Shown here in pieces: positions 1-64,000 of a stretch of DNA of 64,000 bases (position 1 is its first letter; the number at the start of each line of letters is the position of its first letter). The translations under genes and the position numbers were made by a program. The DNA lies in the NCBI RefSeq assembly GCF_003667275.1, contig NZ_RCNV01000003.1, positions 186,001 through 250,000 of the forward strand, given 5' to 3'. The notes under the pieces were generated by a model, which saw nothing but the letters and a program-made list of their open reading frames with translations, did no database searches and was not told the origin of the DNA. This stretch comes from Mesonia aquimarina (GTDB taxonomy: Bacteria; Bacteroidota; Bacteroidia; Flavobacteriales; Flavobacteriaceae).

Positions 1-1016
1 GTTAATAATACAGAAACGCCAATTAAAAAAATATCTTTGGTTAACCAATATTTAGAAAAGTCACTTCCCAAATATGAATGAATTACAGCTACAGTCATTA
101 GGGTCACAAAAACCACCACGCTATGAACTATCCATCGCTCTACCTTCCAAGCAAATTGACTTTTATCGCTTAATTGTCTAAACGGATCTCCGGCAGTTTC
201 TGCAAGGCCGCCGCAACCACAAACCCAAGAGCAATACCAGCGTTTCCCGTACTTATAGGTTAGGATTGGAGTGATAATAAAAATAGAAGCTATCCCAAAT
301 AATAATAAAGCGACACCAATATTTCCTGAATTAATGAAAGCATCTACTCTATACTGTTCAAAATTATAATAATTAAGCGGCCATATATTTTTTAAATCGT
401 AGTAAGGTAAATCGCCATTTAGACGCGCCATAATTTCAGGAATGATAAACGCAAAAGCCGTTTGAAAAAACATAACCGAACCGGTACGAATAATTTCATA
501 GCGACTGTGCCGGTATTTCCATATAAATTTAATTCCGAAGATTAAAATAGCCAACGTATACAGCGTACCATAAACAAACCATTGGCTCGCAGAATTACCA
601 CTCAAGGCTTTACTCAACGGGTCAAACAAAGCAATAAGCCCAACATTAGCTGTGTTTTCGCGTAAGCCTAAGTAATAAGGATAAAAATATAAGATCACAT
701 AAAATAAGGTAAGTAAGATTCCTGTTACCCAACCGATAAGTCCACGACTAGAAATAGATTTAAACCAAACGCCATCGTTCTTTATGCCTGCTTTTTTTTG
801 AGCATACATAGCCCAAGAAAAACCAACAGTTCCGATAGAAATAGCTCCTAAAGAAATACTCAGCCAAAGTGTTTTATGAGGAAAATTTACATTAAAAGCG
901 GCTAAACATAAAACAGCCAACCCTAAAATACCTATAAAAACAAAGGCTTTTTGTGCGTTAGATAATTGTTGAGGCGGTTGGCTAGTTATAGCCATATTTC
1001 GTTGAACTCGACTCAT
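1..1016 (-). CDS. 4Fe-4S polyferredoxin-like membrane protein (partial, C-terminus beyond window)
   Basis: Reading the minus strand from the ATG at 1016 gives an open frame to the window edge (about 338 residues). It shows several hydrophobic membrane segments (about residues 25-45, 95-115, 150-165, 245-265) and, near residue 275, the cluster CSWVCGCGG, a cysteine-rich motif like those of NapH/NosR/CcoG-type membrane polyferredoxins. I infer an electron-transfer role at the inner membrane. Its ATG overlaps the TGA of the upstream FAD oxidoreductase (ATGA at 1013-1016), so the two are translationally coupled and may share an electron pathway. The rest of the protein, including any classical CxxCxxCxxxCP ferredoxin motifs, is not visible, so the exact family is open. 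Confidence 0.8.
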   Translation of the reverse strand, partial: MSRVQRNMAITSQPPQQLSNAQKAFVFIGILGLAVLCLAAFNVNFPHKTLWLSISLGAISIGTVGFSWAMYAQKKAGIKNDGVWFKSISSRGLIGWVTGILLTLFYVILYFYPYYLGLRENTANVGLIALFDPLSKALSGNSASQWFVYGTLYTLAILIFGIKFIWKYRHSRYEIIRTGSVMFFQTAFAFIIPEIMARLNGDLPYYDLKNIWPLNYYNFEQYRVDAFINSGNIGVALLLFGIASIFIITPILTYKYGKRWYCSWVCGCGGLAETAGDPFRQLSDKSQFAWKVERWIVHSVVVFVTLMTVAVIHSYLGSDFSKYWLTKDIFLIGVSVLL

Positions 1017-2308
1017 ATTTTCTCTTGTGTTTTCGTTAACTTAAATTCTAGTCGAATTTTCTGTTCATACTTTTTTGAAAATTCTTTATCAAAATTTGCT
1101 TTCGCTAAATTATCAATTACAAAATCTATGGTCTTATTTTCAGTTAACCAAAAATCTACAACTTCGTGGCGTAGACGAATTCCAAAAGTATTAATACCGG
1201 TAAATTTTCGATTTTCGATTTCAAATTGAAAGTGAAGGCATTTTTCATCTTTTTTATTTACCCAATAAAAATCTTCGTGACCTGTTAAGGCTTCTGGAAA
1301 AACCCAACCATAAGTTTGGTATTCAATATCAAAAAACTTAGCCGAATTAAACCAATTACCTGGATTGTAAGCCGTTTTGTTACCGCAAATAGTTTGCGCT
1401 ATAGTTTCGCCCATCATTCTTCCGGTGTACCAAACTGCTTCAATAGGTTTTCTATTGCCAATAGATTCTCGTTGTTGTGCGCAATCGCCAATAGCGAAAA
1501 CATCTTTACAATTGGTTTCTAAATATTTATTGACTAAAATTCCTTTATCTGTTTCAATTTCAGAATCGCTTAAGAAAGAAATATTAGGTTTCACGCCCGT
1601 TGTAATTCCTAAAAAATCACAATCAATCTCTTCGTCTTTTTTGGTAATGATTTTTTGTACACGATTATTTTCATCGCCGATTATTTTTTCTAATTCGGTA
1701 TTATACAACAACTCTATTCCCTGTTGTTCTATATGATTAGAAATTAATTGTGCTTCTGTTTGTGGCAATACATTTCTCCAAAATGCTTCTTCTCTAATTA
1801 ACATTTTTACAGGAATTTTTCGCGTATGCAACATTTCTGCTAACTCTACTCCAATTAAACCTCCACCTACAATAATTGCCTGCTTACAGTTTTTTGTGTT
1901 TTCTTCAAGTAAATCAAGATCTTGCTTACTTACCAAACCTTGCACGCCTTGCAGATTTTCGCCTTGCCAACCGCGTTTATGAGTGGTTGAACCTGTTGCA
2001 AGAATTAATTGATCATAGGTGATTTTTTCATTGCTATCAGTAAAAAGTATTTTCTGCTCAGTATTAACTTTTTGAATAAAAGTATTTTTTAGCTGAATCC
2101 TATTCTTTTCCCAAAACCAATCTTCATAAGGTTTTGTATGCTCAAATTTCATATGCCCCATATAAATATACATCAGAGCTGTTCGTGAAAAAAAATAGTC
2201 TGTCTCGGCAGAAACGACAAGTATTTCATTATCAGAAAATTTACGAATATGCCGAGCAGCAGTTATTCCTGAAATACCATTACCAATAATCACTATTTTT
2301 TTTGCCAT
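1013..2308 (-). CDS. NAD(P)/FAD-dependent oxidoreductase
   Basis: A 431-residue pyridine-nucleotide-disulfide-type flavoprotein. The N-terminal FAD Rossmann motif is GNGISG (about residues 9-14), a second nucleotide-binding motif is GGGLIG (about 149-154), and the C-terminal FAD motif VFAIGDCA is about residue 268. This arrangement matches NADH oxidases, rubredoxin/ferredoxin reductases and the reductase part of nitrite reductase; no redox-active CxxxxC disulfide is seen, so it is probably not a classical disulfide reductase. It passes reducing power from NAD(P)H to an unknown acceptor. The stop overlaps the start of the downstream 4Fe-4S membrane protein, a plausible electron acceptor. The hemerythrin gene lies just upstream but behind a terminator. 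Confidence 0.85.
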   Translation of the reverse strand: MAKKIVIIGNGISGITAARHIRKFSDNEILVVSAETDYFFSRTALMYIYMGHMKFEHTKPYEDWFWEKNRIQLKNTFIQKVNTEQKILFTDSNEKITYDQLILATGSTTHKRGWQGENLQGVQGLVSKQDLDLLEENTKNCKQAIIVGGGLIGVELAEMLHTRKIPVKMLIREEAFWRNVLPQTEAQLISNHIEQQGIELLYNTELEKIIGDENNRVQKIITKKDEEIDCDFLGITTGVKPNISFLSDSEIETDKGILVNKYLETNCKDVFAIGDCAQQRESIGNRKPIEAVWYTGRMMGETIAQTICGNKTAYNPGNWFNSAKFFDIEYQTYGWVFPEALTGHEDFYWVNKKDEKCLHFQFEIENRKFTGINTFGIRLRHEVVDFWLTENKTIDFVIDNLAKANFDKEFSKKYEQKIRLEFKLTKTQEKI

Positions 2309-2422
2309 TATAATGAAGAAAATTTTGATTTATAAATATACTATTCCACAACGTATAATCGGTTTACTTTAGAGTAAAATTGAGCGTTTATTAATATTTA
2401 CTAATAAAATATCACATAAAAA

Positions 2423-2448
2423 AACGGCTTACTAATCAATAAGCCGTT
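2423..2448 (-). terminator. Rho-independent terminator after the hemerythrin gene
   Basis: Inverted repeat AACGGCTTA/TAAGCCGTT with an 8-base loop; on the minus strand the stem is followed by a run of T. It lies 23 bases beyond the hemerythrin stop. Confidence 0.85.
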
Positions 2449-2470
2449 CAAGAAATAATGCCTAAAAAAA

Positions 2471-2905
2471 TTATCTATTTTCTTTCATCTCCTTTTGATA
2501 TTCTTTTGCTATCGATGTTTTTTGTTCTTCAGAAAAAACTTTACCCGCCAATTGAAAAAATGAATGTTCTTCATCTTTTAGATGATGCTCTACTTTTTCG
2601 CATAACTGCTTAGCACAGGTTAACCAAGCTGGGGAAGTCATTTCAGTTTCATCTATTGTTTCTATTAACTCATCCATTTCGTGATGTTCTGCAATTCCGT
2701 GTCTGGCGTGCTCTTGCATCAAATCATTGTGAATTAACGGCGAATAAAAAGTACGTTCTTCTGCATCCGCATGAACTACTAACTCTTTTTTTAACTGATC
2801 CCAATATTTTTTTCGGTCTTCAGTTTTACCATTTGTATCGAGTACTTTTTCACAAAGATCTCTTTGAATATCGTGGTCTTCTCTAATAGCTTCAAATATG
2901 TTCAT
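2471..2905 (-). CDS. Hemerythrin domain-containing protein
   Basis: A 144-residue cytosolic protein with the HHE four-helix metal-binding pattern: His in REDHD (about residue 11), HADAEE (about 48), HHEMDE (about 74) and HHLKDEEH (about 112). Such proteins bind a di-iron centre and respond to O2, NO or peroxide. It covers the usual length of single-domain family members with no signal peptide. It is monocistronic, with its own downstream terminator, but the adjacent flavoprotein and polyferredoxin genes suggest a shared redox or nitrosative-stress theme (inference). Confidence 0.85.
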   Translation of the reverse strand: MNIFEAIREDHDIQRDLCEKVLDTNGKTEDRKKYWDQLKKELVVHADAEERTFYSPLIHNDLMQEHARHGIAEHHEMDELIETIDETEMTSPAWLTCAKQLCEKVEHHLKDEEHSFFQLAGKVFSEEQKTSIAKEYQKEMKENR

Positions 2906-3021
2906 AATAATGTAAGATTGGTTAAAATGTGAAATTATATAAACCTTTCAACTTTCATTCCTCATGATTTATTAAAGTTTTCTCAAGAATATATTAATAT
3001 TTTAGCTTACTTAATGAAGTT

Positions 3022-4275
3022 TTAAAACTGATAGTTTTTCCTATTGCTATCTAATTTCACAAAAATAAACAGCAAAATAGTAAAGCCCCAAAGACCAGAA
3101 CCTCCGTAACTAAAGAAAGGTAAAGGAATACCAACCGTTGGAAAGATACCAATAACCATCCCGATGTTTATTAAAAAATGAATAAATAAAATCCCGGCGA
3201 GACTGTAACCATAAACTCGACTGAATTGTGACTTTTGTCGTTCAGCCAAAAATAAAATCCGTAAAGTTAAAGCTACAAATAAAAAAACAATAGCTGCACT
3301 ACCGGCAAAGCCCCATTCCTCCCCAACGGTACTAAAAATATAATCGGTATGTTGTTCGGGTACAAAGTTCCCTTTGGTTTGCGTGCCTTGCGTCCATCCC
3401 TTTCCGGTCCAACCACCGCTTCCGATAGCAATTTTACTTTGGTTAGTATTATAGCCTATTCCCTGACTATCTACTTCTTTTCCTAAAACAATATTAAATC
3501 GATCGCGATGTCTTTGTTCAAAAACAGAATTAAAAATATAATTAACCGAAAGCGAAAAAATACTCGTTAACACAATGAATAAAATATACCGACCAATCTG
3601 TTTTTTTTTCTTTTTTCGGTTAAAAAATAAAATAAGCAATGCTAAAAAAATACTCCCGCCAATTACCCAAGGGGAACCAAAAAGTAGAGTTAATACAAAA
3701 GTAGAAACTAAGGCTAAACCTATAACTAAATATGCTACAGAAAGACCTTCTCTATATAAAGGAAAAAAGAAAGCTGCATAAACTAAAGCACTACCAGGAT
3801 CGGGTTGCGGAATTATAATAAGTGCCGGTAAAGCAATAATTAGAAAGGCTCCTAACTGATGCTTTATTCGTTTGATATCGGTTTGGGTATCGCTCAAAAA
3901 TTTGGCCAAAGCTAGCGCCGTAGCTGCTTTTGCAAATTCGCTAGGCTGAATGCTAAAACCGCCAAATGCATACCAAGATGTTGCGCCAGAAATTGTTTTA
4001 CCAAACACAAATAACCCCAGCAAAGAAAGTAAAGAAGCTAGATAAATTACACTTGCAAAACGTTCATAAAATTTAGCCTCTAAAGCAAGAATAAAAATAA
4101 TTAACAGCGTGCTCAAAACAATAAACAGGCCTTGTCTACCGTAAATCTGACTTAAATCAAAAAAGCCTTGAGCTGTTTCATTTAGTGAAGCTGAATAAAT
4201 ATTTACCCAACCGAAAGCAACCAATAGCAAAAATAATAAAACTGTTAACCAATCAATCCCGCCTTTTTTACTCAT
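3022..4275 (-). CDS. rodA: Rod shape-determining protein RodA (SEDS glycosyltransferase)
   Basis: A 417-residue polytopic SEDS-family protein (FtsW/RodA/SpoVE), the peptidoglycan polymerase of the elongasome. About ten hydrophobic segments are visible. Conserved features include GATSWYAFGGFSIQPSEFAK (about residues 96-115), the WxxGKGW segment, EQHTDYIFSTVGEEWGFAG (about 311-329) and the C-terminal GIPLPFFSYGGSG. The gene follows mrdA (its partner PBP2) by 3 bases and is the last gene of the purH-mreBCD-mrdA-rodA operon. Confidence 0.96.
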   Translation of the reverse strand: MSKKGGIDWLTVLLFLLLVAFGWVNIYSASLNETAQGFFDLSQIYGRQGLFIVLSTLLIIFILALEAKFYERFASVIYLASLLSLLGLFVFGKTISGATSWYAFGGFSIQPSEFAKAATALALAKFLSDTQTDIKRIKHQLGAFLIIALPALIIIPQPDPGSALVYAAFFFPLYREGLSVAYLVIGLALVSTFVLTLLFGSPWVIGGSIFLALLILFFNRKKKKKQIGRYILFIVLTSIFSLSVNYIFNSVFEQRHRDRFNIVLGKEVDSQGIGYNTNQSKIAIGSGGWTGKGWTQGTQTKGNFVPEQHTDYIFSTVGEEWGFAGSAAIVFLFVALTLRILFLAERQKSQFSRVYGYSLAGILFIHFLINIGMVIGIFPTVGIPLPFFSYGGSGLWGFTILLFIFVKLDSNRKNYQF

Positions 4276-4278
4276 AAA

Positions 4279-6141
4279 TTATTGATTGATTTTAAAAGGT
4301 TCTCCGGTGTAAGGTTTTGCATATTCTTCTTCTAAACTGTGATTTAAAATCCATGTTTCTAAATCGGTTCTGGTAATTTCTTCTTTAAGATATTTTTCAA
4401 TCATTAAACTCGCAATTCTTCCGCCGTAACGATGCCCCCAACGTCCATTTTCAACAAAAACCGCTATAGCAATCTCAGGATTGTCTTTTGGTGCAAATGC
4501 CACAAATATGGAGTGATCCGTCAATTGTACTTTTTCACCATCAATTTTAATATAATTTTCAGCAGTTCCTGTTTTTCCACAAATTTCTACTCCCGGAATT
4601 TGCAAGGATCTAGCCGTACCATAATTATAAACATCGTGCATTCCCTCAATAATCGGTTCAAAATTTTCAGCATCTATGGTGGTCATTTTTTTCTCCGTAA
4701 ATTTTGAATTTTTCAAGGGATCGCCTTCAATTTCTTTTAAAATATGTGGCGTATAATACCAACCTCTATTTGCGATAGCAGCAGTCATATTTGCCAATTG
4801 AATTGGTGTGGTAGCAATTTCTCCTTGCCCAATTCCATTTGACAAGGTATAAGTAGCCGTCCAACGATTACCTGGATACCAGCGATCATAATAATCGCCA
4901 TCCGGTATTCTCCCCGGCTGACCAATAGGTAAATCATATCCTAGAAAATTTCCTAAACCAAAACTTTCTAGATGATCGTGCCAAGCATTTACTCCTTCGG
5001 GAGCAGAATCATATTTTTCTATAATTTTTCGGTAAGTTTTGGCAAAATAAGTATTACAAGAATATGCTAAAGCAGGCGTCATACTTAACGGAACAGGGTG
5101 GCTATGGCACCCCATTCTAGCGCTTCTACCATAACTAAACCCCATATGACAAGAAATACGTTCTTTAGTGCTAATTACTTTTTCTTGCAATGCAATTAAA
5201 CCTGTTAAAGCTTTAAATGGCGATCCGGGCGGATACATAGCCTGCAAACTCCTATCAATTAACGGTTTATTAATCGTATCGTACCAAAGTTTTGTGAAAT
5301 TTCTGGAACGTTTTCTCCCCACTAAAAGACTAGGGTCGTAAGTAGGTGCCGTAACCAGACTTAAAATTTCTCCACTAGTAGGCTCTATAGCTACAATTCC
5401 GCCATGTTTATTTTGCATAAGACGCTCGCCATAAGCTTGAAGCTTGGCATCTAAAGTTAAAGTAATATCCTTTCCTTTTTGCGGAAGCGTATCATAGACT
5501 CCATTTTTATAGGGCCCTATTTCTCTATTAAAACGATCTTTTTGAATATATTTTACGCCTTTAACTCCTCTTAAAATTTCTTCATACTGTTTTTCTACTC
5601 CTTGTCTACCAATTAAATCTCCGGCTTTATAATAAGCGTTATCATTAATTTCCCCCTGGTTTGCTTCAGAAATATACCCCAACACATTAGCAGCCATTTC
5701 TACTTGATAATCTCTGGAAGATCTTTTTTGAATATAAAATCCTTTATATTTCCGCATTTTTTCTTGTAAATAAGCATATTCACTTTTAGTCAGTTGCGGA
5801 ACAATTACAGAAGGTAATCGGGGAGAATATATTTTTGCTTTATCTAATTGCTCTCCTAATTGTTTAGGCGTTACACTTAACAACTTGGCAAATTCTAACG
5901 TATCAAAAGGTTTGACCTCTCTCGGAATTGCCATAATATCATAAGAAGGCTGATTAGAAACCAACAGTTTTCCGTTTCGATCAAAAATATAACCGCGTTG
6001 TGGATAATCGTATTCTATTTTTATGGCGTTGCTTTGCGATAAAAGTTCAAAAGAATCATCAAATACCTGAAGGTATAATAATCTTCCTAAAAAAATAAAA
6101 CCGGTTAAAATTATTAATATATAAGGAAGTACTCTTCTCAT
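4279..6141 (-). CDS. mrdA: Penicillin-binding protein 2 (peptidoglycan D,D-transpeptidase)
   Basis: A 620-residue class B PBP. A single N-terminal membrane anchor (about residues 5-22) is followed by the dimerisation/pedestal region and a transpeptidase domain with catalytic Ser307 in SPFK, the SCN triad motif, and KTGTAEN near residue 526. It cross-links peptidoglycan in the elongasome together with RodA. Its ATG overlaps the mreD stop (ATGA at 6138-6141), and rodA begins 3 bases after its own stop, so the genes are co-translated. Length is typical for PBP2. Confidence 0.96.
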   Translation of the reverse strand: MRRVLPYILIILTGFIFLGRLLYLQVFDDSFELLSQSNAIKIEYDYPQRGYIFDRNGKLLVSNQPSYDIMAIPREVKPFDTLEFAKLLSVTPKQLGEQLDKAKIYSPRLPSVIVPQLTKSEYAYLQEKMRKYKGFYIQKRSSRDYQVEMAANVLGYISEANQGEINDNAYYKAGDLIGRQGVEKQYEEILRGVKGVKYIQKDRFNREIGPYKNGVYDTLPQKGKDITLTLDAKLQAYGERLMQNKHGGIVAIEPTSGEILSLVTAPTYDPSLLVGRKRSRNFTKLWYDTINKPLIDRSLQAMYPPGSPFKALTGLIALQEKVISTKERISCHMGFSYGRSARMGCHSHPVPLSMTPALAYSCNTYFAKTYRKIIEKYDSAPEGVNAWHDHLESFGLGNFLGYDLPIGQPGRIPDGDYYDRWYPGNRWTATYTLSNGIGQGEIATTPIQLANMTAAIANRGWYYTPHILKEIEGDPLKNSKFTEKKMTTIDAENFEPIIEGMHDVYNYGTARSLQIPGVEICGKTGTAENYIKIDGEKVQLTDHSIFVAFAPKDNPEIAIAVFVENGRWGHRYGGRIASLMIEKYLKEEITRTDLETWILNHSLEEEYAKPYTGEPFKINQ

Positions 6142-6644
6142 TTACTTTTTTTCTGAAATAATGCTGTTACTAAAAGTATTAATAGTATAGTAAAAATACT
6201 TGAAAACAACGTCCTTTTCAGAATTAAAATTATGTAAGAATAGTTAAAAATTTCTAAGCTAAATAATATAAAATGATGTACCAAAACCAAAATAGAAATA
6301 TAAGATAAACGCTGAGTGATTGGGGTTTGATAATATTTTATAGTCTGATGTTCATAACTTACTCCAAAGGAAAATTTTAAAATCACCGGTCTTAAATAAG
6401 CAATTACCAATGTTGCGGCGGCGTTTACACCTCCACTATCTTCAAAAAAATCGATGCTTAAACCAATTAAAAAACTAAAAAAAAGAACTTTATACTGACT
6501 TAAATTTAGCGGCAATAATAAAACAAAAAGCACATACAGATATGGATTGATATAACCTAAAAAATTAATGTTATTCAACACAACTACTTGAATTAAAATC
6601 AAGATAATAAACCGAGCAGTATTTGAAAGTAATAAACTATTCAT
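6138..6644 (-). CDS. mreD: Rod shape-determining protein MreD
   Basis: A 168-residue hydrophobic protein with about five membrane segments, typical of MreD in size and topology. MreD is poorly conserved in sequence, so the call rests heavily on position: it starts 8 bases inside mreC and overlaps mrdA by ATGA. The motif FLGYINPYLYVLFVLLLP near residue 28 is typical of Bacteroidota MreD. It is a membrane scaffold of the elongasome. Confidence 0.92.
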   Translation of the reverse strand: MNSLLLSNTARFIILILIQVVVLNNINFLGYINPYLYVLFVLLLPLNLSQYKVLFFSFLIGLSIDFFEDSGGVNAAATLVIAYLRPVILKFSFGVSYEHQTIKYYQTPITQRLSYISILVLVHHFILFSLEIFNYSYIILILKRTLFSSIFTILLILLVTALFQKKSK

Positions 6645-7458
6645 CTATAGATTCCAATTCTTTTAATTCGGTTTGATCATTATTTTGAATTACATATACA
6701 TAACCAATATTTGTCATATCATTAAAAAGCTGCACATCTATGGTGTAATAACTCTGATTTACGTCTAACTTAAAATCTTTTATAACTCCAACAGGTATAC
6801 CTTTAGGGAATATTAATGAACGTCCGTTAGTGATTATCGTGTCTCCTTTTACTACAGGAGCTAAACGTGGTACTTCTTCTAGTTGAGCTACATTAGGGTC
6901 GTTTCCATTCCACGTTAAACTTCCAAAATGATCTGATTTTTGTAATTGCACACTAACCGATAAATTGGTATTTAAAATTGAAATTATTCGTGCATAATTT
7001 TTACTGGTTTCTTCCACAATCCCTACTATTCCGCGACTAGTAATTACACCGTGATCCGTTGCTAAACCGTCTTTACTTCCTTTATTGATTAGGATATAAT
7101 TATCTCTTTTTATGTATTGATTTTTAATAACCCGTGCTGTAGTGAAATGATAAGGATTTTCGTAAGAAGTAGAATCAGTAAAAGTAGTATCTATTTTTTT
7201 AGAACTTAACTCGGTTAAGCGAGAACGCAACCACTTATTTTCATCTACTAAGCGATTGTTATATTTTCTTAAATTAAAATATTCATCAATATTATTCACC
7301 CAGCTGTAAATTCCGCCGGTAAGAAAATTAGCTGAACTAATAAATTTACTTTTATGATAAGTGTGTGATTGTATCGTAAAAAAAAGGGACAAGCATAAAA
7401 GGCATAAAAACAATAGTGTATTCTTATATTTTATAAGAAAATTAATGATTTGCCGCAT
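6637..7458 (-). CDS. mreC: Rod shape-determining protein MreC
   Basis: A 273-residue protein with one N-terminal membrane helix (about residues 13-30), a short coiled coil (about 55-88) and the beta-sandwich MreC core containing GITSRGIVGIVEE-like and NGRSLIFPKGIPVG segments. It links MreB filaments to periplasmic PBP2. It lies 13 bases after mreB and overlaps mreD by 8 bases. Confidence 0.95.
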   Translation of the reverse strand: MRQIINFLIKYKNTLLFLCLLCLSLFFTIQSHTYHKSKFISSANFLTGGIYSWVNNIDEYFNLRKYNNRLVDENKWLRSRLTELSSKKIDTTFTDSTSYENPYHFTTARVIKNQYIKRDNYILINKGSKDGLATDHGVITSRGIVGIVEETSKNYARIISILNTNLSVSVQLQKSDHFGSLTWNGNDPNVAQLEEVPRLAPVVKGDTIITNGRSLIFPKGIPVGVIKDFKLDVNQSYYTIDVQLFNDMTNIGYVYVIQNNDQTELKELESIDE

Positions 7459-7471
7459 ACCTCAATTGCTC

Positions 7472-8500
7472 CTATTTTATTAAAATACCTTTGTATTTAT
7501 CTAGATTTTTTAATGTAATTCCAGTTCCTCTAACTACTGCACGTAAAGGATCTTCTGCAATATAAACCGGCAGATCTGTTTTTTGAGATAAACGTTTATC
7601 TAAACCTCTAAGCATAGATCCACCTCCGGCAAGATATACACCAGTATTATAAATATCTGCCGCTAATTCTGGAGGCGTCTGTGATAATGTTTCCATAACC
7701 GCATCTTCAATTCTCAATATAGATTTATCCAGAGCTTTTGCTATTTCACGATAAGAAATGTCTACTTGTTTTGGTTTTCCCGTAAGTAGGTCGCGACCTT
7801 GAACACTCATTTCTTCTGGTGGAACCTCTATATCTTCTGTTGCTGCCCCAATTTGAATTTTTATTTTTTCGGCCGTTCGTTCTCCTACATAAAGGTTATG
7901 TTGTGTACGCATGTAATAAACGATATCGTTCGTAAAAACATCACCCGCAATTTTCACTGATTTATCACAAACAATTCCGCCAAGAGCAAGCACAGCAATT
8001 TCGGTTGTTCCTCCACCTATATCTACAATCATGTTTCCCTTAGGCTGCATAATATCTACTCCAATTCCTATTGCAGCAGCCATAGGTTCGTGAATTAAAT
8101 ACACCTCTTTACCATTTACGCGTTCTGCACTTTCTTTTACCGCTCGCATTTCGACTTCTGTAATTCCCGAAGGAATACAGATTACCATTCGCAATGCCGG
8201 AGTGAAAATTCGCTTTTTTAAAGCTGGAATTTCTTTAATAAAACGCATAAGCATTTGCTCACTCGCATCAAAATCTGCAATTACACCATCTTTTAGCGGT
8301 CTAATTGTTTTAATATTTTCATGGGTTTTTCCTTGCATCATAGCGGCTTCTTTTCCGGCTGCAATAATTTTGCCCGTAATTCTGTTACGTGCTACAATAG
8401 AAGGACTATCTACCACTACTTTGTCGTTATGGATAACCAACGTATTTGCGGTTCCTAAATCGATAGCAATTTCTTCTGTTAGAAAATCAAAAAATCCCAT
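7472..8500 (-). CDS. mreB: Rod shape-determining protein MreB (actin homologue)
   Basis: A 342-residue actin-fold ATPase. Phosphate-binding motifs are visible: DLGTANTLV (about residues 14-22), DIGGGTTEIAV (about 165-175) and GVYLAGGGSMLRGLD (about 288-302). The amphipathic N-terminus MGFFDFLTEE fits membrane attachment. It polymerises under the inner membrane and directs wall elongation. Located 48 bases downstream of purH, followed closely by mreC. Confidence 0.98.
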   Translation of the reverse strand: MGFFDFLTEEIAIDLGTANTLVIHNDKVVVDSPSIVARNRITGKIIAAGKEAAMMQGKTHENIKTIRPLKDGVIADFDASEQMLMRFIKEIPALKKRIFTPALRMVICIPSGITEVEMRAVKESAERVNGKEVYLIHEPMAAAIGIGVDIMQPKGNMIVDIGGGTTEIAVLALGGIVCDKSVKIAGDVFTNDIVYYMRTQHNLYVGERTAEKIKIQIGAATEDIEVPPEEMSVQGRDLLTGKPKQVDISYREIAKALDKSILRIEDAVMETLSQTPPELAADIYNTGVYLAGGGSMLRGLDKRLSQKTDLPVYIAEDPLRAVVRGTGITLKNLDKYKGILIK

Positions 8501-8548
8501 AGTGTTTAATGCGGTATTGTTATTTGGGTAAAAGGTAAATGTAAGAAA

Positions 8549-10075
8549 TTAATGCTTAAAATGACGTGTTCCTGTCATAAGCATTGAAATATTATTTTCG
8601 TTACAATACTCCACACTCAATTCATCTTTAATAGAACCTCCCGGCTGAATTACCGAAACAATTCCTGCTTTATCTGCAATTTCTACACAATCCGGAAACG
8701 GAAAAAATGCATCGCTTGCCATAACCGCTCCATTTAAATCAAATTTAAAAGAATTAGCTTTTTCAATCGCTTGCCTTAATGCATCTACTCGAGAAGTTTG
8801 TCCTGTTCCGCTAGCACAAAGTTGCTTATTCTTAGCCAAAACAATCGTATTAGATTTTGTGTGCTTGCAAATTTTAGAAGCAAATAATAAATCTTCTATT
8901 TGCGCATTGTTAGGTTTCTCGTTAGTTACCTGTTTTAAATCTTCTTGCTTATCAGTTTTAGCGTCTTTTCCTTGAACTAACACTCCATTTAAACAAGTAC
9001 GTACCGTTTGTGAAGGCAATACGGCATCTTTTTGCACTAATAAAATTCTATTTTTCTTACCTTTTAAAACTTCTGTAGCTTCTTCAGAAAAAGTTGGCGC
9101 TATCACAACTTCGCAAAATAATTTGTGAATTTCTTCTGCGGTAGCTTTATCTATTGTTGTATTACTAATTAAAATTCCACCAAATGCAGAAACAGGATCT
9201 CCGGCTAAAGCATCGGTATAGGCTTCTAAAACTGTTTCTCGCTGTGCAATTCCGCAAGCGTTATTATGTTTCAGGATAGCAAAAGTTGGCGCTTCTCCCT
9301 TAAATTCATTCATTAAATTTACAGCAGCATCTACGTCTAATAAGTTATTATAGGAAAGTTCTTTTCCGTGTAATTTATCAAACATTGCATCAAAATCTCC
9401 AAAGAAAAATCCTTCTTGGTGTGGATTTTCTCCGTAACGTAGTTTTTTTCCTTCGGTTATACTTTGCTTAAAAACCACTTCTTCTTCATTGAAGTAATTA
9501 AAAATCGCAGTATCATAATGTGAAGACACGTTGAACGCTTTTGCCGCAAAACGTTTTCTGTCGGCTAAAGAAATTTCTCCGTTATTCTCTGAAAGTACAT
9601 TTAAAAAGTCTTCGTAATCATTCATTGATGAAACGCAAAGTACATCTTTAAAGTTTTTGGCTGCAGCACGAATTAAAGAGATGCCTCCGATATCAATTTT
9701 TTCAATTATATCTTGCTCTGAAGCTCCTGAAGCAACTGTTTTTTCAAATGGATATAAATCTACAATTACCACATCTATTTGTGGAATTTGGTATTCATCC
9801 ATTTCGGCAACATCACCTTTATGATCTTGACGATTTAAAATTCCACCAAAAACTTTTGGGTGTAAAGTTTTTACTCTTCCGCCAAGAATAGAAGGATAAG
9901 AAGTTACATCTTCTACAGGAACAACTTCAATCCCTAAATCTTTTATGAATTTTTCTGTTCCGCCGGTAGAATAAAGCGTTACGCCAAGTTCATCTAGTTT
10001 TTTTACAATTGGAGCTAAACCGTCTTTATGGAAAACGGAAATTAATGCCGATTTTGGTGTTTTTGTCGTACTCAT
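8549..10075 (-). CDS. purH: Bifunctional AICAR formyltransferase / IMP cyclohydrolase
   Basis: A 508-residue PurH covering both last steps of IMP synthesis. The N-terminal MGS-like cyclohydrolase domain (about residues 1-190, STGGT and GGRVKTLHPKVFGG) precedes the AICARFT domain (about 195-508, with LRYGENPHQ, KHNNACG and SDAFFPFPD). Length is normal. A good Bacteroidota promoter sits just upstream (10099-10129), and the gene heads the mre operon, an arrangement commonly seen in this phylum. Confidence 0.98.
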   Translation of the reverse strand: MSTTKTPKSALISVFHKDGLAPIVKKLDELGVTLYSTGGTEKFIKDLGIEVVPVEDVTSYPSILGGRVKTLHPKVFGGILNRQDHKGDVAEMDEYQIPQIDVVIVDLYPFEKTVASGASEQDIIEKIDIGGISLIRAAAKNFKDVLCVSSMNDYEDFLNVLSENNGEISLADRKRFAAKAFNVSSHYDTAIFNYFNEEEVVFKQSITEGKKLRYGENPHQEGFFFGDFDAMFDKLHGKELSYNNLLDVDAAVNLMNEFKGEAPTFAILKHNNACGIAQRETVLEAYTDALAGDPVSAFGGILISNTTIDKATAEEIHKLFCEVVIAPTFSEEATEVLKGKKNRILLVQKDAVLPSQTVRTCLNGVLVQGKDAKTDKQEDLKQVTNEKPNNAQIEDLLFASKICKHTKSNTIVLAKNKQLCASGTGQTSRVDALRQAIEKANSFKFDLNGAVMASDAFFPFPDCVEIADKAGIVSVIQPGGSIKDELSVEYCNENNISMLMTGTRHFKH

Positions 10076-10098
10076 CTGGGTTGTGTTGTTTCAAAGGG

Positions 10099-10129
10099 CA
10101 AAAGTAGTATTTTACAACTAAACGCTAAA
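10099..10129 (-). promoter_or_regulatory. Probable promoter of the purH-mre operon
   Basis: On the minus strand, -33 element TTTA (10129-10126), 19-base spacer, then a perfect -7 TACTTTTG (10106-10099) of the Bacteroidota TTTG-N19-TAnnTTTG type. It lies 23 bases before the purH ATG. Confidence 0.65.
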
Positions 10130-10221
10130 GATGAAAACAAGGAATTATTTAATTTTTGTAACAAAAAAATTAGTAGAACGTCTTATCTTTAGATTTTAAT
10201 TGTAACCACAAGGTTTTTCCT

Positions 10222-11475
10222 ATGCTAATTTATTTAAGGATACTTAAAGAAAGTTTCAATTTCGCCATTAATGCTTTGCGTAATAATAAATTAAGAACTT
10301 TTTTATCTCTCCTTGGAGTTACCATTGGTATTTTTTCTATTATCGCTGTTCTTGCTGCCGTAGATTCGCTTGAAAAAGAAATTAAAGGAAGTCTTAGCTC
10401 TCTAGACAGCAGCACCATTATGTTAACTCGTTTTTCATTTGGACCAACACAAGTACCACGTTGGAAACGTGAACAATTCCCAGATGTCTCTTATGATGAA
10501 TATCAACATATAAAACGAAATTTACCCAATACTGAAGCGGTTTCTTATTCGCTGAACGTAGCTTCAGAAAATATTACTTTTCAAGGAAAACAAACGCAAG
10601 GCGTACAAATTGGTGCTGTAACAAGTGAATATTATGATATTGAAGCTTTACAGTTAGAAGAAGGTCGTTTTTTTAATGAGGCTGAATCTTATAGTGGATC
10701 TCCTGTAATTATTTTAGGGAATGAAATTGCAGAAAATCTATTTGAAGGCTTAGACCCAATAGGAAAAAAAGTACGTTTATATGGAAGGAAATTTTCCGTC
10801 ATCGGTGTTTTAGAGAAAGAAGGCGCCAGTCTTTTTGGTCCCTCAAAAGATGGCTCTGTTTTTATACCGGTAAATTTAGTGCGAAGAATTTACGGCGATA
10901 ATAATAAAGCTACTTTTCCTCAAATTATTATAAAACCCGAAAAAGACATAGATAATGCGGCATATATTGCTAGTATTGAACAAAACCTTAGACTCTATCG
11001 AGGTTTAAAACCAAGTGATATTAATAACTTTTTTGTTAACCAATTAAAGGGACTTACAGATTTTATTGACAATATTACCGGTCAATTAAATGTTATGGGC
11101 CTTATTATTAGTGGGTTCTCACTTCTAGTAGGCGGTTTTGGTATTGCCAATATTATGTTTGTAAGTGTAAAAGAGCGAACTAATTTAATTGGGATTCAAA
11201 AATCCTTAGGGGCAAAAAATAAATTTATTTTACTTCAATTTTTATTTGAAGCTGTAATTCTCGCCATTATTGGCGGGCTTGTGGGCTTATTTTTAGTTTG
11301 GATAATTACAATAATTGCATCTAATTTTACAGAAGATTTTGAATTTGTTTTATCTTCAGGAAATATTTTAGTCGGTATGAGTATTTCGGTTGCCATCGGA
11401 TTAATTTCCGGAATCATTCCGGCAATTTCAGCTTCTCGCTTAGATCCTGTTGAAGCCATTAGATCTGGCATTTAA
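10222..11475 (+). CDS. ABC transporter permease, MacB/FtsX type
   Basis: A 417-residue permease: one N-terminal helix (about residues 29-48, in the LRTFLSLLGVTIGIFSI context), a large periplasmic MacB_PCD domain (about 50-245), and three C-terminal helices forming the FtsX domain (about 290-412). The coupling region ERTNLIGIQKSLGAKNKFI and the terminal ASRLDPVEAIRSGI are typical. Such transporters act as mechanotransducers or exporters of lipoproteins, peptides or drugs. No ATPase gene is adjacent, so its partner is encoded elsewhere. The next gene, a serine hydrolase, begins 18 bases downstream. A near-consensus -7 TATCTTTA is at 10184-10191. Confidence 0.9.
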   Translation: MLIYLRILKESFNFAINALRNNKLRTFLSLLGVTIGIFSIIAVLAAVDSLEKEIKGSLSSLDSSTIMLTRFSFGPTQVPRWKREQFPDVSYDEYQHIKRNLPNTEAVSYSLNVASENITFQGKQTQGVQIGAVTSEYYDIEALQLEEGRFFNEAESYSGSPVIILGNEIAENLFEGLDPIGKKVRLYGRKFSVIGVLEKEGASLFGPSKDGSVFIPVNLVRRIYGDNNKATFPQIIIKPEKDIDNAAYIASIEQNLRLYRGLKPSDINNFFVNQLKGLTDFIDNITGQLNVMGLIISGFSLLVGGFGIANIMFVSVKERTNLIGIQKSLGAKNKFILLQFLFEAVILAIIGGLVGLFLVWIITIIASNFTEDFEFVLSSGNILVGMSISVAIGLISGIIPAISASRLDPVEAIRSGI

Positions 11476-11493
11476 TTTTAAAAAAAAATAGTC

Positions 11494-12816
11494 ATGAAAA
11501 AAATACTGATTCTTTTTCTTGTTTTACTTCAATCTCAAATTGGAATTTCTCAAAATTTTGATCGCCAAAAAATGGATTCACTTTTTGAAGCCATTCATCA
11601 AAAGAATAAGGCGATGTTAAGTATTTCGCTCTCAAAAAATGATCAAGAAATTTATCAGAAAAGTATTGGTTTTGCTTCTATTGAAAATAAACAAAAAGCA
11701 AATAAAAACACCATTTACCGCGTTGGGTCTATTTCTAAAACTTTTACAGTCACTATCATTCTTCAACTTATCGAGGAAAACAAACTAAGCTTAGATACCA
11801 AGCTCGCTAACTTTTATCCAAAAATGCCTAATGCTTCAAAAATTACAATAAAGCAATTATTGAATCATCATAGCGGACTATTTAATTTTACTGATAAAGA
11901 CAATTACTTAGCGATCAGCAAAAAAGCTAAAACCAAAAAAGAAATATTAAAAATCATCAAAAAAAACGGGAGTGTTTTTGAGCCAGGAACAAAAGGCGAA
12001 TATTCTAATACCAATTACTTGTTACTCACTTTTATTGCTGAAGATATTAGCAAAAAACCATTTAAAGAATTACTTGAACAACGAATTTTCACCCCCTTAA
12101 AATTAGAAAGAACTCGTTATCAAGGAGCCATAAATACAACAAACAACGAAGCAAAATCTTATAAACCCAATGGCAAAAAATGGGTTGCAGAAGGTGAAAC
12201 GCATTTAAGCATCCCTCTAGGAGCCGGAGCAATTGTCTCTACTCCAACAGATTTAGCACATTTTTACACCGAACTTTTTGAAGGAGAACTTTTAAAACCG
12301 GGATCTTTAGAAAAAATGCAAACCGTGGAAGATGGCTACGGATTAGGTTTATTTAAATTTCCGTTTTATGAAAAATCCAGTTACGGCCATTCTGGCGGAA
12401 TAGATGGTTTTTCATCGATGGCTGCTTATTTCCCAAAAGAGAATTTAGCATTTTCCATTGTTTCTAACGGAACTTCTATTTCATTAAATGATGTAGTTAT
12501 TGGGGTTTTAAGTATTTATTTCGGGAAAGATTATAAAATTCCGGAATACAAAGAAGCTATAAAAATAGATCCAAGGGTATTACAAAAATATGTTGGCACG
12601 TACGGAAGTAATAATTTTCCGTTAGATTTAACATTCAACGTTCACGAAGAAATTTTGTATTGCCAAGCCACGGGTCAACAAGAATTTCCATTAACACCAG
12701 TAAGCAAAACTGTTTTTGAATTTAGTCCGGCAAAACTTAGAATTGATTTTTTTCCGAACGAAAACAAATTACTTTTCAATCAAAACGGGATGCAATCAGA
12801 ACTAAAGCAAAAATAA
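11494..12816 (+). CDS. Class C beta-lactamase-like serine hydrolase
   Basis: A 440-residue secreted protein with an N-terminal signal peptide (cleavage likely after the Q-I-G-I-S-Q region, about residue 20). The beta-lactamase/DD-peptidase fold motifs are intact: SISK (Ser79, Lys82), YSN (about residue 169) and HSGG (about 299). A C-terminal domain (about 355-440) resembles the accessory domain of Bacteroidota serine hydrolases. The family includes peptidases and esterases; being beta-lactamase-like does not imply drug resistance. It is probably co-transcribed with the MacB-type permease 18 bases upstream. Confidence 0.88.
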   Translation: MKKILILFLVLLQSQIGISQNFDRQKMDSLFEAIHQKNKAMLSISLSKNDQEIYQKSIGFASIENKQKANKNTIYRVGSISKTFTVTIILQLIEENKLSLDTKLANFYPKMPNASKITIKQLLNHHSGLFNFTDKDNYLAISKKAKTKKEILKIIKKNGSVFEPGTKGEYSNTNYLLLTFIAEDISKKPFKELLEQRIFTPLKLERTRYQGAINTTNNEAKSYKPNGKKWVAEGETHLSIPLGAGAIVSTPTDLAHFYTELFEGELLKPGSLEKMQTVEDGYGLGLFKFPFYEKSSYGHSGGIDGFSSMAAYFPKENLAFSIVSNGTSISLNDVVIGVLSIYFGKDYKIPEYKEAIKIDPRVLQKYVGTYGSNNFPLDLTFNVHEEILYCQATGQQEFPLTPVSKTVFEFSPAKLRIDFFPNENKLLFNQNGMQSELKQK

Positions 12817-12893
12817 TTAAAAACTACCTAGTATCAGGTATATTTTTATTCAATAATAAATTACATATTTACTAACCAACTAAATAAAAAAAG

Positions 12894-13382
12894 ATGAGCC
12901 AGATTAGACCAATAACTCCAACTGAAAAAACACTGTACAATTGCAATTTTCAAATAATTAATGGACAAAGTGTATTAAATATGAATAATAAAACTCTTTC
13001 TATTAAAACACCTGTGGTAAATAATAACTTTACTTTTGTTCAAGCTTATAATGTTTCCTCTTCAAAGACAAGCGCTATTCTTTTTCATATTACAGATAAT
13101 AGTAGAAGTGCATCTGGAAATCAGATGAATTACATACTTGAAAATACATTTAATACTGATAGTTTAAATTTAAACAATATTATTGATAATAAATTAGGGA
13201 TAATAATCTTTAATGATTATCCAAGTGATTTCAATCAAAATAAAGTGAATGCAATTAAAAATCTTGTAGTAAATCATGGTTTAAGCGTTATTAGCAGTTT
13301 ATGCGATAATTCTATTAACGAAATAGATGACATTTTTGTAGGCTCTCCAGAAAAAGGTTGTGGAGGCGTACTAATCGCATAA
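12894..13382 (+). CDS. Hypothetical Asn-rich protein ending GCGGVLIA
   Basis: I do not recognise this 162-residue protein. It has no signal peptide or membrane segment. It is rich in Asn and Ser and predicted mixed alpha/beta, with a hydrophobic LGIIIFNDYP strand near residue 102 and three cysteines, one in the C-terminal tail KGCGGVLIA. Its stop is only 3 bases before the sensor kinase ATG, so the two are very probably co-translated; it could be an accessory or signal for that kinase (inference). A short Gly/Cys tail also occurs in peptide precursors, but no maturation enzyme is nearby. Confidence 0.7.
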   Translation: MSQIRPITPTEKTLYNCNFQIINGQSVLNMNNKTLSIKTPVVNNNFTFVQAYNVSSSKTSAILFHITDNSRSASGNQMNYILENTFNTDSLNLNNIIDNKLGIIIFNDYPSDFNQNKVNAIKNLVVNHGLSVISSLCDNSINEIDDIFVGSPEKGCGGVLIA

Positions 13383-13385
13383 TTT

Positions 13386-15137
13386 ATGCAGCAAAAAAAA
13401 TATATACTTTTTTATATTTTCTTTTTATCCTCTTTTGTTGTGCTAAGAGCAGAAACTTTTGTACAAGAAAATGATAGCTTAATCCCTATTTTAAAAAAAG
13501 AAATTAAAAAGCATACAGGAGTTAAGCAAGCAAAGCTTATCGATTCCTTAGGTAAGCTTTATAATAACTATAACCAAGCCGGTTTAGCATTTCAATATAG
13601 AGAAAAAGCACTGAATCTATATAACCAGTTAGGCGCGGAAGAAGAAGCGGCAAAAACTAGCTTGGAAGTATCTAGTCTTTTAAGAGGACAAGATTTTATA
13701 AAAGTTGATCCATTTCCTTATATAAAAACTGCTGAGAAGTATGCCATAAAAAATAACAATCTAGAAGTATTATTAAAGGTGAATTTTAATTATGCATATT
13801 ATTTATTTGAAAATGGTGATAAAAATAAAGTAAAAAAATATTTTGAGAAAGCACTCGAAATAGCTACAGAACTAAAAGATACAGTTTCAATATGCAGAGC
13901 CTATGCTAACTTAGGCTTAGTATATTCAGGAAGATTTCGAGATCAAAAATTAGCACGAGAATATTATAAAAAAGGATATCCCAAGCATATTTTAGAAAAA
14001 GATTCATTGCAACTTCTTGCTTATTATATAAACTATGCGAATTCGTATCAAAAAGAAGGAAAGTACCGAAAAGCGATTACCTATTTAGATAGCATAAAAG
14101 ACTTTAAGATCAAAAAATATGAACTTGGTTATCAGACAATTATTTACCGAAAATATGTAAAATGCTATAAAGCTTTAGGTGATTATAAAAATGCTTTTGT
14201 TTACCAAGAAAAATATAATGCCGTACAAGACAGCTTAAATTTGACCAAGCAAAATATTGCTATTTCTGATATTAAAACGAAGTACGAAACCGAGAAAAAA
14301 GAGAAGGAAAACTTTATTTTAAAAACCGATCTAAAAAAGAAAAAACAAACGCAAACTATTTTATGGATAGTCGTTATTTCTAGTGTGCTTATTGGAACCA
14401 TAATCAGTCTTTTAATCGCAAAAAACGCCCGCAGAAAAAGACAAATTATTCAGCAAAATCAAAAACTAAAACTTCAACAAACCGAAAAGGAACTAAAACA
14501 ACAAGAGCTCAACACGATTGATATGATGATTGCCGGTCAAGAAAAAGAACGGCAACGTCTTGCGGAAGATTTACACGACAACTTAGGTAGTTCGCTTGCT
14601 GCAATTCGCCTAAATATTGAAAGCTTAAAAGAAGAAAACAAAAACACCAATACAGATAGTTTCAGCAAAATTCTTCACTTAATTAATGAAGCTTATCAAA
14701 ACGTGCGAAATATGGCACATCAAAAAAGCAGTGGCGTTTTAGCTTCTTCAGGATTAATTCCTGCTGTAAAACGCTTTGCTAAAAATGTTTCAACGCCAAA
14801 TGGTTTAAAAGTTCACGTAGAAGAATTTGGTTTAGATCAAAAACTTGAAAACAGTTTAGAGATCACAATTTTTAGAATTATTCAAGAATTGGTCACCAAT
14901 ATTATTAAACACGCCGAAGCCACCGAAGCCAATATTTCTTTTACCAATCATAATTCAACTTTAAACATCATTATTGAAGATAACGGTAAAGGTTTTGATC
15001 CTAAAACAGCAAGCAAAAATAAAACAGGAATTGGTTTGGAAACGATCGAAAAGAGAATTGAACATTTAGGCGGAAATTTTGATATAGATACGCACCCAAA
15101 CCGAGGAACTAGCATAATAATAAACCTACCTATATGA
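13386..15137 (+). CDS. TPR-containing sensor histidine kinase (NarL/DegS-type, HisKA_3)
   Basis: A 583-residue membrane kinase. A signal peptide (about residues 1-22) leads into a periplasmic TPR array (about 40-310); a membrane helix (about 322-343) and coiled coil (about 350-385) follow. The HisKA_3 dimerisation box RLAEDLHDNLGSSLAA holds phospho-acceptor His397, and the HATPase domain shows an N-box near TNIIKHAEA, G1 DNGKGFDP and G2 GIGLETIEKRIEHLGG. The stop overlaps the response regulator start (ATGA at 15134-15137), so it signals through that protein. The stimulus is unknown; TPRs suggest a protein or peptide ligand. Confidence 0.92.
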   Translation: MQQKKYILFYIFFLSSFVVLRAETFVQENDSLIPILKKEIKKHTGVKQAKLIDSLGKLYNNYNQAGLAFQYREKALNLYNQLGAEEEAAKTSLEVSSLLRGQDFIKVDPFPYIKTAEKYAIKNNNLEVLLKVNFNYAYYLFENGDKNKVKKYFEKALEIATELKDTVSICRAYANLGLVYSGRFRDQKLAREYYKKGYPKHILEKDSLQLLAYYINYANSYQKEGKYRKAITYLDSIKDFKIKKYELGYQTIIYRKYVKCYKALGDYKNAFVYQEKYNAVQDSLNLTKQNIAISDIKTKYETEKKEKENFILKTDLKKKKQTQTILWIVVISSVLIGTIISLLIAKNARRKRQIIQQNQKLKLQQTEKELKQQELNTIDMMIAGQEKERQRLAEDLHDNLGSSLAAIRLNIESLKEENKNTNTDSFSKILHLINEAYQNVRNMAHQKSSGVLASSGLIPAVKRFAKNVSTPNGLKVHVEEFGLDQKLENSLEITIFRIIQELVTNIIKHAEATEANISFTNHNSTLNIIIEDNGKGFDPKTASKNKTGIGLETIEKRIEHLGGNFDIDTHPNRGTSIIINLPI

Positions 15138-15757
15138 TAACAATTGCCATTGCAGAAGATCATCAATCCTTAATTGACGGACTCAGTTTGTTATTTCAAC
15201 AAGAAGAAAATTTTGAAATTGTAGGAAAAGCTAACAACGGAGAGGAATTATTAGACATCGTTAGGTTAAAACAACCCAAAATTGTACTTACCGATATTAG
15301 AATGCCAAAAATTGACGGTATTGCCGCTACAAAAATTATAAAAAAAGAATTTAAGCATATTAAAGTAATTGCCTTTTCTATGTTCGATCAGCAAGACGCG
15401 ATTCAACAAATGCTAACTGCGGGAGCTTCAGGTTATATTTTAAAAAATTCTGGTTTAAACGATGTAAAACTTGCTATTGAAACAGTAGTGAGTGGTGAAA
15501 AATATTTTGATCCTTCTTTAAATTTATCTTTTCTAAAGGAAGAAAATACAAGCCAAAAAAAATCAGTTTTATCTAAAACCGAAAAGGAAATTTTACATTT
15601 AATTGGCGAAGGAAAAACTTCCAATGAAATTGCAGATATACGTTTTTGCTCAGTTTCTACCGTAGAAACTCACCGAAAAAATATGATGCGAAAATTAGAC
15701 CTTCGTGGTAAAGGCGAATTACTTCGCTACGCGTTAGATAAAAAATACGATTTTTAG
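15134..15757 (+). CDS. LuxR/NarL-family response regulator
   Basis: A 207-residue two-domain regulator: receiver (about residues 1-120) with phospho-acceptor Asp54 in VLTDIRMPKIDG, acidic pair EDH near residue 8 and the conserved Lys at KNSG, then a C-terminal LuxR-type helix-turn-helix (about 143-205; SKTEKEILHLIGEGKTSNEIA, with VSTVETHRKNMMRKL as recognition region). It is translationally coupled to the kinase. Targets are unknown; the DUF5723 gene downstream is one candidate. Confidence 0.94.
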   Translation: MITIAIAEDHQSLIDGLSLLFQQEENFEIVGKANNGEELLDIVRLKQPKIVLTDIRMPKIDGIAATKIIKKEFKHIKVIAFSMFDQQDAIQQMLTAGASGYILKNSGLNDVKLAIETVVSGEKYFDPSLNLSFLKEENTSQKKSVLSKTEKEILHLIGEGKTSNEIADIRFCSVSTVETHRKNMMRKLDLRGKGELLRYALDKKYDF

Positions 15758-15849
15758 AATTTCTGCCTTAATCAAAATTGCAAATCTGTTGTATTATGCT
15801 TAATTTAACATAACCGTTAGAGTTTATAACCTACCAAAATCTAATTATT

Positions 15850-17205
15850 ATGAAAAACTTTTTACTCTATTTCCTTTTTTTCATTCCAATTATAAGTTTT
15901 GCGCAAGATCATTTTTTAGGAATTAATACCTCCAGAAAAACTACATTATTAAATGCAGATAATAATCCGGCAGAACTTACCAATTTATCAAATAAAATTG
16001 ATATCAGTATTCTTCATATTAGTACGCAAGCATCAAACAATAAAGTAAATATTCTTGATTTTTTAGAATCTGATAAAAATTTTAAGGATTATAAAGACGA
16101 TTTATTAAGAGGAGATAAACCGTTTAGCACGACCATTAATCTAAAAGTAATTGGTCCGGGAGTTGCTTATAGAGTTAATGATTGGGGTTTTGGCATAAAA
16201 ACTACTTTAAATGCGCATATCTCATTAACCGATATTGACCCCAAAATTATTGATCTTATTGAAGAAGATCTTCCACAATTAGATATTTTAGACAAAGACG
16301 GAAATCAACGTGTTACCGCTGTTGGCTATGAAACAATTGATTTTTCAATCGCTAGAAATATTTTTGAAAATGAAAACATAAAACTTTCCGGAGGAGCTAC
16401 CTTTAAACTATTATTTGCCCAAGCCTATGCCAACGGCGGAATTGAAAAGTTTAATGCTACCGTAGAAAAAGATGCGAATGATAATATAATATTACGTAAT
16501 GCCAACGCAAGAGTTGATATAGCTTACGCTGGACTTTTAGGCGATAGTTTTGAAGATTTTGATTATAAATACCTTTCTTCGGGTATTTCAGGTTTAGGAT
16601 TAGATTTTGGACTTAATTATTTATTGAAAAATAAAGACACTAAATATCCGTATAAATTAAATATTGGTCTTTCTGTAAAAGATATTGGAAGTCTTACATT
16701 TGATAAAAATTCAGAACGACAAACTTATGAGCTTAACATTCCTGATACAGAAGATTTTGATGCTTCGCAATTTGAAGATGCAGAAAATGCGGAAGAAGTG
16801 ATTGAAATTATTGAAAACAGTAATTATTTTTCTTCTAACACTTCTAAAAATGATATTGAAGTAAGTTTGCCAACATCCCTTAATATTTACGCAGATTACC
16901 AGGTGTACAATAATTTATTTGCAAGTTTTCAAATGAGACAAAGTCTTGTTAAAAACAGCAAAAACACCGTACTACCAACCTACAGTTCGTATGCTATTAT
17001 TCCCCGATATTCCGGGAAGAATTTTGAAACTTATCTACCGTTAAGTGTTTCTACAATTTCAGACTTTTCTGCTGGTTTAGGATTCCGTTTTGGCGGCTTT
17101 TTCTACCTAGGATCTTCCTCGGCAATTTCAGCTTTGGCTGCAGATCAACTTAAGCAAATTGATGTTCAAATAGGATTTAGAGTAGGAATTGGGTCTTCAA
17201 ATTAA
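15850..17205 (+). CDS. DUF5723-like outer-membrane protein
   Basis: A 451-residue secreted protein with a signal peptide ending ISFAQ (about residue 19). The early segment DHFLGINTSRKTTLLNADNN followed by PAEL, with alternating hydrophobic strands throughout and a C-terminal VGIGSSN after a strand, resembles the DUF5723/PorV-like beta-barrel proteins of Bacteroidota. I infer an outer-membrane barrel of unknown function. It stands alone between the regulator gene and a bidirectional terminator. Confidence 0.7.
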   Translation: MKNFLLYFLFFIPIISFAQDHFLGINTSRKTTLLNADNNPAELTNLSNKIDISILHISTQASNNKVNILDFLESDKNFKDYKDDLLRGDKPFSTTINLKVIGPGVAYRVNDWGFGIKTTLNAHISLTDIDPKIIDLIEEDLPQLDILDKDGNQRVTAVGYETIDFSIARNIFENENIKLSGGATFKLLFAQAYANGGIEKFNATVEKDANDNIILRNANARVDIAYAGLLGDSFEDFDYKYLSSGISGLGLDFGLNYLLKNKDTKYPYKLNIGLSVKDIGSLTFDKNSERQTYELNIPDTEDFDASQFEDAENAEEVIEIIENSNYFSSNTSKNDIEVSLPTSLNIYADYQVYNNLFASFQMRQSLVKNSKNTVLPTYSSYAIIPRYSGKNFETYLPLSVSTISDFSAGLGFRFGGFFYLGSSSAISALAADQLKQIDVQIGFRVGIGSSN

Positions 17206-17210
17206 AAATA

Positions 17211-17238
17211 AAAAAGCCATCAAAATTGATGGCTTTTT
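17211..17238. terminator. Bidirectional terminator
   Basis: Inverted repeat AAAAAGCCATCAA/TTGATGGCTTTTT between two convergent genes (DUF5723 protein on plus, dipeptidyl peptidase on minus). A-run on one side and T-run on the other let it serve both strands. Confidence 0.9.
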
Positions 17239-17249
17239 TATTATTCTAT

Positions 17250-19298
17250 TTAATTCTTTACAGGAAGATTATGGTATTTCTTAGCATATTCTAACATCTG
17301 CTCTTCAAAACTGGCTGGTTGAGTTACTTCAATCTTAGTAATCTCTCCTTGTTCATTTGTTTCAGGAACTAATACCGGATTCACAAATCCGCTATACGGT
17401 GCAGATTTAAATTTCTCATTACGTTCTAAAATTTCTTTGTGTAGTTTTTGATCTACTTTCACACCGTAATTTTCAACTAAATTTTTAGCAGCTTGAAAAT
17501 CTCCTTCGGATTTTATACGTTGCGTTTCGCTTAATAATTCACCAAAAAGTACACGTAATTTTTGATAATCTTTAATATCGTAATAGGTTTTACCGTCTTT
17601 TATTTCTTTTACTATTATGCTGTCTTTTTTTCCTTTTTCATAAACCCAAGCGCTTACCCATTGGCGATTACGCATATGTGCTTCTTCCACATCATCACCC
17701 AAGTTCAAACGAACTAATTGTGTTACTAATCCATTTCTAATATAATCATTATACGCAGCTTTCCCTAGTTTTTCATAATCGTCAGTTAAGCCTAATTCTT
17801 CTAATTTTGGATCCATTAAATAGTAAAGTCCTACCAAATCTGCACGCCCTTCTTCCATTGTAGAAGCGTAATTTTTAAGTGTTTCTTTGGTTTCTCCAAC
17901 ACCTTCATTAATTTTTCCTGAAGCGTGACCAACAACTTCGTGTAAAGCAGTGTGCAATTTATCTGCTGTTTCGCCGTATTTTTCTGACAATTCTACCTCT
18001 TCTTCATCGTGAGCAAATTCTTTTAATTTTTCTGATCCGCCTGCTTGACTGTATGCATTAATTAAATTTCCTAAAGAAACAGATTTACTTCCGTGCGCTT
18101 CACGAATCCAATTGGCGTTTGGTAAATTCACCCCGATTGGTGTACTTGGCGATGCATCTCCTGCTTCTCCCGCTACAATCACTGTTTTATAAGTAACACC
18201 AACAACTTCTTCTTTTTTGTGTTGATCCATAATTGGTGAATTATCTTCAAACCATTGTACGTTATCTTCAAAAACTTGCATTTTCTTAGACATATCAAAA
18301 TCTTTAATTTGTACAATTGTTTCATAAGATCCGCGGTATCCTTTTGGATCATTATAAACTTCAATAAAGCTGTTGATGTAATCTATATCTCCCTCTGTCG
18401 CATCTACCCAAGCAACATTGTAATCGTCCCAAGTCTGTAAATCTCCCGTATTGTAATAATCAATTAACAAACCTAAAGCTTTAGCTTGCTTTTCATTTTC
18501 AGCTACAGTTTTTGCTTTTTCTAACCACTTTACAATCTCATCTATGGCGCTACCATACATTCCGCCGCTCTTCCAAACTTTTTCAACTAATTTTCCGTTT
18601 TCTTTTACCAATTTAGAATTCAATCCAAACGAAAGTGGTTTTTTAGGGTTTGGAGATTTTTTGTTGGCATAAAATTTATCAACCTCTTCGGCAGTAATAT
18701 TTTCGCCATAAAAATTAACGGCAGATCCTTTTATTAAGCCTTTTTCTTCGTTTAAGTTTACTTTTTTAGCATCTTTATCATTAAAGATTACCTCGTAAGC
18801 TTCACCTGTTAGGCTTGTATTAGTAGATTTTAATAATCCATCAAAATAAGCCTTATTGAATTCCGGCTTCATTTTATCCATTGAATAATGATGATGAATA
18901 CCATTAGAAAACCAAACACGCTTTACATAAGTTTCAAAATTCTTCCAATCGTCTGAAGATTTATCACCGCTATAAGTCGTATAAATATTTTCTAAAGCTT
19001 CACGGATTGCTAGATTATGTTTATAATTCTGATCCCAAATTATATCGCGCCCCGCTAAACCAGCTTGTGTTAAATAATAAACTAGCTTTTGCTTTTTCAG
19101 TGATAAATCTTCCCAACCGGGAATTTGATAGTGTAAAATTTTAAGGTCAGCAAATTCATCAACAACATAGTTGAAATCTTCTTCTGAAGTAATTGCCGTT
19201 TCCTTCTTCTCTTCTTTAACAGGTTCTTTTTGCTCGTCTTTACAAGCAACAAGTAAAATTGATGCAACAAAAAGCATCGATAGAATTTTTATTTTCAT
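17250..19298 (-). CDS. Dipeptidyl peptidase III family lipoprotein (M49)
   Basis: A 682-residue M49 zinc metallopeptidase. The family zinc motif HEXXGH is HEVVGH at residues 453-458, and the second motif with the third zinc ligand is EEGRAD at 482-487. A lipoprotein signal peptide ends at Cys19 (LLVAC), placing it in the periplasm or on the cell surface, unlike cytosolic eukaryotic DPP III. I chose the ATG at 19298 over the in-frame upstream start at 19340 because it begins the signal peptide and a -7 box TACATTTG lies between them (19322-19329). M49 enzymes release dipeptides from peptide N-termini. Confidence 0.9.
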   Translation of the reverse strand: MKIKILSMLFVASILLVACKDEQKEPVKEEKKETAITSEEDFNYVVDEFADLKILHYQIPGWEDLSLKKQKLVYYLTQAGLAGRDIIWDQNYKHNLAIREALENIYTTYSGDKSSDDWKNFETYVKRVWFSNGIHHHYSMDKMKPEFNKAYFDGLLKSTNTSLTGEAYEVIFNDKDAKKVNLNEEKGLIKGSAVNFYGENITAEEVDKFYANKKSPNPKKPLSFGLNSKLVKENGKLVEKVWKSGGMYGSAIDEIVKWLEKAKTVAENEKQAKALGLLIDYYNTGDLQTWDDYNVAWVDATEGDIDYINSFIEVYNDPKGYRGSYETIVQIKDFDMSKKMQVFEDNVQWFEDNSPIMDQHKKEEVVGVTYKTVIVAGEAGDASPSTPIGVNLPNANWIREAHGSKSVSLGNLINAYSQAGGSEKLKEFAHDEEEVELSEKYGETADKLHTALHEVVGHASGKINEGVGETKETLKNYASTMEEGRADLVGLYYLMDPKLEELGLTDDYEKLGKAAYNDYIRNGLVTQLVRLNLGDDVEEAHMRNRQWVSAWVYEKGKKDSIIVKEIKDGKTYYDIKDYQKLRVLFGELLSETQRIKSEGDFQAAKNLVENYGVKVDQKLHKEILERNEKFKSAPYSGFVNPVLVPETNEQGEITKIEVTQPASFEEQMLEYAKKYHNLPVKN

Positions 19299-19321
19299 CA
19301 GTAAAAATTTAGTATTTTTTA

Positions 19322-19329
19322 CAAATGTA
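19322..19329 (-). promoter_or_regulatory. -7 promoter element for the M49 peptidase gene
   Basis: Perfect TACATTTG (TAnnTTTG) on the minus strand, 23 bases before the ATG at 19298. No clear -33 TTTG at the expected 19-base spacing. Confidence 0.5.
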
Positions 19330-19385
19330 GTAATTAACATTTTGTAAATTACCTATCTTAGCTAATCAAAACCAATTTATTGATC

Positions 19386-20474
19386 ATGAAAATATTAAAA
19401 TACCTTTTTTTCTTATTATTAATTGTCATTATTGGCGGTTCAATCTACGTAGCAACATTAGATGGCGATTATCAAGCTGAAGAAACTATGTTAATTGAAG
19501 CTCCAAGAGAAATGATTTTTAATGAAGTAAACGACTTTAAGAATTGGGAAAACTGGGGACCTTGGATGGAAGAAGATCCTAATATGGTTATTTCCTATCC
19601 GGAAAAAACCAGCGGAGAAGGCGCAGGTTATTCATGGCAAGGAGATGAGTCTATGGATGGAGAAATGAAAACCACAGAGGTAATTCCGCCAAAAACTATC
19701 AATCAAAAAATAAGTTTTGATACGCCTGTAGGAGTATCAGAAAGTACGGTTTATTGGAAATTTGAAGAACAAGAAAATGGTACTTTGGTTACTTGGGGAA
19801 TGAAAGGCAAGCAAAGTTTTATGGAAAAAGCTTACCAAGCCACACAAGATAGTACTATGGGACAGATGTTAAGTCCAATGTTTTCTAAAGGCCTGCAAAA
19901 TCTTGCTGAAGTTGTTCAGAAAAAGATGGGTGTTTATAATATAAATATAGATGGCGTTACGCAACATAGTGGTGGTTATTATATGTACAATACTACGGCA
20001 TCACGTTTTACACCTTCTGCTCTAAGTAACAAAATGAGTCAAATGTTGCCACGTGTTTATAATTATATGAAAGAAAATAATTTACAAATAAGCGGATCGC
20101 CTTTTACCATATATAATAAAATTGATGAAGAAAATGGAACGGTAATTATTTCTGCTGCCATCCCAACACCCAATAAAATTACTCCAGCAAATGGAAACAG
20201 TAGTGTTTTATGTGGCTTTTTAGAGAGTCAACAAGTGGTTAAAGCTACCCTAAAAGGAGATTATAAAAACTTACCCGAAACTTGGGCTAAATTAGAACAA
20301 TATATTCAACAGGATAAAAGCATAGAGCGCAAATCTGACGCGCAACCTTTTGAGGTCTATGTTACAGATCCTAGTGAAAATCCAAATCCTGCAACTTGGC
20401 TAACCGAAATTTATATTCCGGTACAAAAACCCGTAAAAGAAGAAAATAAGGTAGAAAATAGTATTATTTTTTAA
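19386..20474 (+). CDS. SRPBCC (polyketide cyclase-like) plus GyrI-like domain protein
   Basis: A 362-residue protein with an N-terminal membrane helix (about residues 5-24), a START/SRPBCC hydrophobic-pocket domain (about 30-175, beginning FNEVNDFKNWENWGPWM) and a C-terminal GyrI/effector-binding-like domain (about 180-350). This fusion is common in Flavobacteriia and its ligand is unknown. An in-frame TTG lies 6 bases upstream at 19380, but the ATG at 19386 is the better start. crcB follows 5 bases later. Confidence 0.85.
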   Translation: MKILKYLFFLLLIVIIGGSIYVATLDGDYQAEETMLIEAPREMIFNEVNDFKNWENWGPWMEEDPNMVISYPEKTSGEGAGYSWQGDESMDGEMKTTEVIPPKTINQKISFDTPVGVSESTVYWKFEEQENGTLVTWGMKGKQSFMEKAYQATQDSTMGQMLSPMFSKGLQNLAEVVQKKMGVYNINIDGVTQHSGGYYMYNTTASRFTPSALSNKMSQMLPRVYNYMKENNLQISGSPFTIYNKIDEENGTVIISAAIPTPNKITPANGNSSVLCGFLESQQVVKATLKGDYKNLPETWAKLEQYIQQDKSIERKSDAQPFEVYVTDPSENPNPATWLTEIYIPVQKPVKEENKVENSIIF

Positions 20475-20479
20475 ATCCT

Positions 20480-20851
20480 ATGAAACAATTTGCACTTGTA
20501 TTTATCGGTGGAGGTTTTGGCAGTGCCTTGCGTTTTTTAATAGGCAAATGGCTAAATAATCCTAATAACGGAATTCCTTACGGAACTTTTGCTGCAAATA
20601 TTTTAGGAAGTTTTTTAATCGGAATAATTTTAGGCTATGTGGTAAAAAACCAACGTGTAGGTGAAATTACTGCGCTGCTTTTAGCTACAGGGTTTTGCGG
20701 AGGATTTACTACTTTCTCTACCTTTGCTTATGAAAATCATATTTTTTTAAAATCTGGAGATTTTTTCAGTTTTGCCTTTTATACGTTAGCAAGTATAATT
20801 GTAGGCTTTTTAGCCGTTTTTCTAGGAATGTGGCTCATTAAAATTACTTAA
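20480..20851 (+). CDS. crcB: Fluoride ion channel CrcB/FluC
   Basis: A 123-residue protein with four membrane helices, the usual size of a FluC monomer that works as an antiparallel dimer. Signature segments are GGGFGSALRF (about residues 10-19), TFAANILGSFLIG (about 35-47) and GFCGGFTTFSTFAYE (about 72-86), the last including the Na-site and phenylalanine-box region. It exports toxic fluoride. I see no fluoride riboswitch upstream; the gene is 5 bases after the SRPBCC gene. Its 3' end overlaps the convergent DUF1684 gene by 8 bases. Confidence 0.95.
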   Translation: MKQFALVFIGGGFGSALRFLIGKWLNNPNNGIPYGTFAANILGSFLIGIILGYVVKNQRVGEITALLLATGFCGGFTTFSTFAYENHIFLKSGDFFSFAFYTLASIIVGFLAVFLGMWLIKIT

Positions 20852-21458
20852 ATTTTTTAACCCCTGCTTTAATAGGAATTTGCATATCATTTTCCTCAGG
20901 TGGTATTGGACAAGAATATCTTCCATTATAAGCGCAGTAGGGATTATAAGCTTGGTTAAAGTCTAATAAAACATTCGGTCCTTTTGGAATTGTAATATCT
21001 AAATAACGACCGCCGGCATAAGTTTCATTTCCATTTGTTGCATCAGTAAAGGGGATAAATAAATGGTCTTTATATTCAGGATCAGTCATTAAACGTTGAT
21101 TTTGATATACGTTTAGACTAACTTGCTGGTTGTGTAATCTGAATTTAACTTCGCCATATTTTATATAAATTGCCTTTCTATCAGTAGTTGTGGGCATAGC
21201 GAACGGACTCTCATACGGTGTTCTTATAAATTTAGCTTCAATGATATAAGCAGGATCTAATTCAAAAAAATCTAACTCCTTAAACTTTTTTAAATCTTTT
21301 GTTTGAAGAGGAGTAGTTTCTTCATCAGAAAATTCTTTATTTAATTCTTCTTGATATTTTTCGGCTTGATTTAAAAGATCTGATTCTTCATTTTGTGCTG
21401 AAACAGAAAAAATTACCGATAAAAATAATAGCGTAATAAACAGAAATTGCTTGTGCAT
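20844..21458 (-). CDS. DUF1684 domain protein (secreted)
   Basis: A 204-residue protein with a signal peptide (about residues 1-21, ending VSAQ). The DUF1684 hallmark is visible: two strands leading to FIPFTDATNGNETYAGGRYL, LDFNQAYNPYCAYNGRYSCP and PPEENDMQIPIKAGVK. The function of the family is unknown. Its 3' end overlaps crcB on the other strand by 8 bases. Confidence 0.9.
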   Translation of the reverse strand: MHKQFLFITLLFLSVIFSVSAQNEESDLLNQAEKYQEELNKEFSDEETTPLQTKDLKKFKELDFFELDPAYIIEAKFIRTPYESPFAMPTTTDRKAIYIKYGEVKFRLHNQQVSLNVYQNQRLMTDPEYKDHLFIPFTDATNGNETYAGGRYLDITIPKGPNVLLDFNQAYNPYCAYNGRYSCPIPPEENDMQIPIKAGVKKFK

Positions 21459-21492
21459 CTGTTAAAAGTTAAATAAATTGATTTCAAAAATA

Positions 21493-21711
21493 CTAATTAT
21501 TTTTAAATGGTTTTTTAAGGCTTTTATTTTTTATAGGAGCTAATTTTGCAGGAAATAGTCCTTTGGCAAGTAATGATACGATTAATAAATCTGCAGCTAT
21601 AATAAAAAATACTCTAACAAAAGCAATTCCAAAATAATCCAGACCCGGAAAAAACCCTAAAAGAGCAGTTAATATCGTTAAGCCTAAAAATAATAGCGAA
21701 TGATTTTTCAT
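21493..21711 (-). CDS. Small membrane protein, DUF1328-like
   Basis: A 72-residue protein with two membrane segments (about residues 5-23 and 28-52) separated by a Gly/Phe turn, resembling DUF1328/YtjA small membrane proteins in size and topology. A longer in-frame reading from 21759 adds a charged stretch without family resemblance, so I use the ATG at 21711. The C-terminus is Lys-rich. Function unknown. Confidence 0.65.
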   Translation of the reverse strand: MKNHSLLFLGLTILTALLGFFPGLDYFGIAFVRVFFIIAADLLIVSLLAKGLFPAKLAPIKNKSLKKPFKNN

Positions 21712-21822
21712 AATCTTTTTTTTGTAAAGATCGTGAAATAGGATACTTATTTTTGCCAATAAATTGCTAATTGAATTTTATTTAACCAAAATTAACCAAT
21801 ACGTTAATAAATGTTAGCAATC

Positions 21823-22536
21823 TTAGTCATCTTCAGGTTTTATAACTTTCAAAGGATTATAGTTTTTCTTTTCTAAAGACATCATTCCGGAAGTTCGAAC
21901 AAGTAATAAAATAAAAAAACCTACTACAATTGTAAGTACGAAGCGTAAATAATATAATAAATTATTGCTTGCGAAACCTGAACGTGAATTATCTAGAAGT
22001 TCCTTACCAACTTTTGTTTGAATACTTGCTAATATGTGCAAATCCTTTTGAAGAGAATCAAGCAAAACTAAAGTTTCTTGGTTTATAATTTGCTTAGTTT
22101 TTTCAAGTTTATTTTCTTGAATTAATTCTATAATTTCATTTTCTGAAGCAAAATATTTTTTCAAATTGGTTTTAAAATGCTGAAATAATTTAGATTCTTC
22201 ATTTACAAAATATGTTTTTTCATATTCTACGATTAAAGAATCTATCGCTTGATTTTTTGAGATCAGTTTTTGTAGAATTTTTATGTTATCTTTTTCTTGA
22301 AAAAATACTAACCGTTCTAATAATAAATCTTTTTCATGTAAATGCTCGGCAATAAAATAGGCTTCTGCAGCAGGAATTAAACGATCCTTGTAAATTGAAG
22401 TGAAGTCAGAATTTATTTGATTTAAATTTTTATTCTCTAACAAACTTGATAATAAAATCGCCAATAAAATAAACGACAAAATCAAGATAAGTCGCCATCT
22501 ATTTTTAGGAGTTATTTTATAAAGTTTTTGTCGCAT
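21823..22536 (-). CDS. 4HB_MCP-like membrane sensor domain protein without signalling domain
   Basis: A 237-residue protein with a membrane helix at each end (about residues 14-31 and 193-213) enclosing a roughly 160-residue helical region rich in Glu, Leu and Lys. This is the topology of the four-helix-bundle ligand-binding domain of chemoreceptors (4HB_MCP). No HAMP or methyl-accepting domain follows, so the protein ends about 25 residues after the second helix. Function unknown. Confidence 0.7.
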   Translation of the reverse strand: MRQKLYKITPKNRWRLILILSFILLAILLSSLLENKNLNQINSDFTSIYKDRLIPAAEAYFIAEHLHEKDLLLERLVFFQEKDNIKILQKLISKNQAIDSLIVEYEKTYFVNEESKLFQHFKTNLKKYFASENEIIELIQENKLEKTKQIINQETLVLLDSLQKDLHILASIQTKVGKELLDNSRSGFASNNLLYYLRFVLTIVVGFFILLLVRTSGMMSLEKKNYNPLKVIKPEDD

Positions 22537-22550
22537 TGTTGAAATATACT

Positions 22551-22576
22551 AAAAAAGCCTGCGTTTGGCAGACTTT
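22551..22576 (-). terminator. Terminator after the T9SS LRR gene
   Basis: On the minus strand AAAGTCTGC, 5-base loop, GCAGGCTTT with one mismatch, then T residues; 30 bases past the LRR gene stop. Confidence 0.7.
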
Positions 22577-22605
22577 ATGTAAATAATCATGCGAAAAATT
22601 TATTG

Positions 22606-23471
22606 CTATTTTTTTATCAGCTTTATCGTTAAAATTGCTCCATTTTCATCTACAATTCTTAAAAGGTATACACCAGAATTGATTGGACTTAAATCTATTT
22701 CTTTCTTTAATTCTTCCGCAGAAAAACTAGCTGTTTTTTTTCCTTGCAAACTATATAGACTTGCTTTTTGTAAATTCGATTGCGCCTGAATAGTAACATA
22801 ACCTTGCACTGGATTAGGATAAATTTTCACGCTTTCTTCTGAAAATTTATCTACACTTAAATTACAGTTTTCTGAAAAATTGTGACCCCCAGTTACAGTC
22901 CAATTTACATAATCGCCTTGGAGATTTTGAGCATCATTAGCATTAGTTACTTGTATACAAATTTCATCATCAAAAGCTTCACCGTATTTTTGAATATGCA
23001 ACTCTAGTTCATCTATATTTACATCACTTCCTTTTAGATCAATTTGTCGTAAATACCAATTATCATAAGCATAAATTAGTTCAAGATTAGGATTATTGGT
23101 TAAAACAATTTCGTAAACACTTAATGTAATATGATCTCCCCCACTATTAATATAAAGTTCTTCTAAGTTTTGTAGAGAGGATAAATCTAAAGGTTCATTT
23201 ACATAATGAATTCCAGAATCTGATAAGTTTAACACTTTTAAAGAAGTAAAATCTTCAATTCCTGTAATTTTATCTACGTAGTCTGTGCTCAAATTTAGAC
23301 TTGTAACTCCACTAATGTCGCTCGTTAAAACCATCCCATTAATTGTATTATCAGAATCAATTCCTTTATCAATTAAAGCTTGTTCAAAATTAGCATCAGG
23401 AATACTTGTGGTTTGTGCGTTTAAACAACAACTTACACAAAGTAAAATTATAAAAATAATTTTTGAAGCAT
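22606..23471 (-). CDS. LRR protein with T9SS type A sorting tail; signal-peptide region appears frameshifted
   Basis: The mature part has leucine-rich repeats (about 130 residues, LNLS...LKVLNLSDSGI, LQNLEELYINSGG) and a C-terminal type A sorting domain for the type IX secretion system (KIYPNPVQGYVTI, then SLQGKK, INSGVYLLRI and a basic end). The main frame runs back to 23535 with no ATG, and its only standard start there, a TTG, lies inside the upstream gene's terminator. An ATG at 23469-23471 in another frame would give a good signal peptide (MLQK...CLNAQ) if one base were added to the A5 or T5 run at 23452-23464. So it is either a sequencing error, phase variation or a broken gene. Confidence 0.75.
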
Positions 23472-23507
23472 TTAATGATTTTTTGGTTGATTTCCCTCTA
23501 AAAATAC

Positions 23508-23539
23508 AAAAACGGCTTGAATTATAAAAACACAAGCCG
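23508..23539 (-). terminator. Terminator after the fused acyl-CoA mutase gene
   Basis: On the minus strand CGGCTTG, 13-base loop, CAAGCCG followed by TTTTTG. It sits 28 bases past the mutase stop. Confidence 0.8.
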
Positions 23540-23566
23540 CCTTATAAAATTTTATCTATTTAAAAA

Positions 23567-26500
23567 TTACATATTTCTTCGGTATTGACCACCGACTTCA
23601 AATAAAGCTTCGGTAATTTGTCCTAAAGAACAAACCTTAGTTGCTTCCATTAATTCTTCAAACATATTTTCATTATGAATAGCTGCATTTTGAACTTTTT
23701 CTAAAGCCTCATCTGCACTATCTTCATAAGTTTTATGTAACTTTTCAAGCGTCTTAATCTGGAATTGCTTTTCTTCCTCTGTTGCTCTAATTACTTCTCC
23801 CGGAGTTACCGTTGGCGATCCCTTACTACTTAAGAAAGTGTTCACTCCAATAATTGGAAAATCACCATTGTGTTTTAAAGTTTCGTAATACAAGCTTTCT
23901 TCTTGAATTTTAGAACGCTGATACATGGTCTCCATCGCACCAAGTACACCGCCACGTTCGGTAATTCTATCAAATTCCTGTAGAACAGCTTCTTCTACTA
24001 AATCGGTTAATTCTTCAATAATAAATGAACCTTGAATTGGATTTTCGTTTTTCGCCAATCCTAATTCTTTATTGATAATTAACTGAATTGCCATCGCACG
24101 TCTTACCGAATCTTCGGTTGGTGTCGTAATTGCTTCATCATACGCATTGGTATGTAACGAGTTACAGTTATCATAAATCGCATAAAGCGCTTGAAGCGTC
24201 GTACGAATATCGTTAAAATCAATTTCCTGCGCGTGCAACGATCTTCCTGAAGTTTGAATATGATACTTCAACATTTGCGCACGCGGATTTGCATTGTATT
24301 TGTGCTTTAAGGCTTTTGACCAAATTCTTCTTGCTACACGACCGATTACCGCATATTCCGGGTCGATTCCATTAGAGAAAAAGAACGAAAGGTTTGGACC
24401 AAATTTATTGATATCCATTCCTCGGCTTAAGTAATATTCCACGTAAGTGAAACCATTTGCCAAGGTTAACGCCAACTGTGTAATTGGATTGGCTCCCGCT
24501 TCTGCAATGTGATAACCGGAAATAGAAACCGAATAGAAATTACGCACTTTATTTTGAATGAAATATTCTTGCACATCGCCCATTAAACGCAAAGCAAATT
24601 CTGTAGAGAAAATACAAGTATTTTGTGCCTGATCTTCTTTTAAAATATCCGCTTGAACCGTACCACGAACTACCGCCATAGTTTCGTGTTTAATTTTTGC
24701 ATAAACATCGGCAGGAAGAACACGATCTCCGGTAATTCCTAACAGCATTAATCCAAGACCATTATTTCCTTCTGGTAATTCTCCGCGATAAGTTGGACGT
24801 TCAATTCCACTTTCTTTGTAGATTTTAGCGATTTTCTGTTCAACCTCATCTTCTAAGCCATTTTCTTTAATGTACTTTTCGCATTGCTGATCGATAGCTG
24901 CATTCATAAAGAACCCGAGTAACATTGGCGCCGGACCGTTAATCGTCATACTAACTGAAGTTAAATGATGCGCCAGATCAAAACCAGAATACAGTTTTTT
25001 TGCATCATCTAAACAGCAGATTGAAACTCCAGCATTACCGATTTTTCCGTAAATATCTGGTCGGTGATCGGGATCATTTCCGTAAAGGGTAACCGAATCA
25101 AAAGCAGTAGAAAGTCGTTTTGCTGGTAAGCCTAAACTCACGTAATGAAAACGACGGTTGGTCCGCTCTGGACCGCCTTCTCCGGCAAACATTCTTGTTG
25201 GGTCTTCCCCTTGACGCTTAAACGGATATAAACCTGCGGTGTATGGAAATTTCCCAGGAACATTTTCCTGTAAAATCCATTTTAATAAATCTCCCCAAGC
25301 TTTGTATTTTGGAAGCGCAACTTTTGGAATCTGCGTATGCGAAAGCGATTCTGTATGCGTTTCTATTTTTAATTCTTTATCACGTACTTTAAACGTGTAA
25401 ATAGGATCGTGATATTTTTTTACGGTATCTTCCCATTGTAAAATCTCTTCCCAGTTATACGGATCAAAATCCATTTTTACACGGTCGAACTCTTTCTTCA
25501 ATAAATCGACTAAATCCTGATTTTCTTCAGTTGTAGCTTCATGCAAAGCATCTTCATCTAAACCATTTTTAGTTAAATCTATTTTAGTTCCCGTTACAGA
25601 TTCGATGGTTTTATAAATTCCGTAAAGTTTTTGTGCAACTTCAACTTGACTTTCAACTTTTTCATCGTAACCGCGATTATTTTCTGAAATTTCTGAAAGG
25701 TAACGCACACGCTTCGGTGGGATTACATATATTTTTTCTGACATTTCTTCAGAAATATGATAATCGCTTTTTAAGCTTGTTTCGGTTCGCTCTTCTAAAG
25801 TATCCATAATTTTTTTGTAGAGCGTATTCATTCCCGGATCGTTGAATTGCGAAGCGATAGTTCCGAAAACCGGCAATTTATCTGCATCTTCATGCCACAA
25901 TTGATGATTGCGTTGGTATTGCTTTTTAACATCGCGTAACGCATCTAAAGCGCCACGTTTATCAAATTTATTGATAGCTACAATATCTGCAAAATCAAGC
26001 ATATCGATTTTCTCCAACTGTGTTGCCGCACCAAATTCTGGTGTCATTACGTATAAAGAAACGTCAGAATGGTCTAAAATTTCGGTGTCACTTTGCCCAA
26101 TTCCAGAAGTTTCTAGAATGATTAAATCGTATTCTGCCGCTTTTAAAACTTCAATGGCTTCTTGTACATATTTTGAAAGTGCCAAATTAGATTGTCGCGT
26201 AGCCAACGAACGCATATAAACGCGAGGCGAATTAATTGCATTCATACGAATACGATCTCCTAGTAAAGCTCCTCCCGTCTTTCTTTTTGAAGGGTCTACA
26301 GAAACAATTCCAATGGTTTTATCCTTAAAATCAACTAAAAATCGACGAACTAATTCATCTACTAAAGATGATTTTCCTGCTCCACCTGTTCCGGTAATTC
26401 CTAAAACAGGCGTTTTTATACTTTTATTTTTTTCGTGAATTTCTTCTAAGCTTTCCTTTGCTATTTCAGGGAAATTTTCTGCAGAAGAAATTAATCGAGC

Positions 26501-26998
26501 AATGGCATTATCTTTTTTATTGGATAGTTTTTTTATTTCTCCGTTTAATTTGTCACCAATAGCATAATCTGATTGTTTAACCAAATCGTTAATCATTCCT
26601 TGTAATCCAAGTTCACGCCCATCATCCGGAGAATAAATTCTGGTAATTCCGTATTCGTGTAATTCTTTAATCTCATCTGGAAGAATTACACCGCCGCCGC
26701 CGCCGAAAACTTTGATATGTTCTGCTCCTTTTTCCTTTAAAAGGTCATACATATATTTAAAATATTCGGTGTGACCACCTTGGTAAGAAGTCATTGCGAT
26801 TGCATTGGCATCTTCTTGAATGGCTGTATTTACCACTTCCTCTACACTTCTATCGTGACCTAAGTGAATTACTTCTACCCCGGTAGACTGAATGATACGG
26901 CGCATAATATTTATGGCTGCATCATGTCCATCAAAAAGTGAAGCGGCAGTTACTATTCTTACTTTATGTTTTGGTTTATAAGGTGCTTGTTGTTCCAT
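23567..26998 (-). CDS. icmF: Fused B12-dependent acyl-CoA mutase with G-protein chaperone (IcmF type)
   Basis: A 1143-residue fusion. In order: cobalamin-binding domain (about residues 10-145, DGHD with the cobalt-ligand His near 25), a MeaB-like P-loop GTPase (about 195-425; GTGGAGKSS Walker A, NKFD specificity motif) and the mutase TIM barrel (about 560-1080). The domain order B12-GTPase-mutase is that of IcmF, which interconverts isobutyryl-CoA and butyryl-CoA; the GTPase loads and repairs the cofactor. By eye, the substrate-selecting pair is Tyr591 (in AGLYPFKR) and Gln792 (in EDQAQNTC), a mixture of methylmalonyl-type Tyr and isobutyryl-type Gln, so substrate is uncertain. Monocistronic. 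Confidence 0.9.
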
Positions 26999-27091
26999 GA
27001 AATTGATCTAAATTTTGGGAGGGTAAATTTACGAAAATACTAGCAATAATTGAGCTGATAATTCTTATTAATAAATATATCCTAAAAACAA

Positions 27092-27113
27092 AAATACCCA
27101 TTATCGGGTATTT
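27092..27113 (-). terminator. Possible terminator between catalase and mutase
   Basis: Stem AAATACCC/GGGTATTT with a 6-base loop, followed on the minus strand by TTTTTGTTTTT-like sequence. It is about 300 bases downstream of the catalase stop, beyond the MITE-like repeat. Confidence 0.55.
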
Positions 27114-27250
27114 CGCAAACTTGGCATTGATGTTACTTTTGTATAACAAGCAAATTATTATTTGGGGTAAATGTAATTTGTTTGATTTAGTTAATACTCA
27201 CAATGGCTCTACTGTTTCTCAGGGTAGGGTCATTGTTTTATTAGCATAAA

Positions 27251-27385
27251 AAGAGGCTGTCTAAAAAGTCTACTTTTGTCAACCTGAACTTGATTCAGGT
27301 TCTCATACTCATTTGCATTTCAGCAATATGAGATTCTAAAATAAATTCAGAATGACGTTTTTTTAATCTTTCTAGACAGCCTCTT
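27251..27385. repeat. MITE-like element with 18-bp terminal inverted repeats
   Basis: Termini AAGAGGCTGTCTAAAAAG (27251-27268) and its inverse (27368-27385) match at 17 of 18 positions and enclose 99 bases, too short for a transposase. Within it lies one copy of the dispersed palindromic repeat (27279-27357). It fills most of the 414-base intergenic gap between mutase and catalase (26999-27412); the remainder shows only the hairpin at 27092. No convincing target duplication is seen. Confidence 0.7.
27279..27357 (+). repeat. Dispersed hairpin repeat, copy 1
   Basis: Starts GTCAACCTGAA and ends AATGACG. A perfect hairpin with arms AACCTGAA/TTCAGGTT and loop CTTGA lies at 27281-27301. Related copies occur at 52824 and 57038. 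Confidence 0.75.
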
Positions 27386-27412
27386 CAATTTATAAGTTAA
27401 AGATCTTGAATC

Positions 27413-28882
27413 TTATTTAATTTGGACACCTAAACCTTCTGCTATACGTCTTCCAAGCTCTTCGTCGGCTTTTTGCCAATGTTTTAATTGACGTTGGGTG
27501 ATTTCTTCTTTTTTAGGTCCATCTATCTGGCTCATCGAGCCAACTGTATTTTTCACTAGATTAGCTTTCGCTTCATCGTTCATAATCCGATATAGATTCC
27601 CGGGTTGTGTATAATGATCGTCGTCACCACTTTTTGAAGCATTTCTATCGTACCATTCCGCTTCAGCATCATCAACGCGTGGTGGTTTTAATTTATAGTC
27701 CTTATCAACTTCTATATCATCAAAACTATTTGGGTAATAATTTTCTGATCTTCCGCCGTTATCGCTTACTGTCATAAAACCGTCACGTTCATAATTATTA
27801 ACAGCATACGGACAACGATTTACAGGGATTTGCTCATAATTTACACCTAATCTATAACGGTGTGCATCTGGATAAGAAAGCAATCGACCTTGAAGCATTT
27901 TATCTGGAGAATAACCAATTCCATCGACTATATGTGCCGGTGCAAAAGCGGATTGCTCAATCTGCGCAAAATAATTATCGGCATTTTTATTGAGCTCCAT
28001 TTTTCCCACTTCAATTAGAGGGTAATCACCATGTGGCCAAACTTTAGACAAATCGAATGGATTCCACTTATAATTTTTAGCCTCCTCTTCGGGCATTACT
28101 TGAATTTTTAAAGTCCATGTTGGGAATTTCCCTTCCTCTATGTTTTCTAATAAATCTTGTTGCGAAAAATCCGGATTTTTACCCGCCATTTCTACCGACT
28201 CTTCATCTGTAAAATTTTTAATTCCTTGATCGGTTTTAAAATGAAATTTCACATAAAAACGCTCATCATTCGCATTTATCATTGAAAAGGTGTGCGATCC
28301 ATAACCATTCATGTGGCGATAACCGTAGGGTGTTCCTCGATCACTCATTAAAATTAAAACTTGATGAAGTGATTCTGGGTTTAAGGACCAAAAATCCCAT
28401 CGCATAGTTTGCGATTTCATATTAGTAAATGGATGCCTTTTTTGTGTGTGAATAAAATCACCAAATTTTTTCGGGTCTTTAATAAAAAACACTGGTGTAT
28501 TGTTACCTACTAAATCCCAATTACCATCCTCTGTATAAAATTTTAAAGCAAATCCGCGTGGATCGCGATCAGAATCTGCAGAACCTTTTTCTCCTCCTAC
28601 CGTAGAAAAGCGCGCTAACATATCGGTCTTTTTACCGACCTCAGAAAACATCTTTGCTTTTGTATATTTTGTAATATCATTGGTTACGGTAAACGTACCA
28701 AATGCACCAGAACCTTTTGCATGCACTACTCGTTCTGGAATTCGTTCTCTATTAAAATGCGCCATACTTTCGTGAAGCACGTAATCTTCTAATAATAAGG
28801 GACCTCTTCTACCTACACTTAACGAGTCTTCTTTTTCAACAAAAGGTCGACCAGATGCGGTGGTTAGTTTTTTCTTGCTCAT
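27413..28882 (-). CDS. katA: Catalase (monofunctional haem, clade 3 small-subunit)
   Basis: A 489-residue haem catalase. The active-site His is in ERVVHAKGSGAFG (about residue 54), the distal Asn in DLVGNNTPVFF (about 127), and the proximal haem Tyr in LLSYPDAHRYRLG (about 337). No signal peptide and no extra C-terminal flavodoxin-like domain, so it is the short, NADPH-binding type. It degrades H2O2 in the cytoplasm. Near-consensus -7 TATCTTTA lies on the minus strand at 28902-28909. Confidence 0.97.
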   Translation of the reverse strand: MSKKKLTTASGRPFVEKEDSLSVGRRGPLLLEDYVLHESMAHFNRERIPERVVHAKGSGAFGTFTVTNDITKYTKAKMFSEVGKKTDMLARFSTVGGEKGSADSDRDPRGFALKFYTEDGNWDLVGNNTPVFFIKDPKKFGDFIHTQKRHPFTNMKSQTMRWDFWSLNPESLHQVLILMSDRGTPYGYRHMNGYGSHTFSMINANDERFYVKFHFKTDQGIKNFTDEESVEMAGKNPDFSQQDLLENIEEGKFPTWTLKIQVMPEEEAKNYKWNPFDLSKVWPHGDYPLIEVGKMELNKNADNYFAQIEQSAFAPAHIVDGIGYSPDKMLQGRLLSYPDAHRYRLGVNYEQIPVNRCPYAVNNYERDGFMTVSDNGGRSENYYPNSFDDIEVDKDYKLKPPRVDDAEAEWYDRNASKSGDDDHYTQPGNLYRIMNDEAKANLVKNTVGSMSQIDGPKKEEITQRQLKHWQKADEELGRRIAEGLGVQIK

Positions 28883-29067
28883 AGTTTTATTTTTTATCTC
28901 TTAAAGATACATATAATTAGTTTTTCATAAAAATTGATAATCCATATTTCATTATAAGTTAATTTTATAAAGTATCTTTAAATTTTTAGTAAATTAATTT
29001 TCATCTACAATTATTTCATCTAAAATATAATCGTTGATTTTTTTATTACTTTTATCAAAAAAATATT

Positions 29068-29772
29068 ATGAAACGATTAATTTGTTTATTCTTAATTTTC
29101 ACTTGTTTTTCTTGTGCTGAACTACAAACTATTGCCGAAAACATGCCTAACAATACCTACGGCATTTCAGAAACTGAAATAGCAAATGGACTAAAACAAG
29201 CACTTGATAAAGGAATTGACGAACAGGTAACAAAACTTACCCAAACAGATGGGTTTTATAAAAATGAATTAGTAAAAATTGCACTACCAGCAGAATTGCA
29301 AAAAGTAGAAAAAAGCTTACGAAGTATAGGTTTAGGAAGCCTTGCCGATGAAGGCATTCTTGCATTAAACCGTGCCGCTGAAGATGCTGTAAAAGAAGCG
29401 ACGCCAATTTTTGTTGGAGCAGTTAGAGAGATGACATTTACCGATGCTAAAAATATTTTGTTAGGAGACCAAAATGCAGCAACACAGTATCTAGAGAATA
29501 AAACTACTTCTGCGTTGTACAATAAGTTTAACCCCGTAATAAAAAATTCTTTCGCAAAAGTTGGTGCAGATCAAATTTGGGAATCTATAATTTCCAGATA
29601 CAATAAAATACCACTGACTGAAAATGTAAATCCAGATTTAACCGACTATGTTACCAGCGAAGCTTTAGATGGGGTTTACACTATGATTGCGGTAGAAGAA
29701 AAAGAAATTAGAACAAATATAAACTCTAGAACTACAGCGTTGCTTGAACGCGTTTTTGCATTACAAGATTAG
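29068..29772 (+). CDS. DUF4197 lipoprotein
   Basis: A 234-residue protein with a lipoprotein signal (LIFTCFSCAEL, Cys near residue 16-17). The DUF4197 pattern is clear: SETEIANGLKQALDKGI, KIALPAELQKVEKSL, DEGILALNRAAEDAV, FVGAVREMTFTDAKNILLG. The domain is all-helical and its role is unknown. The terminator at 29872 follows, so it is monocistronic. Possible -7 TACTTTTA at 29047-29054. Confidence 0.9.
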   Translation: MKRLICLFLIFTCFSCAELQTIAENMPNNTYGISETEIANGLKQALDKGIDEQVTKLTQTDGFYKNELVKIALPAELQKVEKSLRSIGLGSLADEGILALNRAAEDAVKEATPIFVGAVREMTFTDAKNILLGDQNAATQYLENKTTSALYNKFNPVIKNSFAKVGADQIWESIISRYNKIPLTENVNPDLTDYVTSEALDGVYTMIAVEEKEIRTNINSRTTALLERVFALQD

Positions 29773-29871
29773 GTAACTAAAAGCTAATATTCACTTAACG
29801 TTGAAACTTTATAATTACCCCATCTTTGAAACAGAGATTTTAGGGTGTCTCATAATAAATATTTGGGTTAG

Positions 29872-29903
29872 AAAAAGTCGCTGGGCAACCATCGGCTTTT
29901 TTT
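29872..29903 (+). terminator. Terminator after the DUF4197 gene
   Basis: AAAAAGTCG pairs with CGGCTTTTT, and the apex is a second short stem TGG/CCA capped by a GCAA tetraloop; T-run at the 3' side. Confidence 0.8.
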
Positions 29904-29991
29904 GTTAAATATTTAACCATTCATAATTAATTAGCGCTTTATTTTATTAATTGATTAACTCCTTTTAATATTTTCTAATCATTCTAGATGC

Positions 29992-29999
29992 TATCTTTG
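29992..29999 (+). promoter_or_regulatory. -7 promoter element for the Lacal_2735-like gene
   Basis: Perfect TATCTTTG. Transcription would start near 30005, which leaves a short leader for the ATG at 30027 but none for the ATG at 30006. Confidence 0.5.
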
Positions 30000-30026
30000 G
30001 TATAAATGCAAATTGATAGAATGAAG

Positions 30027-30230
30027 ATGAAATTTTTAGAATGGTTAAAAGGAAAAAATAGACGCCAAAAATTAAAGGAAAAATACTGTTCGCTAATGCG
30101 AAGAGCATACGAAATTGCTCCAAAAAACAAGAAAAAAAGTGACTATTTAAATAAAAAAGCAAGAAACATTTTGAGAGAATTAAAAAAATTAGAAAATAGG
30201 CAAGATTTTTCGCATAATCATTCAGGTTAA
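30027..30230 (+). CDS. Lacal_2735/DUF6435-like small basic protein
   Basis: A 67-residue Lys-rich, helical protein. The pattern FLEWLKGKNRRQKLKEKY, LMRRAYEIAPKNKKKSDYL and ARNILRELKKLE resembles the Lacal_2735 family of short Flavobacteriia proteins. I use the ATG at 30027 because family members begin M-hydrophobic-x-K-K; the ATG at 30006 would sit on the predicted transcription start. Function unknown. Confidence 0.65.
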   Translation: MKFLEWLKGKNRRQKLKEKYCSLMRRAYEIAPKNKKKSDYLNKKARNILRELKKLENRQDFSHNHSG

Positions 30231-30303
30231 AGCAACTGGATATCATTTTCTCTAATTTCCTATTGCTTTTATTTTGTATCTTGAAAGCATAATTCTCAGT
30301 TTT

Positions 30304-31218
30304 ATGTTTTTATTTCAAGCACCTTCAGAAACAATTTCAGAAGCACTAGAAAATTATTATCATAATTTTTTAGAAATATTACCCAAAATCGCGTTGGCGA
30401 TCTTTATCATTGTTGCTGGAATTCTCATAGCGAAATCCATAACTAATTTTTATAAGCGAAAGTTTTTAAACAGGGCGCAAGACCCTTTAATGACAAGATT
30501 TTTAGCACAAGCAATTAAAATTATCCTCATTCTTATAGCAATTACTATAGCCTTACAGGTAGCTGGTTTAAGTGGAATTGCAACTGGAATTTTAACTGCA
30601 GCAGGAGGCGCTGCGATTATTTTAGGATTTGCATTTCAAGATATCGGAAAGAATTTTTTAGCCGGTATTATTTTAGCTTTTAACCGACCTTTTAGTATTA
30701 ACGATACTATCAAAATCGATACCTTATTCGGAAAAGTAAAAGCCTTAAATTTTCGTTACACGCATATTAAAACGACTGATGGTCGCGATATTTACGTTCC
30801 CAATAGCGATGTACTCACCAAACCTGTCGAAAATTATACCGCCGATGGTTTTTATAGAGTCGACTTTGTTATCGGAATTGGTTATGAAGATAATATTCAA
30901 GCTGCAAAATCACATATCAACGAAATTTTACGGAATGAACCTGATATTGTTCATGATGATACACACGAAAATTTTGTTATTGAAGACGAATTAGCCGCAA
31001 GTACCGTCAATTTAAAAGTGTTTTTTTGGGTAAACACCATCGATTATCGCGTTGCTTCTCGCGTGCTAAGAGGATTAATTATTAGAAAAGTAAAAGAAGA
31101 ATTAGCTGCAAATGGTTTCAATTTACCGGCAGATATAACCGAATTAAAACTCTACGGAACAGAAGAAGATATTCCCTTAAAAGTAAGAAAAGATCCAAAC
31201 GAATTATTAAAAGAATAA
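30304..31218 (+). CDS. MscS-family mechanosensitive ion channel
   Basis: A 304-residue small-conductance channel: three N-terminal membrane helices (about residues 28-48, 70-92, 95-115), with the pore-lining helix GIATGILTAAGGAAIILGFA, the beta domain motif FNRPFSINDTIKI (about 137-149), then the cytoplasmic alpha/beta cage. It vents solutes on hypo-osmotic shock. The ATG at 30304 is preferred over an in-frame TTG at 30274. It ends 4 bases from the convergent metal-binding gene. Confidence 0.93.
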   Translation: MFLFQAPSETISEALENYYHNFLEILPKIALAIFIIVAGILIAKSITNFYKRKFLNRAQDPLMTRFLAQAIKIILILIAITIALQVAGLSGIATGILTAAGGAAIILGFAFQDIGKNFLAGIILAFNRPFSINDTIKIDTLFGKVKALNFRYTHIKTTDGRDIYVPNSDVLTKPVENYTADGFYRVDFVIGIGYEDNIQAAKSHINEILRNEPDIVHDDTHENFVIEDELAASTVNLKVFFWVNTIDYRVASRVLRGLIIRKVKEELAANGFNLPADITELKLYGTEEDIPLKVRKDPNELLKE

Positions 31219-31222
31219 TCTT

Positions 31223-32005
31223 TTAAAATTCAACACGTAGATTTTTAAAATACTGAAAAGCATTTTTTAAACGCGAACCATACCAACTAAAATATTCGCC
31301 ATCTACAAATTTTATTTTATCGGTATTTACAAAAGGTTCAAATTCAAAAATATATTTCTCGTGAAATGGAAATGGTTCTGAAGAAAGTAACACATAATCT
31401 ACTTCTCGCAATTCTTCTAACTTTATTGCCGGATAGCGCTCAATATCTGCATAGACGTTTTCAAATTTATTAAGCTTTAATAAATAATTGACAAAAGTAT
31501 TTCCGCCGGCTACCATCCACGGATTTCGCCAAATAAAATAAGCCACCTTTTTTACAGGTTGATTTTCAATTGATTTTTGAAAATCTAAAAACTCTTCCTG
31601 AATTTTTTCAATAAGTTTTAAAGCATTTTTTTCCACCGAAAAAATTTCTCCGTATTGCTGAATCATTTCATAGGATTCCTCTAAATTATGAATATCAGAA
31701 ACGTGAACTGGCGCAATTTTTTCTAATTCAGCAACCATTTTTTTCGTGTTCTCTTCTTTATTACAAAGAATAATATCAGGTTGTAAGGCCTCAATTTCTT
31801 CAACCTTTACTTCCTTTGTTCCGCCAACTACAGTTTTTTCTTTTCTGATAGTTGATGGGTGAACACAAAATTTTGTGACCCCAATTAATTTATCTTCCAA
31901 GCCTAAATCTACCAGCAATTCAGTTTGACTGGGAACTAGTGAAATAATTCGTTCTGGTGTTTTATCGAGTTTTAGTTGCCGTTGAAGCTGGTCTTGAAAT
32001 TCCAT
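31223..32005 (-). CDS. Helical-backbone metal receptor (BtuF/FhuD-like binding protein) without signal peptide
   Basis: A 260-residue class III substrate-binding fold: RIISLVPSQTELLVDLGLEDKLIGV at the start (split here as RIISLVPSQTELL and DLGLEDKLIGV), LQPDIILCNKEEN, and a long backbone helix near residues 120-145. Homologues bind cobalamin, haem or siderophores for ABC uptake. No signal peptide or lipobox precedes the domain, so the protein looks cytoplasmic as read. No transporter genes are next to it. Confidence 0.85.
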   Translation of the reverse strand: MEFQDQLQRQLKLDKTPERIISLVPSQTELLVDLGLEDKLIGVTKFCVHPSTIRKEKTVVGGTKEVKVEEIEALQPDIILCNKEENTKKMVAELEKIAPVHVSDIHNLEESYEMIQQYGEIFSVEKNALKLIEKIQEEFLDFQKSIENQPVKKVAYFIWRNPWMVAGGNTFVNYLLKLNKFENVYADIERYPAIKLEELREVDYVLLSSEPFPFHEKYIFEFEPFVNTDKIKFVDGEYFSWYGSRLKNAFQYFKNLRVEF

Positions 32006-32070
32006 AAAAGTAAAATAAGAAAATTTTAAAACTTCAGCGAATCTTCAGAAAAAAATGACGACTAAAATTT

Positions 32071-32889
32071 CTATTGATTATCTAAAATTGCTTCCATTTC
32101 TTTTTGAAGCTCTTTTGCCTTTTCGGCAGCAGCTTCAGCAAAGTTTTCTTCCGCGGAAGCGTAAATAATTCCACGAGCTGAATTGATTAACAAACCTATA
32201 TTTTCATTTAAACCATATTTACAAACTTCTTGCAAATTTCCGCCTTGAGCGCCAACGCCGGGAACTAATAAAAAACTTTTTGGAACAATTTTTCTAATTT
32301 CCGTAAAAAATTCAGCTTTTGTAGCACCAACAACATACATTAGATTTTCTGAATTTTTCCAGGTTTTTGAAGTTTCTAAAACGGTTTTATAAAGTTCTTG
32401 CTGATTTACTTTTTTCGTTTGAAAATCGAACGCACCTCCGTTAGAAGTTAAAGCTAATAAAATAGTGTGTTTTTCTGAAAACGCTAAAAACGGTTCAACA
32501 GAATCTTTTCCCATATACGGCGCAACAGTGATAGAATCGAAATTTAAATCTTCAAAAAAAGCTTTGGCGTATCGGGTGGAAGTATTGCCAATATCGCCGC
32601 GTTTTGCATCAGCAATGGTATAAATTTCAGGATAATTTTTGTTTAAATAATCAATAGTTTTTTGCAGAGCTTGCCAACCTTTAATTCCGTAAGCTTCGTA
32701 AAAAGCGGTGTTAGGTTTGTAGGCAACCGCTAAATGATGCGTAGCATCAATAATTGCTTTATTAAATTCGAAAATAGGATCTTCTTCAGCTAATAAATGC
32801 TGCGGAATTTTCTCTAAATCGACATCTAAACCGATGCATAAAAATGATTTTTTCTGTTGAATCTGTGCGGTAAGTTCTTGGGTAGTCAT
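32071..32889 (-). CDS. pyrF: Orotidine-5'-phosphate decarboxylase
   Basis: A 272-residue type 2 OMP decarboxylase of the pyrimidine pathway. Visible motifs are [13 protein letters not shown] (about residues 17-29), the catalytic [11 protein letters not shown] (about 90-100, Lys and Asp charge relay) and [11 protein letters not shown] (about 205-215). Start ATG at 32889 is chosen because the upstream extension to 32949 is encoded by a simple repeat (CGGGTGTTCG copies) and lacks family similarity. The next pathway enzyme upstream in biosynthesis, pyrE, is at the far end of the window. Confidence 0.95.
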
Positions 32890-32891
32890 AT

Positions 32892-32919
32892 TTCGGGTGT
32901 TCGAGTTTTCGGGTGTTCG
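32892..32919. repeat. Short tandem repeat between pyrF and the four-helix-bundle gene
   Basis: Two exact copies of TTCGGGTGTTCG, starting at 32892 and 32908 (16-base period). Confidence 0.7.
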
Positions 32920-32929
32920 GGCAAATAAA

Positions 32930-33298
32930 TTATCTCCAATTACTTTCAACGTATTTTTTAAACTTATTTATCTTTTTCCCTAATTTGTTATAATTATCAA
33001 TTAATTCAATTGCTTCTGGCTCTAATTCAGGATATAAAATTTCAACTTTCTTTAAATGATTTATCAATTCATCATTACTAGAATGCGCATAAACTAAAAA
33101 TCGAATAAAATCAAGTTTATAACGATTTCTACCATAACCTTCAACAATATTAGAGTTTACAGAGTCTGCCGCTCTTCGAATCTGACTACCCAATTCATAT
33201 AACTCATGTTTAGGTAATCGATGAGAAAATTGATGTGTCTTTATAAAAAGATTAAAAGAAATTTTATAAACATCTAGTTCTTTATAGGTTAATGACAT
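32930..33298 (-). CDS. Four helix bundle protein (23S rRNA intervening-sequence protein family)
   Basis: A 122-residue, all-helical S23/IVP-family protein: [35 protein letters not shown] (about residues 40-57) and the C-terminal [15 protein letters not shown]. Such proteins are encoded inside rRNA intervening sequences in some bacteria, and homologues (Avd) act in diversity-generating retroelements, but free-standing copies like this are common in Bacteroidota and of unknown role. It sits between prfA and pyrF with simple repeats on both sides, which suggests insertion. Confidence 0.88.
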
Positions 33299-33312
33299 AT
33301 TTCATGATTTCC

Positions 33313-33348
33313 AAACTCGTTTACCCGCTAACACGTAAACTCGCTTAC
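33313..33348. repeat. Short tandem repeat upstream of the four-helix-bundle gene
   Basis: AAACTCGTTTAC (33313-33324) and AAACTCGCTTAC (33337-33348), 24-base period, with a related CCCGCTAACACG between. The second copy runs into the prfA stop codon. Confidence 0.6.
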
Positions 33349-34421
33349 AACGAATCTGATGCTTCTTTTAATTTTTCGGTATTAGCCACTAACTTTAATT
33401 CGTCAATAATTTTTTGAATATCACCATTAATAATATTCGACAAATCATAAAGTGTTAAGTTAATACGGTGATCGGTTACACGACCTTGCGGATAGTTATA
33501 GGTTCTAATCTTTGCACTTCTATCGCCACTTGTAACCATAGAACCACGTTTTGCCGCATCTTCTTCTTGCTTTTTTGCCAATTCCATATCGTATAAACGT
33601 GAGCGTAAAACCTTAAAAGCTTTCTCCTTATTTTTATGCTGCGATTTTTGATCTTGACATTGCGCCACAATTCCGGTAGGTTCGTGGGTTAAACGTACCG
33701 CAGAATAAGTGGTGTTTACCGACTGACCTCCTGGACCTGACGAACAGAAATAATCTATACGAACATCTTTAGGGTCGATTTCTACATCAAATTCTTCGGC
33801 TTCCGGAAAAACCATAACTGTTGCGGCACTTGTATGTACACGACCCTGAGTTTCAGTTTGTGGTACTCGTTGCACACGATGCACACCGGCTTCATATTTT
33901 AAAGTTCCGTAAACATCTTCACCCGAAACTTCAAACTGAATTTCTTTAAATCCGCCGTTGGTTCCTTCAGAAAAATCTACTGTGCTTACTTTCCAGCCTT
34001 TGCTTTCACAATATTTAGTCAACATCTTAAAAATATCGCCGGCAAAAATACTCGCTTCGTCTCCACCGGTTCCGGCACGCACTTCTACTACAGCATTTTT
34101 AGCGTCTTCCGGATCTTTTGGCACTAACATCATGCGTATTTTCTCTTCTAAAGCGGGTAATTGTTCTTTAGCTTCTTCTAACTGTATTTTGGCCATATCA
34201 ACCATTTCATTATCGCTACCGTCTTCTATAATTTCTTCGGCTTCTTTAATGTTTTGCGTTAACTCCATATAGGTTTCACGCTCTACCATTAATGCCTTTA
34301 AGTCTTTATATTCTTTGGTTAACTCTACATAACGCTTTTGATCTGAAATAATATCAGGCTGAATAATTAAATCATTCACCTCATCAAAACGTTGCTTTAC
34401 TATATTTAATTTGTCTATCAT
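33345..34421 (-). CDS. prfA: Peptide chain release factor 1
   Basis: A 358-residue class I release factor for UAA/UAG. The catalytic GGQ is in [20 protein letters not shown] (about residues 231-250); the PxT-type anticodon loop is represented by [14 protein letters not shown] (about 184-197), which marks RF1 rather than RF2. Length normal, start ATG at 34421. Confidence 0.97.
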
Positions 34422-34512
34422 ATTCTACAACTAATTGTTGCAAATTTACGATAATTTTAATGAATTTTAAGGAAGAGTTTTTCTTGTATCTTTTTTTTGT
34501 AGATTCGTTGTT

Positions 34513-34803
34513 ATGCTTCAAAAATTAAACATCATTTGGCTTTTTTACAAGCAGTTTTTTCTTGCTTCCTTTTTAGCCAATTTTTTAATGTTTTTTATTT
34601 CCATTCCATTATTTACTACTATTATTTTCAAAATATTTTTTTTCGGTACTTTTCTATTTTGGCAAAATATAAAAGACAATAAAACACCGTTTGTTTTTTA
34701 CCAAAATCTAGGAATTTCAATACGCGAACTACTTATAGGAGCTGTAATAATTGATTCTTTATTGGTTACTGCTTGTTATAAATTAATAGGATTTGCGGTA
34801 TGA
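34513..34803 (+). CDS. Small membrane protein coupled to an ABC ATPase
   Basis: I do not recognise this 96-residue protein. It has two or three membrane segments (about residues 14-35, 36-52 and 70-92), is rich in Phe, Ile and Leu, and has few charges. Its stop overlaps the ATG of the ABC ATPase (ATGA at 34800-34803), strong evidence that it is real and works with that ATPase. At under 100 residues it is far smaller than usual ABC permeases; it might multimerise or be an accessory. Confidence 0.7.
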   Translation: MLQKLNIIWLFYKQFFLASFLANFLMFFISIPLFTTIIFKIFFFGTFLFWQNIKDNKTPFVFYQNLGISIRELLIGAVIIDSLLVTACYKLIGFAV

Positions 34804-35447
34804 AATTAGAAATTGATAATGTTGAACTATACTTTGGAAAAAAACTGATTTTAAAGTCTGTTTTTCTAACTGCTGAAGAAAATCAAGTAGTTGGAATTTT
34901 TGGGAGAAATGGAAGCGGAAAAACAAGTTTATTAAAAATAATCTATGGAAGTTTACAACCAAAATATAAACTTTTACGCATCAATAAAAAACCTGTTTTA
35001 AAGAAGTTTTACAAAACCGATTGGGTTGCTTACTTACCGCAATATCATTTTTTACCGACTCATCTAAACTTGCAACAAATTTTTTCGGCATATAAAATTT
35101 CTTGGGCTATTTTTATTGAAAATTTTGAGTCATTTGCTATCTATAAAAATTCAAAACCTAAAGCACTTTCAGGCGGAGAGCGTAGAATAATAGAAGTTTA
35201 TCTAATTTTAAATTCCAGCAGTAAGGTCTTGTTATTAGACGAACCTTTTTCTAATCTTGCTCCGTTAATTATTGAAAAAATTAAGCTTTTAATTGAAGAA
35301 AAAAAGAAGTCGAAAATAATTATCATCACCGATCATTTTTACCGTGATGTTTTAGCTATTTCAGATGAAATTTATTTAGCCCGTAATCAACAAATTTCTG
35401 CTATAAAAAGTAAGAAAGATTTAATTGACTACGGCTATTTAATCTAG
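34800..35447 (+). CDS. ABC transporter ATP-binding protein
   Basis: A 215-residue stand-alone nucleotide-binding domain: Walker A GRNGSGKTS (about residues 35-43), Q-loop near LPQYHF, signature LSGGERR (about 122-128), Walker B VLLLDEP (about 141-147) and the H-loop His in ITDHFYRD. Slightly short but complete. It is translationally coupled to the small membrane protein before it; no conventional permease is adjacent. Substrate unknown. Confidence 0.9.
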   Translation: MKLEIDNVELYFGKKLILKSVFLTAEENQVVGIFGRNGSGKTSLLKIIYGSLQPKYKLLRINKKPVLKKFYKTDWVAYLPQYHFLPTHLNLQQIFSAYKISWAIFIENFESFAIYKNSKPKALSGGERRIIEVYLILNSSSKVLLLDEPFSNLAPLIIEKIKLLIEEKKKSKIIIITDHFYRDVLAISDEIYLARNQQISAIKSKKDLIDYGYLI

Positions 35448-35449
35448 TA

Positions 35450-36478
35450 TTACAATTCAACAATAACACCAATCCCTAATTGTTGTTTCCATTGCACTCT
35501 TGGACCAATACCTACCAAATCTCCATCTGCGTTTTCTTCTTGAATAATCACATCATCATCATATTTTAAGTGCGATCCTAATTTAGCAAGTACATATTCA
35601 TTAACCTTAAAATTAAAGTTCAACTCCCAATTTACATCTATATTTCCAAAATTATTCAAGTAGTCTGAATACAAACTCAATCGGTTAGAAAAACCTATAT
35701 TTTCAAAAAGTTGAGCATTAAATTCATTTGTCAACAAAACACCAAGTTCTGTTCTTACATTTTCACCTTCTTTAAGAACATTTCCATCTTCATCTATAAC
35801 CGCCGGAGTAACGCCAAAAGCACCTTCATTTGCTAATTCTTGATTTAGCACAAAAGTAGATTTCATAGTCAGTGGAGAACCATAAAAAGTTAAGCGCTCT
35901 ATATTGCCACCATATTCTGCTCCGATACCTAAAAACAAATATCCAGGTGCCATTATTGAAGATATTTCTTTAGAAGTATCAGGATAAGTATACCCGTTAG
36001 AAAATTGGGTGTTAAAGTTAAACTTAGCTGAATAAAACCAATGCGATAGCGTATCTTTTCGATATCCAAAGGTTGAGTTTATCTCTAAATTATCTTCCGT
36101 TTTTCTTAAGCCCTGTCCTTCCTGTTTATTAATTCCATAATGAGCAATCAGCTCATTTTTCCAACGTATATTTCCTTTCTCGAAAACTCGTTTTATATCA
36201 ACATTAAACAAACCGGAAATAGAGTTAGTCCCTCCGGCATTCCAGTTAACAAAAGCAACCTCACTAACATCTAAACCAAATCGATTTAATTTGGTCCAAA
36301 AACTTTTGTAATCATACCATCTAAGGTACTGTTTTATTGGCTCACTTTTTTGAGTATTAATAAACTCAATTTCATCGTAGGTTTCTAACTCATTAACATA
36401 AGATACTTTTACCCTGTTCTGCGCATAGGAAAAAGTAACTAGTGTACAGAAAAAAAGTGTAAGGATTTTTTTGGGCAT
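35450..36478 (-). CDS. DUF3078 outer-membrane protein
   Basis: A 342-residue secreted protein with a signal peptide ending FSYAQ (about residue 20). The rest is beta-rich and matches the DUF3078 pattern: WTKLNRFGLDVSEVAFVNWNAGGTNSISG (split here as FGLDVSEVAFVNWNAGG), LTNEFNAQLFENIGFSNRLS and C-terminal VQWKQQLGIGVIVEL. Probably an outer-membrane barrel, as in other Bacteroidota. I use the ATG at 36478, not the GTG at 36481. Confidence 0.85.
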   Translation of the reverse strand: MPKKILTLFFCTLVTFSYAQNRVKVSYVNELETYDEIEFINTQKSEPIKQYLRWYDYKSFWTKLNRFGLDVSEVAFVNWNAGGTNSISGLFNVDIKRVFEKGNIRWKNELIAHYGINKQEGQGLRKTEDNLEINSTFGYRKDTLSHWFYSAKFNFNTQFSNGYTYPDTSKEISSIMAPGYLFLGIGAEYGGNIERLTFYGSPLTMKSTFVLNQELANEGAFGVTPAVIDEDGNVLKEGENVRTELGVLLTNEFNAQLFENIGFSNRLSLYSDYLNNFGNIDVNWELNFNFKVNEYVLAKLGSHLKYDDDVIIQEENADGDLVGIGPRVQWKQQLGIGVIVEL

Positions 36479-36492
36479 CACTAAACTTGGGC

Positions 36493-37674
36493 TTATTTAT
36501 AGTGAAAACTTCCTAAGTCGCTTTTTATTGTTAGTTGTTTTTGATCTGCTTTTTCTACTCGACCAACGATCTGAGCATCAACATTAAATGATTTTGAAAT
36601 TTTAATTAGATCTTCCGCAATTTCTTTTGGACAATAAATCTCCATTCGATGCCCCATATTAAATACCTGGTACATCTCTTTCCAATCAGTTTTACTTTCC
36701 TGTTGAATTAATTTAAAAAGCGGCGGCACATCAAACATATTATCTTTAATAACATGTAGATTTTCTATAAAGTGAAGAATTTTTGTTTGTGCTCCTCCAC
36801 TGCAATGAACCATACCGTGAATTTCTTTTGAAGTGTATTTAGCTAGTATTTCTTTAATTATTGGCGCATAAGTCCGAGTTGGAGAAAGAACCAATTTTCC
36901 AGCATCTAATTCAACATTTTCAATCTTTGAAGTAAGTTTTTTTGACCCTGAATAAACTAAATCTTTGGGTATTGAATTATCATAACTTTCTGGAAATTTA
37001 TCTGCCAAATAATTTGAAAAAACATCGTGACGAGCAGAAGTTAACCCATTACTTCCCATACCGCCATTATATTCCTTTTCGTAAGTCGCTTGACCTGAAG
37101 AAGACAAGCCTACAATGACATCACCGGCCTGAATATTTGCATTATTAATAACATCGGATCTTTTCATTCGGGCGGTTACCGTAGAATCTACAATAATTGT
37201 TCTTACTAAGTCACCCACATCTGCGGTTTCTCCACCGGTTGAGTGAATTTCTACACCGTGGTTTTTCAATTCTTCAATAAGTTCTTCAGTCCCATTAATT
37301 ATAGCTGAAATAACTTCTCCAGGAACTAAGTTTTTATTTCGCCCAATAGTTGAAGAAAGTAAAATTTTATTGGTAGCACCAACGCAAAGAAGATCATCAA
37401 TATTCATAATCAAAGCATCTTGCGCTATTCCCTTCCAAACAGAAACATCATCGGTTTCTTTCCAGTACATATAAGCTAAAGAAGATTTTGTTCCTGCTCC
37501 ATCTGCGTGCATGATCAAGCAATAATCATCATCTTGCGTTAAATAATCAGGAACAATTTTGCAGAAAGCTTGAGGAAACAAGCCTTTATCTACATTTTTT
37601 ATAGCATTATGTACATCTTCTTTTTGTGCTGAAACACCTCGCTGTGCGTATCGATTACTTTCTTTTTGGCTCAT
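36493..37674 (-). CDS. AIR synthase-related protein (PurM-like)
   Basis: A 393-residue PurM-fold enzyme, longer than the usual 340-350 of phosphoribosylaminoimidazole synthetase. Seen: RYAQRGVSAQKEDVHNAI, a nucleotide-binding HADGAGTKSSLAY (about 55-67), MNIDDLLCVGAT, and GGETADVGDLVRT (about 150-162). It is the Bacteroidota form usually taken to be the purine-pathway enzyme, but could be a related paralogue. A perfect -7 box lies between the ATG at 37674 and the longer in-frame start at 37695, favouring 37674. Confidence 0.85.
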   Translation of the reverse strand: MSQKESNRYAQRGVSAQKEDVHNAIKNVDKGLFPQAFCKIVPDYLTQDDDYCLIMHADGAGTKSSLAYMYWKETDDVSVWKGIAQDALIMNIDDLLCVGATNKILLSSTIGRNKNLVPGEVISAIINGTEELIEELKNHGVEIHSTGGETADVGDLVRTIIVDSTVTARMKRSDVINNANIQAGDVIVGLSSSGQATYEKEYNGGMGSNGLTSARHDVFSNYLADKFPESYDNSIPKDLVYSGSKKLTSKIENVELDAGKLVLSPTRTYAPIIKEILAKYTSKEIHGMVHCSGGAQTKILHFIENLHVIKDNMFDVPPLFKLIQQESKTDWKEMYQVFNMGHRMEIYCPKEIAEDLIKISKSFNVDAQIVGRVEKADQKQLTIKSDLGSFHYK

Positions 37675-37692
37675 AATAAATTTATAAAGCCG

Positions 37693-37700
37693 CAAAGTTA
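37693..37700 (-). promoter_or_regulatory. -7 promoter element for the PurM-like gene
   Basis: Perfect TAACTTTG (TAnnTTTG) on the minus strand, 19 bases before the ATG at 37674; weak -33 TTGG about 20 bases further upstream. Confidence 0.5.
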
Positions 37701-37740
37701 AGTATTAAAGAAATAGCATACCAATTATTTAGAAGAGTTC

Positions 37741-39234
37741 TTATTCCCAATCAGGCATACTTCCATTAGTGGTCAACAAATCTCTACTTTCAGTATTATT
37801 TAAAACATTTGACTTAAAGACATTTTTTGTAGACATAGCGTCATTATTTGCGTTAACAAAAATAACTTCAGCTTCTGTTGGTGAAAAACGCGGATCTAAA
37901 TCATTGGTACCCGGAACTTTATTAAAAGAAATATCAACTGATGTCTGACTTGTAAAATCATATATAAACATATGAGAATTTAATTGTCGATAATTTGGAT
38001 TTTCAAAGCCCGAAATATCTCTAGTATATAACAACTCATTACCATCTACTGAAAATTCTAAACCTCCCACAGCTCCCGGCTGATTTTCTAAAATTGTAGA
38101 AATAATAGATCCTGAATTATTAATCACAAAAATCCTAGCATCATAACCATTTACGTTATTGGTAATCAAGGCTATTTTAGAATCATCTTCAGCTACATTA
38201 CATTCGGTAATAAAGTTACCATTAGTTGTCTGATACAATAATGTCGTTCCTCCTCCACTCGCATTCACTTTATAGAGTTTTGTGAAATTAGGATAAACTA
38301 AAGAGTTTCCATTATCTGCCCACGAAAAATCGACTACCTCAAAATTAAATCCAGCAACAGGAACATTTGAGGTAACTTGCATAGGATTAGACCCATCTGC
38401 ATCGATAGTGTAAATATGAGTTTGCCCACCGGAAGTTCTTAAGAAAGCGATTTTATTGGTCTCATTATTTTTTCGAGGTCTAAAACTATTTGTTGATGAC
38501 GGAGTTAATTGAAAAACATCTCCATTATCATTTAAAGAATAAATAACACTATTACCACCAACTTTACGTGTAAACAGTTTTCTAGCAACTGGAACTTCTA
38601 GTGTTCTAAAAGCAAAGATTTCGCTTAATACCTCATCTGCTTTACCATCTGAAGCACTAACCTGCCAAAAATATTTTCGATTATAGCTCAATCCGTGAAC
38701 GGTATAGGTAGTATCGGTAATGTTTTCATAAACTAGTACATTATCGTTAGCTTGATTTCTCAATTCCAACTTATAAGTTATGTCATCTGCATCTGTATCA
38801 CTAGAAGACCAAACAAAATCTACAGTTGTTTCTAAGTTTGCAGCATTATCTGTAGGAGATATTGGTTTAGGAGCAATAGGAGCTTCGTTTAAAACTGATT
38901 CTGGTTGCATTTCAAAAACCAAATTAACTGTAGAATTAGCGGTGACCGTTGCTCCTTCAAATTCTGCTAACAAACTATCTTTCTGTGATTGTACCGAGTA
39001 CTCTCCTACCGGAATCTCCTCTAAAATAAATTCACCCAATGCATCTGTAAACACAGTAGAACTTGCCGGATTTGTAGAAATTTTTGCGTTTTCTACCGGT
39101 TCATTAGAACCTTCTAAAACAACTTTTCCTGTAACTGTTCCTACAGAACTATCTTCTATACCATCTTCTTCACAAGAAAAAAACAGCAACGCGCACAAAC
39201 TTAATAAAGTTGATAAGTATAATTTAGTTTTCAT
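37741..39234 (-). CDS. Carboxypeptidase-regulatory/fibronectin/beta-propeller lipoprotein, last gene of the curli operon
   Basis: A 497-residue lipoprotein (lipobox Cys21). Domains in order: a carboxypeptidase-D regulatory-like domain (about residues 30-112; GKVVLEGSNEPVENAKI), a fibronectin-III-like domain (about 118-212) and a TolB/PD40-type six-bladed propeller region (about 215-497, with YTIDADGSNPMQVT and DLDPRFSPTEAEVIF). Its ATG overlaps the csgG stop by 11 bases, so it is co-translated with the curli secretion pore. Likely at the outer membrane facing the surface or periplasm, perhaps anchoring or guarding the fibre (inference). It is not a classical Csg component. Confidence 0.85.
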   Translation of the reverse strand: MKTKLYLSTLLSLCALLFFSCEEDGIEDSSVGTVTGKVVLEGSNEPVENAKISTNPASSTVFTDALGEFILEEIPVGEYSVQSQKDSLLAEFEGATVTANSTVNLVFEMQPESVLNEAPIAPKPISPTDNAANLETTVDFVWSSSDTDADDITYKLELRNQANDNVLVYENITDTTYTVHGLSYNRKYFWQVSASDGKADEVLSEIFAFRTLEVPVARKLFTRKVGGNSVIYSLNDNGDVFQLTPSSTNSFRPRKNNETNKIAFLRTSGGQTHIYTIDADGSNPMQVTSNVPVAGFNFEVVDFSWADNGNSLVYPNFTKLYKVNASGGGTTLLYQTTNGNFITECNVAEDDSKIALITNNVNGYDARIFVINNSGSIISTILENQPGAVGGLEFSVDGNELLYTRDISGFENPNYRQLNSHMFIYDFTSQTSVDISFNKVPGTNDLDPRFSPTEAEVIFVNANNDAMSTKNVFKSNVLNNTESRDLLTTNGSMPDWE

Positions 39235-40693
39235 CCGCTGGTGTTTTATTTATTGGTTCATCCAAAATTGCTTCGGGCTGAACTTCTTCTTCTGTTTTAT
39301 TTTCTATTTTATTTTTCCTTTTATCTCTATTGCCAAAATAAAAATTCAATCCCGCACCAAAATTAAAATAATAATCATCTAATTTTCCACTCACTACTTG
39401 ATCTATCTCATCAGAAAAAGTGATATTATGTTCTGCAAAAACCTTAAACTCAATTTTTGGGGAAATAGCATACTTAAGCCCTAGCCCATATTGAAGTTTT
39501 ATATAGTTTTCTTCCATACTAAAGGAATCATCCTCATTTACATCGAATAAAACTCCAGGACCACCGTAGATGTATGGTCCAAATCTATCATAAGGTAAAA
39601 TCGTTATTTCAGTATTAAAATCTGCTGCTGCATATATATTATTTTCTTGACTTGCAATATTAAAATCCATAATACTTCCCGACAGCGAAAGTCCTAAATG
39701 AGGTGTTAACTGCCTCTTATAACTTAACCTTCCTAAATAACTAAAGTTTTTCTTAGCATAATCTCCCATAAATCGATTAACACCGAAATCAAAACTAAAG
39801 GCATTTTTATATTTCCAATCCAAATATTCTCTATTATATAATCGAGTAGATTGTTCTTCCTCTTTTTCCTTTCTGTATTGGTCTACCGCCTGTGCTCCTG
39901 CAACTTTATCTTTAGTTGTCCATAAACCTCCATCAATACCCTCAATAATAAGAGATTGAACAGCTTTTTCAACAGCTTCCTTTACGGCTAATTGAACAGG
40001 TTCATTTTTAGTATATCCGGTTTCAACCTCTAATAACCGCTGAAAATTTACATATTTAAACAAACTTGCATCAATTGCTTGAGATAAGATTGTTTTAGAA
40101 ACATAAACAGTTTTTAAGATTTTACCGTTTGAAGTTGATATAGCTCTTAAGTAGATAGTAATTCTGTCTTGTTTATATTGTGTAGATCCTCCAACTCCAA
40201 AATAACGTGCTCCAAAACCACCTGTAAGAATATTGGTATCATAAGAAACAACACCGCCTTCTAGCAAAACACCTGCGTATAATAATGGAGGCAAATGAAT
40301 CTGATTTTTATTCCCATTATTGCTATACTCTTGTCTTGTGGAACGAATAATATTTCGCTCGTTAAGTAAATTATTTAGGTTTTCCCTTTCTATAGGAGTA
40401 AACCATTGAGAGTCTTCCAAAGCTTTAATAAGCACAGAGGTACCCCCTTGCGTGACGGCTGTACTAAATGAACTTCCGTTTTCCATCGCCTTATACTGAC
40501 CTGTTTGATCTTTAAAATTATAAACACCTACTACAATAGGCTCTTCTGGCAATGGTAAGTTTTTTAATTCGTCAGTTAAATTAGATGTTTCGCCTGTGCG
40601 TGCTTCTTCTTGCATAATAGGCTGATTAAAATAAGTACCGCAAGAATACAGAAAAATACAACAAAGGAATGCTGCTAAATATTTATACCTCAT
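39224..40693 (-). CDS. csgG: CsgG/HfaB-family curli secretion pore with extra C-terminal beta-barrel domain
   Basis: A 489-residue lipoprotein (Cys18 in YSCGTYF). Residues about 25-275 carry the CsgG domain: EEPIVVGVYNFKDQTGQYK, AMENGSSFSTAVTQGGTSVL, ALEDSQWFTPIERENLNNLLNER and the transmembrane hairpin region. E. coli CsgG stops there (277 residues). Here a further 200 residues hold an OMP-like beta-barrel (about 305-465; FSFDFGVNRFMGDY, FGPYIYGGPGVLFDV, YYFNFGAGLNFYFGN) and a charged tail. It forms the outer-membrane channel exporting curlin. It is in the operon csgA-csgA-csgB-csgE-csgF-csgG. Confidence 0.92.
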   Translation of the reverse strand: MRYKYLAAFLCCIFLYSCGTYFNQPIMQEEARTGETSNLTDELKNLPLPEEPIVVGVYNFKDQTGQYKAMENGSSFSTAVTQGGTSVLIKALEDSQWFTPIERENLNNLLNERNIIRSTRQEYSNNGNKNQIHLPPLLYAGVLLEGGVVSYDTNILTGGFGARYFGVGGSTQYKQDRITIYLRAISTSNGKILKTVYVSKTILSQAIDASLFKYVNFQRLLEVETGYTKNEPVQLAVKEAVEKAVQSLIIEGIDGGLWTTKDKVAGAQAVDQYRKEKEEEQSTRLYNREYLDWKYKNAFSFDFGVNRFMGDYAKKNFSYLGRLSYKRQLTPHLGLSLSGSIMDFNIASQENNIYAAADFNTEITILPYDRFGPYIYGGPGVLFDVNEDDSFSMEENYIKLQYGLGLKYAISPKIEFKVFAEHNITFSDEIDQVVSGKLDDYYFNFGAGLNFYFGNRDKRKNKIENKTEEEVQPEAILDEPINKTPADEN

Positions 40694-40702
40694 CTATAAA
40701 AT

Positions 40703-41101
40703 TTAATTGGCTAAAACTACTTGAGTTTGTTCTCCGGTATTAGTGTCTAAAATATTAACCACCAAGCCTTCTAGAGAATCATAAACTTCTACCTCTAAAC
40801 TCCCAAAAGAATATGTTCCTTCTTCTAATCCGCCAGAACCGATCTGAGAAGTTAAAAAACTCCGAGATAATTGACTCAATAATTGTCTATTTAAATTACT
40901 GGAGAAGTTTTCTAATTCTGAAGCTTGCTCTCTTGCTGGAGAATCTTCTGTAAAAGAATTTTGTGAATTAGCAGAATTCAATAACCACTGATAATTAAAC
41001 GTATCTCCCCCAAATGCCGGATTTTTTGGTTGATAGGTAAGCTGTTGTGCTATTCCTGCAACCGAAAAAAATAAACATAACAAAACGAATAATTTCTTCA
41101 T
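40703..41101 (-). CDS. csgF: Curli assembly component CsgF
   Basis: A 132-residue secreted protein with signal peptide ending AGIAQ. The mature start QLTYQPKNPAFGGDTFNYQW matches CsgF (the segment that plugs into CsgG, with PxNPxFGG), and length is as in E. coli (about 138). CsgF couples the CsgG pore to the nucleator CsgB. It lies 3 bases after csgE and 9 bases before csgG. Confidence 0.95.
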   Translation of the reverse strand: MKKLFVLLCLFFSVAGIAQQLTYQPKNPAFGGDTFNYQWLLNSANSQNSFTEDSPAREQASELENFSSNLNRQLLSQLSRSFLTSQIGSGGLEEGTYSFGSLEVEVYDSLEGLVVNILDTNTGEQTQVVLAN

Positions 41102-41104
41102 AAA

Positions 41105-41878
41105 TTAATATCTTTTTATAGATTCTTCATCACGTTTTAATTGCTGTAAATATCTACTAACTCGGCGTAATGAAATATCTGCCATAGATTGTAAATAATC
41201 TTCTTTTGGTTGTGCAAAAAACTGAAAAACTAATTTATTATCAATTTTAATTAATATTTTGGTACTACGCCCCATATTAAATTGCTCTTCAATAACAATT
41301 ATTTTTTCAGAATTAATTTTAGCATTTCTATAATTACTGTAAAAGTAATTAAAAAAATCATTTCCTGCCTTAGTTTTTGTATCTTCTGTTACAATACCCC
41401 GTAAAACTATTCCATCAGGTCTATCCTTTTTTTTTACTTCTTCATTATAGGTTTTTATATCCTGTTCTTCTTGCTTTTCCTCTTTATCACCATTAATCAC
41501 ATACCGATCTTTCCCTAGCAAATTATCTTTTAAGTCATAGATTAACAATAGAATAATAACCTTGCTATCGGTATCTAAATTTATTGAAGTAGTCGACAAT
41601 TCTTTAATAGCATTGGGCTCTAAAGTAAAACGACCACTTTGAGAGTTTTTAGAATTATTACCGCCACTACTTTTTATCACTGAAAGTTCATAACGAAGAC
41701 TTTTATTGACTGGTAATTTATTTGAAGCTACTCCGGTGACTGTTAAAAAATCATCATTGTTTTCTATTTTTAATTTCCCCTCCACCTTTTCATTATAATA
41801 TTGTGACGTCATTACTAAAGGAAAAAAAAGTAAAATCAAACCAATGATTTTACTTAAGTTTTTAGAATTGATAAACAT
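41105..41878 (-). CDS. csgE: CsgE with an N-terminal CsgH-like domain
   Basis: A 257-residue secreted protein, about twice the length of E. coli CsgE (129). The C-terminal half (about residues 150-257; LRGIVTEDTKTKAGNDFFNYF, KIIVIEEQF, LVFQFFAQPKED) is CsgE, the periplasmic gatekeeper of CsgG. The N-terminal half after the signal peptide (about 30-130; SLRYELSVIKSSGGNNSKNS, QSGRFTLEP) has the pattern of the CsgC/CsgH curli-inhibitor fold as I remember it, so the protein may combine gatekeeping with anti-amyloid chaperoning. The second assignment is tentative. Confidence 0.88.
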   Translation of the reverse strand: MFINSKNLSKIIGLILLFFPLVMTSQYYNEKVEGKLKIENNDDFLTVTGVASNKLPVNKSLRYELSVIKSSGGNNSKNSQSGRFTLEPNAIKELSTTSINLDTDSKVIILLLIYDLKDNLLGKDRYVINGDKEEKQEEQDIKTYNEEVKKKDRPDGIVLRGIVTEDTKTKAGNDFFNYFYSNYRNAKINSEKIIVIEEQFNMGRSTKILIKIDNKLVFQFFAQPKEDYLQSMADISLRRVSRYLQQLKRDEESIKRY

Positions 41879-41884
41879 GATATT

Positions 41885-42412
41885 TTATTTAAAACTTCTT
41901 ACAATTACAGTTCTGGAGCTTGATTTTTGTGTCACTTTAATATCATCTGTTCTACTGTTCACTCCATATTGTTCAAAACCGGCTCCACCATCTTGCGTAA
42001 TTTGCAAATTAGCTTTTGAAGAAGCGTCATCAATATAACGTGTTATGTTGTTATCATTACCCGTTTGGTTAACACGTTCTTCTACACTCATGGCACGTAT
42101 ATTTTCAGTGATGGTATTATTATCTCCGTTTTGGGTTAACTCAATATCAGTATTCGAAGAATTTACATTAGAATTAATGGTATTACCTTCCCCAATTTGT
42201 CTAATAAAAACAGAATTACCTGAATTAGCACTCCGTGCATTTCTTTTTGAAGATGTTTGATTACTAATCGTTCCTGAAGAAATTAGATTCAAATTTTCAT
42301 TTTTTTTATCTAATATATCAACATCAGACACCCCGCTAGATTCCTCTTGAGCGTAACTCCCGAAAAAAATTCCAATGAAAATAAAGCTAAAAATTATATG
42401 CTTGAAATACAT
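41885..42412 (-). CDS. csgB: CsgB-like minor curlin / nucleator
   Basis: A 175-residue secreted protein (signal peptide to GSYAQ). It holds about four degenerate curlin units (IRQIGEGNTINS, IELTQNGDNNTI, VNQTGNDNNIT, LQITQDGGAGFEQYG), far fewer than the neighbouring fibre subunits, and ends in a basic tail KSSSRTVIVRSFK, reminiscent of the Arg-rich end repeat of CsgB. By size, position before csgE and tail, I infer the nucleator. It is 6 bases from csgE. Confidence 0.8.
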   Translation of the reverse strand: MYFKHIIFSFIFIGIFFGSYAQEESSGVSDVDILDKKNENLNLISSGTISNQTSSKRNARSANSGNSVFIRQIGEGNTINSNVNSSNTDIELTQNGDNNTITENIRAMSVEERVNQTGNDNNITRYIDDASSKANLQITQDGGAGFEQYGVNSRTDDIKVTQKSSSRTVIVRSFK

Positions 42413-42448
42413 CTTCTTTTGTTAAAATTTATGATTAAAATAAAGTAA

Positions 42449-42482
42449 GGGCGGGTGATGTTTTTTAAACATTTACCCACCC
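42449..42482 (-). terminator. Imperfect hairpin between csgA and csgB (attenuator-like)
   Basis: On the minus strand GGGTGGGT...ACCCGCCC with one mismatch, lower part extended through ATGTTT/AACAT, followed by a T-rich but broken tract. It lies between the main fibre gene stop (42530) and csgB, so it could reduce read-through and give more fibre subunit than nucleator and secretion proteins (inference). Confidence 0.55.
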
Positions 42483-42529
42483 TACTAATATAATTAATTT
42501 TATTTAATTAATTAATATTATATTAAATA

Positions 42530-43885
42530 TTAATTAGATTGGTTAACCGAAATAAAGTTATTGTTACCAGTTTGAGTATTTTGACTCCACTGCCCATTAC
42601 CAGATTGATCAGTATAAGCGGTATTATCGTTACCATTCTGAATATCCCAAGCTTTATGATTCATTCCATTTTGGTCAATATCACTTAAGTTACCATTCCC
42701 ATTTTGGTAGCTATCAGCCATATTACTATCTCCGATTTGGTTTTGCTCTACAGCATTCCCTATACCAGTTTGATCAGAAAATGCTACATTTAAATTACCT
42801 TGTTGATTCTGTACTGCTTCATTAAAATCTCCTAATTGAGCAGCTGTTGCATCATTTTCGTCTCCAACTTGATCTTGATCAATCATATTGTTAGTTCCAC
42901 CAGCACCACCTTGTGTTGCTGTAGCCTCATTAAGATTCCCATCTTGGAATTGGTTAACATCATTCAATGCTCCAATTAATCCAGATTGTGTAGCAGAAGC
43001 ATTGTTATTATTACCGTCTTGCATTTGAACAATATTATTATTCATTCCCACTACACCACTTTGATCTGCCGTAGCTGTATTCCAGTTTCCAATTTGATCT
43101 TGATCTATATCATTCCAGCCTAAACCACTTCCTAGACCAATATTTTGATCAGCCGTAGCCATATTATTATCACCAACTTGAGTTTGATAAATTTCGTTAG
43201 AAGAATTTTCTTGACTAGCATTGGCAGTGTTATCATCACCATCTTGACGCTGATCAACAATTCCATCATTTGACTCATATAAAGGAACTCCAAAAAAACT
43301 TCCAGGTGTTCCCTGAGTAGATGTAGCGTTGTTTCTATGCCCATCTTGTTCTTGATACAAATTATTCCCATCTCCATCTTGTGAGCCTGAAGCAGTATTA
43401 CCATCAGAACCATCAGGTGAACTATCTTGCCATTGCTCAGAAACGTTATTATCTCCATTTTGAACCATAGTAGCGACATTGTTATCATACTGCTGTCTTT
43501 GATACGCGTCGTTACCATCACCATCTTGATCTATAGAAGATTCATTCCCCTCTGCTTCTCCATTAGTTAAAGTTAAACCTCCAACTTCTACGTTAGCTTT
43601 ATTATCATCTCCATTCTGATCAACTGTACTCACGTTAAAATCTCCATTTTGCCATACATCAGAATCGTTTCTTTCTCCATCCTGATTTACAGTTGCTTCG
43701 TTTTCCTCCCCACTAGCCGCACTTACGTTACCAGCTTGTGTGATTTTAGAATCATTCTCTAATCCTTTTTGATCTACAATAGAAGAGTTGGCTGTTCCAT
43801 CTTGATCTACTTGACTTACGTTGTCTTGAGCAAATACAACTGCTCCGAACATTAGCGCTGCTGCGCTCAAAATTACTTTTTTCAT
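42530..43885 (-). CDS. csgA: Curlin-repeat amyloid fibre subunit (CsgA-like), Asp-rich
   Basis: A 451-residue secreted protein: signal peptide to VVFAQ (about residue 20), then about 34 eleven-residue half-repeats of the pattern xxxQxGxxNxA, for example TVDQNGDDNKA, SIDQDGDGNDA and EQNQIGDSNMA, ending SVNQSN. E. coli CsgA has only five 22-residue units, so this is about three times longer. It stacks as a beta-solenoid amyloid outside the cell. The protein is strikingly rich in Asp (DGDGN, DGDDN), unlike csgA at 43944. Shares its signal-peptide DNA with the curlin gene at 50583. Confidence 0.92.
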   Translation of the reverse strand: MKKVILSAAALMFGAVVFAQDNVSQVDQDGTANSSIVDQKGLENDSKITQAGNVSAASGEENEATVNQDGERNDSDVWQNGDFNVSTVDQNGDDNKANVEVGGLTLTNGEAEGNESSIDQDGDGNDAYQRQQYDNNVATMVQNGDNNVSEQWQDSSPDGSDGNTASGSQDGDGNNLYQEQDGHRNNATSTQGTPGSFFGVPLYESNDGIVDQRQDGDDNTANASQENSSNEIYQTQVGDNNMATADQNIGLGSGLGWNDIDQDQIGNWNTATADQSGVVGMNNNIVQMQDGNNNNASATQSGLIGALNDVNQFQDGNLNEATATQGGAGGTNNMIDQDQVGDENDATAAQLGDFNEAVQNQQGNLNVAFSDQTGIGNAVEQNQIGDSNMADSYQNGNGNLSDIDQNGMNHKAWDIQNGNDNTAYTDQSGNGQWSQNTQTGNNNFISVNQSN

Positions 43886-43943
43886 GACTTTAAATTTTGA
43901 TTGTTAATAATTAATTGATTTATATTGATTTAAAAATTAAATC

Positions 43944-44891
43944 CTAGTTAGATTGCGTTACTCTAGCCGAATTAGCCCCGGCCTGGTTAATACTACTTAT
44001 ATTTGGCACATTTCCACTTTGCGAAACTATCGCTGTATTGTCTGCTTCAATTATCCCGCTACTCTTTTGAGAAACACTAGAAATATTGTAATTATCAGTT
44101 TGAGTAACATCTGAAAAATTAGAATGGTTACCCACGCCATTATTCATAGCGCCAGATTGATTGACGAGTGATAAATTGTTATCGCCATTTTGATTGAGTA
44201 ATGATTTATTATAGTTTCCGGTTTGAGTTACAAACTCGCCATTACTATATGGAAATAAAGCAGCATTACTAGCTGAGGTAACCTGCTTACTCTTGATTTT
44301 ATTATGATCTCCTGTCTGAGACAGAACAGAAGTATTACCCTCTGTCGCATTTGGCTTTGCAACCTGTCTTGTAACGATGCGGTTATTATCACCCATCTGC
44401 ATTACATTAGCTGAATTGTTATCAAAAGTTTGTTTTACTCTAGAGAAATTACTCTCACCCATTTGGGTAACATTTGCTAAATTTTGTTCCGCATTACCAT
44501 TAACTCCCTGTCTAATAATAGACTCGTTATCACTTCCGGATTGTAGCACTTTTGCATCATTTCCATCTCCTTCTTGCTTAACTGTAGATTTCTGAACAAG
44601 TGAACCTAAAAGCGGAATACTTACTTGATCTACATCTGCAACGTTATTTTGACCGCTTGCCGTATTTCCTCCAACATTACCAGATTGACTAATAATAGAT
44701 TCATTAAGACCTGATTGATCTACAAATGCTTTATTATTGGTGAACTCTTGATCAATATCACTAACATTATCGCCTGTCTGATTAACTTCAGCTTCGTTTA
44801 AGTTTCCTACTTGATTTACATCGCTGTTGTTTTGAGCAAAGACCACTGCTCCAAACGTTAATGCTACAATATTGATATATACTTTTTTCAT
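43944..44891 (-). CDS. csgA: Curlin-repeat fibre protein (CsgA-like), first gene of the operon
   Basis: A 315-residue secreted protein with signal peptide to VVFAQ and about 22 half-repeats, such as EVNQTGDN, KVLQSGSDNES, NVMQMGDNNRI and LLNQNGDNNLS, ending RVTQSN. Several repeats carry longer loops (PLLGSLVQKS, NAALFPYSNGEF). It is more basic and serine-rich than the next curlin. I start at the ATG 44891, which begins the signal peptide; the frame reaches 44927. It opens the operon, 58 bases ahead of the Asp-rich curlin. Confidence 0.9.
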   Translation of the reverse strand: MKKVYINIVALTFGAVVFAQNNSDVNQVGNLNEAEVNQTGDNVSDIDQEFTNNKAFVDQSGLNESIISQSGNVGGNTASGQNNVADVDQVSIPLLGSLVQKSTVKQEGDGNDAKVLQSGSDNESIIRQGVNGNAEQNLANVTQMGESNFSRVKQTFDNNSANVMQMGDNNRIVTRQVAKPNATEGNTSVLSQTGDHNKIKSKQVTSASNAALFPYSNGEFVTQTGNYNKSLLNQNGDNNLSLVNQSGAMNNGVGNHSNFSDVTQTDNYNISSVSQKSSGIIEADNTAIVSQSGNVPNISSINQAGANSARVTQSN

Positions 44892-45193
44892 GATAAATAA
44901 TGCTATTCTATTTATTTTAAGTTGCAATTGACTTTTTAATTACCCCTTTAAATCTGATACTAAATTACAGCGGCAATTGCCTCATTTAAAAAAAATCATT
45001 TCTTTTTCGACAAAGCGAAAGAAAGAAACGATTAATTACACAAATTCATCATTTTAACCCCTTAACACCTTGTTTTACAGATAATGACAGCATCCGATTA
45101 AATTCATTTTATATAGATTAAGTGACAAACATTCATGTTGAAAAGATCAAAAAAGCAGATTCGTAAAACTTTCATCTAAAAAGTTTAGACATA
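44892..45193. other. AT-rich upstream region of the curli operon (no gene seen)
   Basis: About 300 bases without a credible open frame. It holds the leader and presumably the promoter of the curli operon. I see no perfect -7 box and no clear operator, only AT-rich sequence with a purine-rich GAAAGAAAGAAA stretch near 45018. Confidence 0.4.
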
Positions 45194-45225
45194 AAAAAAG
45201 CTCGAGAAAATTCTCGAGCTTTTTT
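45194..45225 (-). terminator. Terminator after glutamine synthetase III
   Basis: Perfect stem AAAAAAGCTCGAGAA/TTCTCGAGCTTTTTT with a very tight loop, ending in a T-run on the minus strand; 25 bases past the gene stop. Confidence 0.92.
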
Positions 45226-45250
45226 AGTACATAGTTTAAATTACGCTAAT

Positions 45251-47440
45251 TTATCTGGTAAATAGCAACTCTCTATATTTTGTTAGCGGCCATAACTCAT
45301 CATCGATCAATAATTCTAATTTATCACAATGATATCTTATAACATCAAAATAAGGACGAACTTCATTGCAATAAGCAAAAGCTTTGTCTTCCTGATTTTC
45401 TAACTTATTGGCTTTTTTACGCTCATTAATCATTTCAGTGATTCCTTTGTTGATTTTTTCAATATGCGTAGAAACTTCCTCTATTAATGTTAATTGCTCT
45501 GAAGCATGTTTTTTGAAATTAGCTTCACCGTAAATCTCTTTTAAACCTTTTACATTTTCAATCAAAATATTTTGATAACGAATAGCGGTTGGAATTACGT
45601 GATTTCTTGCTATATCTCCTAAAACACGTCCTTCTATTTGAATATGCATTGCATACTCTTCAACTTCAATCTCATGACGAGCTTCAACTTCAACTCTATT
45701 CATCACGCCTAAGCTTTCATACAACTCAATAGTTTTATCAGAAAGTTTAACCTTTAATGCTTCAGGAGTTTTTTTGTTGTTACTTAAACCACGTTTTTCA
45801 GCCTCTTTTTCCCAAGCTTCTCCGTAACCATCACCTTCAAATCTAATTTTCTTAGATTTTTTAATATAATCACGAAGCACATTAAAAATAGCATCGTCTT
45901 TTTTCATCTTCTTCTCCTTGATCAACTGATCAACCTCAACTTTAAACTCTTTTAATTGCTTCGCAACAATAGAATTTAAAACAGTCATTGGATTTGCACA
46001 ATTTGCAGTAGAACCTACCGCTCTAAATTCAAATTTATTTCCAGTGAATGCAAATGGAGAAGTACGATTTCTGTCGGTATTATCTAAAAGAATTTCAGGA
46101 ATTTTACCAACTACATTTAATTTTAATTCTGTTTTTTCTTGTGGTGACAATTTACCATCAGTTACCTTCTCTAGTTCATCTAACACTTCTGTCAACTGTG
46201 AACCTATAAATACAGAAATAATTGCCGGTGGCGCTTCATTGGCTCCTAAACGATGATCATTAGATGCACTTGCAATGGTTGCTCTTAATAACTCTTCATT
46301 CTCATAAACCGCCTTTATAGTATTTATAAAGAAAGTTAAAAACTGAAGATTTTTCATTGGCGTACTCCCTGGACTTAAAAGGTTTACACCTTCACTTGTC
46401 GCTAAAGACCAGTTATTATGTTTACCGCTTCCATTTACACCTGCGAATGGTTTTTCGTGAAATAACACTTTAAAATGATGACGGTCTGCAACTTTTTCCA
46501 TTACATCCATCAGCAACAAATTATGGTCTACTGCTAGGTTTACTTCCTCAAAAATTGGCGCTAACTCAAATTGGTTAGGCGCTACTTCATTGTGACGTGT
46601 TTTTACAGGAATACCTAATAACATGCATTCGTTTTCCATATCGCGCATAAAATTTAATACACGAGAAGGAATAGCTCCAAAATAATGATCATCTAACTGC
46701 TGTCCTTTAGCAGGTGAATGACCTAAAAGTGTTCTTCCAGATAAAGTAATATCCGGACGAGAAGCTGCCAAAGCAGAATCTATTAAGAAATATTCCTGCT
46801 CCCAACCTAAGGTAGCATTTACTTTAGTTACTTTTTTATTGAAATATTTTACAACATCTGTAGCTGCTTGATCTAAACTTTGTAACGAACGTAAAAGTGG
46901 TGCTTTATAGTCTAGCGCCTCTCCTGTATATGACACAAATACAGTAGGAATACAAAGTGTGCTTCCTAATATAAAAGCTGGTGAAGTTGGATCCCAAGCA
47001 GTGTAACCACGTGCTTCAAATGTATTTCTAATTCCTCCGTTAGGGAAACTAGAAGCATCTGGTTCTTGTTGTACTAAAGCGGTACCTCCAAATTTTTCGA
47101 TAGCAGAGCCATCCTCAACCGTTTCAAAAAAAGCATCGTGTTTTTCTGCTGAAGAACCCGTAAGTGGCTGAAACCAGTGCGTGTAGTGTGTAGCTCCTTT
47201 AGAAATCGCCCATTCTTTCATTCCTGTTGAAATATGATCGGCTAAGTTCCGCTCTATTTTAGAACCGTTTTCTATGGCATCCATAACACTTTTATACGAG
47301 TCTTTGGTTAAAAACTGACGCATAACCGGTTCGTTGAATACATTTTTACCGAAAATCTCTGATCTTCTAGCAGGATCTTTAACCTCAATTGGCTGTCTGC
47401 TTAAGGTTTCTTTTAAAGCTTGGAATCTAAGTTTTGACAT
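45251..47440 (-). CDS. glnN: Glutamine synthetase type III
   Basis: A 729-residue GSIII, the large glutamine synthetase typical of Bacteroidota. It shows VFNEPVMRQFLTKDSYKSVM near the start, LGWEQEYFLID (metal ligands), TRHNEVAPNQFELAPIFEE, and NRTSPFAFTGNKFEFRAVGS (active-site Arg region). It condenses glutamate and ammonia. I use the ATG at 47440: the longer frame to 47467 overlaps a perfect -7 box. Confidence 0.97.
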   Translation of the reverse strand: MSKLRFQALKETLSRQPIEVKDPARRSEIFGKNVFNEPVMRQFLTKDSYKSVMDAIENGSKIERNLADHISTGMKEWAISKGATHYTHWFQPLTGSSAEKHDAFFETVEDGSAIEKFGGTALVQQEPDASSFPNGGIRNTFEARGYTAWDPTSPAFILGSTLCIPTVFVSYTGEALDYKAPLLRSLQSLDQAATDVVKYFNKKVTKVNATLGWEQEYFLIDSALAASRPDITLSGRTLLGHSPAKGQQLDDHYFGAIPSRVLNFMRDMENECMLLGIPVKTRHNEVAPNQFELAPIFEEVNLAVDHNLLLMDVMEKVADRHHFKVLFHEKPFAGVNGSGKHNNWSLATSEGVNLLSPGSTPMKNLQFLTFFINTIKAVYENEELLRATIASASNDHRLGANEAPPAIISVFIGSQLTEVLDELEKVTDGKLSPQEKTELKLNVVGKIPEILLDNTDRNRTSPFAFTGNKFEFRAVGSTANCANPMTVLNSIVAKQLKEFKVEVDQLIKEKKMKKDDAIFNVLRDYIKKSKKIRFEGDGYGEAWEKEAEKRGLSNNKKTPEALKVKLSDKTIELYESLGVMNRVEVEARHEIEVEEYAMHIQIEGRVLGDIARNHVIPTAIRYQNILIENVKGLKEIYGEANFKKHASEQLTLIEEVSTHIEKINKGITEMINERKKANKLENQEDKAFAYCNEVRPYFDVIRYHCDKLELLIDDELWPLTKYRELLFTR

Positions 47441-47466
47441 GATTACATTTTGTGTGTTGCAAGGCA

Positions 47467-47474
47467 CAAAAGTA
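47467..47474 (-). promoter_or_regulatory. -7 promoter element for glnN
   Basis: Perfect TACTTTTG on the minus strand, 27 bases ahead of the ATG at 47440. No good -33 TTTG at 19 bases. Confidence 0.55.
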
Positions 47475-47554
47475 GTAATTTTTAAAACACCCCCTTTATT
47501 TAAATCAAATTTTCTGTAAAATTTACATTTTATTAAGATTAACCCCTAAAATTT

Positions 47555-48502
47555 TTAAGAAATAAAAGTTAAACCAATAAATAACGAATATGCCACAAAT
47601 AAAACTAAGCCTTTGTATCGGCTAAATTCAAATCGTTTTGGCAATAAAACTAAAGGTAACAATACAAGTGCAAAACCTAACATCCAAAAAATATCATTAC
47701 TTAACACTTCTTCTGACTGAATATTTATAGGAAGAATAACAGAAGTAATTCCTAAAACTGAGGCAATATTAAAAATATTTGAACCTATCAAGTTTCCTAA
47801 AGAAATTGCTTTTTCTTTTTTAACAGCAGCTATTACAGAAGCTGCTAATTCTGGCACGCTGGTTCCTATGGCAATCATAGTTACCGAAATAACACGCTCA
47901 CTCACCCCCATAATTGTAGCTAAATCTACCGCTCCTTCTACCAACCACTCTGAACCGTAATAAAGCGCTACACCTCCAATAAGTAGCCAAACAATTATTT
48001 TAAACCAAGAAGTGGTTTGTAATTTTTCATCTACCTCTTCGGCAACTACTTCATCTTTTTTACGAGCTCGCTGAATTAAAATCACTAAATAAACGATCAT
48101 AATTCCTATTAATATTAAACCTTCTATTCGAGAAATACTACCTCCTGTATAAAGAAACACATAGAGTAAAAAGGAGAAAAACAACATGACAGGCCAATTC
48201 AGTTTAAAAAAGTCTCTATCTACTGAAATGGATGAGATCATAGCGGTAATACCTAAAACCAAACCAATATTAGCTACGTTAGAGCCAATAACATTTCCTA
48301 AACTGATATCTGAAAAACCATCTAGCGCAGCTTGCAAACTAACCAAGAGTTCTGGCAAAGAAGTTGCAAAAGAAACCACGGTCAAACCAATGACCATAGT
48401 AGAGATGTTTAGTTTAAATGATAAAGCCACTGAAGATCGGACTAAAAACTCTCCACCAACAACCAACAAGGTTAAGCCTAAAATTATAAAAACTCCTGCC
48501 AT
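47555..48502 (-). CDS. Calcium/sodium antiporter (CaCA family, YrbG-like)
   Basis: A 315-residue membrane protein with about ten helices. The two inverted alpha-repeats are clear: SFATSLPELLVSLQAAL with SLGNVIGSNVANIGLVLG (about residues 43-85) and AIGTSVPELAASVIAAV with SLGNLIGSNIFNIASVLG (about 211-255), both with the Glu that binds cation. It exchanges Ca for Na across the inner membrane. A loop near residues 140-160 is charged. Confidence 0.94.
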   Translation of the reverse strand: MAGVFIILGLTLLVVGGEFLVRSSVALSFKLNISTMVIGLTVVSFATSLPELLVSLQAALDGFSDISLGNVIGSNVANIGLVLGITAMISSISVDRDFFKLNWPVMLFFSFLLYVFLYTGGSISRIEGLILIGIMIVYLVILIQRARKKDEVVAEEVDEKLQTTSWFKIIVWLLIGGVALYYGSEWLVEGAVDLATIMGVSERVISVTMIAIGTSVPELAASVIAAVKKEKAISLGNLIGSNIFNIASVLGITSVILPINIQSEEVLSNDIFWMLGFALVLLPLVLLPKRFEFSRYKGLVLFVAYSLFIGLTFIS

Positions 48503-48589
48503 CTATTTTTTTTCGCGAAGATAACATAATTTAATGGCAACAAAATTTTTTGTATTTTAAGCAAAAGAAGATTTAAAAAATAGTTTAAG

Positions 48590-49489
48590 ATGAAAAAAAA
48601 TTGCTTCAATAAATTTTTACTAGTGCTTATTCTTTGTGTATTTTTTTGCGGTTTTACAACTTCGAAGAAATATACATTTAAAAATAATTTAAAAAAAGTA
48701 GAGGTAACGTCTCGTATCTACACTATAAACTCAACAACTACAAATGAAGATTTAGTGTTAATAGAAGAAAATCTGCAGCGTAACCTACAAGGAACTTCAG
48801 TAGAATTCTCGGAAATTAAACGTAATAAAGAGAAAGAGCTTACACATTTAAGCATTAGCACTAAATTTAAAGACGAAAATACATTCAGAAAGAATATTAC
48901 TCTACAAAAAACAAGTGCGTTCCCTATAAAATTATCAGCTAATAATACTGATTTACTCATTCAGCATAAAGATAAAAGTATAACCGCTATTTCTAAAAAC
49001 GGAGTTACTTATAATGAAGAAAAAAGTAATTCCGAAAAATTAGGTGAAAATCCATTATACATTTTTAATGGAAAAAAATTGAATTCAAAAAATAATGAAC
49101 TTTTATTTGAAGCTAAAGATGGCTATTTAAAAATTACTACATACAATCCAGAAGAAGCCATTGCACGATACGGGAACGAGGCTAAAGAAGGTGCTATACG
49201 TATTGAAGAAGTAAAATCAACTAAATTTACCTCACAAAAAACTTTAGTTAACTCAAAACATATTAACGCCATACAATATCCTGATTTAAATAACGATGTA
49301 AAAAACAGTATTAATGGTAAAACAAAACCCTTATTTTTCATTAATGGTAAAAAGGCTACAGGAAAAGAAATAAATCAGCTTGAAGAAAATAATATTGAAA
49401 AAGTAGTTATCTTAAAAGACAAAAACGCTACAAAAAAATATGGTGAGAAGGGTAAAAATGGTGTCGTAGAAATCACCTTGAAAAAATAA
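48590..49489 (+). CDS. Secreted protein with two TonB-plug-like motifs
   Basis: A 299-residue protein with a signal peptide (about residues 1-24). Two copies of a plug-like motif occur: NPLYIFNGKKL...AIARYGNEAKEGAIRI (about 150-205) and KPLFFINGKKATGKEI...ATKKYGEKGKNGVVEI (about 245-297). The pattern is that of TonB-dependent receptor plugs and of C-terminal extensions of Bacteroidota M56/BlaR1-like proteins (PLYIIDGK...YGEKGKNGVI). No barrel or peptidase domain is present, so this is a free plug-like protein of unknown job. Confidence 0.7.
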   Translation: MKKNCFNKFLLVLILCVFFCGFTTSKKYTFKNNLKKVEVTSRIYTINSTTTNEDLVLIEENLQRNLQGTSVEFSEIKRNKEKELTHLSISTKFKDENTFRKNITLQKTSAFPIKLSANNTDLLIQHKDKSITAISKNGVTYNEEKSNSEKLGENPLYIFNGKKLNSKNNELLFEAKDGYLKITTYNPEEAIARYGNEAKEGAIRIEEVKSTKFTSQKTLVNSKHINAIQYPDLNNDVKNSINGKTKPLFFINGKKATGKEINQLEENNIEKVVILKDKNATKKYGEKGKNGVVEITLKK

Positions 49490-49529
49490 ATATGACACCG
49501 TAAAACCTTATAATTTTCTTAAATAGAAG

Positions 49530-49563
49530 ATCCTTAACAAATTAACTATTAAGGATTTTGTAT
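49530..49563 (+). terminator. Terminator after the plug-like protein gene
   Basis: ATCCTTAA/TTAAGGAT with an 11-base loop and a T-rich 3' side. Confidence 0.65.
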
Positions 49564-49579
49564 TTTTAAAATAAAAATC

Positions 49580-49762
49580 ATGGGACTAAAAACACATTTT
49601 TTTAACGGTTTGGCGAAACTCAACAAATTAGTTTTACCTAATTACACCAAGAAAGGCTTAGAATTAGAAAAAGCAACTAAATTGCAGTTAGCGATAATTG
49701 GTTGGAAAGCTTGGGTAACAAAACATGCTGGAAAATCAAATCAAAAATTACTTGAAAGTTAA
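49580..49762 (+). CDS. Conserved small flavobacterial protein
   Basis: A 60-residue basic protein with FFNGLAKLNKLVLPNYTKKGLELEKATKLQLAIIGWKAWVT (pattern LAKLNKLVLP...KATKLQLAIIGWK). I recall very similar short proteins across Flavobacteriaceae, often labelled SsrA-binding protein by automatic pipelines although they lack the SmpB fold. Function unknown. Its stop overlaps the convergent apt gene by 4 bases. Confidence 0.7.
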   Translation: MGLKTHFFNGLAKLNKLVLPNYTKKGLELEKATKLQLAIIGWKAWVTKHAGKSNQKLLES

Positions 49763-50271
49763 TAAGTGATTATAGAGTTAACATCATTTCCACCCAGTTT
49801 ATTTCTACCTTCAAGAAAAGATAATTCTATTAAAAAATTACATTGAATAATTTTACCTCCTAATTTCTCTATCAAATTACATGCAGCTTGAGCTGTACCT
49901 CCGGTAGCTAAAACATCATCGTGAATTAAAATTCTTTCCCCGTTATTTATAGCATCTGTATGAATCTCTAATTCATCGGTACCATATTCTAAATCATAAG
50001 ATGCTTTAGTTGTTGAAAAAGGCAACTTCCCTTTTTTTCTGATAGGCACAAAACCTACGTTTAATTCTTTAGCCAATAATACACCAAAGAAAAAACCCCG
50101 AGATTCAACAGCAGCTACTTTATCAATTTTCTGCTTGTCAAGTTTTTTAATAAATTCAATTAAACAATAATTTACCGCTTCAGGAGATAATAACAAAGGC
50201 GTAATATCTTTATAAGAAATTCCTTGCTTAGGAAAATCAGGAACAATTCGTATATAATCTTGAATATTCAT
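49759..50271 (-). CDS. apt: Adenine phosphoribosyltransferase
   Basis: A 170-residue type I PRTase that makes AMP from adenine and PRPP (purine salvage). Seen: IRIVPDFPKQGISYKDITPLL (PDFP...KDITPLL) at the start, AAVESRGFFFGVLLA (about 53-67) and the PRPP loop ILIHDDVLATGGTAQAAC (about 114-131). Length normal. Cytosolic. Confidence 0.96.
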   Translation of the reverse strand: MNIQDYIRIVPDFPKQGISYKDITPLLLSPEAVNYCLIEFIKKLDKQKIDKVAAVESRGFFFGVLLAKELNVGFVPIRKKGKLPFSTTKASYDLEYGTDELEIHTDAINNGERILIHDDVLATGGTAQAACNLIEKLGGKIIQCNFLIELSFLEGRNKLGGNDVNSIITY

Positions 50272-50342
50272 TATATATTTTTATGTAAATATAACTAGTT
50301 TTAAAAACTAAAAAATAATCATCACGTTTTTTAAAAAAATCT

Positions 50343-50373
50343 TTTGCAGAACTATAAAAAAGCAATATATTTG
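50343..50373 (+). promoter_or_regulatory. Promoter of tRNA-Arg, perfect Bacteroidota consensus
   Basis: -33 TTTG (50343-50346), exactly 19-base spacer, -7 TATATTTG (50366-50373). Start of transcription is expected a few bases before the tRNA at 50385. Confidence 0.85.
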
Positions 50374-50384
50374 CACCCGCAAAA

Positions 50385-50458
50385 GGCCTCGTGGCGCAAC
50401 TGAATAGCGCACCTGATTACGGCTCAGGAGGTTGCAGGTTTGAATCCTGCCGAGGTCA
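50385..50458 (+). tRNA. tRNA-Arg (anticodon ACG)
   Basis: A 74-base cloverleaf: acceptor GGCCTCG/CGAGGTC with one G-U pair, D-stem GCGC/GCGC, anticodon stem CCTGA/TCAGG around TTACGGC (anticodon ACG at 50419-50421) and T-stem GCAGG/CCTGC. Discriminator A at 50458; CCA is not encoded. A34 would need conversion to inosine by TadA to read all CGY/CGA codons. Confidence 0.97.
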
Positions 50459-50464
50459 CAAAAC

Positions 50465-50503
50465 AAAAACGCAATTATCTTACTTATAGATAGTTGCGTT
50501 TTT
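50465..50503 (+). terminator. Terminator after tRNA-Arg
   Basis: Long stem AAAAACGCAATTATCT pairing with AGATAGTTGCGTTTTT (one G-U pair), 7-base loop, T-run. Confidence 0.9.
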
Positions 50504-50528
50504 TTATTGTTTTAATAATTAAGGTAAT

Positions 50529-50566
50529 AAAAAAAAGCACTAAAATAATTCAGTGCTTTTTTTTTT
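50529..50566. terminator. Bidirectional terminator between tRNA-Arg and the third curlin gene
   Basis: AAAAAAAAGCACT/AGTGCTTTTTTTT with a 10-base loop; on the minus strand it follows the curlin stop at 50583. Confidence 0.85.
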
Positions 50567-50582
50567 AAAACCGTTTAAAATA

Positions 50583-51788
50583 TTAGTTATTTTGTTGCGT
50601 TACAGTTGCCATATTTCCATTTCCATTCTGCATTACCGTACTATGCTGATTTTGATTTTTTTGGTTAACGCTAGAAATGTTATTATCTCCTAACTGCTGC
50701 ACTAGCGAGTAATGATTATGTCCTGTTTGGCGTACATTATTTTCATTATCACTCCCTTCTTGATATACTGTAGATTCGCTATCTTGAACAATCTGATAAA
50801 CTTTACTGTAGTTATTATCTCCTATCTGGTCAACATCGGAATTCATTCGTTTTCCTTGCTGCTCATCGTAAGCAAAGTTATTATGTCCCTCTTGGTAAAT
50901 ATTAGAATTTAAACTTTTTCCACGTTGTTCAATTAAGGCACTATTATAAGTGCTCCCGGTCTGCTCAATATAAGCAATTGAACTTCCTGTTCCTCCTGTA
51001 CTTCCACCATTATCTCTATCTTGATCGATAGTTGCCGTGTTTAGATCACTAGTTTGTAAAATTTGTGCTTGGTTTCTTCCATTTTCAGGATTATCATTGT
51101 TTTGATAAATATTAGCCGTGTTATTATTTGCTAATTGATCAATATCTGAATTATTCAACGAACTAGATTGTACGACAGTTGCAGTGTTTCCATTTCCATT
51201 TTGTAAAACATCAGAAGTATTTCTATCTGCTTGAACACCATTCACTGTTAGCTGTGAAGTTGTAGTTGTATTTCCGTCTCCATTTTGTTCAACAATACTC
51301 AAGTTATTTGGTTCAACATCTGCCCCAACAGCTTGGTCAGAACCCTCCTGTGTAATTGTAGCCGTATTACTATCTCCTAATTGATCTATATCTGCTTTAT
51401 TCTCTCCTCCAGATTGGTCTATTGTAGATGTATTTGTATTTCCATCTTGGTAAACATCAGCAATTTGATCATCATTATGCTGTGTAATTGTAGATGTATT
51501 ATTATTTTGCAATTGGGTTACTACAGCTTCGTTATTTCTGTTTTCCCCACTATCACCATCAAACTGATTTACAGTTGATTTATTTGATGCTCCGTTTTGC
51601 GTTACATCTGCTATGTTAGAGAACCCAACTGTATTATTATCCCCCTGAGTTACATTAGACTCATTACTACCGGTTTGATCTACTGTAGCAACGTTATCGT
51701 TACCTACTTGACCTACATTACTATCATTCTGAGCAAAAGTAAATGCCCCAATCATTAGCGCTGCTGCGCTTAAAACTACTTTTTTCAT
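50583..51788 (-). CDS. csgA: Third curlin-repeat fibre protein, outside the curli operon
   Basis: A 401-residue secreted protein with signal peptide to FTFAQ and about 31 half-repeats, e.g. DIDQLGDSNTA, DVLQNGNGNTA, NIYQEGHNNFA, DVDQIGDNNYS, ending TVTQQNN. It is a full curlin with no secretion genes beside it, so it should use the pore encoded at 39224-41878. Its first 40 or so coding bases differ from those of the csgA at 42530 at only a few positions, while the repeats have diverged, pointing to duplication. Own terminator at 50529 and separate regulation are likely. Confidence 0.9.
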   Translation of the reverse strand: MKKVVLSAAALMIGAFTFAQNDSNVGQVGNDNVATVDQTGSNESNVTQGDNNTVGFSNIADVTQNGASNKSTVNQFDGDSGENRNNEAVVTQLQNNNTSTITQHNDDQIADVYQDGNTNTSTIDQSGGENKADIDQLGDSNTATITQEGSDQAVGADVEPNNLSIVEQNGDGNTTTTSQLTVNGVQADRNTSDVLQNGNGNTATVVQSSSLNNSDIDQLANNNTANIYQNNDNPENGRNQAQILQTSDLNTATIDQDRDNGGSTGGTGSSIAYIEQTGSTYNSALIEQRGKSLNSNIYQEGHNNFAYDEQQGKRMNSDVDQIGDNNYSKVYQIVQDSESTVYQEGSDNENNVRQTGHNHYSLVQQLGDNNISSVNQKNQNQHSTVMQNGNGNMATVTQQNN

Positions 51789-51941
51789 GCTATAAGATTT
51801 AAATATTTCTACAGAAATTAATTCTAGTACAAATATGATCTCTAGTCTTTTTTTTAGAAAAAAGAATATAAAATATTTGATGTAAGGTGTTTTTTTACGG
51901 ATAAACGGTTATACAGAAGATTATTCTAAAATACTATTTAC

Positions 51942-52706
51942 TTAACCCCGAATAAACACCGGCTCATTTTCCTTCTCGGTATATTTTTCACTGAATTGGT
52001 AGCCATCATAATCAAACCCTTTAAGATCGTTTAAGCTTTGGGCATCGGTATCAATAATATACCTTGCCATAGAACCGCGTGCTTTTTTTGCGTAAAAACT
52101 GATGATTTTCAACTTCCCATTTTTAAAATCTTTAAAAACCGGTGAAATAACCTCAGCTTTCAATTTATCTAATTGTACTGCTTTACTGTATTCATTACTC
52201 GCTAGGTTGATGAACAGTTCGTCTTTTGTTAATTCTTTATGGAGTGCTTTGGTAATTTTATCTTGCCAAAATTCATATAAATCATTTTTTCGGCCTAGTC
52301 CTAATTTTGTTCCCATTTCTAAGCGATAAGGCTGAATAAGGTCTAAGGGACGTAAAACACCATACATTCCCGATAAAATACGCAAAGTGTCTTGTAACAA
52401 GTCTATCTTATCAGCCGGAATAGAATACGCATCGAGTCCGGTATACACATCGCCGGCAAATAAATAAGCGGCAGGACGTGAATTGGATTGGGTATGTTCT
52501 TCCTGAAAATCTTGGTAACGTGTATAATTTAGATCAGCCAATTTATCGCTTATGCTCATTAAATCGGCAATTTCTTTTTTACTGAAGCGAGAAAGTTTAC
52601 GGTTAATTTTAGCTGCATCTTCCACAAATTGAGGCTGCGTTCCGCGTTGTGTTGGTAAAGTACTTTCTTGATCTAACGATTTTGCCGGTGAAACTACAAT
52701 TTTCAT
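51942..52706 (-). CDS. yaaA: Peroxide stress protein YaaA
   Basis: A 254-residue DUF328/UPF0246 protein, normal length. Seen: [12 protein letters not shown] at the start, [21 protein letters not shown] (about 82-93), [24 protein letters not shown] and C-terminal [17 protein letters not shown]. In E. coli it limits free iron and DNA damage under H2O2. Cytosolic, monocistronic. Catalase elsewhere in the window serves a related need. Confidence 0.96.
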
Positions 52707-52823
52707 CTACTGGAATTTTAAGTTTACCGTAAAAATAGAATTTATTGAAGAGATTTTTTAGCTTTTTAATTGTTGTTTTTGCAATATGGCTTTATCTGAA
52801 AATATCCTAATATATAAATTTCC

Positions 52824-52914
52824 GTCACCCTGAACTTGATTCAGGGTCTCACTGATTTAACCATGAGATGCTGAAATCTAAGATTTAACGGAGTTAATCA
52901 AGCTCAGCATAACA
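52824..52914 (+). repeat. Dispersed hairpin repeat, copy 2
   Basis: Begins GTCACCCTGAA; hairpin arms ACCCTGAA/TTCAGGGT with loop CTTGA at 52827-52847; ends with CAGCATAACAG. Most of the 360-base gap between yaaA and rluD (52707-53066) is this repeat plus the structured element at 52971. Confidence 0.8.
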
Positions 52915-52970
52915 GTATTTAAAAAATACAATTTATTGTACTAAAAAATCGAGAAAGTTTATTAGCAATA

Positions 52971-53034
52971 GGGATAGCAGCGGCATCCTTTTTTTTCTTT
53001 CATAAATGGCAAAAAAAGATATAGCGGATAGCCC
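52971..53034. ncRNA. Long imperfect hairpin, possible Flavo-1-like RNA element
   Basis: GGGATAGCAGCGGCATCC (52971-52988) faces GATATAGCGGATAGCCC (53018-53034). Watson-Crick pairs alternate with single purine-purine mismatches, and a T9 run faces an A7 run below the loop. I recall near-identical sequences (AGCAGCGG...AGCGGATAGCCCG) downstream of many flavobacterial genes, perhaps the Flavo-1 RNA motif; I cannot confirm the name. It starts 33 bases after the rluD stop on the minus strand, so strand is open. Confidence 0.45.
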
Positions 53035-53066
53035 GACCTGAAAACGCTAGTTTGATAGGATTGCCC

Positions 53067-54107
53067 TTATAATACTTCTTTTTGATTTTTGGCATAGTTT
53101 CGCCACTTCTCGATACAAAGTTGTATATCTTCCGGAATATCAGAATTAAAACGTAACCACTCCCCTGTTTTGGGATGCTCAAAACCTAGAGTTTTGGCGT
53201 GTAAGGCTTGGCGTGGTAATACTTTAAAACAATTATCGACAAACTGTTTGTATTTTGTAAAGGATGTTCCTTTTAGGATTTTATCGCCGCCGTAACGTTC
53301 GTCGTTAAAAAGGGTGTGGCCAATATGCTTCATATGCACACGGATTTGGTGCGTTCTACCGGTTTCTAACTTACAAGAAACCATAGTGACATAGCCAAAA
53401 CGCTCCAAGACTTTATAATGCGTTACCGCCGGTTTTCCTTGATCGGCTTCCTCGCCCTGATAAACGGTATTTTGCAAACGGTTTTTAGGGTGACGCCCAA
53501 TATTTCCTTCTATTTTTCCTTCCTCTTCATCAACATTTCCCCAGACCAAAGCTACATATTCACGTTCACTGGTTTTATTGAAAAACTGTTTAGAAAGATG
53601 CGCCATCGCGTCTTCAGTTTTGGCAACTACTAACAAGCCGCTGGTTTCCTTATCGATTCTATGAACCAATCCGGGTCGGTCGCTACTGTTATTCGGTAGG
53701 TTTTCAAAATGATATACCAAGGCATTGATCAGCGTTCCCGAATAATTCCCATGACCGGGATGCACCACCATTCCTGCAGGTTTATTGACTACCAAAAGTG
53801 TATCATCTTCATAAACAATACTTAGCGGAATATCTTCCGGGGTTAATAAAAACTCGTATGGGGGATGCTCAAACAGTACTTTTACCTCATCGCCTGCTTT
53901 TACCTTGTAGTTTTGCTTTACCGTATCGCCATTTACATAAACGTTTCCATTTTTAGCGGCTTGCTGAATTTTATTACGGGTCGCATTTTCCACAAAATTC
54001 ATCAAAAACTTATCTACGCGTAAAGGCTCCTGTCCTTGCGAGGCTACAAAACGATAATGTTCGTAAAGCTCATCACTCCCTTCATTAAAATCTTCTTCTT
54101 TCTGCAT
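53067..54107 (-). CDS. rluD: RluA-family pseudouridine synthase (RluD-like)
   Basis: A 346-residue enzyme: an S4 RNA-binding domain (about residues 25-80; LRVDKFLMNFVENATRNKIQ) and the catalytic RluA domain with HRIDKETSGLLVVAKT (about 135-150, catalytic Asp). It modifies 23S rRNA, probably at the helix 69 uridines as in RluD; the site is inferred. I use the ATG at 54107, one base after the PASTA stop; a GTG at 54119 is the alternative. Confidence 0.92.
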   Translation of the reverse strand: MQKEEDFNEGSDELYEHYRFVASQGQEPLRVDKFLMNFVENATRNKIQQAAKNGNVYVNGDTVKQNYKVKAGDEVKVLFEHPPYEFLLTPEDIPLSIVYEDDTLLVVNKPAGMVVHPGHGNYSGTLINALVYHFENLPNNSSDRPGLVHRIDKETSGLLVVAKTEDAMAHLSKQFFNKTSEREYVALVWGNVDEEEGKIEGNIGRHPKNRLQNTVYQGEEADQGKPAVTHYKVLERFGYVTMVSCKLETGRTHQIRVHMKHIGHTLFNDERYGGDKILKGTSFTKYKQFVDNCFKVLPRQALHAKTLGFEHPKTGEWLRFNSDIPEDIQLCIEKWRNYAKNQKEVL

Positions 54108-54108
54108 C

Positions 54109-54678
54109 TTATTCTTCACTATTATAATTTCTAGAACCGTCGCCTAAAATTAGATTGATGACTGTTGTTTTCATTAATTCATCTCCTTCTTGTAGCGTTT
54201 TCCCGTTGGCACGCATTTCTAAAACTACATCTTTACCAATATCCGGTTTATAGGTAATATCGCCTATTTTGAAGCCTAAGGAACTTAAGGTAGGGATTAC
54301 CTGACGTTTGGTACGGCCTATTAATCTTGGGATTTCTATTTTTGCATAACCCGAAGGATTTAAGGTTAAGTATATTTTACGATTTTCCTTTACTTGCTTA
54401 CCGGCCGCAGGAACTTGCTCGATCACCGAATATCGTGGGAAATCAGGATTATAATTTGCCGAGTCCAGAATTTCTCTTCTCAAATCCATTTCAGTTAATT
54501 TTTTATCAACCACATCTAAACTTAATCGCGATAAATCGGGTACCTTAATGCGTTGCTCATGATTAGTGGTATAATCTAACCATTGCATACTGGCAAAACC
54601 TAAAATAACCACCAGCAAGCCCGCAATGATTAATTGGATAAGAAATTTTTTACTAAAAATAAATTTGAAAAAGCTCAT
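54109..54678 (-). CDS. PASTA domain membrane protein
   Basis: A 189-residue protein with one N-terminal membrane helix (about residues 12-32) and two PASTA domains (about 42-112 and 115-183: IKVPDLSRLSLDVVDKKL, IEIPRLIGRTKRQVI, VVLEMRANGKTLQEGDEL). PASTA domains bind peptidoglycan fragments; there is no kinase or transpeptidase. The rluD start follows directly, and a perfect -7 TATCTTTG is at 54699-54706 on the minus strand. Confidence 0.9.
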   Translation of the reverse strand: MSFFKFIFSKKFLIQLIIAGLLVVILGFASMQWLDYTTNHEQRIKVPDLSRLSLDVVDKKLTEMDLRREILDSANYNPDFPRYSVIEQVPAAGKQVKENRKIYLTLNPSGYAKIEIPRLIGRTKRQVIPTLSSLGFKIGDITYKPDIGKDVVLEMRANGKTLQEGDELMKTTVINLILGDGSRNYNSEE

Positions 54679-54698
54679 TATTCTTGAAGATTATTGGG

Positions 54699-54706
54699 CA
54701 AAGATA
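54699..54706 (-). promoter_or_regulatory. -7 promoter element for the PASTA-rluD operon
   Basis: Perfect TATCTTTG on the minus strand, 21 bases ahead of the ATG at 54678; no good -33 element at 19-base spacing. Confidence 0.5.
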
Positions 54707-54781
54707 TAAAAACACCCGTATTTTTGTTTGAAATTATACAAGTGAAATTTAAAAAACGTCAATTCACTTAATTTATTTAGT

Positions 54782-55762
54782 ATGAAGAAAAAAATTGCCA
54801 TCGCTATGGGCGGCTATTCTAACGAATATAAAATTTCTTTGAATAGCGGAAATCTGGTTTATAAGCATATCAACACAAAGGTTTATGAAGCCTATCGCGC
54901 CCATATCTTAGAAGAAGGTTGGTTTGTAGTGACCGATGATGAACAAAAATACCCGATTGATAAAGCTGATTTTTCTGTTACGATTAACAATGAAAAAATC
55001 AATTTTGATTGTGTTTTTAATATTATTCACGGAACACCGGGCGAAGATGGTATTTTTCAAGGCTATTTAGAAATGCTGAATATCCCACAAACGGCTTGCG
55101 ATTATTACCACGCAGCGCTAACGTTTAACAAAAGAGATTGTATTAGTATTTTAAAAGCTAACGGAATACAAACCGCTAAAAATTATTTTCTAAATAAAGG
55201 CGATGAAATTTTGGAAGATGAAATTATTGATCGCGTTGGTTTACCTTGTTTTGTAAAAGCGAATAAAGCTGGAAGTAGTTTTGGCGTTTCTAAAGTAAAA
55301 CGAAAAGAAGATTTAATTGAAGCGATTCACTTTTCCTTCCAAGAAGATGAAGAAGTTATTATTGAATCATTTCTGGATGGAACTGAAGTTTCCGTGGGTG
55401 TGATTGAATATAACAATGAAGTGGTTGCGCTTCCCGTTACCGAAATTATATCTGAAAATGATTTTTTTGATTACGAGGCTAAATATTTAGGGCAATCGCA
55501 AGAAATAACACCGGCAAATATTTCTGAAAAAGATACCCATAGCGTTCAAGAACAAGCAAAGCGCATTTTTAAAATTTTAAAGTTAAAAGGACTTACAAGA
55601 GCCGAATTTATTTTTCATAACAATGAACCGCATTTTGTGGAAATTAATACGTGTCCCGGTTTAAGCGAAGCGAGTATTCTACCGCAACAAGCCAAAGCTG
55701 CCGGAATCACGTTAAAAGATTTATTCAGCAATGTTATTGAAGCCGCGTTGAAGAATCGCTAA
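54782..55762 (+). CDS. ddl: D-alanine--D-alanine ligase
   Basis: A 326-residue ATP-grasp ligase making D-Ala-D-Ala for peptidoglycan. Visible: IAMGGYSNEYKISLNSG at the start, HGTPGEDGIFQGYLEMLNIP (about 86-105), CFVKANKAGSSFGVSKV (about 156-172) and FVEINTCPGLSEASILPQQA (about 287-306; metal ligands E and N). Diverges from the PASTA gene. Confidence 0.96.
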   Translation: MKKKIAIAMGGYSNEYKISLNSGNLVYKHINTKVYEAYRAHILEEGWFVVTDDEQKYPIDKADFSVTINNEKINFDCVFNIIHGTPGEDGIFQGYLEMLNIPQTACDYYHAALTFNKRDCISILKANGIQTAKNYFLNKGDEILEDEIIDRVGLPCFVKANKAGSSFGVSKVKRKEDLIEAIHFSFQEDEEVIIESFLDGTEVSVGVIEYNNEVVALPVTEIISENDFFDYEAKYLGQSQEITPANISEKDTHSVQEQAKRIFKILKLKGLTRAEFIFHNNEPHFVEINTCPGLSEASILPQQAKAAGITLKDLFSNVIEAALKNR

Positions 55763-55806
55763 GTCTTCAGTTTTACTTATCTTCACTTTTGAAAAATTAA
55801 TCGATT

Positions 55807-56265
55807 ATGAAAAGAGCTGTTTTTCCGGGATCGTTTGATCCGATAACCTTGGGACATTATGATATTATAGAACGCGGATTAAAATTATTTGATGAAATTA
55901 TCCTTGCCATTGGCGTAAATGCCGATAAAAAATATATGTTTTCGCTAGAACAGCGGAAAGAATTTTTAGAAGCCACCTTTGCCCACCAACCCAAAATTAA
56001 AATTAAAACCTATCAAGGCTTGACAGTCGATTTTTGTAAAAAAGAGAAAGCCGAATTTATTTTGCGTGGTTTACGTAATCCGGCAGATTTTGAATTTGAA
56101 AAAGCCATTGCCCATACCAATCGAAAATTAGAGCAAATTGAAACGATTTTCTTATTGACTTCTAGCGGAAAAAGTTACATCTCCTCTTCTATTGTTCGTG
56201 ATGTTATACGCAATAATGGCGATTACACCATGCTAGTTCCTGATGCGGTTAGGGTAAAGAAGTAG
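55807..56265 (+). CDS. coaD: Phosphopantetheine adenylyltransferase
   Basis: A 152-residue CoA-pathway enzyme: FPGSFDPITLGHYDIIERG contains the nucleotidyltransferase TxGH motif (about residues 15-18), EFILRGLRNPADFEFEKAIA lies near 85-105 and SSGKSYISSSIVRD near 126-139 (ISSS signature). Length normal. It follows ddl by 44 bases. Three bases past its stop begins the TTTAGAG/TTTAGGG array. Confidence 0.96.
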   Translation: MKRAVFPGSFDPITLGHYDIIERGLKLFDEIILAIGVNADKKYMFSLEQRKEFLEATFAHQPKIKIKTYQGLTVDFCKKEKAEFILRGLRNPADFEFEKAIAHTNRKLEQIETIFLLTSSGKSYISSSIVRDVIRNNGDYTMLVPDAVRVKK

Positions 56266-56267
56266 GT

Positions 56268-56344
56268 TTTAGAGTTTAGAGTTTAGAGTTTAGAGTTTAG
56301 AGTTTAGGGTTTAGGGTTTAGGGTTTAGGGTTTAGGGTTTAGGG
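56268..56344. repeat. Telomere-like heptamer array, 5 x TTTAGAG then 6 x TTTAGGG
   Basis: Eleven uninterrupted 7-base units: TTTAGAG at 56268-56302 (five) and TTTAGGG at 56303-56344 (six), then a degenerate TTTAGAA. It starts 3 bases after the coaD stop and ends 27 bases before the start of the TIGR02117-like gene. Confidence 0.98.
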
Positions 56345-56371
56345 TTTAGAAAGTTAACTTATTATTTTTAA

Positions 56372-57022
56372 GTGAAAAGAATTTTTAAAATAATACTGAA
56401 GATACTTGTCGTACTTATTTGCCTTCCAATTTTATATGGCCTTATAAGTTTACTTCTTAGTTATATCAGTATTAATACTACTCCTTCAACTAATAGTACT
56501 AACCTAGTGTATCTACATACAAATGGGGTTCATTTAGATATCATTATTCCCAAAAAAAATGCTTCAGAAAAATTATTACAAGATTTAGCCCTAGACGAAA
56601 CCGATGCCTTTTTATCGTTTGGTTGGGGCGATAAAAACTTCTATTTAAATACACCGGAATGGAGTGATTTAACGTTTAACAATGCAACAAAAGCGCTTTT
56701 CTTAAAAAGTGCTACCTGGATTCATTTGACAAAATATCAGCATAAAAGAAGTGATTGGACACCAGTTTATTTGAATAATGCCCAATTAAAAAAGCTTAAT
56801 ACTTACATTTTGAATAGCTTTTATCTAGATAAAAACCAGCAGAAAGTTTTATTACAAGGAAAAGGATATACCGACATAGATGATTTTTATGAAGCAACCG
56901 GAAGCTATCATTGCTTTTTTACTTGCAATACTTGGGTAAATCAAGCTTTTATTGAAAGTGATTTAAAAGCGTGTCTATGGACTCCTTTTGATTTTGCCCT
57001 AATAGACAAGTACACGGATTGA
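56372..57022 (+). CDS. TIGR02117/DUF2459-like protein
   Basis: A 216-residue protein with one N-terminal membrane helix (about residues 9-31) and a periplasmic domain showing HTNGVHLDIIIPKKN (about 49-63), FGWGDKNFYLNTPEW (about 83-97) and YHCFFTCNTWVNQAF (about 180-194), the pattern of the TIGR02117 (urease-region) family, whose function is unclear; His, Asp and Cys could form a hydrolase site (inference). The start is a GTG at 56372; no ATG is well placed. Confidence 0.8.
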   Translation: MKRIFKIILKILVVLICLPILYGLISLLLSYISINTTPSTNSTNLVYLHTNGVHLDIIIPKKNASEKLLQDLALDETDAFLSFGWGDKNFYLNTPEWSDLTFNNATKALFLKSATWIHLTKYQHKRSDWTPVYLNNAQLKKLNTYILNSFYLDKNQQKVLLQGKGYTDIDDFYEATGSYHCFFTCNTWVNQAFIESDLKACLWTPFDFALIDKYTD

Positions 57023-57037
57023 AAATTAATTTCAATA

Positions 57038-57143
57038 TGTCATGCTGAACTTGTTTAACTTCGTTGAATCTTCAATTTCAGCATCGCATCTGCATAATTC
57101 CCGATAATCACTATGAGACCCTAAATCAAGTTTAGGGTGACGT
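57038..57143 (-). repeat. Dispersed hairpin repeat, copy 3 (inverted)
   Basis: On the minus strand it begins GTCACCCTAAA and ends GTTCAGCATGACA, matching copy 2. Hairpin arms ACCCTAAA/TTTAGGGT with loop CTTGA (minus strand) at 57118-57138. It lies between the TIGR02117-like and TonB-receptor genes, which are convergent. Confidence 0.8.
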
Positions 57144-57158
57144 TATTATTTAAGAAGA

Positions 57159-59267
57159 TCAAAACAAACACTTCACTCCTACACCCCCATAATAATTTCT
57201 TGGATTTCCAGGGTAATAATAACGTGGTTCGCTGTTGCCAAAGCCAATGGCATTCGGTAAAATGCTTACTGCGTACTGTTCATTAAACACATTATTTATT
57301 CCGGCTTGAAAGTTAATCCTTAAAAAATCGATTGCTTTTAATTCATAAGCGGCTTTTAAATTGACTAATTGATAAGCATCACTGTATTTTGAATTCGCGT
57401 CGTTCAACGGTATTTCGGAAACAAATAAGGCATTGCTATAGAATGAAAATCCGTTTTTCGTTTGCACATCTAATCCAAGATTTATTTTTCTATCGGGAAC
57501 GCCGGTAAGTTCATTTCCACTATAATTATTCCCTTGATCGGTAAATTCATCAAATGAATATTCATTAAAACTCGCAGAAAAGTAAGGTTTCAACCGAATA
57601 AAATCAGAGAGTTCTACATTATAATTCAGCAAAATTTCTAATCCGTTATGATCGGTTTTTCCGGCGTTAATTCCAACATAGCGATCTTCAGCAACACGCC
57701 GCGCGACCAACAAATCGGATACTTGAATCGTGTACACGGAAATTTCTGTATATAAATTTTTAAACCAGGTTCCTTTAAAACCGATTTCATAATTCCAGCC
57801 GGTTTCGGGATTTAATTGGGTATTAATTCTTCCTTCGGGGGTTAAGGTTTCATCTACCGTGGGAATTGAAAACCCTTTGCTAATGCTAGCATACATATTT
57901 TTAGTGGAAGAAATTTTATAAAGAGCGGCAATTCGTGGTGACCATTCGGTATTGAATTGATAATCGCCCGATTGATCGATTTCATCTTCTACAAACAAAT
58001 CAGTTATTTCATAATCCGTTTGATTGACATTAAGCCCTCCTTCTATTTTCCAACGTTTAGAAAGTGATAAATTTAACTGACCAAAAAAGTTATAGTAATT
58101 TCTATCTTGATCGGCGTTGGCGATTATATTTCCGCGAACGCTTCCTTCACCCGGAAAATCTTCATATAAATTTTCAAAATTACTTCCGCTGTAATTTTCA
58201 CTTAAAACCTCTGCACCAAAACTCGTTTGTAGCGGAAGCTTAAAAAATTCAGTAGTAAAATTAAAACGCGTTCGTACCCCCAAATTATAACTTTCTTCTT
58301 TTAAAATATCAAAAGGTCGCGGCTCATACGCATCTTTATAATTGGTAAAAATACTGGTTGAATTTTTGAAGTCTTCAGAAAATTTATAGGAATACGATAA
58401 ACCTACTAAAACTTTATCATAGGATTCAAATCCTTTTGCTTGTTTCCACGTAAACGCAGCTTGACTCGGGTTTTCATTAAAATCTGTTTTACTAATCGAA
58501 CTCGGAATAAAAGCCTTCAAACGCGTAAAATTTCCAATAAAAGATAAGGTAGATTTCGCAGAAGCATATAAATTTCCATTTAAGGTTAACGATTTCCGAT
58601 CGTACGCTGAATTTTCTCGATAACCTTCTTGCTCTAGATGTGTATAATTTGCGAAAATATTTCCTGAAGTTGAACTAAAACCGGTATTCACCGAATTTTT
58701 TAATAATTGATAACTTCCGAAGGTGGAAGAAACTTCAGCAAAATTTTCATTATACCGGGGTTTTTTAGCATATAGGTTTAGTACACCACCCAAACCTGAA
58801 CCGTAAATACTGGAATTTGGTCCTTTTATAGTTTCAATATGATCGATACTTTCTGGCGCAATATCGTTAATAACCGTTTGTCCGTCGCCAGAACTTATTG
58901 GGATTTCATTAAAATATGCTTTTACGCGATTGGTACCATATTGTGCTCGCGCACCAATTCCGCGAATGGAAATTCTGTTGGTATTTAACGCGCCTTCTTG
59001 GGTAAAAATACCGGGTTTTCTATTAAAAGATTCGGTTAATAAAGTAGCTGAATTACGCGTTAATTCTTCAGCATCCAAATAATTTACCGCCGCCGGGATC
59101 GATTGCATTTCATCTTCAATAGAAGTCGATTGAATCAATACTTTCTCTAAGGAAGTGCTATCTTTTTTTGTAGGATTTTGTTGTGCTTTCGCAGAAATTA
59201 CCCCGAAAAAGCACAACAACACCCCTATTTCTATTTTTATCAACTGAAAAATAGACTTATTTGTCAT
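57159..59267 (-). CDS. TonB-dependent receptor
   Basis: A 702-residue outer-membrane receptor: signal peptide (about residues 1-29), plug (about 45-170; ISIRGIGARAQYGTNRVKAY, IETIKGPNSSIYGSGLGGVL) and a 22-strand barrel ending with Phe (GVGVKCLF). No N-terminal carboxypeptidase-like domain, so it is a stand-alone FecA/CirA-type rather than SusC-type receptor. It likely imports an iron chelate or small cofactor. Its ATG overlaps the upstream gene stop by 11 bases, so it is coupled to the sorbosone-dehydrogenase-like protein. Confidence 0.92.
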   Translation of the reverse strand: MTNKSIFQLIKIEIGVLLCFFGVISAKAQQNPTKKDSTSLEKVLIQSTSIEDEMQSIPAAVNYLDAEELTRNSATLLTESFNRKPGIFTQEGALNTNRISIRGIGARAQYGTNRVKAYFNEIPISSGDGQTVINDIAPESIDHIETIKGPNSSIYGSGLGGVLNLYAKKPRYNENFAEVSSTFGSYQLLKNSVNTGFSSTSGNIFANYTHLEQEGYRENSAYDRKSLTLNGNLYASAKSTLSFIGNFTRLKAFIPSSISKTDFNENPSQAAFTWKQAKGFESYDKVLVGLSYSYKFSEDFKNSTSIFTNYKDAYEPRPFDILKEESYNLGVRTRFNFTTEFFKLPLQTSFGAEVLSENYSGSNFENLYEDFPGEGSVRGNIIANADQDRNYYNFFGQLNLSLSKRWKIEGGLNVNQTDYEITDLFVEDEIDQSGDYQFNTEWSPRIAALYKISSTKNMYASISKGFSIPTVDETLTPEGRINTQLNPETGWNYEIGFKGTWFKNLYTEISVYTIQVSDLLVARRVAEDRYVGINAGKTDHNGLEILLNYNVELSDFIRLKPYFSASFNEYSFDEFTDQGNNYSGNELTGVPDRKINLGLDVQTKNGFSFYSNALFVSEIPLNDANSKYSDAYQLVNLKAAYELKAIDFLRINFQAGINNVFNEQYAVSILPNAIGFGNSEPRYYYPGNPRNYYGGVGVKCLF

Positions 59268-60552
59268 TTGGTGTTACTCTCCAAATAATTCCGCCGTCAT
59301 CATCATTTACTAAAAGTGAACCATCTAAAGCTTGTGCCACGCCAACCGGGCGACCGTGGACTAAGGATTCTTCTTCATTCTGAATAAAACCGGTTAAAAA
59401 ATCTTCAGGTTGTTGTGGCTTCCCATTTTCAAAAGGGATAAAAACTATTTTATACCCGCTTAAAATTGAGCGATTCCAAGAACCGTGTTGCCCTACAAAA
59501 GCACCGTTTTTATATTTTTCAGGAAATTTATCGCCGGTATAAAATTGGAATCCAAGTGAAGCAGTGTGTGAACCTAAAGGAACATCAGGAATAATTGCTT
59601 TTTGAACCATTTCTGGATGTGGGTCGTCTTTCCAACGTGGATCTTTAATTTGCCCGTAATACGAATACGGCCAACCATACCAACCGCCTTCTTTAACGCT
59701 CGTGGCATAATCGGGAACCAAATTATCGCCTAATTTATCGCGCTCATTTACGGCAGTCCATAATTCACCGGTTATGGGATTCCAGTCCATTCCGACAGGA
59801 TTTCTTAACCCGGAAGCATAAATTTTTTCGCCGGTTCCATCAGGATTAATTTCTAAAATCCCGGCTCTTCTTTTTTCTTTTTCCATACCGTGTTCTCCCA
59901 CATTGCTAGAAGAACCCACTGTAATGTATATTTTAGTTTGCTCTTTATTACTTATTAAATTTCTGGTCCAATGATGATTATAACCTCCTGCCGGTAGCGC
60001 TAAAATTTTCTCGGGTTCTCCTTCAATTTTTGTTTGTCCTTTCTTATAAGGATACCGAACCAAACCATCAACATTAGCAACATAGAAATAATTGTTAAGA
60101 ATTAACATTCCGTAAGGCTGATTTAAATCTTCTAGAAATAGAAAACGCTCTTCTACTTTACCGTCGTTATTATTATCACGTAATAATGTTATTTGATTGG
60201 CACTACTGCTAGCATCGTTACTTTCGACAACAAAATAATCGCCATTTTCAGCTACATAAGTTCTCCGTGGATGTTTTAAATTATCAGCAAAACGTTCAAC
60301 GGTAAAACCTGCCGGAGCTATAGGTTTTTCATCTGCTTTCCAATTAACGATCTCACTTCTTTTTCTAACAGATTTTGTGCTAAATGGTGCCGGAAGCGTT
60401 AATTTACCCACAGCGGTTTCTACGGTAGTTGAAGTACTATCTTGTTGAATTTCTTCTTTTTCCTGTTCGGTTACTTTTCGGTTATTTTTACAACTCCCAA
60501 CCAACAAAACAAGGCTGAAAAATAAGCCGAAATAAAGATAATTTCTTTTCAT
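59257..60552 (-). CDS. PQQ-dependent sugar dehydrogenase / L-sorbosone dehydrogenase-like lipoprotein
   Basis: A 431-residue lipoprotein (lipobox LLVGSC, Cys near residue 21). Six-bladed propeller with GFTVERFADNLKHPRRTYV, LNQPYGMLILNNYFYVANVDG, YASGLRNPVGMDWNP and AFVGQHGSWNR, the pattern of soluble PQQ-type glucose/sorbosone dehydrogenases. Activity needs PQQ, and no PQQ biosynthesis genes are in view. It is translationally coupled to the TonB receptor, so substrate or cofactor uptake may be linked. Confidence 0.88.
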   Translation of the reverse strand: MKRNYLYFGLFFSLVLLVGSCKNNRKVTEQEKEEIQQDSTSTTVETAVGKLTLPAPFSTKSVRKRSEIVNWKADEKPIAPAGFTVERFADNLKHPRRTYVAENGDYFVVESNDASSSANQITLLRDNNNDGKVEERFLFLEDLNQPYGMLILNNYFYVANVDGLVRYPYKKGQTKIEGEPEKILALPAGGYNHHWTRNLISNKEQTKIYITVGSSSNVGEHGMEKEKRRAGILEINPDGTGEKIYASGLRNPVGMDWNPITGELWTAVNERDKLGDNLVPDYATSVKEGGWYGWPYSYYGQIKDPRWKDDPHPEMVQKAIIPDVPLGSHTASLGFQFYTGDKFPEKYKNGAFVGQHGSWNRSILSGYKIVFIPFENGKPQQPEDFLTGFIQNEEESLVHGRPVGVAQALDGSLLVNDDDGGIIWRVTPNDK

Positions 60553-60664
60553 AAAAATTCATTTTTCACTAAAGTAAGCGATTAATAAGAGGAAGATTAT
60601 TTAAATTTTCTAAATTAATAGTATTTTAACAGAACAAATTCTAGTACTAAAGTTTACGAACAAT

Positions 60665-60695
60665 TATGGCAAGCCATTAGATTTCTTTACTTTTG
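60665..60695 (+). promoter_or_regulatory. Promoter of the M14 peptidase gene
   Basis: -33 TATG (60665-60668), 19-base spacer, perfect -7 TACTTTTG (60688-60695), 20 bases before the ATG. Confidence 0.65.
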
Positions 60696-60715
60696 GGTAC
60701 TTCAATTTTTATTTT

Positions 60716-62464
60716 ATGAAAAAAGTCCTCTTATTTTTTCTGATTACAAGTTTAGCGAGTTGTGATTTTTCTAAGTATCGTTTAGTCAAAGAATACGATT
60801 TTACAACACGTTTTGAAAAATCTGAAGGAAAAGAAACGGCAACCTATCCTGAAATTATAAAGTTTTATAAAGATCTAGACGATGCGTTTACCTCTATTTC
60901 TATGGAAGAATACGGAGAAACCGATAGCGGAAAATCATTGCATTTAGTAATTTACAATCCTGATAAAGACTTCGATTTTAAAAATTTACAAAAAGATAAA
61001 AATATTCTTTTTATAAATAACGGAATTCATCCCGGTGAAAGTGACGGCATTGATGCTACTATGATGATGTTACGTGATTTTGCACAAGATTCCATCGAAC
61101 TTCCAGAGAACACGATTATTGCCACCATACCGGTGTATAATATTGGTGGCGCTTTAAACCGTAATTTCCATTCGAGAACCAATCAAAACGGACCAAAAGC
61201 TTATGGTTTTCGAGGCAATGCTCAAAATTATGACCTTAATCGCGATTTTATAAAAACCGATACTAAAAATACACGCGCTTTCGCGGAAATATTTCATCAG
61301 TTAAAACCCGATTTTTTTATTGATAATCACGTCAGTAATGGCGCAGATTATCAATACACACTTACGCATCTTTTCACCCAGTACAATAAGTTGTCAGGAA
61401 AGTTAGGCAGCTATCTAGAAGAAAGTTTTCGAGTGCAATTAGAAGATAGTTTGGCTAAAAAAGATTGGCCAATTACACCCTATGTAAATGTATTTAATGA
61501 AAGCCCAGAAGTTGGTTTTTCGCAATTTTTAGACAATCCGCGCTATTCTACGGGTTATGCTTCGCTTTGGAACACTCCGGGAATGATGGTAGAAACGCAT
61601 ATGCTAAAACCTTACAAGAAACGCGTAAAAGGAACCTATGAATTAATGCTTTCGGCAATTAAAATTTTAGATAATGAAGGCAGAAAAATTAAGAATTTAA
61701 AAACGGAAGCCGATAGTATTTTTCAGCAAAAAAACGAATATTATTTTAATTATGAAGTAGATAGTTCTAAAACTTCAACACTTGCTTTTAAAGGGTACGA
61801 AGCTGAAAAAATTAAGAGTAAGATTACCGGAAAAGATCGCTTAAAATATGATCGAAATAAACCGTACACGAAAGATGTAAACTATTATAATTCTTATAAA
61901 CCTAGCGATACGGTAAGCATTCCGAAAGCCTATATAATTCCGCAGGCTTGGTGGAAAGTGATCGATTTATTAAAACTGAATCAAATTGAAATGACCGCGT
62001 TCGAAAAAGATTCTATTATGGAAGTTGAGGCTTACAGAATTGAAGATTACCAAACGCGAGAAAATGCCTACGAAGGTCATTATCCGCATTTTGCCACAAA
62101 AGTTTCTTCTTCAACTAAAAAAGTTAAATTTAGAAAAGGAGATTTTATTGTTGCAACAAATCAACGAGGAATTCGCTATTTATTGGAAACCTTAGAACCT
62201 ATGGCGGTCGACTCCTTTTTTAATTGGAATTTCTTTGACAGCATTCTTCAGCAAAAAGAACATTTTTCTCCCTATGTTTTTGAAGATTTAGCCTGGAAAC
62301 TTTTACAGGAAAATCCTAAATTGAAAGAGAAGTATGAAGCCAAGAAAAAAACTGACCAAGAATTTAGTGATAATTGGTATGCACAATTAGATTGGATTCA
62401 TAAACAAACTTCGTATTATGAAGAAGCGCATTTAGAATACCCTGTTTTTAGGATGCTGAATTAA
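60716..62464 (+). CDS. M14-family zinc carboxypeptidase-like lipoprotein
   Basis: A 582-residue lipoprotein (SLASC, Cys near residue 16). The M14 zinc site is visible: HPGE (His and Glu, about residues 103-106 in NNGIHPGESDGIDA), and a third ligand His in FFIDNHVSNGADYQ (about 200). RNFHSRTNQNGPKAYGFRGN and LNRDFIKTDT match the substrate-binding region (Asn-Arg). The C-terminal part (about 330-582) is not a recognised domain. It acts in the periplasm or on the surface on peptides; the catalytic Glu is presumed near ETHMLKPYKKR. Overlaps NUDIX by 33 bases. Confidence 0.85.
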   Translation: MKKVLLFFLITSLASCDFSKYRLVKEYDFTTRFEKSEGKETATYPEIIKFYKDLDDAFTSISMEEYGETDSGKSLHLVIYNPDKDFDFKNLQKDKNILFINNGIHPGESDGIDATMMMLRDFAQDSIELPENTIIATIPVYNIGGALNRNFHSRTNQNGPKAYGFRGNAQNYDLNRDFIKTDTKNTRAFAEIFHQLKPDFFIDNHVSNGADYQYTLTHLFTQYNKLSGKLGSYLEESFRVQLEDSLAKKDWPITPYVNVFNESPEVGFSQFLDNPRYSTGYASLWNTPGMMVETHMLKPYKKRVKGTYELMLSAIKILDNEGRKIKNLKTEADSIFQQKNEYYFNYEVDSSKTSTLAFKGYEAEKIKSKITGKDRLKYDRNKPYTKDVNYYNSYKPSDTVSIPKAYIIPQAWWKVIDLLKLNQIEMTAFEKDSIMEVEAYRIEDYQTRENAYEGHYPHFATKVSSSTKKVKFRKGDFIVATNQRGIRYLLETLEPMAVDSFFNWNFFDSILQQKEHFSPYVFEDLAWKLLQENPKLKEKYEAKKKTDQEFSDNWYAQLDWIHKQTSYYEEAHLEYPVFRMLN

Positions 62465-63055
62465 ATATTCTTTTGGAAAAAGCAGCTTGATATTTTCATA
62501 AGATTTTTTGAGTGCTTTCTGCGATTTTTCAAAATTTCGCCATTCAACTTTCGTAATTCCCTCCTTCTCTTGCGGAACTAATTTTCCATCAAAGCTGGTT
62601 CTCATTTCAAACCAATAGGTTTCTTTCAACTTATATTTGCCATTCCGCTTTAGAATATGGTACGTGGTTTGTAAAAACTGAGTGATTTCAAGCCCTTCGA
62701 CCATAGTTTCTTCTTCCACTTCCCGAATAGCCGTTTCCTGTATTGTTTCATTTTTTTCTGCCTTTCCTTTTGGCAAATCCCAACGGTTATTTCGATAAAT
62801 AAATAAAATTTCACCTTTATCATTAAATACCATTCCGCCACCGGCCACAATTGTTTTCAGCTTTTTTTTAAGGTGCTTTAGAAGTTTTTCTTCTTTTTTA
62901 TGGTAAAGATTTACATAAAACAAGTCGCCATGCACCACTTGTTTGATAATCCTTTTTATCTTTGCCTTTTTTATAGGAATTGATGTATATTGGTCTCCAA
63001 TATCCTTTTTTGTAGAAAGAATTATAGGAATGTCATTTACAAAAACTTTATACAT
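62432..63055 (-). CDS. NUDIX hydrolase with N-terminal extension
   Basis: A 207-residue protein. The first 70 residues are a basic alpha/beta extension, followed by the NUDIX domain with box GKAEKNETIQETAIREVEEE, then TMVEG; the usual Gly after REUxEEx is Met here. Substrate (a nucleoside diphosphate derivative) unknown. I start at the ATG 63055; an in-frame TTG at 63061 exists. The ATG is 8 bases from the divergent pyrE ATG. The same neighbour pair is common in Flavobacteriia (recollection). Confidence 0.88.
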   Translation of the reverse strand: MYKVFVNDIPIILSTKKDIGDQYTSIPIKKAKIKRIIKQVVHGDLFYVNLYHKKEEKLLKHLKKKLKTIVAGGGMVFNDKGEILFIYRNNRWDLPKGKAEKNETIQETAIREVEEETMVEGLEITQFLQTTYHILKRNGKYKLKETYWFEMRTSFDGKLVPQEKEGITKVEWRNFEKSQKALKKSYENIKLLFPKEYLIQHPKNRVF

Positions 63056-63063
63056 TTTCAAGT

Positions 63064-63708
63064 ATGATTTTAGATAAAGAAACAGCTAAAAAAACAGCTG
63101 AATTGCTTTTGCAAATTAAGGCAATAAAATTAGATCCGCAAGAACCTTTTACATGGGCCAGTGGTTGGAAGTCGCCAATTTATTGTGACAACAGAATTGT
63201 ACTTTCATACCCACCTATTAGAAACTTTATACGCGAAAACATGGCTAAAAGCGTTGAAGAACTTTACGGAAAACCCGATGTGATTGCAGGCGTAGCTACC
63301 GGAGCCATTGGTATTGGGATGTTAGTAGCCGAATATTTAGGTTTGCCGTTTGTTTACGTTCGCCCGGAACCCAAAAAACATGGAAGACAAAACCAAATTG
63401 AAGGTTATTTAGAAACCGGACAAAATGTAGTTGTTATTGAAGATTTAATAAGTACCGGAAAAAGCAGCTTAAACGCTGTAAAGGCATTAAAGAAAGCCGG
63501 CGCTAATGTTAAAGGCATGCTCGCTATATTTTCTTACGGGTTTGATGTTGCCAAGGAAAATATTGATAGCGAAGAACTTCAAGTAAACGTGTTGAGTAAT
63601 TACGATAATTTGGTAGATCAGGCCTACCAAACTAATTATCTGAATAAAGAAGAAGCAGAAACCTTAAAAAGATGGCGATTGGATCCTGCCAATTGGTCTC
63701 CAAAATAA
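63064..63708 (+). CDS. pyrE: Orotate phosphoribosyltransferase
   Basis: A 214-residue type I PRTase converting orotate and PRPP to OMP. Seen: FTWASGWKSPIYCDNRIVLS (about residues 25-44), the catalytic loop RPEPKKHGRQNQIEG (about 101-115) and PRPP-binding VVVIEDLISTGKSSLNAV (about 121-138). Length normal. Substrate of PyrF (32071). A weak -7 TACATTTT sits at 63051, hard against the ATG. Confidence 0.97.
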   Translation: MILDKETAKKTAELLLQIKAIKLDPQEPFTWASGWKSPIYCDNRIVLSYPPIRNFIRENMAKSVEELYGKPDVIAGVATGAIGIGMLVAEYLGLPFVYVRPEPKKHGRQNQIEGYLETGQNVVVIEDLISTGKSSLNAVKALKKAGANVKGMLAIFSYGFDVAKENIDSEELQVNVLSNYDNLVDQAYQTNYLNKEEAETLKRWRLDPANWSPK

Positions 63709-63712
63709 ACTT

Positions 63713-64000
63713 ATGCACTTAGAAAGTAACAAAAATACCGTACAAAAAAGTCAGCAAGAAACCTTTACGTTTTTAACTGATGTTAGCAATTACAATAAAA
63801 TAATGCCGGAGAGCATTCAGAAATTTGACATTTTAAGCCAAGACAGCTTTTTGTTTCAGTTAAAAGGAATGCCGGAAATCGCATTACAAATACAAGAAAC
63901 CAATCCTAATGACACTGTTGTTTTAGGCTCTAAAAGTGATAAATTATCATTTACACTTAAAGCAAATATCAAAGCTATTGACGATAATACAAGTGAAGTA
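63713..64000 (+). CDS. SRPBCC family protein (partial, C-terminus beyond window)
   Basis: Open from the ATG at 63713 to the window edge (96 residues): MHLESNKNTVQKSQQ, TFLTDVSNYNKIMPESIQKF (N-terminal START-type strand and helix) and QLKGMPEIALQI. It resembles small SRPBCC proteins that often follow pyrE in Flavobacteriia. 4 bases after the pyrE stop; ligand unknown. Confidence 0.75.
   Translation, partial: MHLESNKNTVQKSQQETFTFLTDVSNYNKIMPESIQKFDILSQDSFLFQLKGMPEIALQIQETNPNDTVVLGSKSDKLSFTLKANIKAIDDNTSEV

Follow-up and report, generated by a model that had tools for sequence, protein, structure and literature searches.

The window analysed here, 64,000 nt of the Mesonia aquimarina contig NZ_RCNV01000003.1 (positions 186,001-250,000; genome G000, window G000:C19:186001-250000), contains three copies of a dispersed hairpin repeat, and this raises the question of what kind of element these hairpins are and what moves them. 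A first-pass annotation of the window had reported hairpins at 27279, 52824 and, inverted, 57038, and all three are present.

Hairpin pairs in the window and their arms

Each of the three copies is a pair of inverted hairpins with GTCA-type tags facing outward (an HH dimer; Table 1). The partner unit of copy 1 (27328-27356, minus strand) is absent from the earlier list, and the half described there as shared by copies 2 and 3, GATGCTGAAAT...CAGCAT, corresponds to the second, long-loop unit of each pair. A scan of the window with a pattern anchored outside the arms, allowing up to two mismatches, recovered four units against 0.27 expected; none of 100 shuffled sequences reached four, and the largest count among them was two.

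Table 1. REP copies and adjoining features, in positions of the window.
Feature	Position	Strand	Remarks
Copy 1, left outer arm AAGAGGCTGTCTAAAAAG	27251-27268	.	terminator-like
Copy 1, REP unit, CGTC-type	27278-27306	+	tag TGTCA, stem ACCTGAA, loop CTTGA, tail TCTCAT
Copy 1, partner REP unit of tags-outward dimer	27328-27356	-	CGTCA, TTCTGAA/TTTAGAA
Copy 1, right outer arm CTTTCTAGACAGCCTCTT	27368-27385	.	coordinates counted from sequence
Catalase gene (PF00199)	27413-28882	-	copy 1 directly downstream of its stop
Copy 2, REP unit	52824-52852	+	CGTCA CCCTGAA CTTGA TTCAGGG TCTCAC
Copy 2, long-loop partner unit	52863-52914	-	stem TGCTGA..TTCAGCA, tag TGTT
Flavo-1 RNA (RF01705, 62.9 bits)	52960-53042		about 45 bases from REP copy 2
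Pseudouridine synthase gene	53067-54119	-	copy 2 downstream, Flavo-1 RNA in between
DUF2459 gene	56372-57022	+	3' end adjoins copy 3
Copy 3, long-loop unit	57038-57089	+	tag TGTC
Copy 3, partner REP unit	57113-57142	-	CGTCA CCCTAAA CTTGA TTTAGGG TCTCAT
TonB-dependent receptor gene	57159-59267	-	copy 3 between its 3' end and DUF2459 gene 3' end

The annotation had called for a genome-wide search for the palindrome. We used the pattern GTCA-N7-CTTG-N8-TC.CAT, whose anchors leave out the arms, so that arm variation among the recovered copies is unbiased, and took the reversed pattern as a control. The 3.28-Mb genome holds 45 exact anchored copies and no control match; when up to one mismatch is allowed there are 75 copies and two control matches, and the match at C20:117720 resembles a chance hit. 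The anchored pattern occurs in 20 of 60 genomes (G000 included), with a control count of zero in every one.

The compensated arm changes seen in the window hold with many copies. The 45 copies reduce to 26 distinct rows with 182 stem cells in all, and these comprise 169 Watson-Crick pairs, 6 GU pairs and 7 unpaired cells. When the 3' letters were shuffled, Watson-Crick pairs averaged 118.4 and never exceeded 134 in 2000 trials; stem cells altered on both sides number 36, against a shuffled maximum of 18. Since compensation exceeds that of the shuffles, the arms do not vary in the uncompensated fashion that the annotation had named as evidence against its reading. The loop, on the other hand, is not invariant as had been claimed (32 copies carry CTTGA, 11 CTTGT and 2 CTTGC). 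What remains of the earlier interpretation is therefore a REP/MITE-like dispersed element with a constraint or mechanism acting on its folded form, without loop invariance and without selection as the sole cause: selection on the fold is one cause of symmetric arm changes, and correction of palindromes without selection can leave the same pattern.

Each window copy lies downstream of some gene's 3' end. Copy 1 is a composite in which an 18-base outer stem with one mismatch (17 of 18 positions pair) encloses the REP dimer, and in the catalase orthologues of G009, G002, G014, G011 and G003 a plain hairpin+T terminator occupies the place, as judged by eye, with the REP unit absent. The placement of all three copies, and the terminator-like outer stem of copy 1 at a site where five orthologues have a terminator, are what would be expected if selection maintained the hairpins as RNA elements of the host, either terminators or stabilisers of mRNA 3' ends, the nuclease genes described below being passengers. 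We consider this improbable: it leaves unexplained the repeats flanking those nuclease genes and the links of nuclease subfamily with palindrome type and copy number, some copies lie in frame inside leuS, and the sites that we examined are not conserved between species. A known RNA family was also considered for the hairpins and rejected, as the window's only Rfam matches at the gathering threshold are a tRNA and Flavo-1.

The outer stem could also mark composite copy 1 as a MITE whose parent insertion sequence has AAGAGGCTGTCT ends and whose cargo is the REP dimer. The nearly perfect 18-base inverted repeat agrees with this, as do similar arms near REP units at 12 of 41 loci of the same genome; the arm pattern is unmatched at the other 29, and outer arms are absent from copies 2 and 3, making such an origin very improbable.

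Relation to CGTC-tagged REPs and the expected transposase

The window hairpins fit the published super-family of CGTC-tagged REPs; the pairing with a nuclease described below is the new part. Passages of Di Nocera et al. 2013 (PMC3733652) report these REPs from five phyla, apparently without a dedicated transposase, and leave their mover open. The same passages name Bacteroidetes and G. forsetii, as well as Azospirillum lipoferum, Novosphingobium aromaticivorans and Sinorhizobium meliloti, among the hosts, and count rickettsial RPE-4/RPE-6 and neisserial dRS3 as members. As described there, the published families share with our hairpins the CGTC/TGTC tag, an 8-bp stem, a 5-nt loop, a predominance of HH dimers and an intergenic location with some intragenic copies. 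They differ in that the tail is CTCAT here rather than the CCA consensus, that long-loop units occur here, and that here a GIY-YIG gene is bracketed.

In the window, the unpaired tag is CGTC or TGTC in five of six units, the long-loop unit of copy 2 having TGTT. Against a family stem of 8-9 bp with an AT pair first and a loop of 4-5 nt, the regular units have A plus 7 bp and a loop of 5, and the long-loop units fall outside the loop length. The tail departs from CCA, reading TCTCAT in 39 of the 45 copies under a search pattern that itself demanded TC.CAT; according to Di Nocera et al. 2013 most, not all, tails of CGTC REPs fit CCA. HH dimers predominate: of 53 units at the 41 loci of this genome, 27 are HH, 7 TT and 19 single, the last overcounted since the dimer scan is blind to long-loop partners.

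The annotation expected a linked REP-associated transposase, as for ordinary REPs moved by the HUH tyrosine transposase RAYT. The general likeness to REP/REPIN elements and the inverted-hairpin dimers speak for such a mover, and the REP-rich genomes G011 and G014 do have PF01797 matches, weak or strong. In G000, with its 45 units, there is no PF01797 match at E<=0.001, and at this threshold none was found either in the REP-rich genomes G003, G009 and G013 (20, 58 and 47 units). A REP unit within 1.5 kb (less at contig ends) was found at none of the 15 PF01797 loci of the genus. The window units bear CGTC, TGTC or TGTT instead of the GTAG tag, and the passages of Di Nocera et al. 2013 (PMC3733652) report no transposase association for CGTC REPs. 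RAYT/Y1 was thus rejected as the mover in this genome, where PF01797 has no match at this threshold and the PF01797 loci of the genus lack REP units nearby, and we regard a role for it as highly doubtful.

GIY-YIG genes between inverted palindromes

By reading clustered copies we found, in G000, G003 and G011, an open frame of about 92-93 aa lying between REP units. It encodes a single domain matching Pfam GIY-YIG (E 4.4e-15). In G000 (locus L067) the layout is CGTCA-hairpin-TCGCAT, 11 bases, ATG...TAA, 12 bases and ATGAGA-hairpin-TGACG, that is, a gene inside an HH pair, and this element sits between mutA-like and mutB-like genes (named by inspection). Related gene-in-pair arrangements occur in G011 and G003, and also at L076, L101, L102, L103 and L104. 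Homologues were found at E<=0.001 in 41 of the 60 genomes. The arrangement resembles the REP/RAYT (REPIN) system in that non-autonomous inverted hairpin pairs occur together with a small, dedicated nuclease gene that hairpins of the same kind enclose, and differs from it in that the enzyme is GIY-YIG rather than HUH Y1 and the tag GTCA rather than GTAG.

In G003 and G011, REP units also occupy many intergenic gaps of an apparent histidine-biosynthesis operon (L061 4233-12869, L062 4445-12835). An integron-like array was considered for the clusters in these two genomes and rejected, as the clusters are dimers in the gaps of this operon, whose genes were named by inspection.

GIY-YIG motif positions are catalytic in this class of enzymes, and of the 139 genes scored here 136-138 retain each of Y7, Y18, G20, R28, H32 and E65; dN/dS is 0.06-0.21 in five of six Mesonia nuclease pairs, the sixth being not computable. 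The AlphaFold model is one compact domain (pLDDT 93). In Foldseek the only match with E<=0.001 is UPF0213 (1zg2, E 2e-4, TMq 0.59), followed by Slx1 structures (E 0.02 and above, TMq about 0.6) and then UvrC, while I-TevI ranks 20th (E 0.67). UPF0213/YhbQ and Slx1 are thus the closest solved folds to the REP-bracketed nuclease. Slx1 is a nuclease of branched DNA, and these fold matches are compatible with action on folded DNA. With the I-TevI-type homing endonucleases the protein shares the catalytic fold and the motif residues; it differs from them in being a single domain of about 92 aa, and I-TevI is a weak fold match. As read, the small GIY-YIG genes stand alone in the spacers between other genes, and none was seen in an intron or intein.

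We scored the flanks of 139 distinct GIY-YIG genes by local alignment, matching the 200 bp on the 5' side against the reverse-complemented 200 bp on the 3' side, with 884 geometry-matched positions as controls. Loci L081, L096, L099, L123 and L147 (no usable frame, unscored) and 16 further rows were excluded, and one of the three gene sets comes from a plasmid collection (12 of 32 records). A score of at least 24 was reached by 94 of the 139 genes (45 fall below the cut) and by 27 of the 884 controls. The enrichment is present in each set (50/78, 35/49 and, for the plasmid collection, 9/12; Fisher p 1.8e-43, 2.8e-35 and 1.9e-11 against the same controls), as it is at a cut of 28 (40/78, 22/49 and 9/12 against 8/884). 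Inverted repeats thus flank small GIY-YIG genes far more often than comparable positions.

The plasmid-set positives include three of the hosts named above, Azospirillum lipoferum (with the gene between sufB and sufC), Novosphingobium aromaticivorans and Sinorhizobium meliloti, together with Sphingobium, Shinella, one Rhizobium, Planktothrix, Spirosoma and Neisseria gonorrhoeae; the flank repeat is below the cut in Aeromonas, Photobacterium and a second Rhizobium. Two records listed as plasmids, NZ_CP119140.1 and NZ_AP026896.1 (2.2 and 4.9 Mb), resemble chromosomes in length. The gonococcal gene (L192, score 45) is flanked by inverted GTCATTCCCGCG-type units, a likeness to dRS3 and RPE-4/RPE-6 of the super-family; these units differ from the Mesonia arrangement in their inward tags and in their distances of 118 and 76 bases from the gene. 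At L194 and L199 the repeat exceeds 100 bases, longer than a REP pair, and L199 adjoins an IS4 transposase gene. Locus L204 (G124:C86:44500-46700) carries three tandem GIY-YIG genes, each flanked by inverted palindromes (scores 59, 32 and 52).

The tags of these repeats face mostly outward. Among 79 repeats scoring at least 26, outward GTCA occurs in 49 and is the commonest 4-mer; in 11 it is found inward only, and 19 lack it in both orientations. A strict rule (GTCA, 6-bp stem and TC on both sides, tags outward), blind to most palindromes of other types, is satisfied by 15 of 81 GIY-YIG genes against 0 of 54 neighbouring genes, and permuted tags gave 0-1; with tags inward the counts are 5 of 81 and 3 of 54. 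An initial control with swapped flanks had little power, since palindromes recur among the flanks of different genes (a gene's own 3' flank came first in just 19 of 81 cases), and it was superseded by the geometry-matched null; in that swapped-flank test the shuffled 99% cut was passed by 49 of 81 GIY-YIG genes and 5 of 54 neighbouring genes. The YTGST-type genes, which we take to be UPF0213-like, provide a natural negative control: they differ from the other genes in lacking strong flank repeats (score of at least 28 in 0 of 6 against 71 of 133 others; at least 24 in 2 of 6 against 92 of 133).

Palindrome type, copy number and occupancy of sites

The palindromes vary with nuclease subfamily and include, among the flanks listed, the CTGAACTTGA types, GTCATTCCTGCG/GTCATTCCCGCG, GTCATTGCGAG, GTCACTTCGAG, GTCACCCTGAGCTTGTCGAAG and others. 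The more alike two nucleases are in sequence, the more alike their palindromes (Mantel rho 0.22, and 0.15 for pairs below 60% identity; in both cases 0 of 2000 permutations as high). Between different (approximate) genera the palindrome is shared in 45% of 137 pairs with at least 60% identity and in 2% of 2341 pairs below 50%, while unrelated nucleases within one genome share it in 0 of 14 pairs, no more than across genomes. Sharing across genera combined with none within a genome indicates that the palindrome follows the nuclease rather than the host; this is a tendency, and shared ancestry adds to the correlation.

The presence of a nuclease also goes with higher palindrome copy number in the two subfamilies tested, with exceptions in both directions, under thresholds (60% identity, 150 bits, copy counts) chosen after the lists were known and with the query sources (G121 for L183; G000, G003 and G011 for A1) among the positives. 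An L183-like nuclease (at least 60% identity) is present in nine of 148 Bacteroidota genomes, which have 30, 41, 0, 15, 79, 19, 0, 0 and 16 copies of GTCATTCCCGCGNNNGCGGGAATC, whereas in the 139 genomes without one 16 counts are nonzero and the maximum is 13 (Mann-Whitney U p 1.8e-7, kinship ignored), so that at least 15 copies are found in six of nine genomes with the cognate nuclease and in none of the 139 others. G128, G118 and G145 have an L183-like nuclease and no copy of the exact GTCATTCCCGCGNNNGCGGGAATC palindrome. For the CTGAACTTGA type, at least nine units occur in all six of the 60 genomes with an A1-type nuclease (at least 150 bits) and in four of the 54 others (p 4e-6, kinship ignored); within the genus the figures are five of five and four of eleven (p 0.03). 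No A1-type nuclease accompanies the units of G002, G004, G007 and G014, which number 30, 16, 12 and 63.

Sites also differ in occupancy between related genomes. At the mutA-mutB gap the element with its nuclease gene is present in G000 alone of 16 genomes. Of the other 15, inspected by eye over 250 bases each, ten have no REP, G013 and G015 have fragments, and G009, G011 and G014 (L243, L244 and L245) have a solo hairpin tagged at both ends (CGTCA..TGACG). Such hairpins resemble the product of a dimer collapsing between its pair of CTGAA arms, or they could be pre-insertion sites; another one lies at L019 near 1495. A nuclease-bearing copy stands between the same two genes in G003, G009, G011 and G013, and its identical neighbours there indicate that it is old. 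Within leuS, two sites hold in-frame pairs with tags inward, the first in G000 and G013 and the second in G000 and G002, and no such pair was found in the other genomes of the 16; a comparison of filled and empty leuS sites by eye gave no clean junction or target-site duplication, and the copies seem to replace 10-20 bases.

These observations lead us to propose that the cognate GIY-YIG nuclease is probably the partner that mobilises CGTC-tagged REPs, the window hairpins being non-autonomous HH dimers. The autonomous form would be an HH dimer with the GIY-YIG gene in its spacer (CGTCA-hairpin-[gene]-hairpin-TGACG). The dimer would fold, each small GIY-YIG subfamily would recognise its own folded palindrome, as a cruciform or a single-stranded hairpin, and the nuclease would cut at or near the palindrome or tag. 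The excised or copied element would then insert at new, mainly intergenic sites, yielding nuclease-bearing copies as well as gene-less dimers, of which the window copies would be examples. Because GIY-YIG enzymes are hydrolytic, joining at the new site would need host repair or another activity.

The main rival is that the dimers are made by something else and that a GIY-YIG homing endonuclease inserts itself into their spacers, the palindrome being its target. GIY-YIG homing enzymes are well established, and cognate specificity would look identical. IS elements that target REPs are also known (PMC1525189). The solo tagged hairpins at mutA-mutB could be pre-insertion sites, and the REP-rich genomes without an A1-type nuclease, with up to 63 copies, count for homing and against mobilisation. 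Against homing, the one palindrome tested phylum-wide reaches 15 copies solely alongside its cognate nuclease, a mover of the expected type was not found in G000, and ten of the 15 mutA-mutB neighbourhoods show no REP, by eye, in the 250 bases inspected. Since copy number is linked to the nuclease and no other mover is known, we favour mobilisation over homing, which we consider unlikely yet deserving of attention; as the genomes that supplied the queries count among the positives themselves, we have slightly lowered our confidence in the former and raised it for the latter.

Mobilisation by the cognate nuclease may extend well beyond Mesonia: we give an even chance to a widespread class of bacterial mobile elements in which GTCA-tagged palindrome pairs are moved by single-domain GIY-YIG nucleases, each cognate to its palindrome and acting on the folded DNA. 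If so, the class would occupy at least two phyla (Bacteroidota and Pseudomonadota), would explain the orphan CGTC REP super-family with its rickettsial RPE and neisserial dRS3 relatives, and would parallel REP/RAYT on unrelated chemistry. Cognate pairing would give a function to proteins annotated merely as 'GIY-YIG nuclease family protein' and would explain the coexistence of several unrelated palindrome families in one genome, and with a cognate nuclease family the question of the mover can be put to a direct test on a protein of 92 aa and a hairpin of 29 nt. Among the matches listed, no title or abstract opening of an open-licence PMC paper links GIY-YIG with REPs, and in the full text of the open-licence PMC literature GIY-YIG co-occurs with none of repetitive extragenic palindromic, rickettsia palindromic element and UPF0213; a term search of a 2025 REP survey (PMC12306157) found no word beginning with GIY or nuclease.

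A different domain occurs at one of the sites described above. In leuS, a DUF559 domain (PF04480) of about 115 aa is inserted in frame at the same point as the REP pairs of G000 and G013; this insert is found in G002 (L233), G005 (L236), G010 (L235), G014 (L228) and G015 (L234). DUF559 genes (among L273-L301) also tend to have inverted flank palindromes with C/G runs, scoring at least 30 in 8 of 23 genes against 1 of 460 controls and at least 26 in 13 of 23 against 19 of 460, several of the 23 being orthologues of one another. DUF559 and the C/G-run palindromes are possibly a second nuclease-palindrome pairing.
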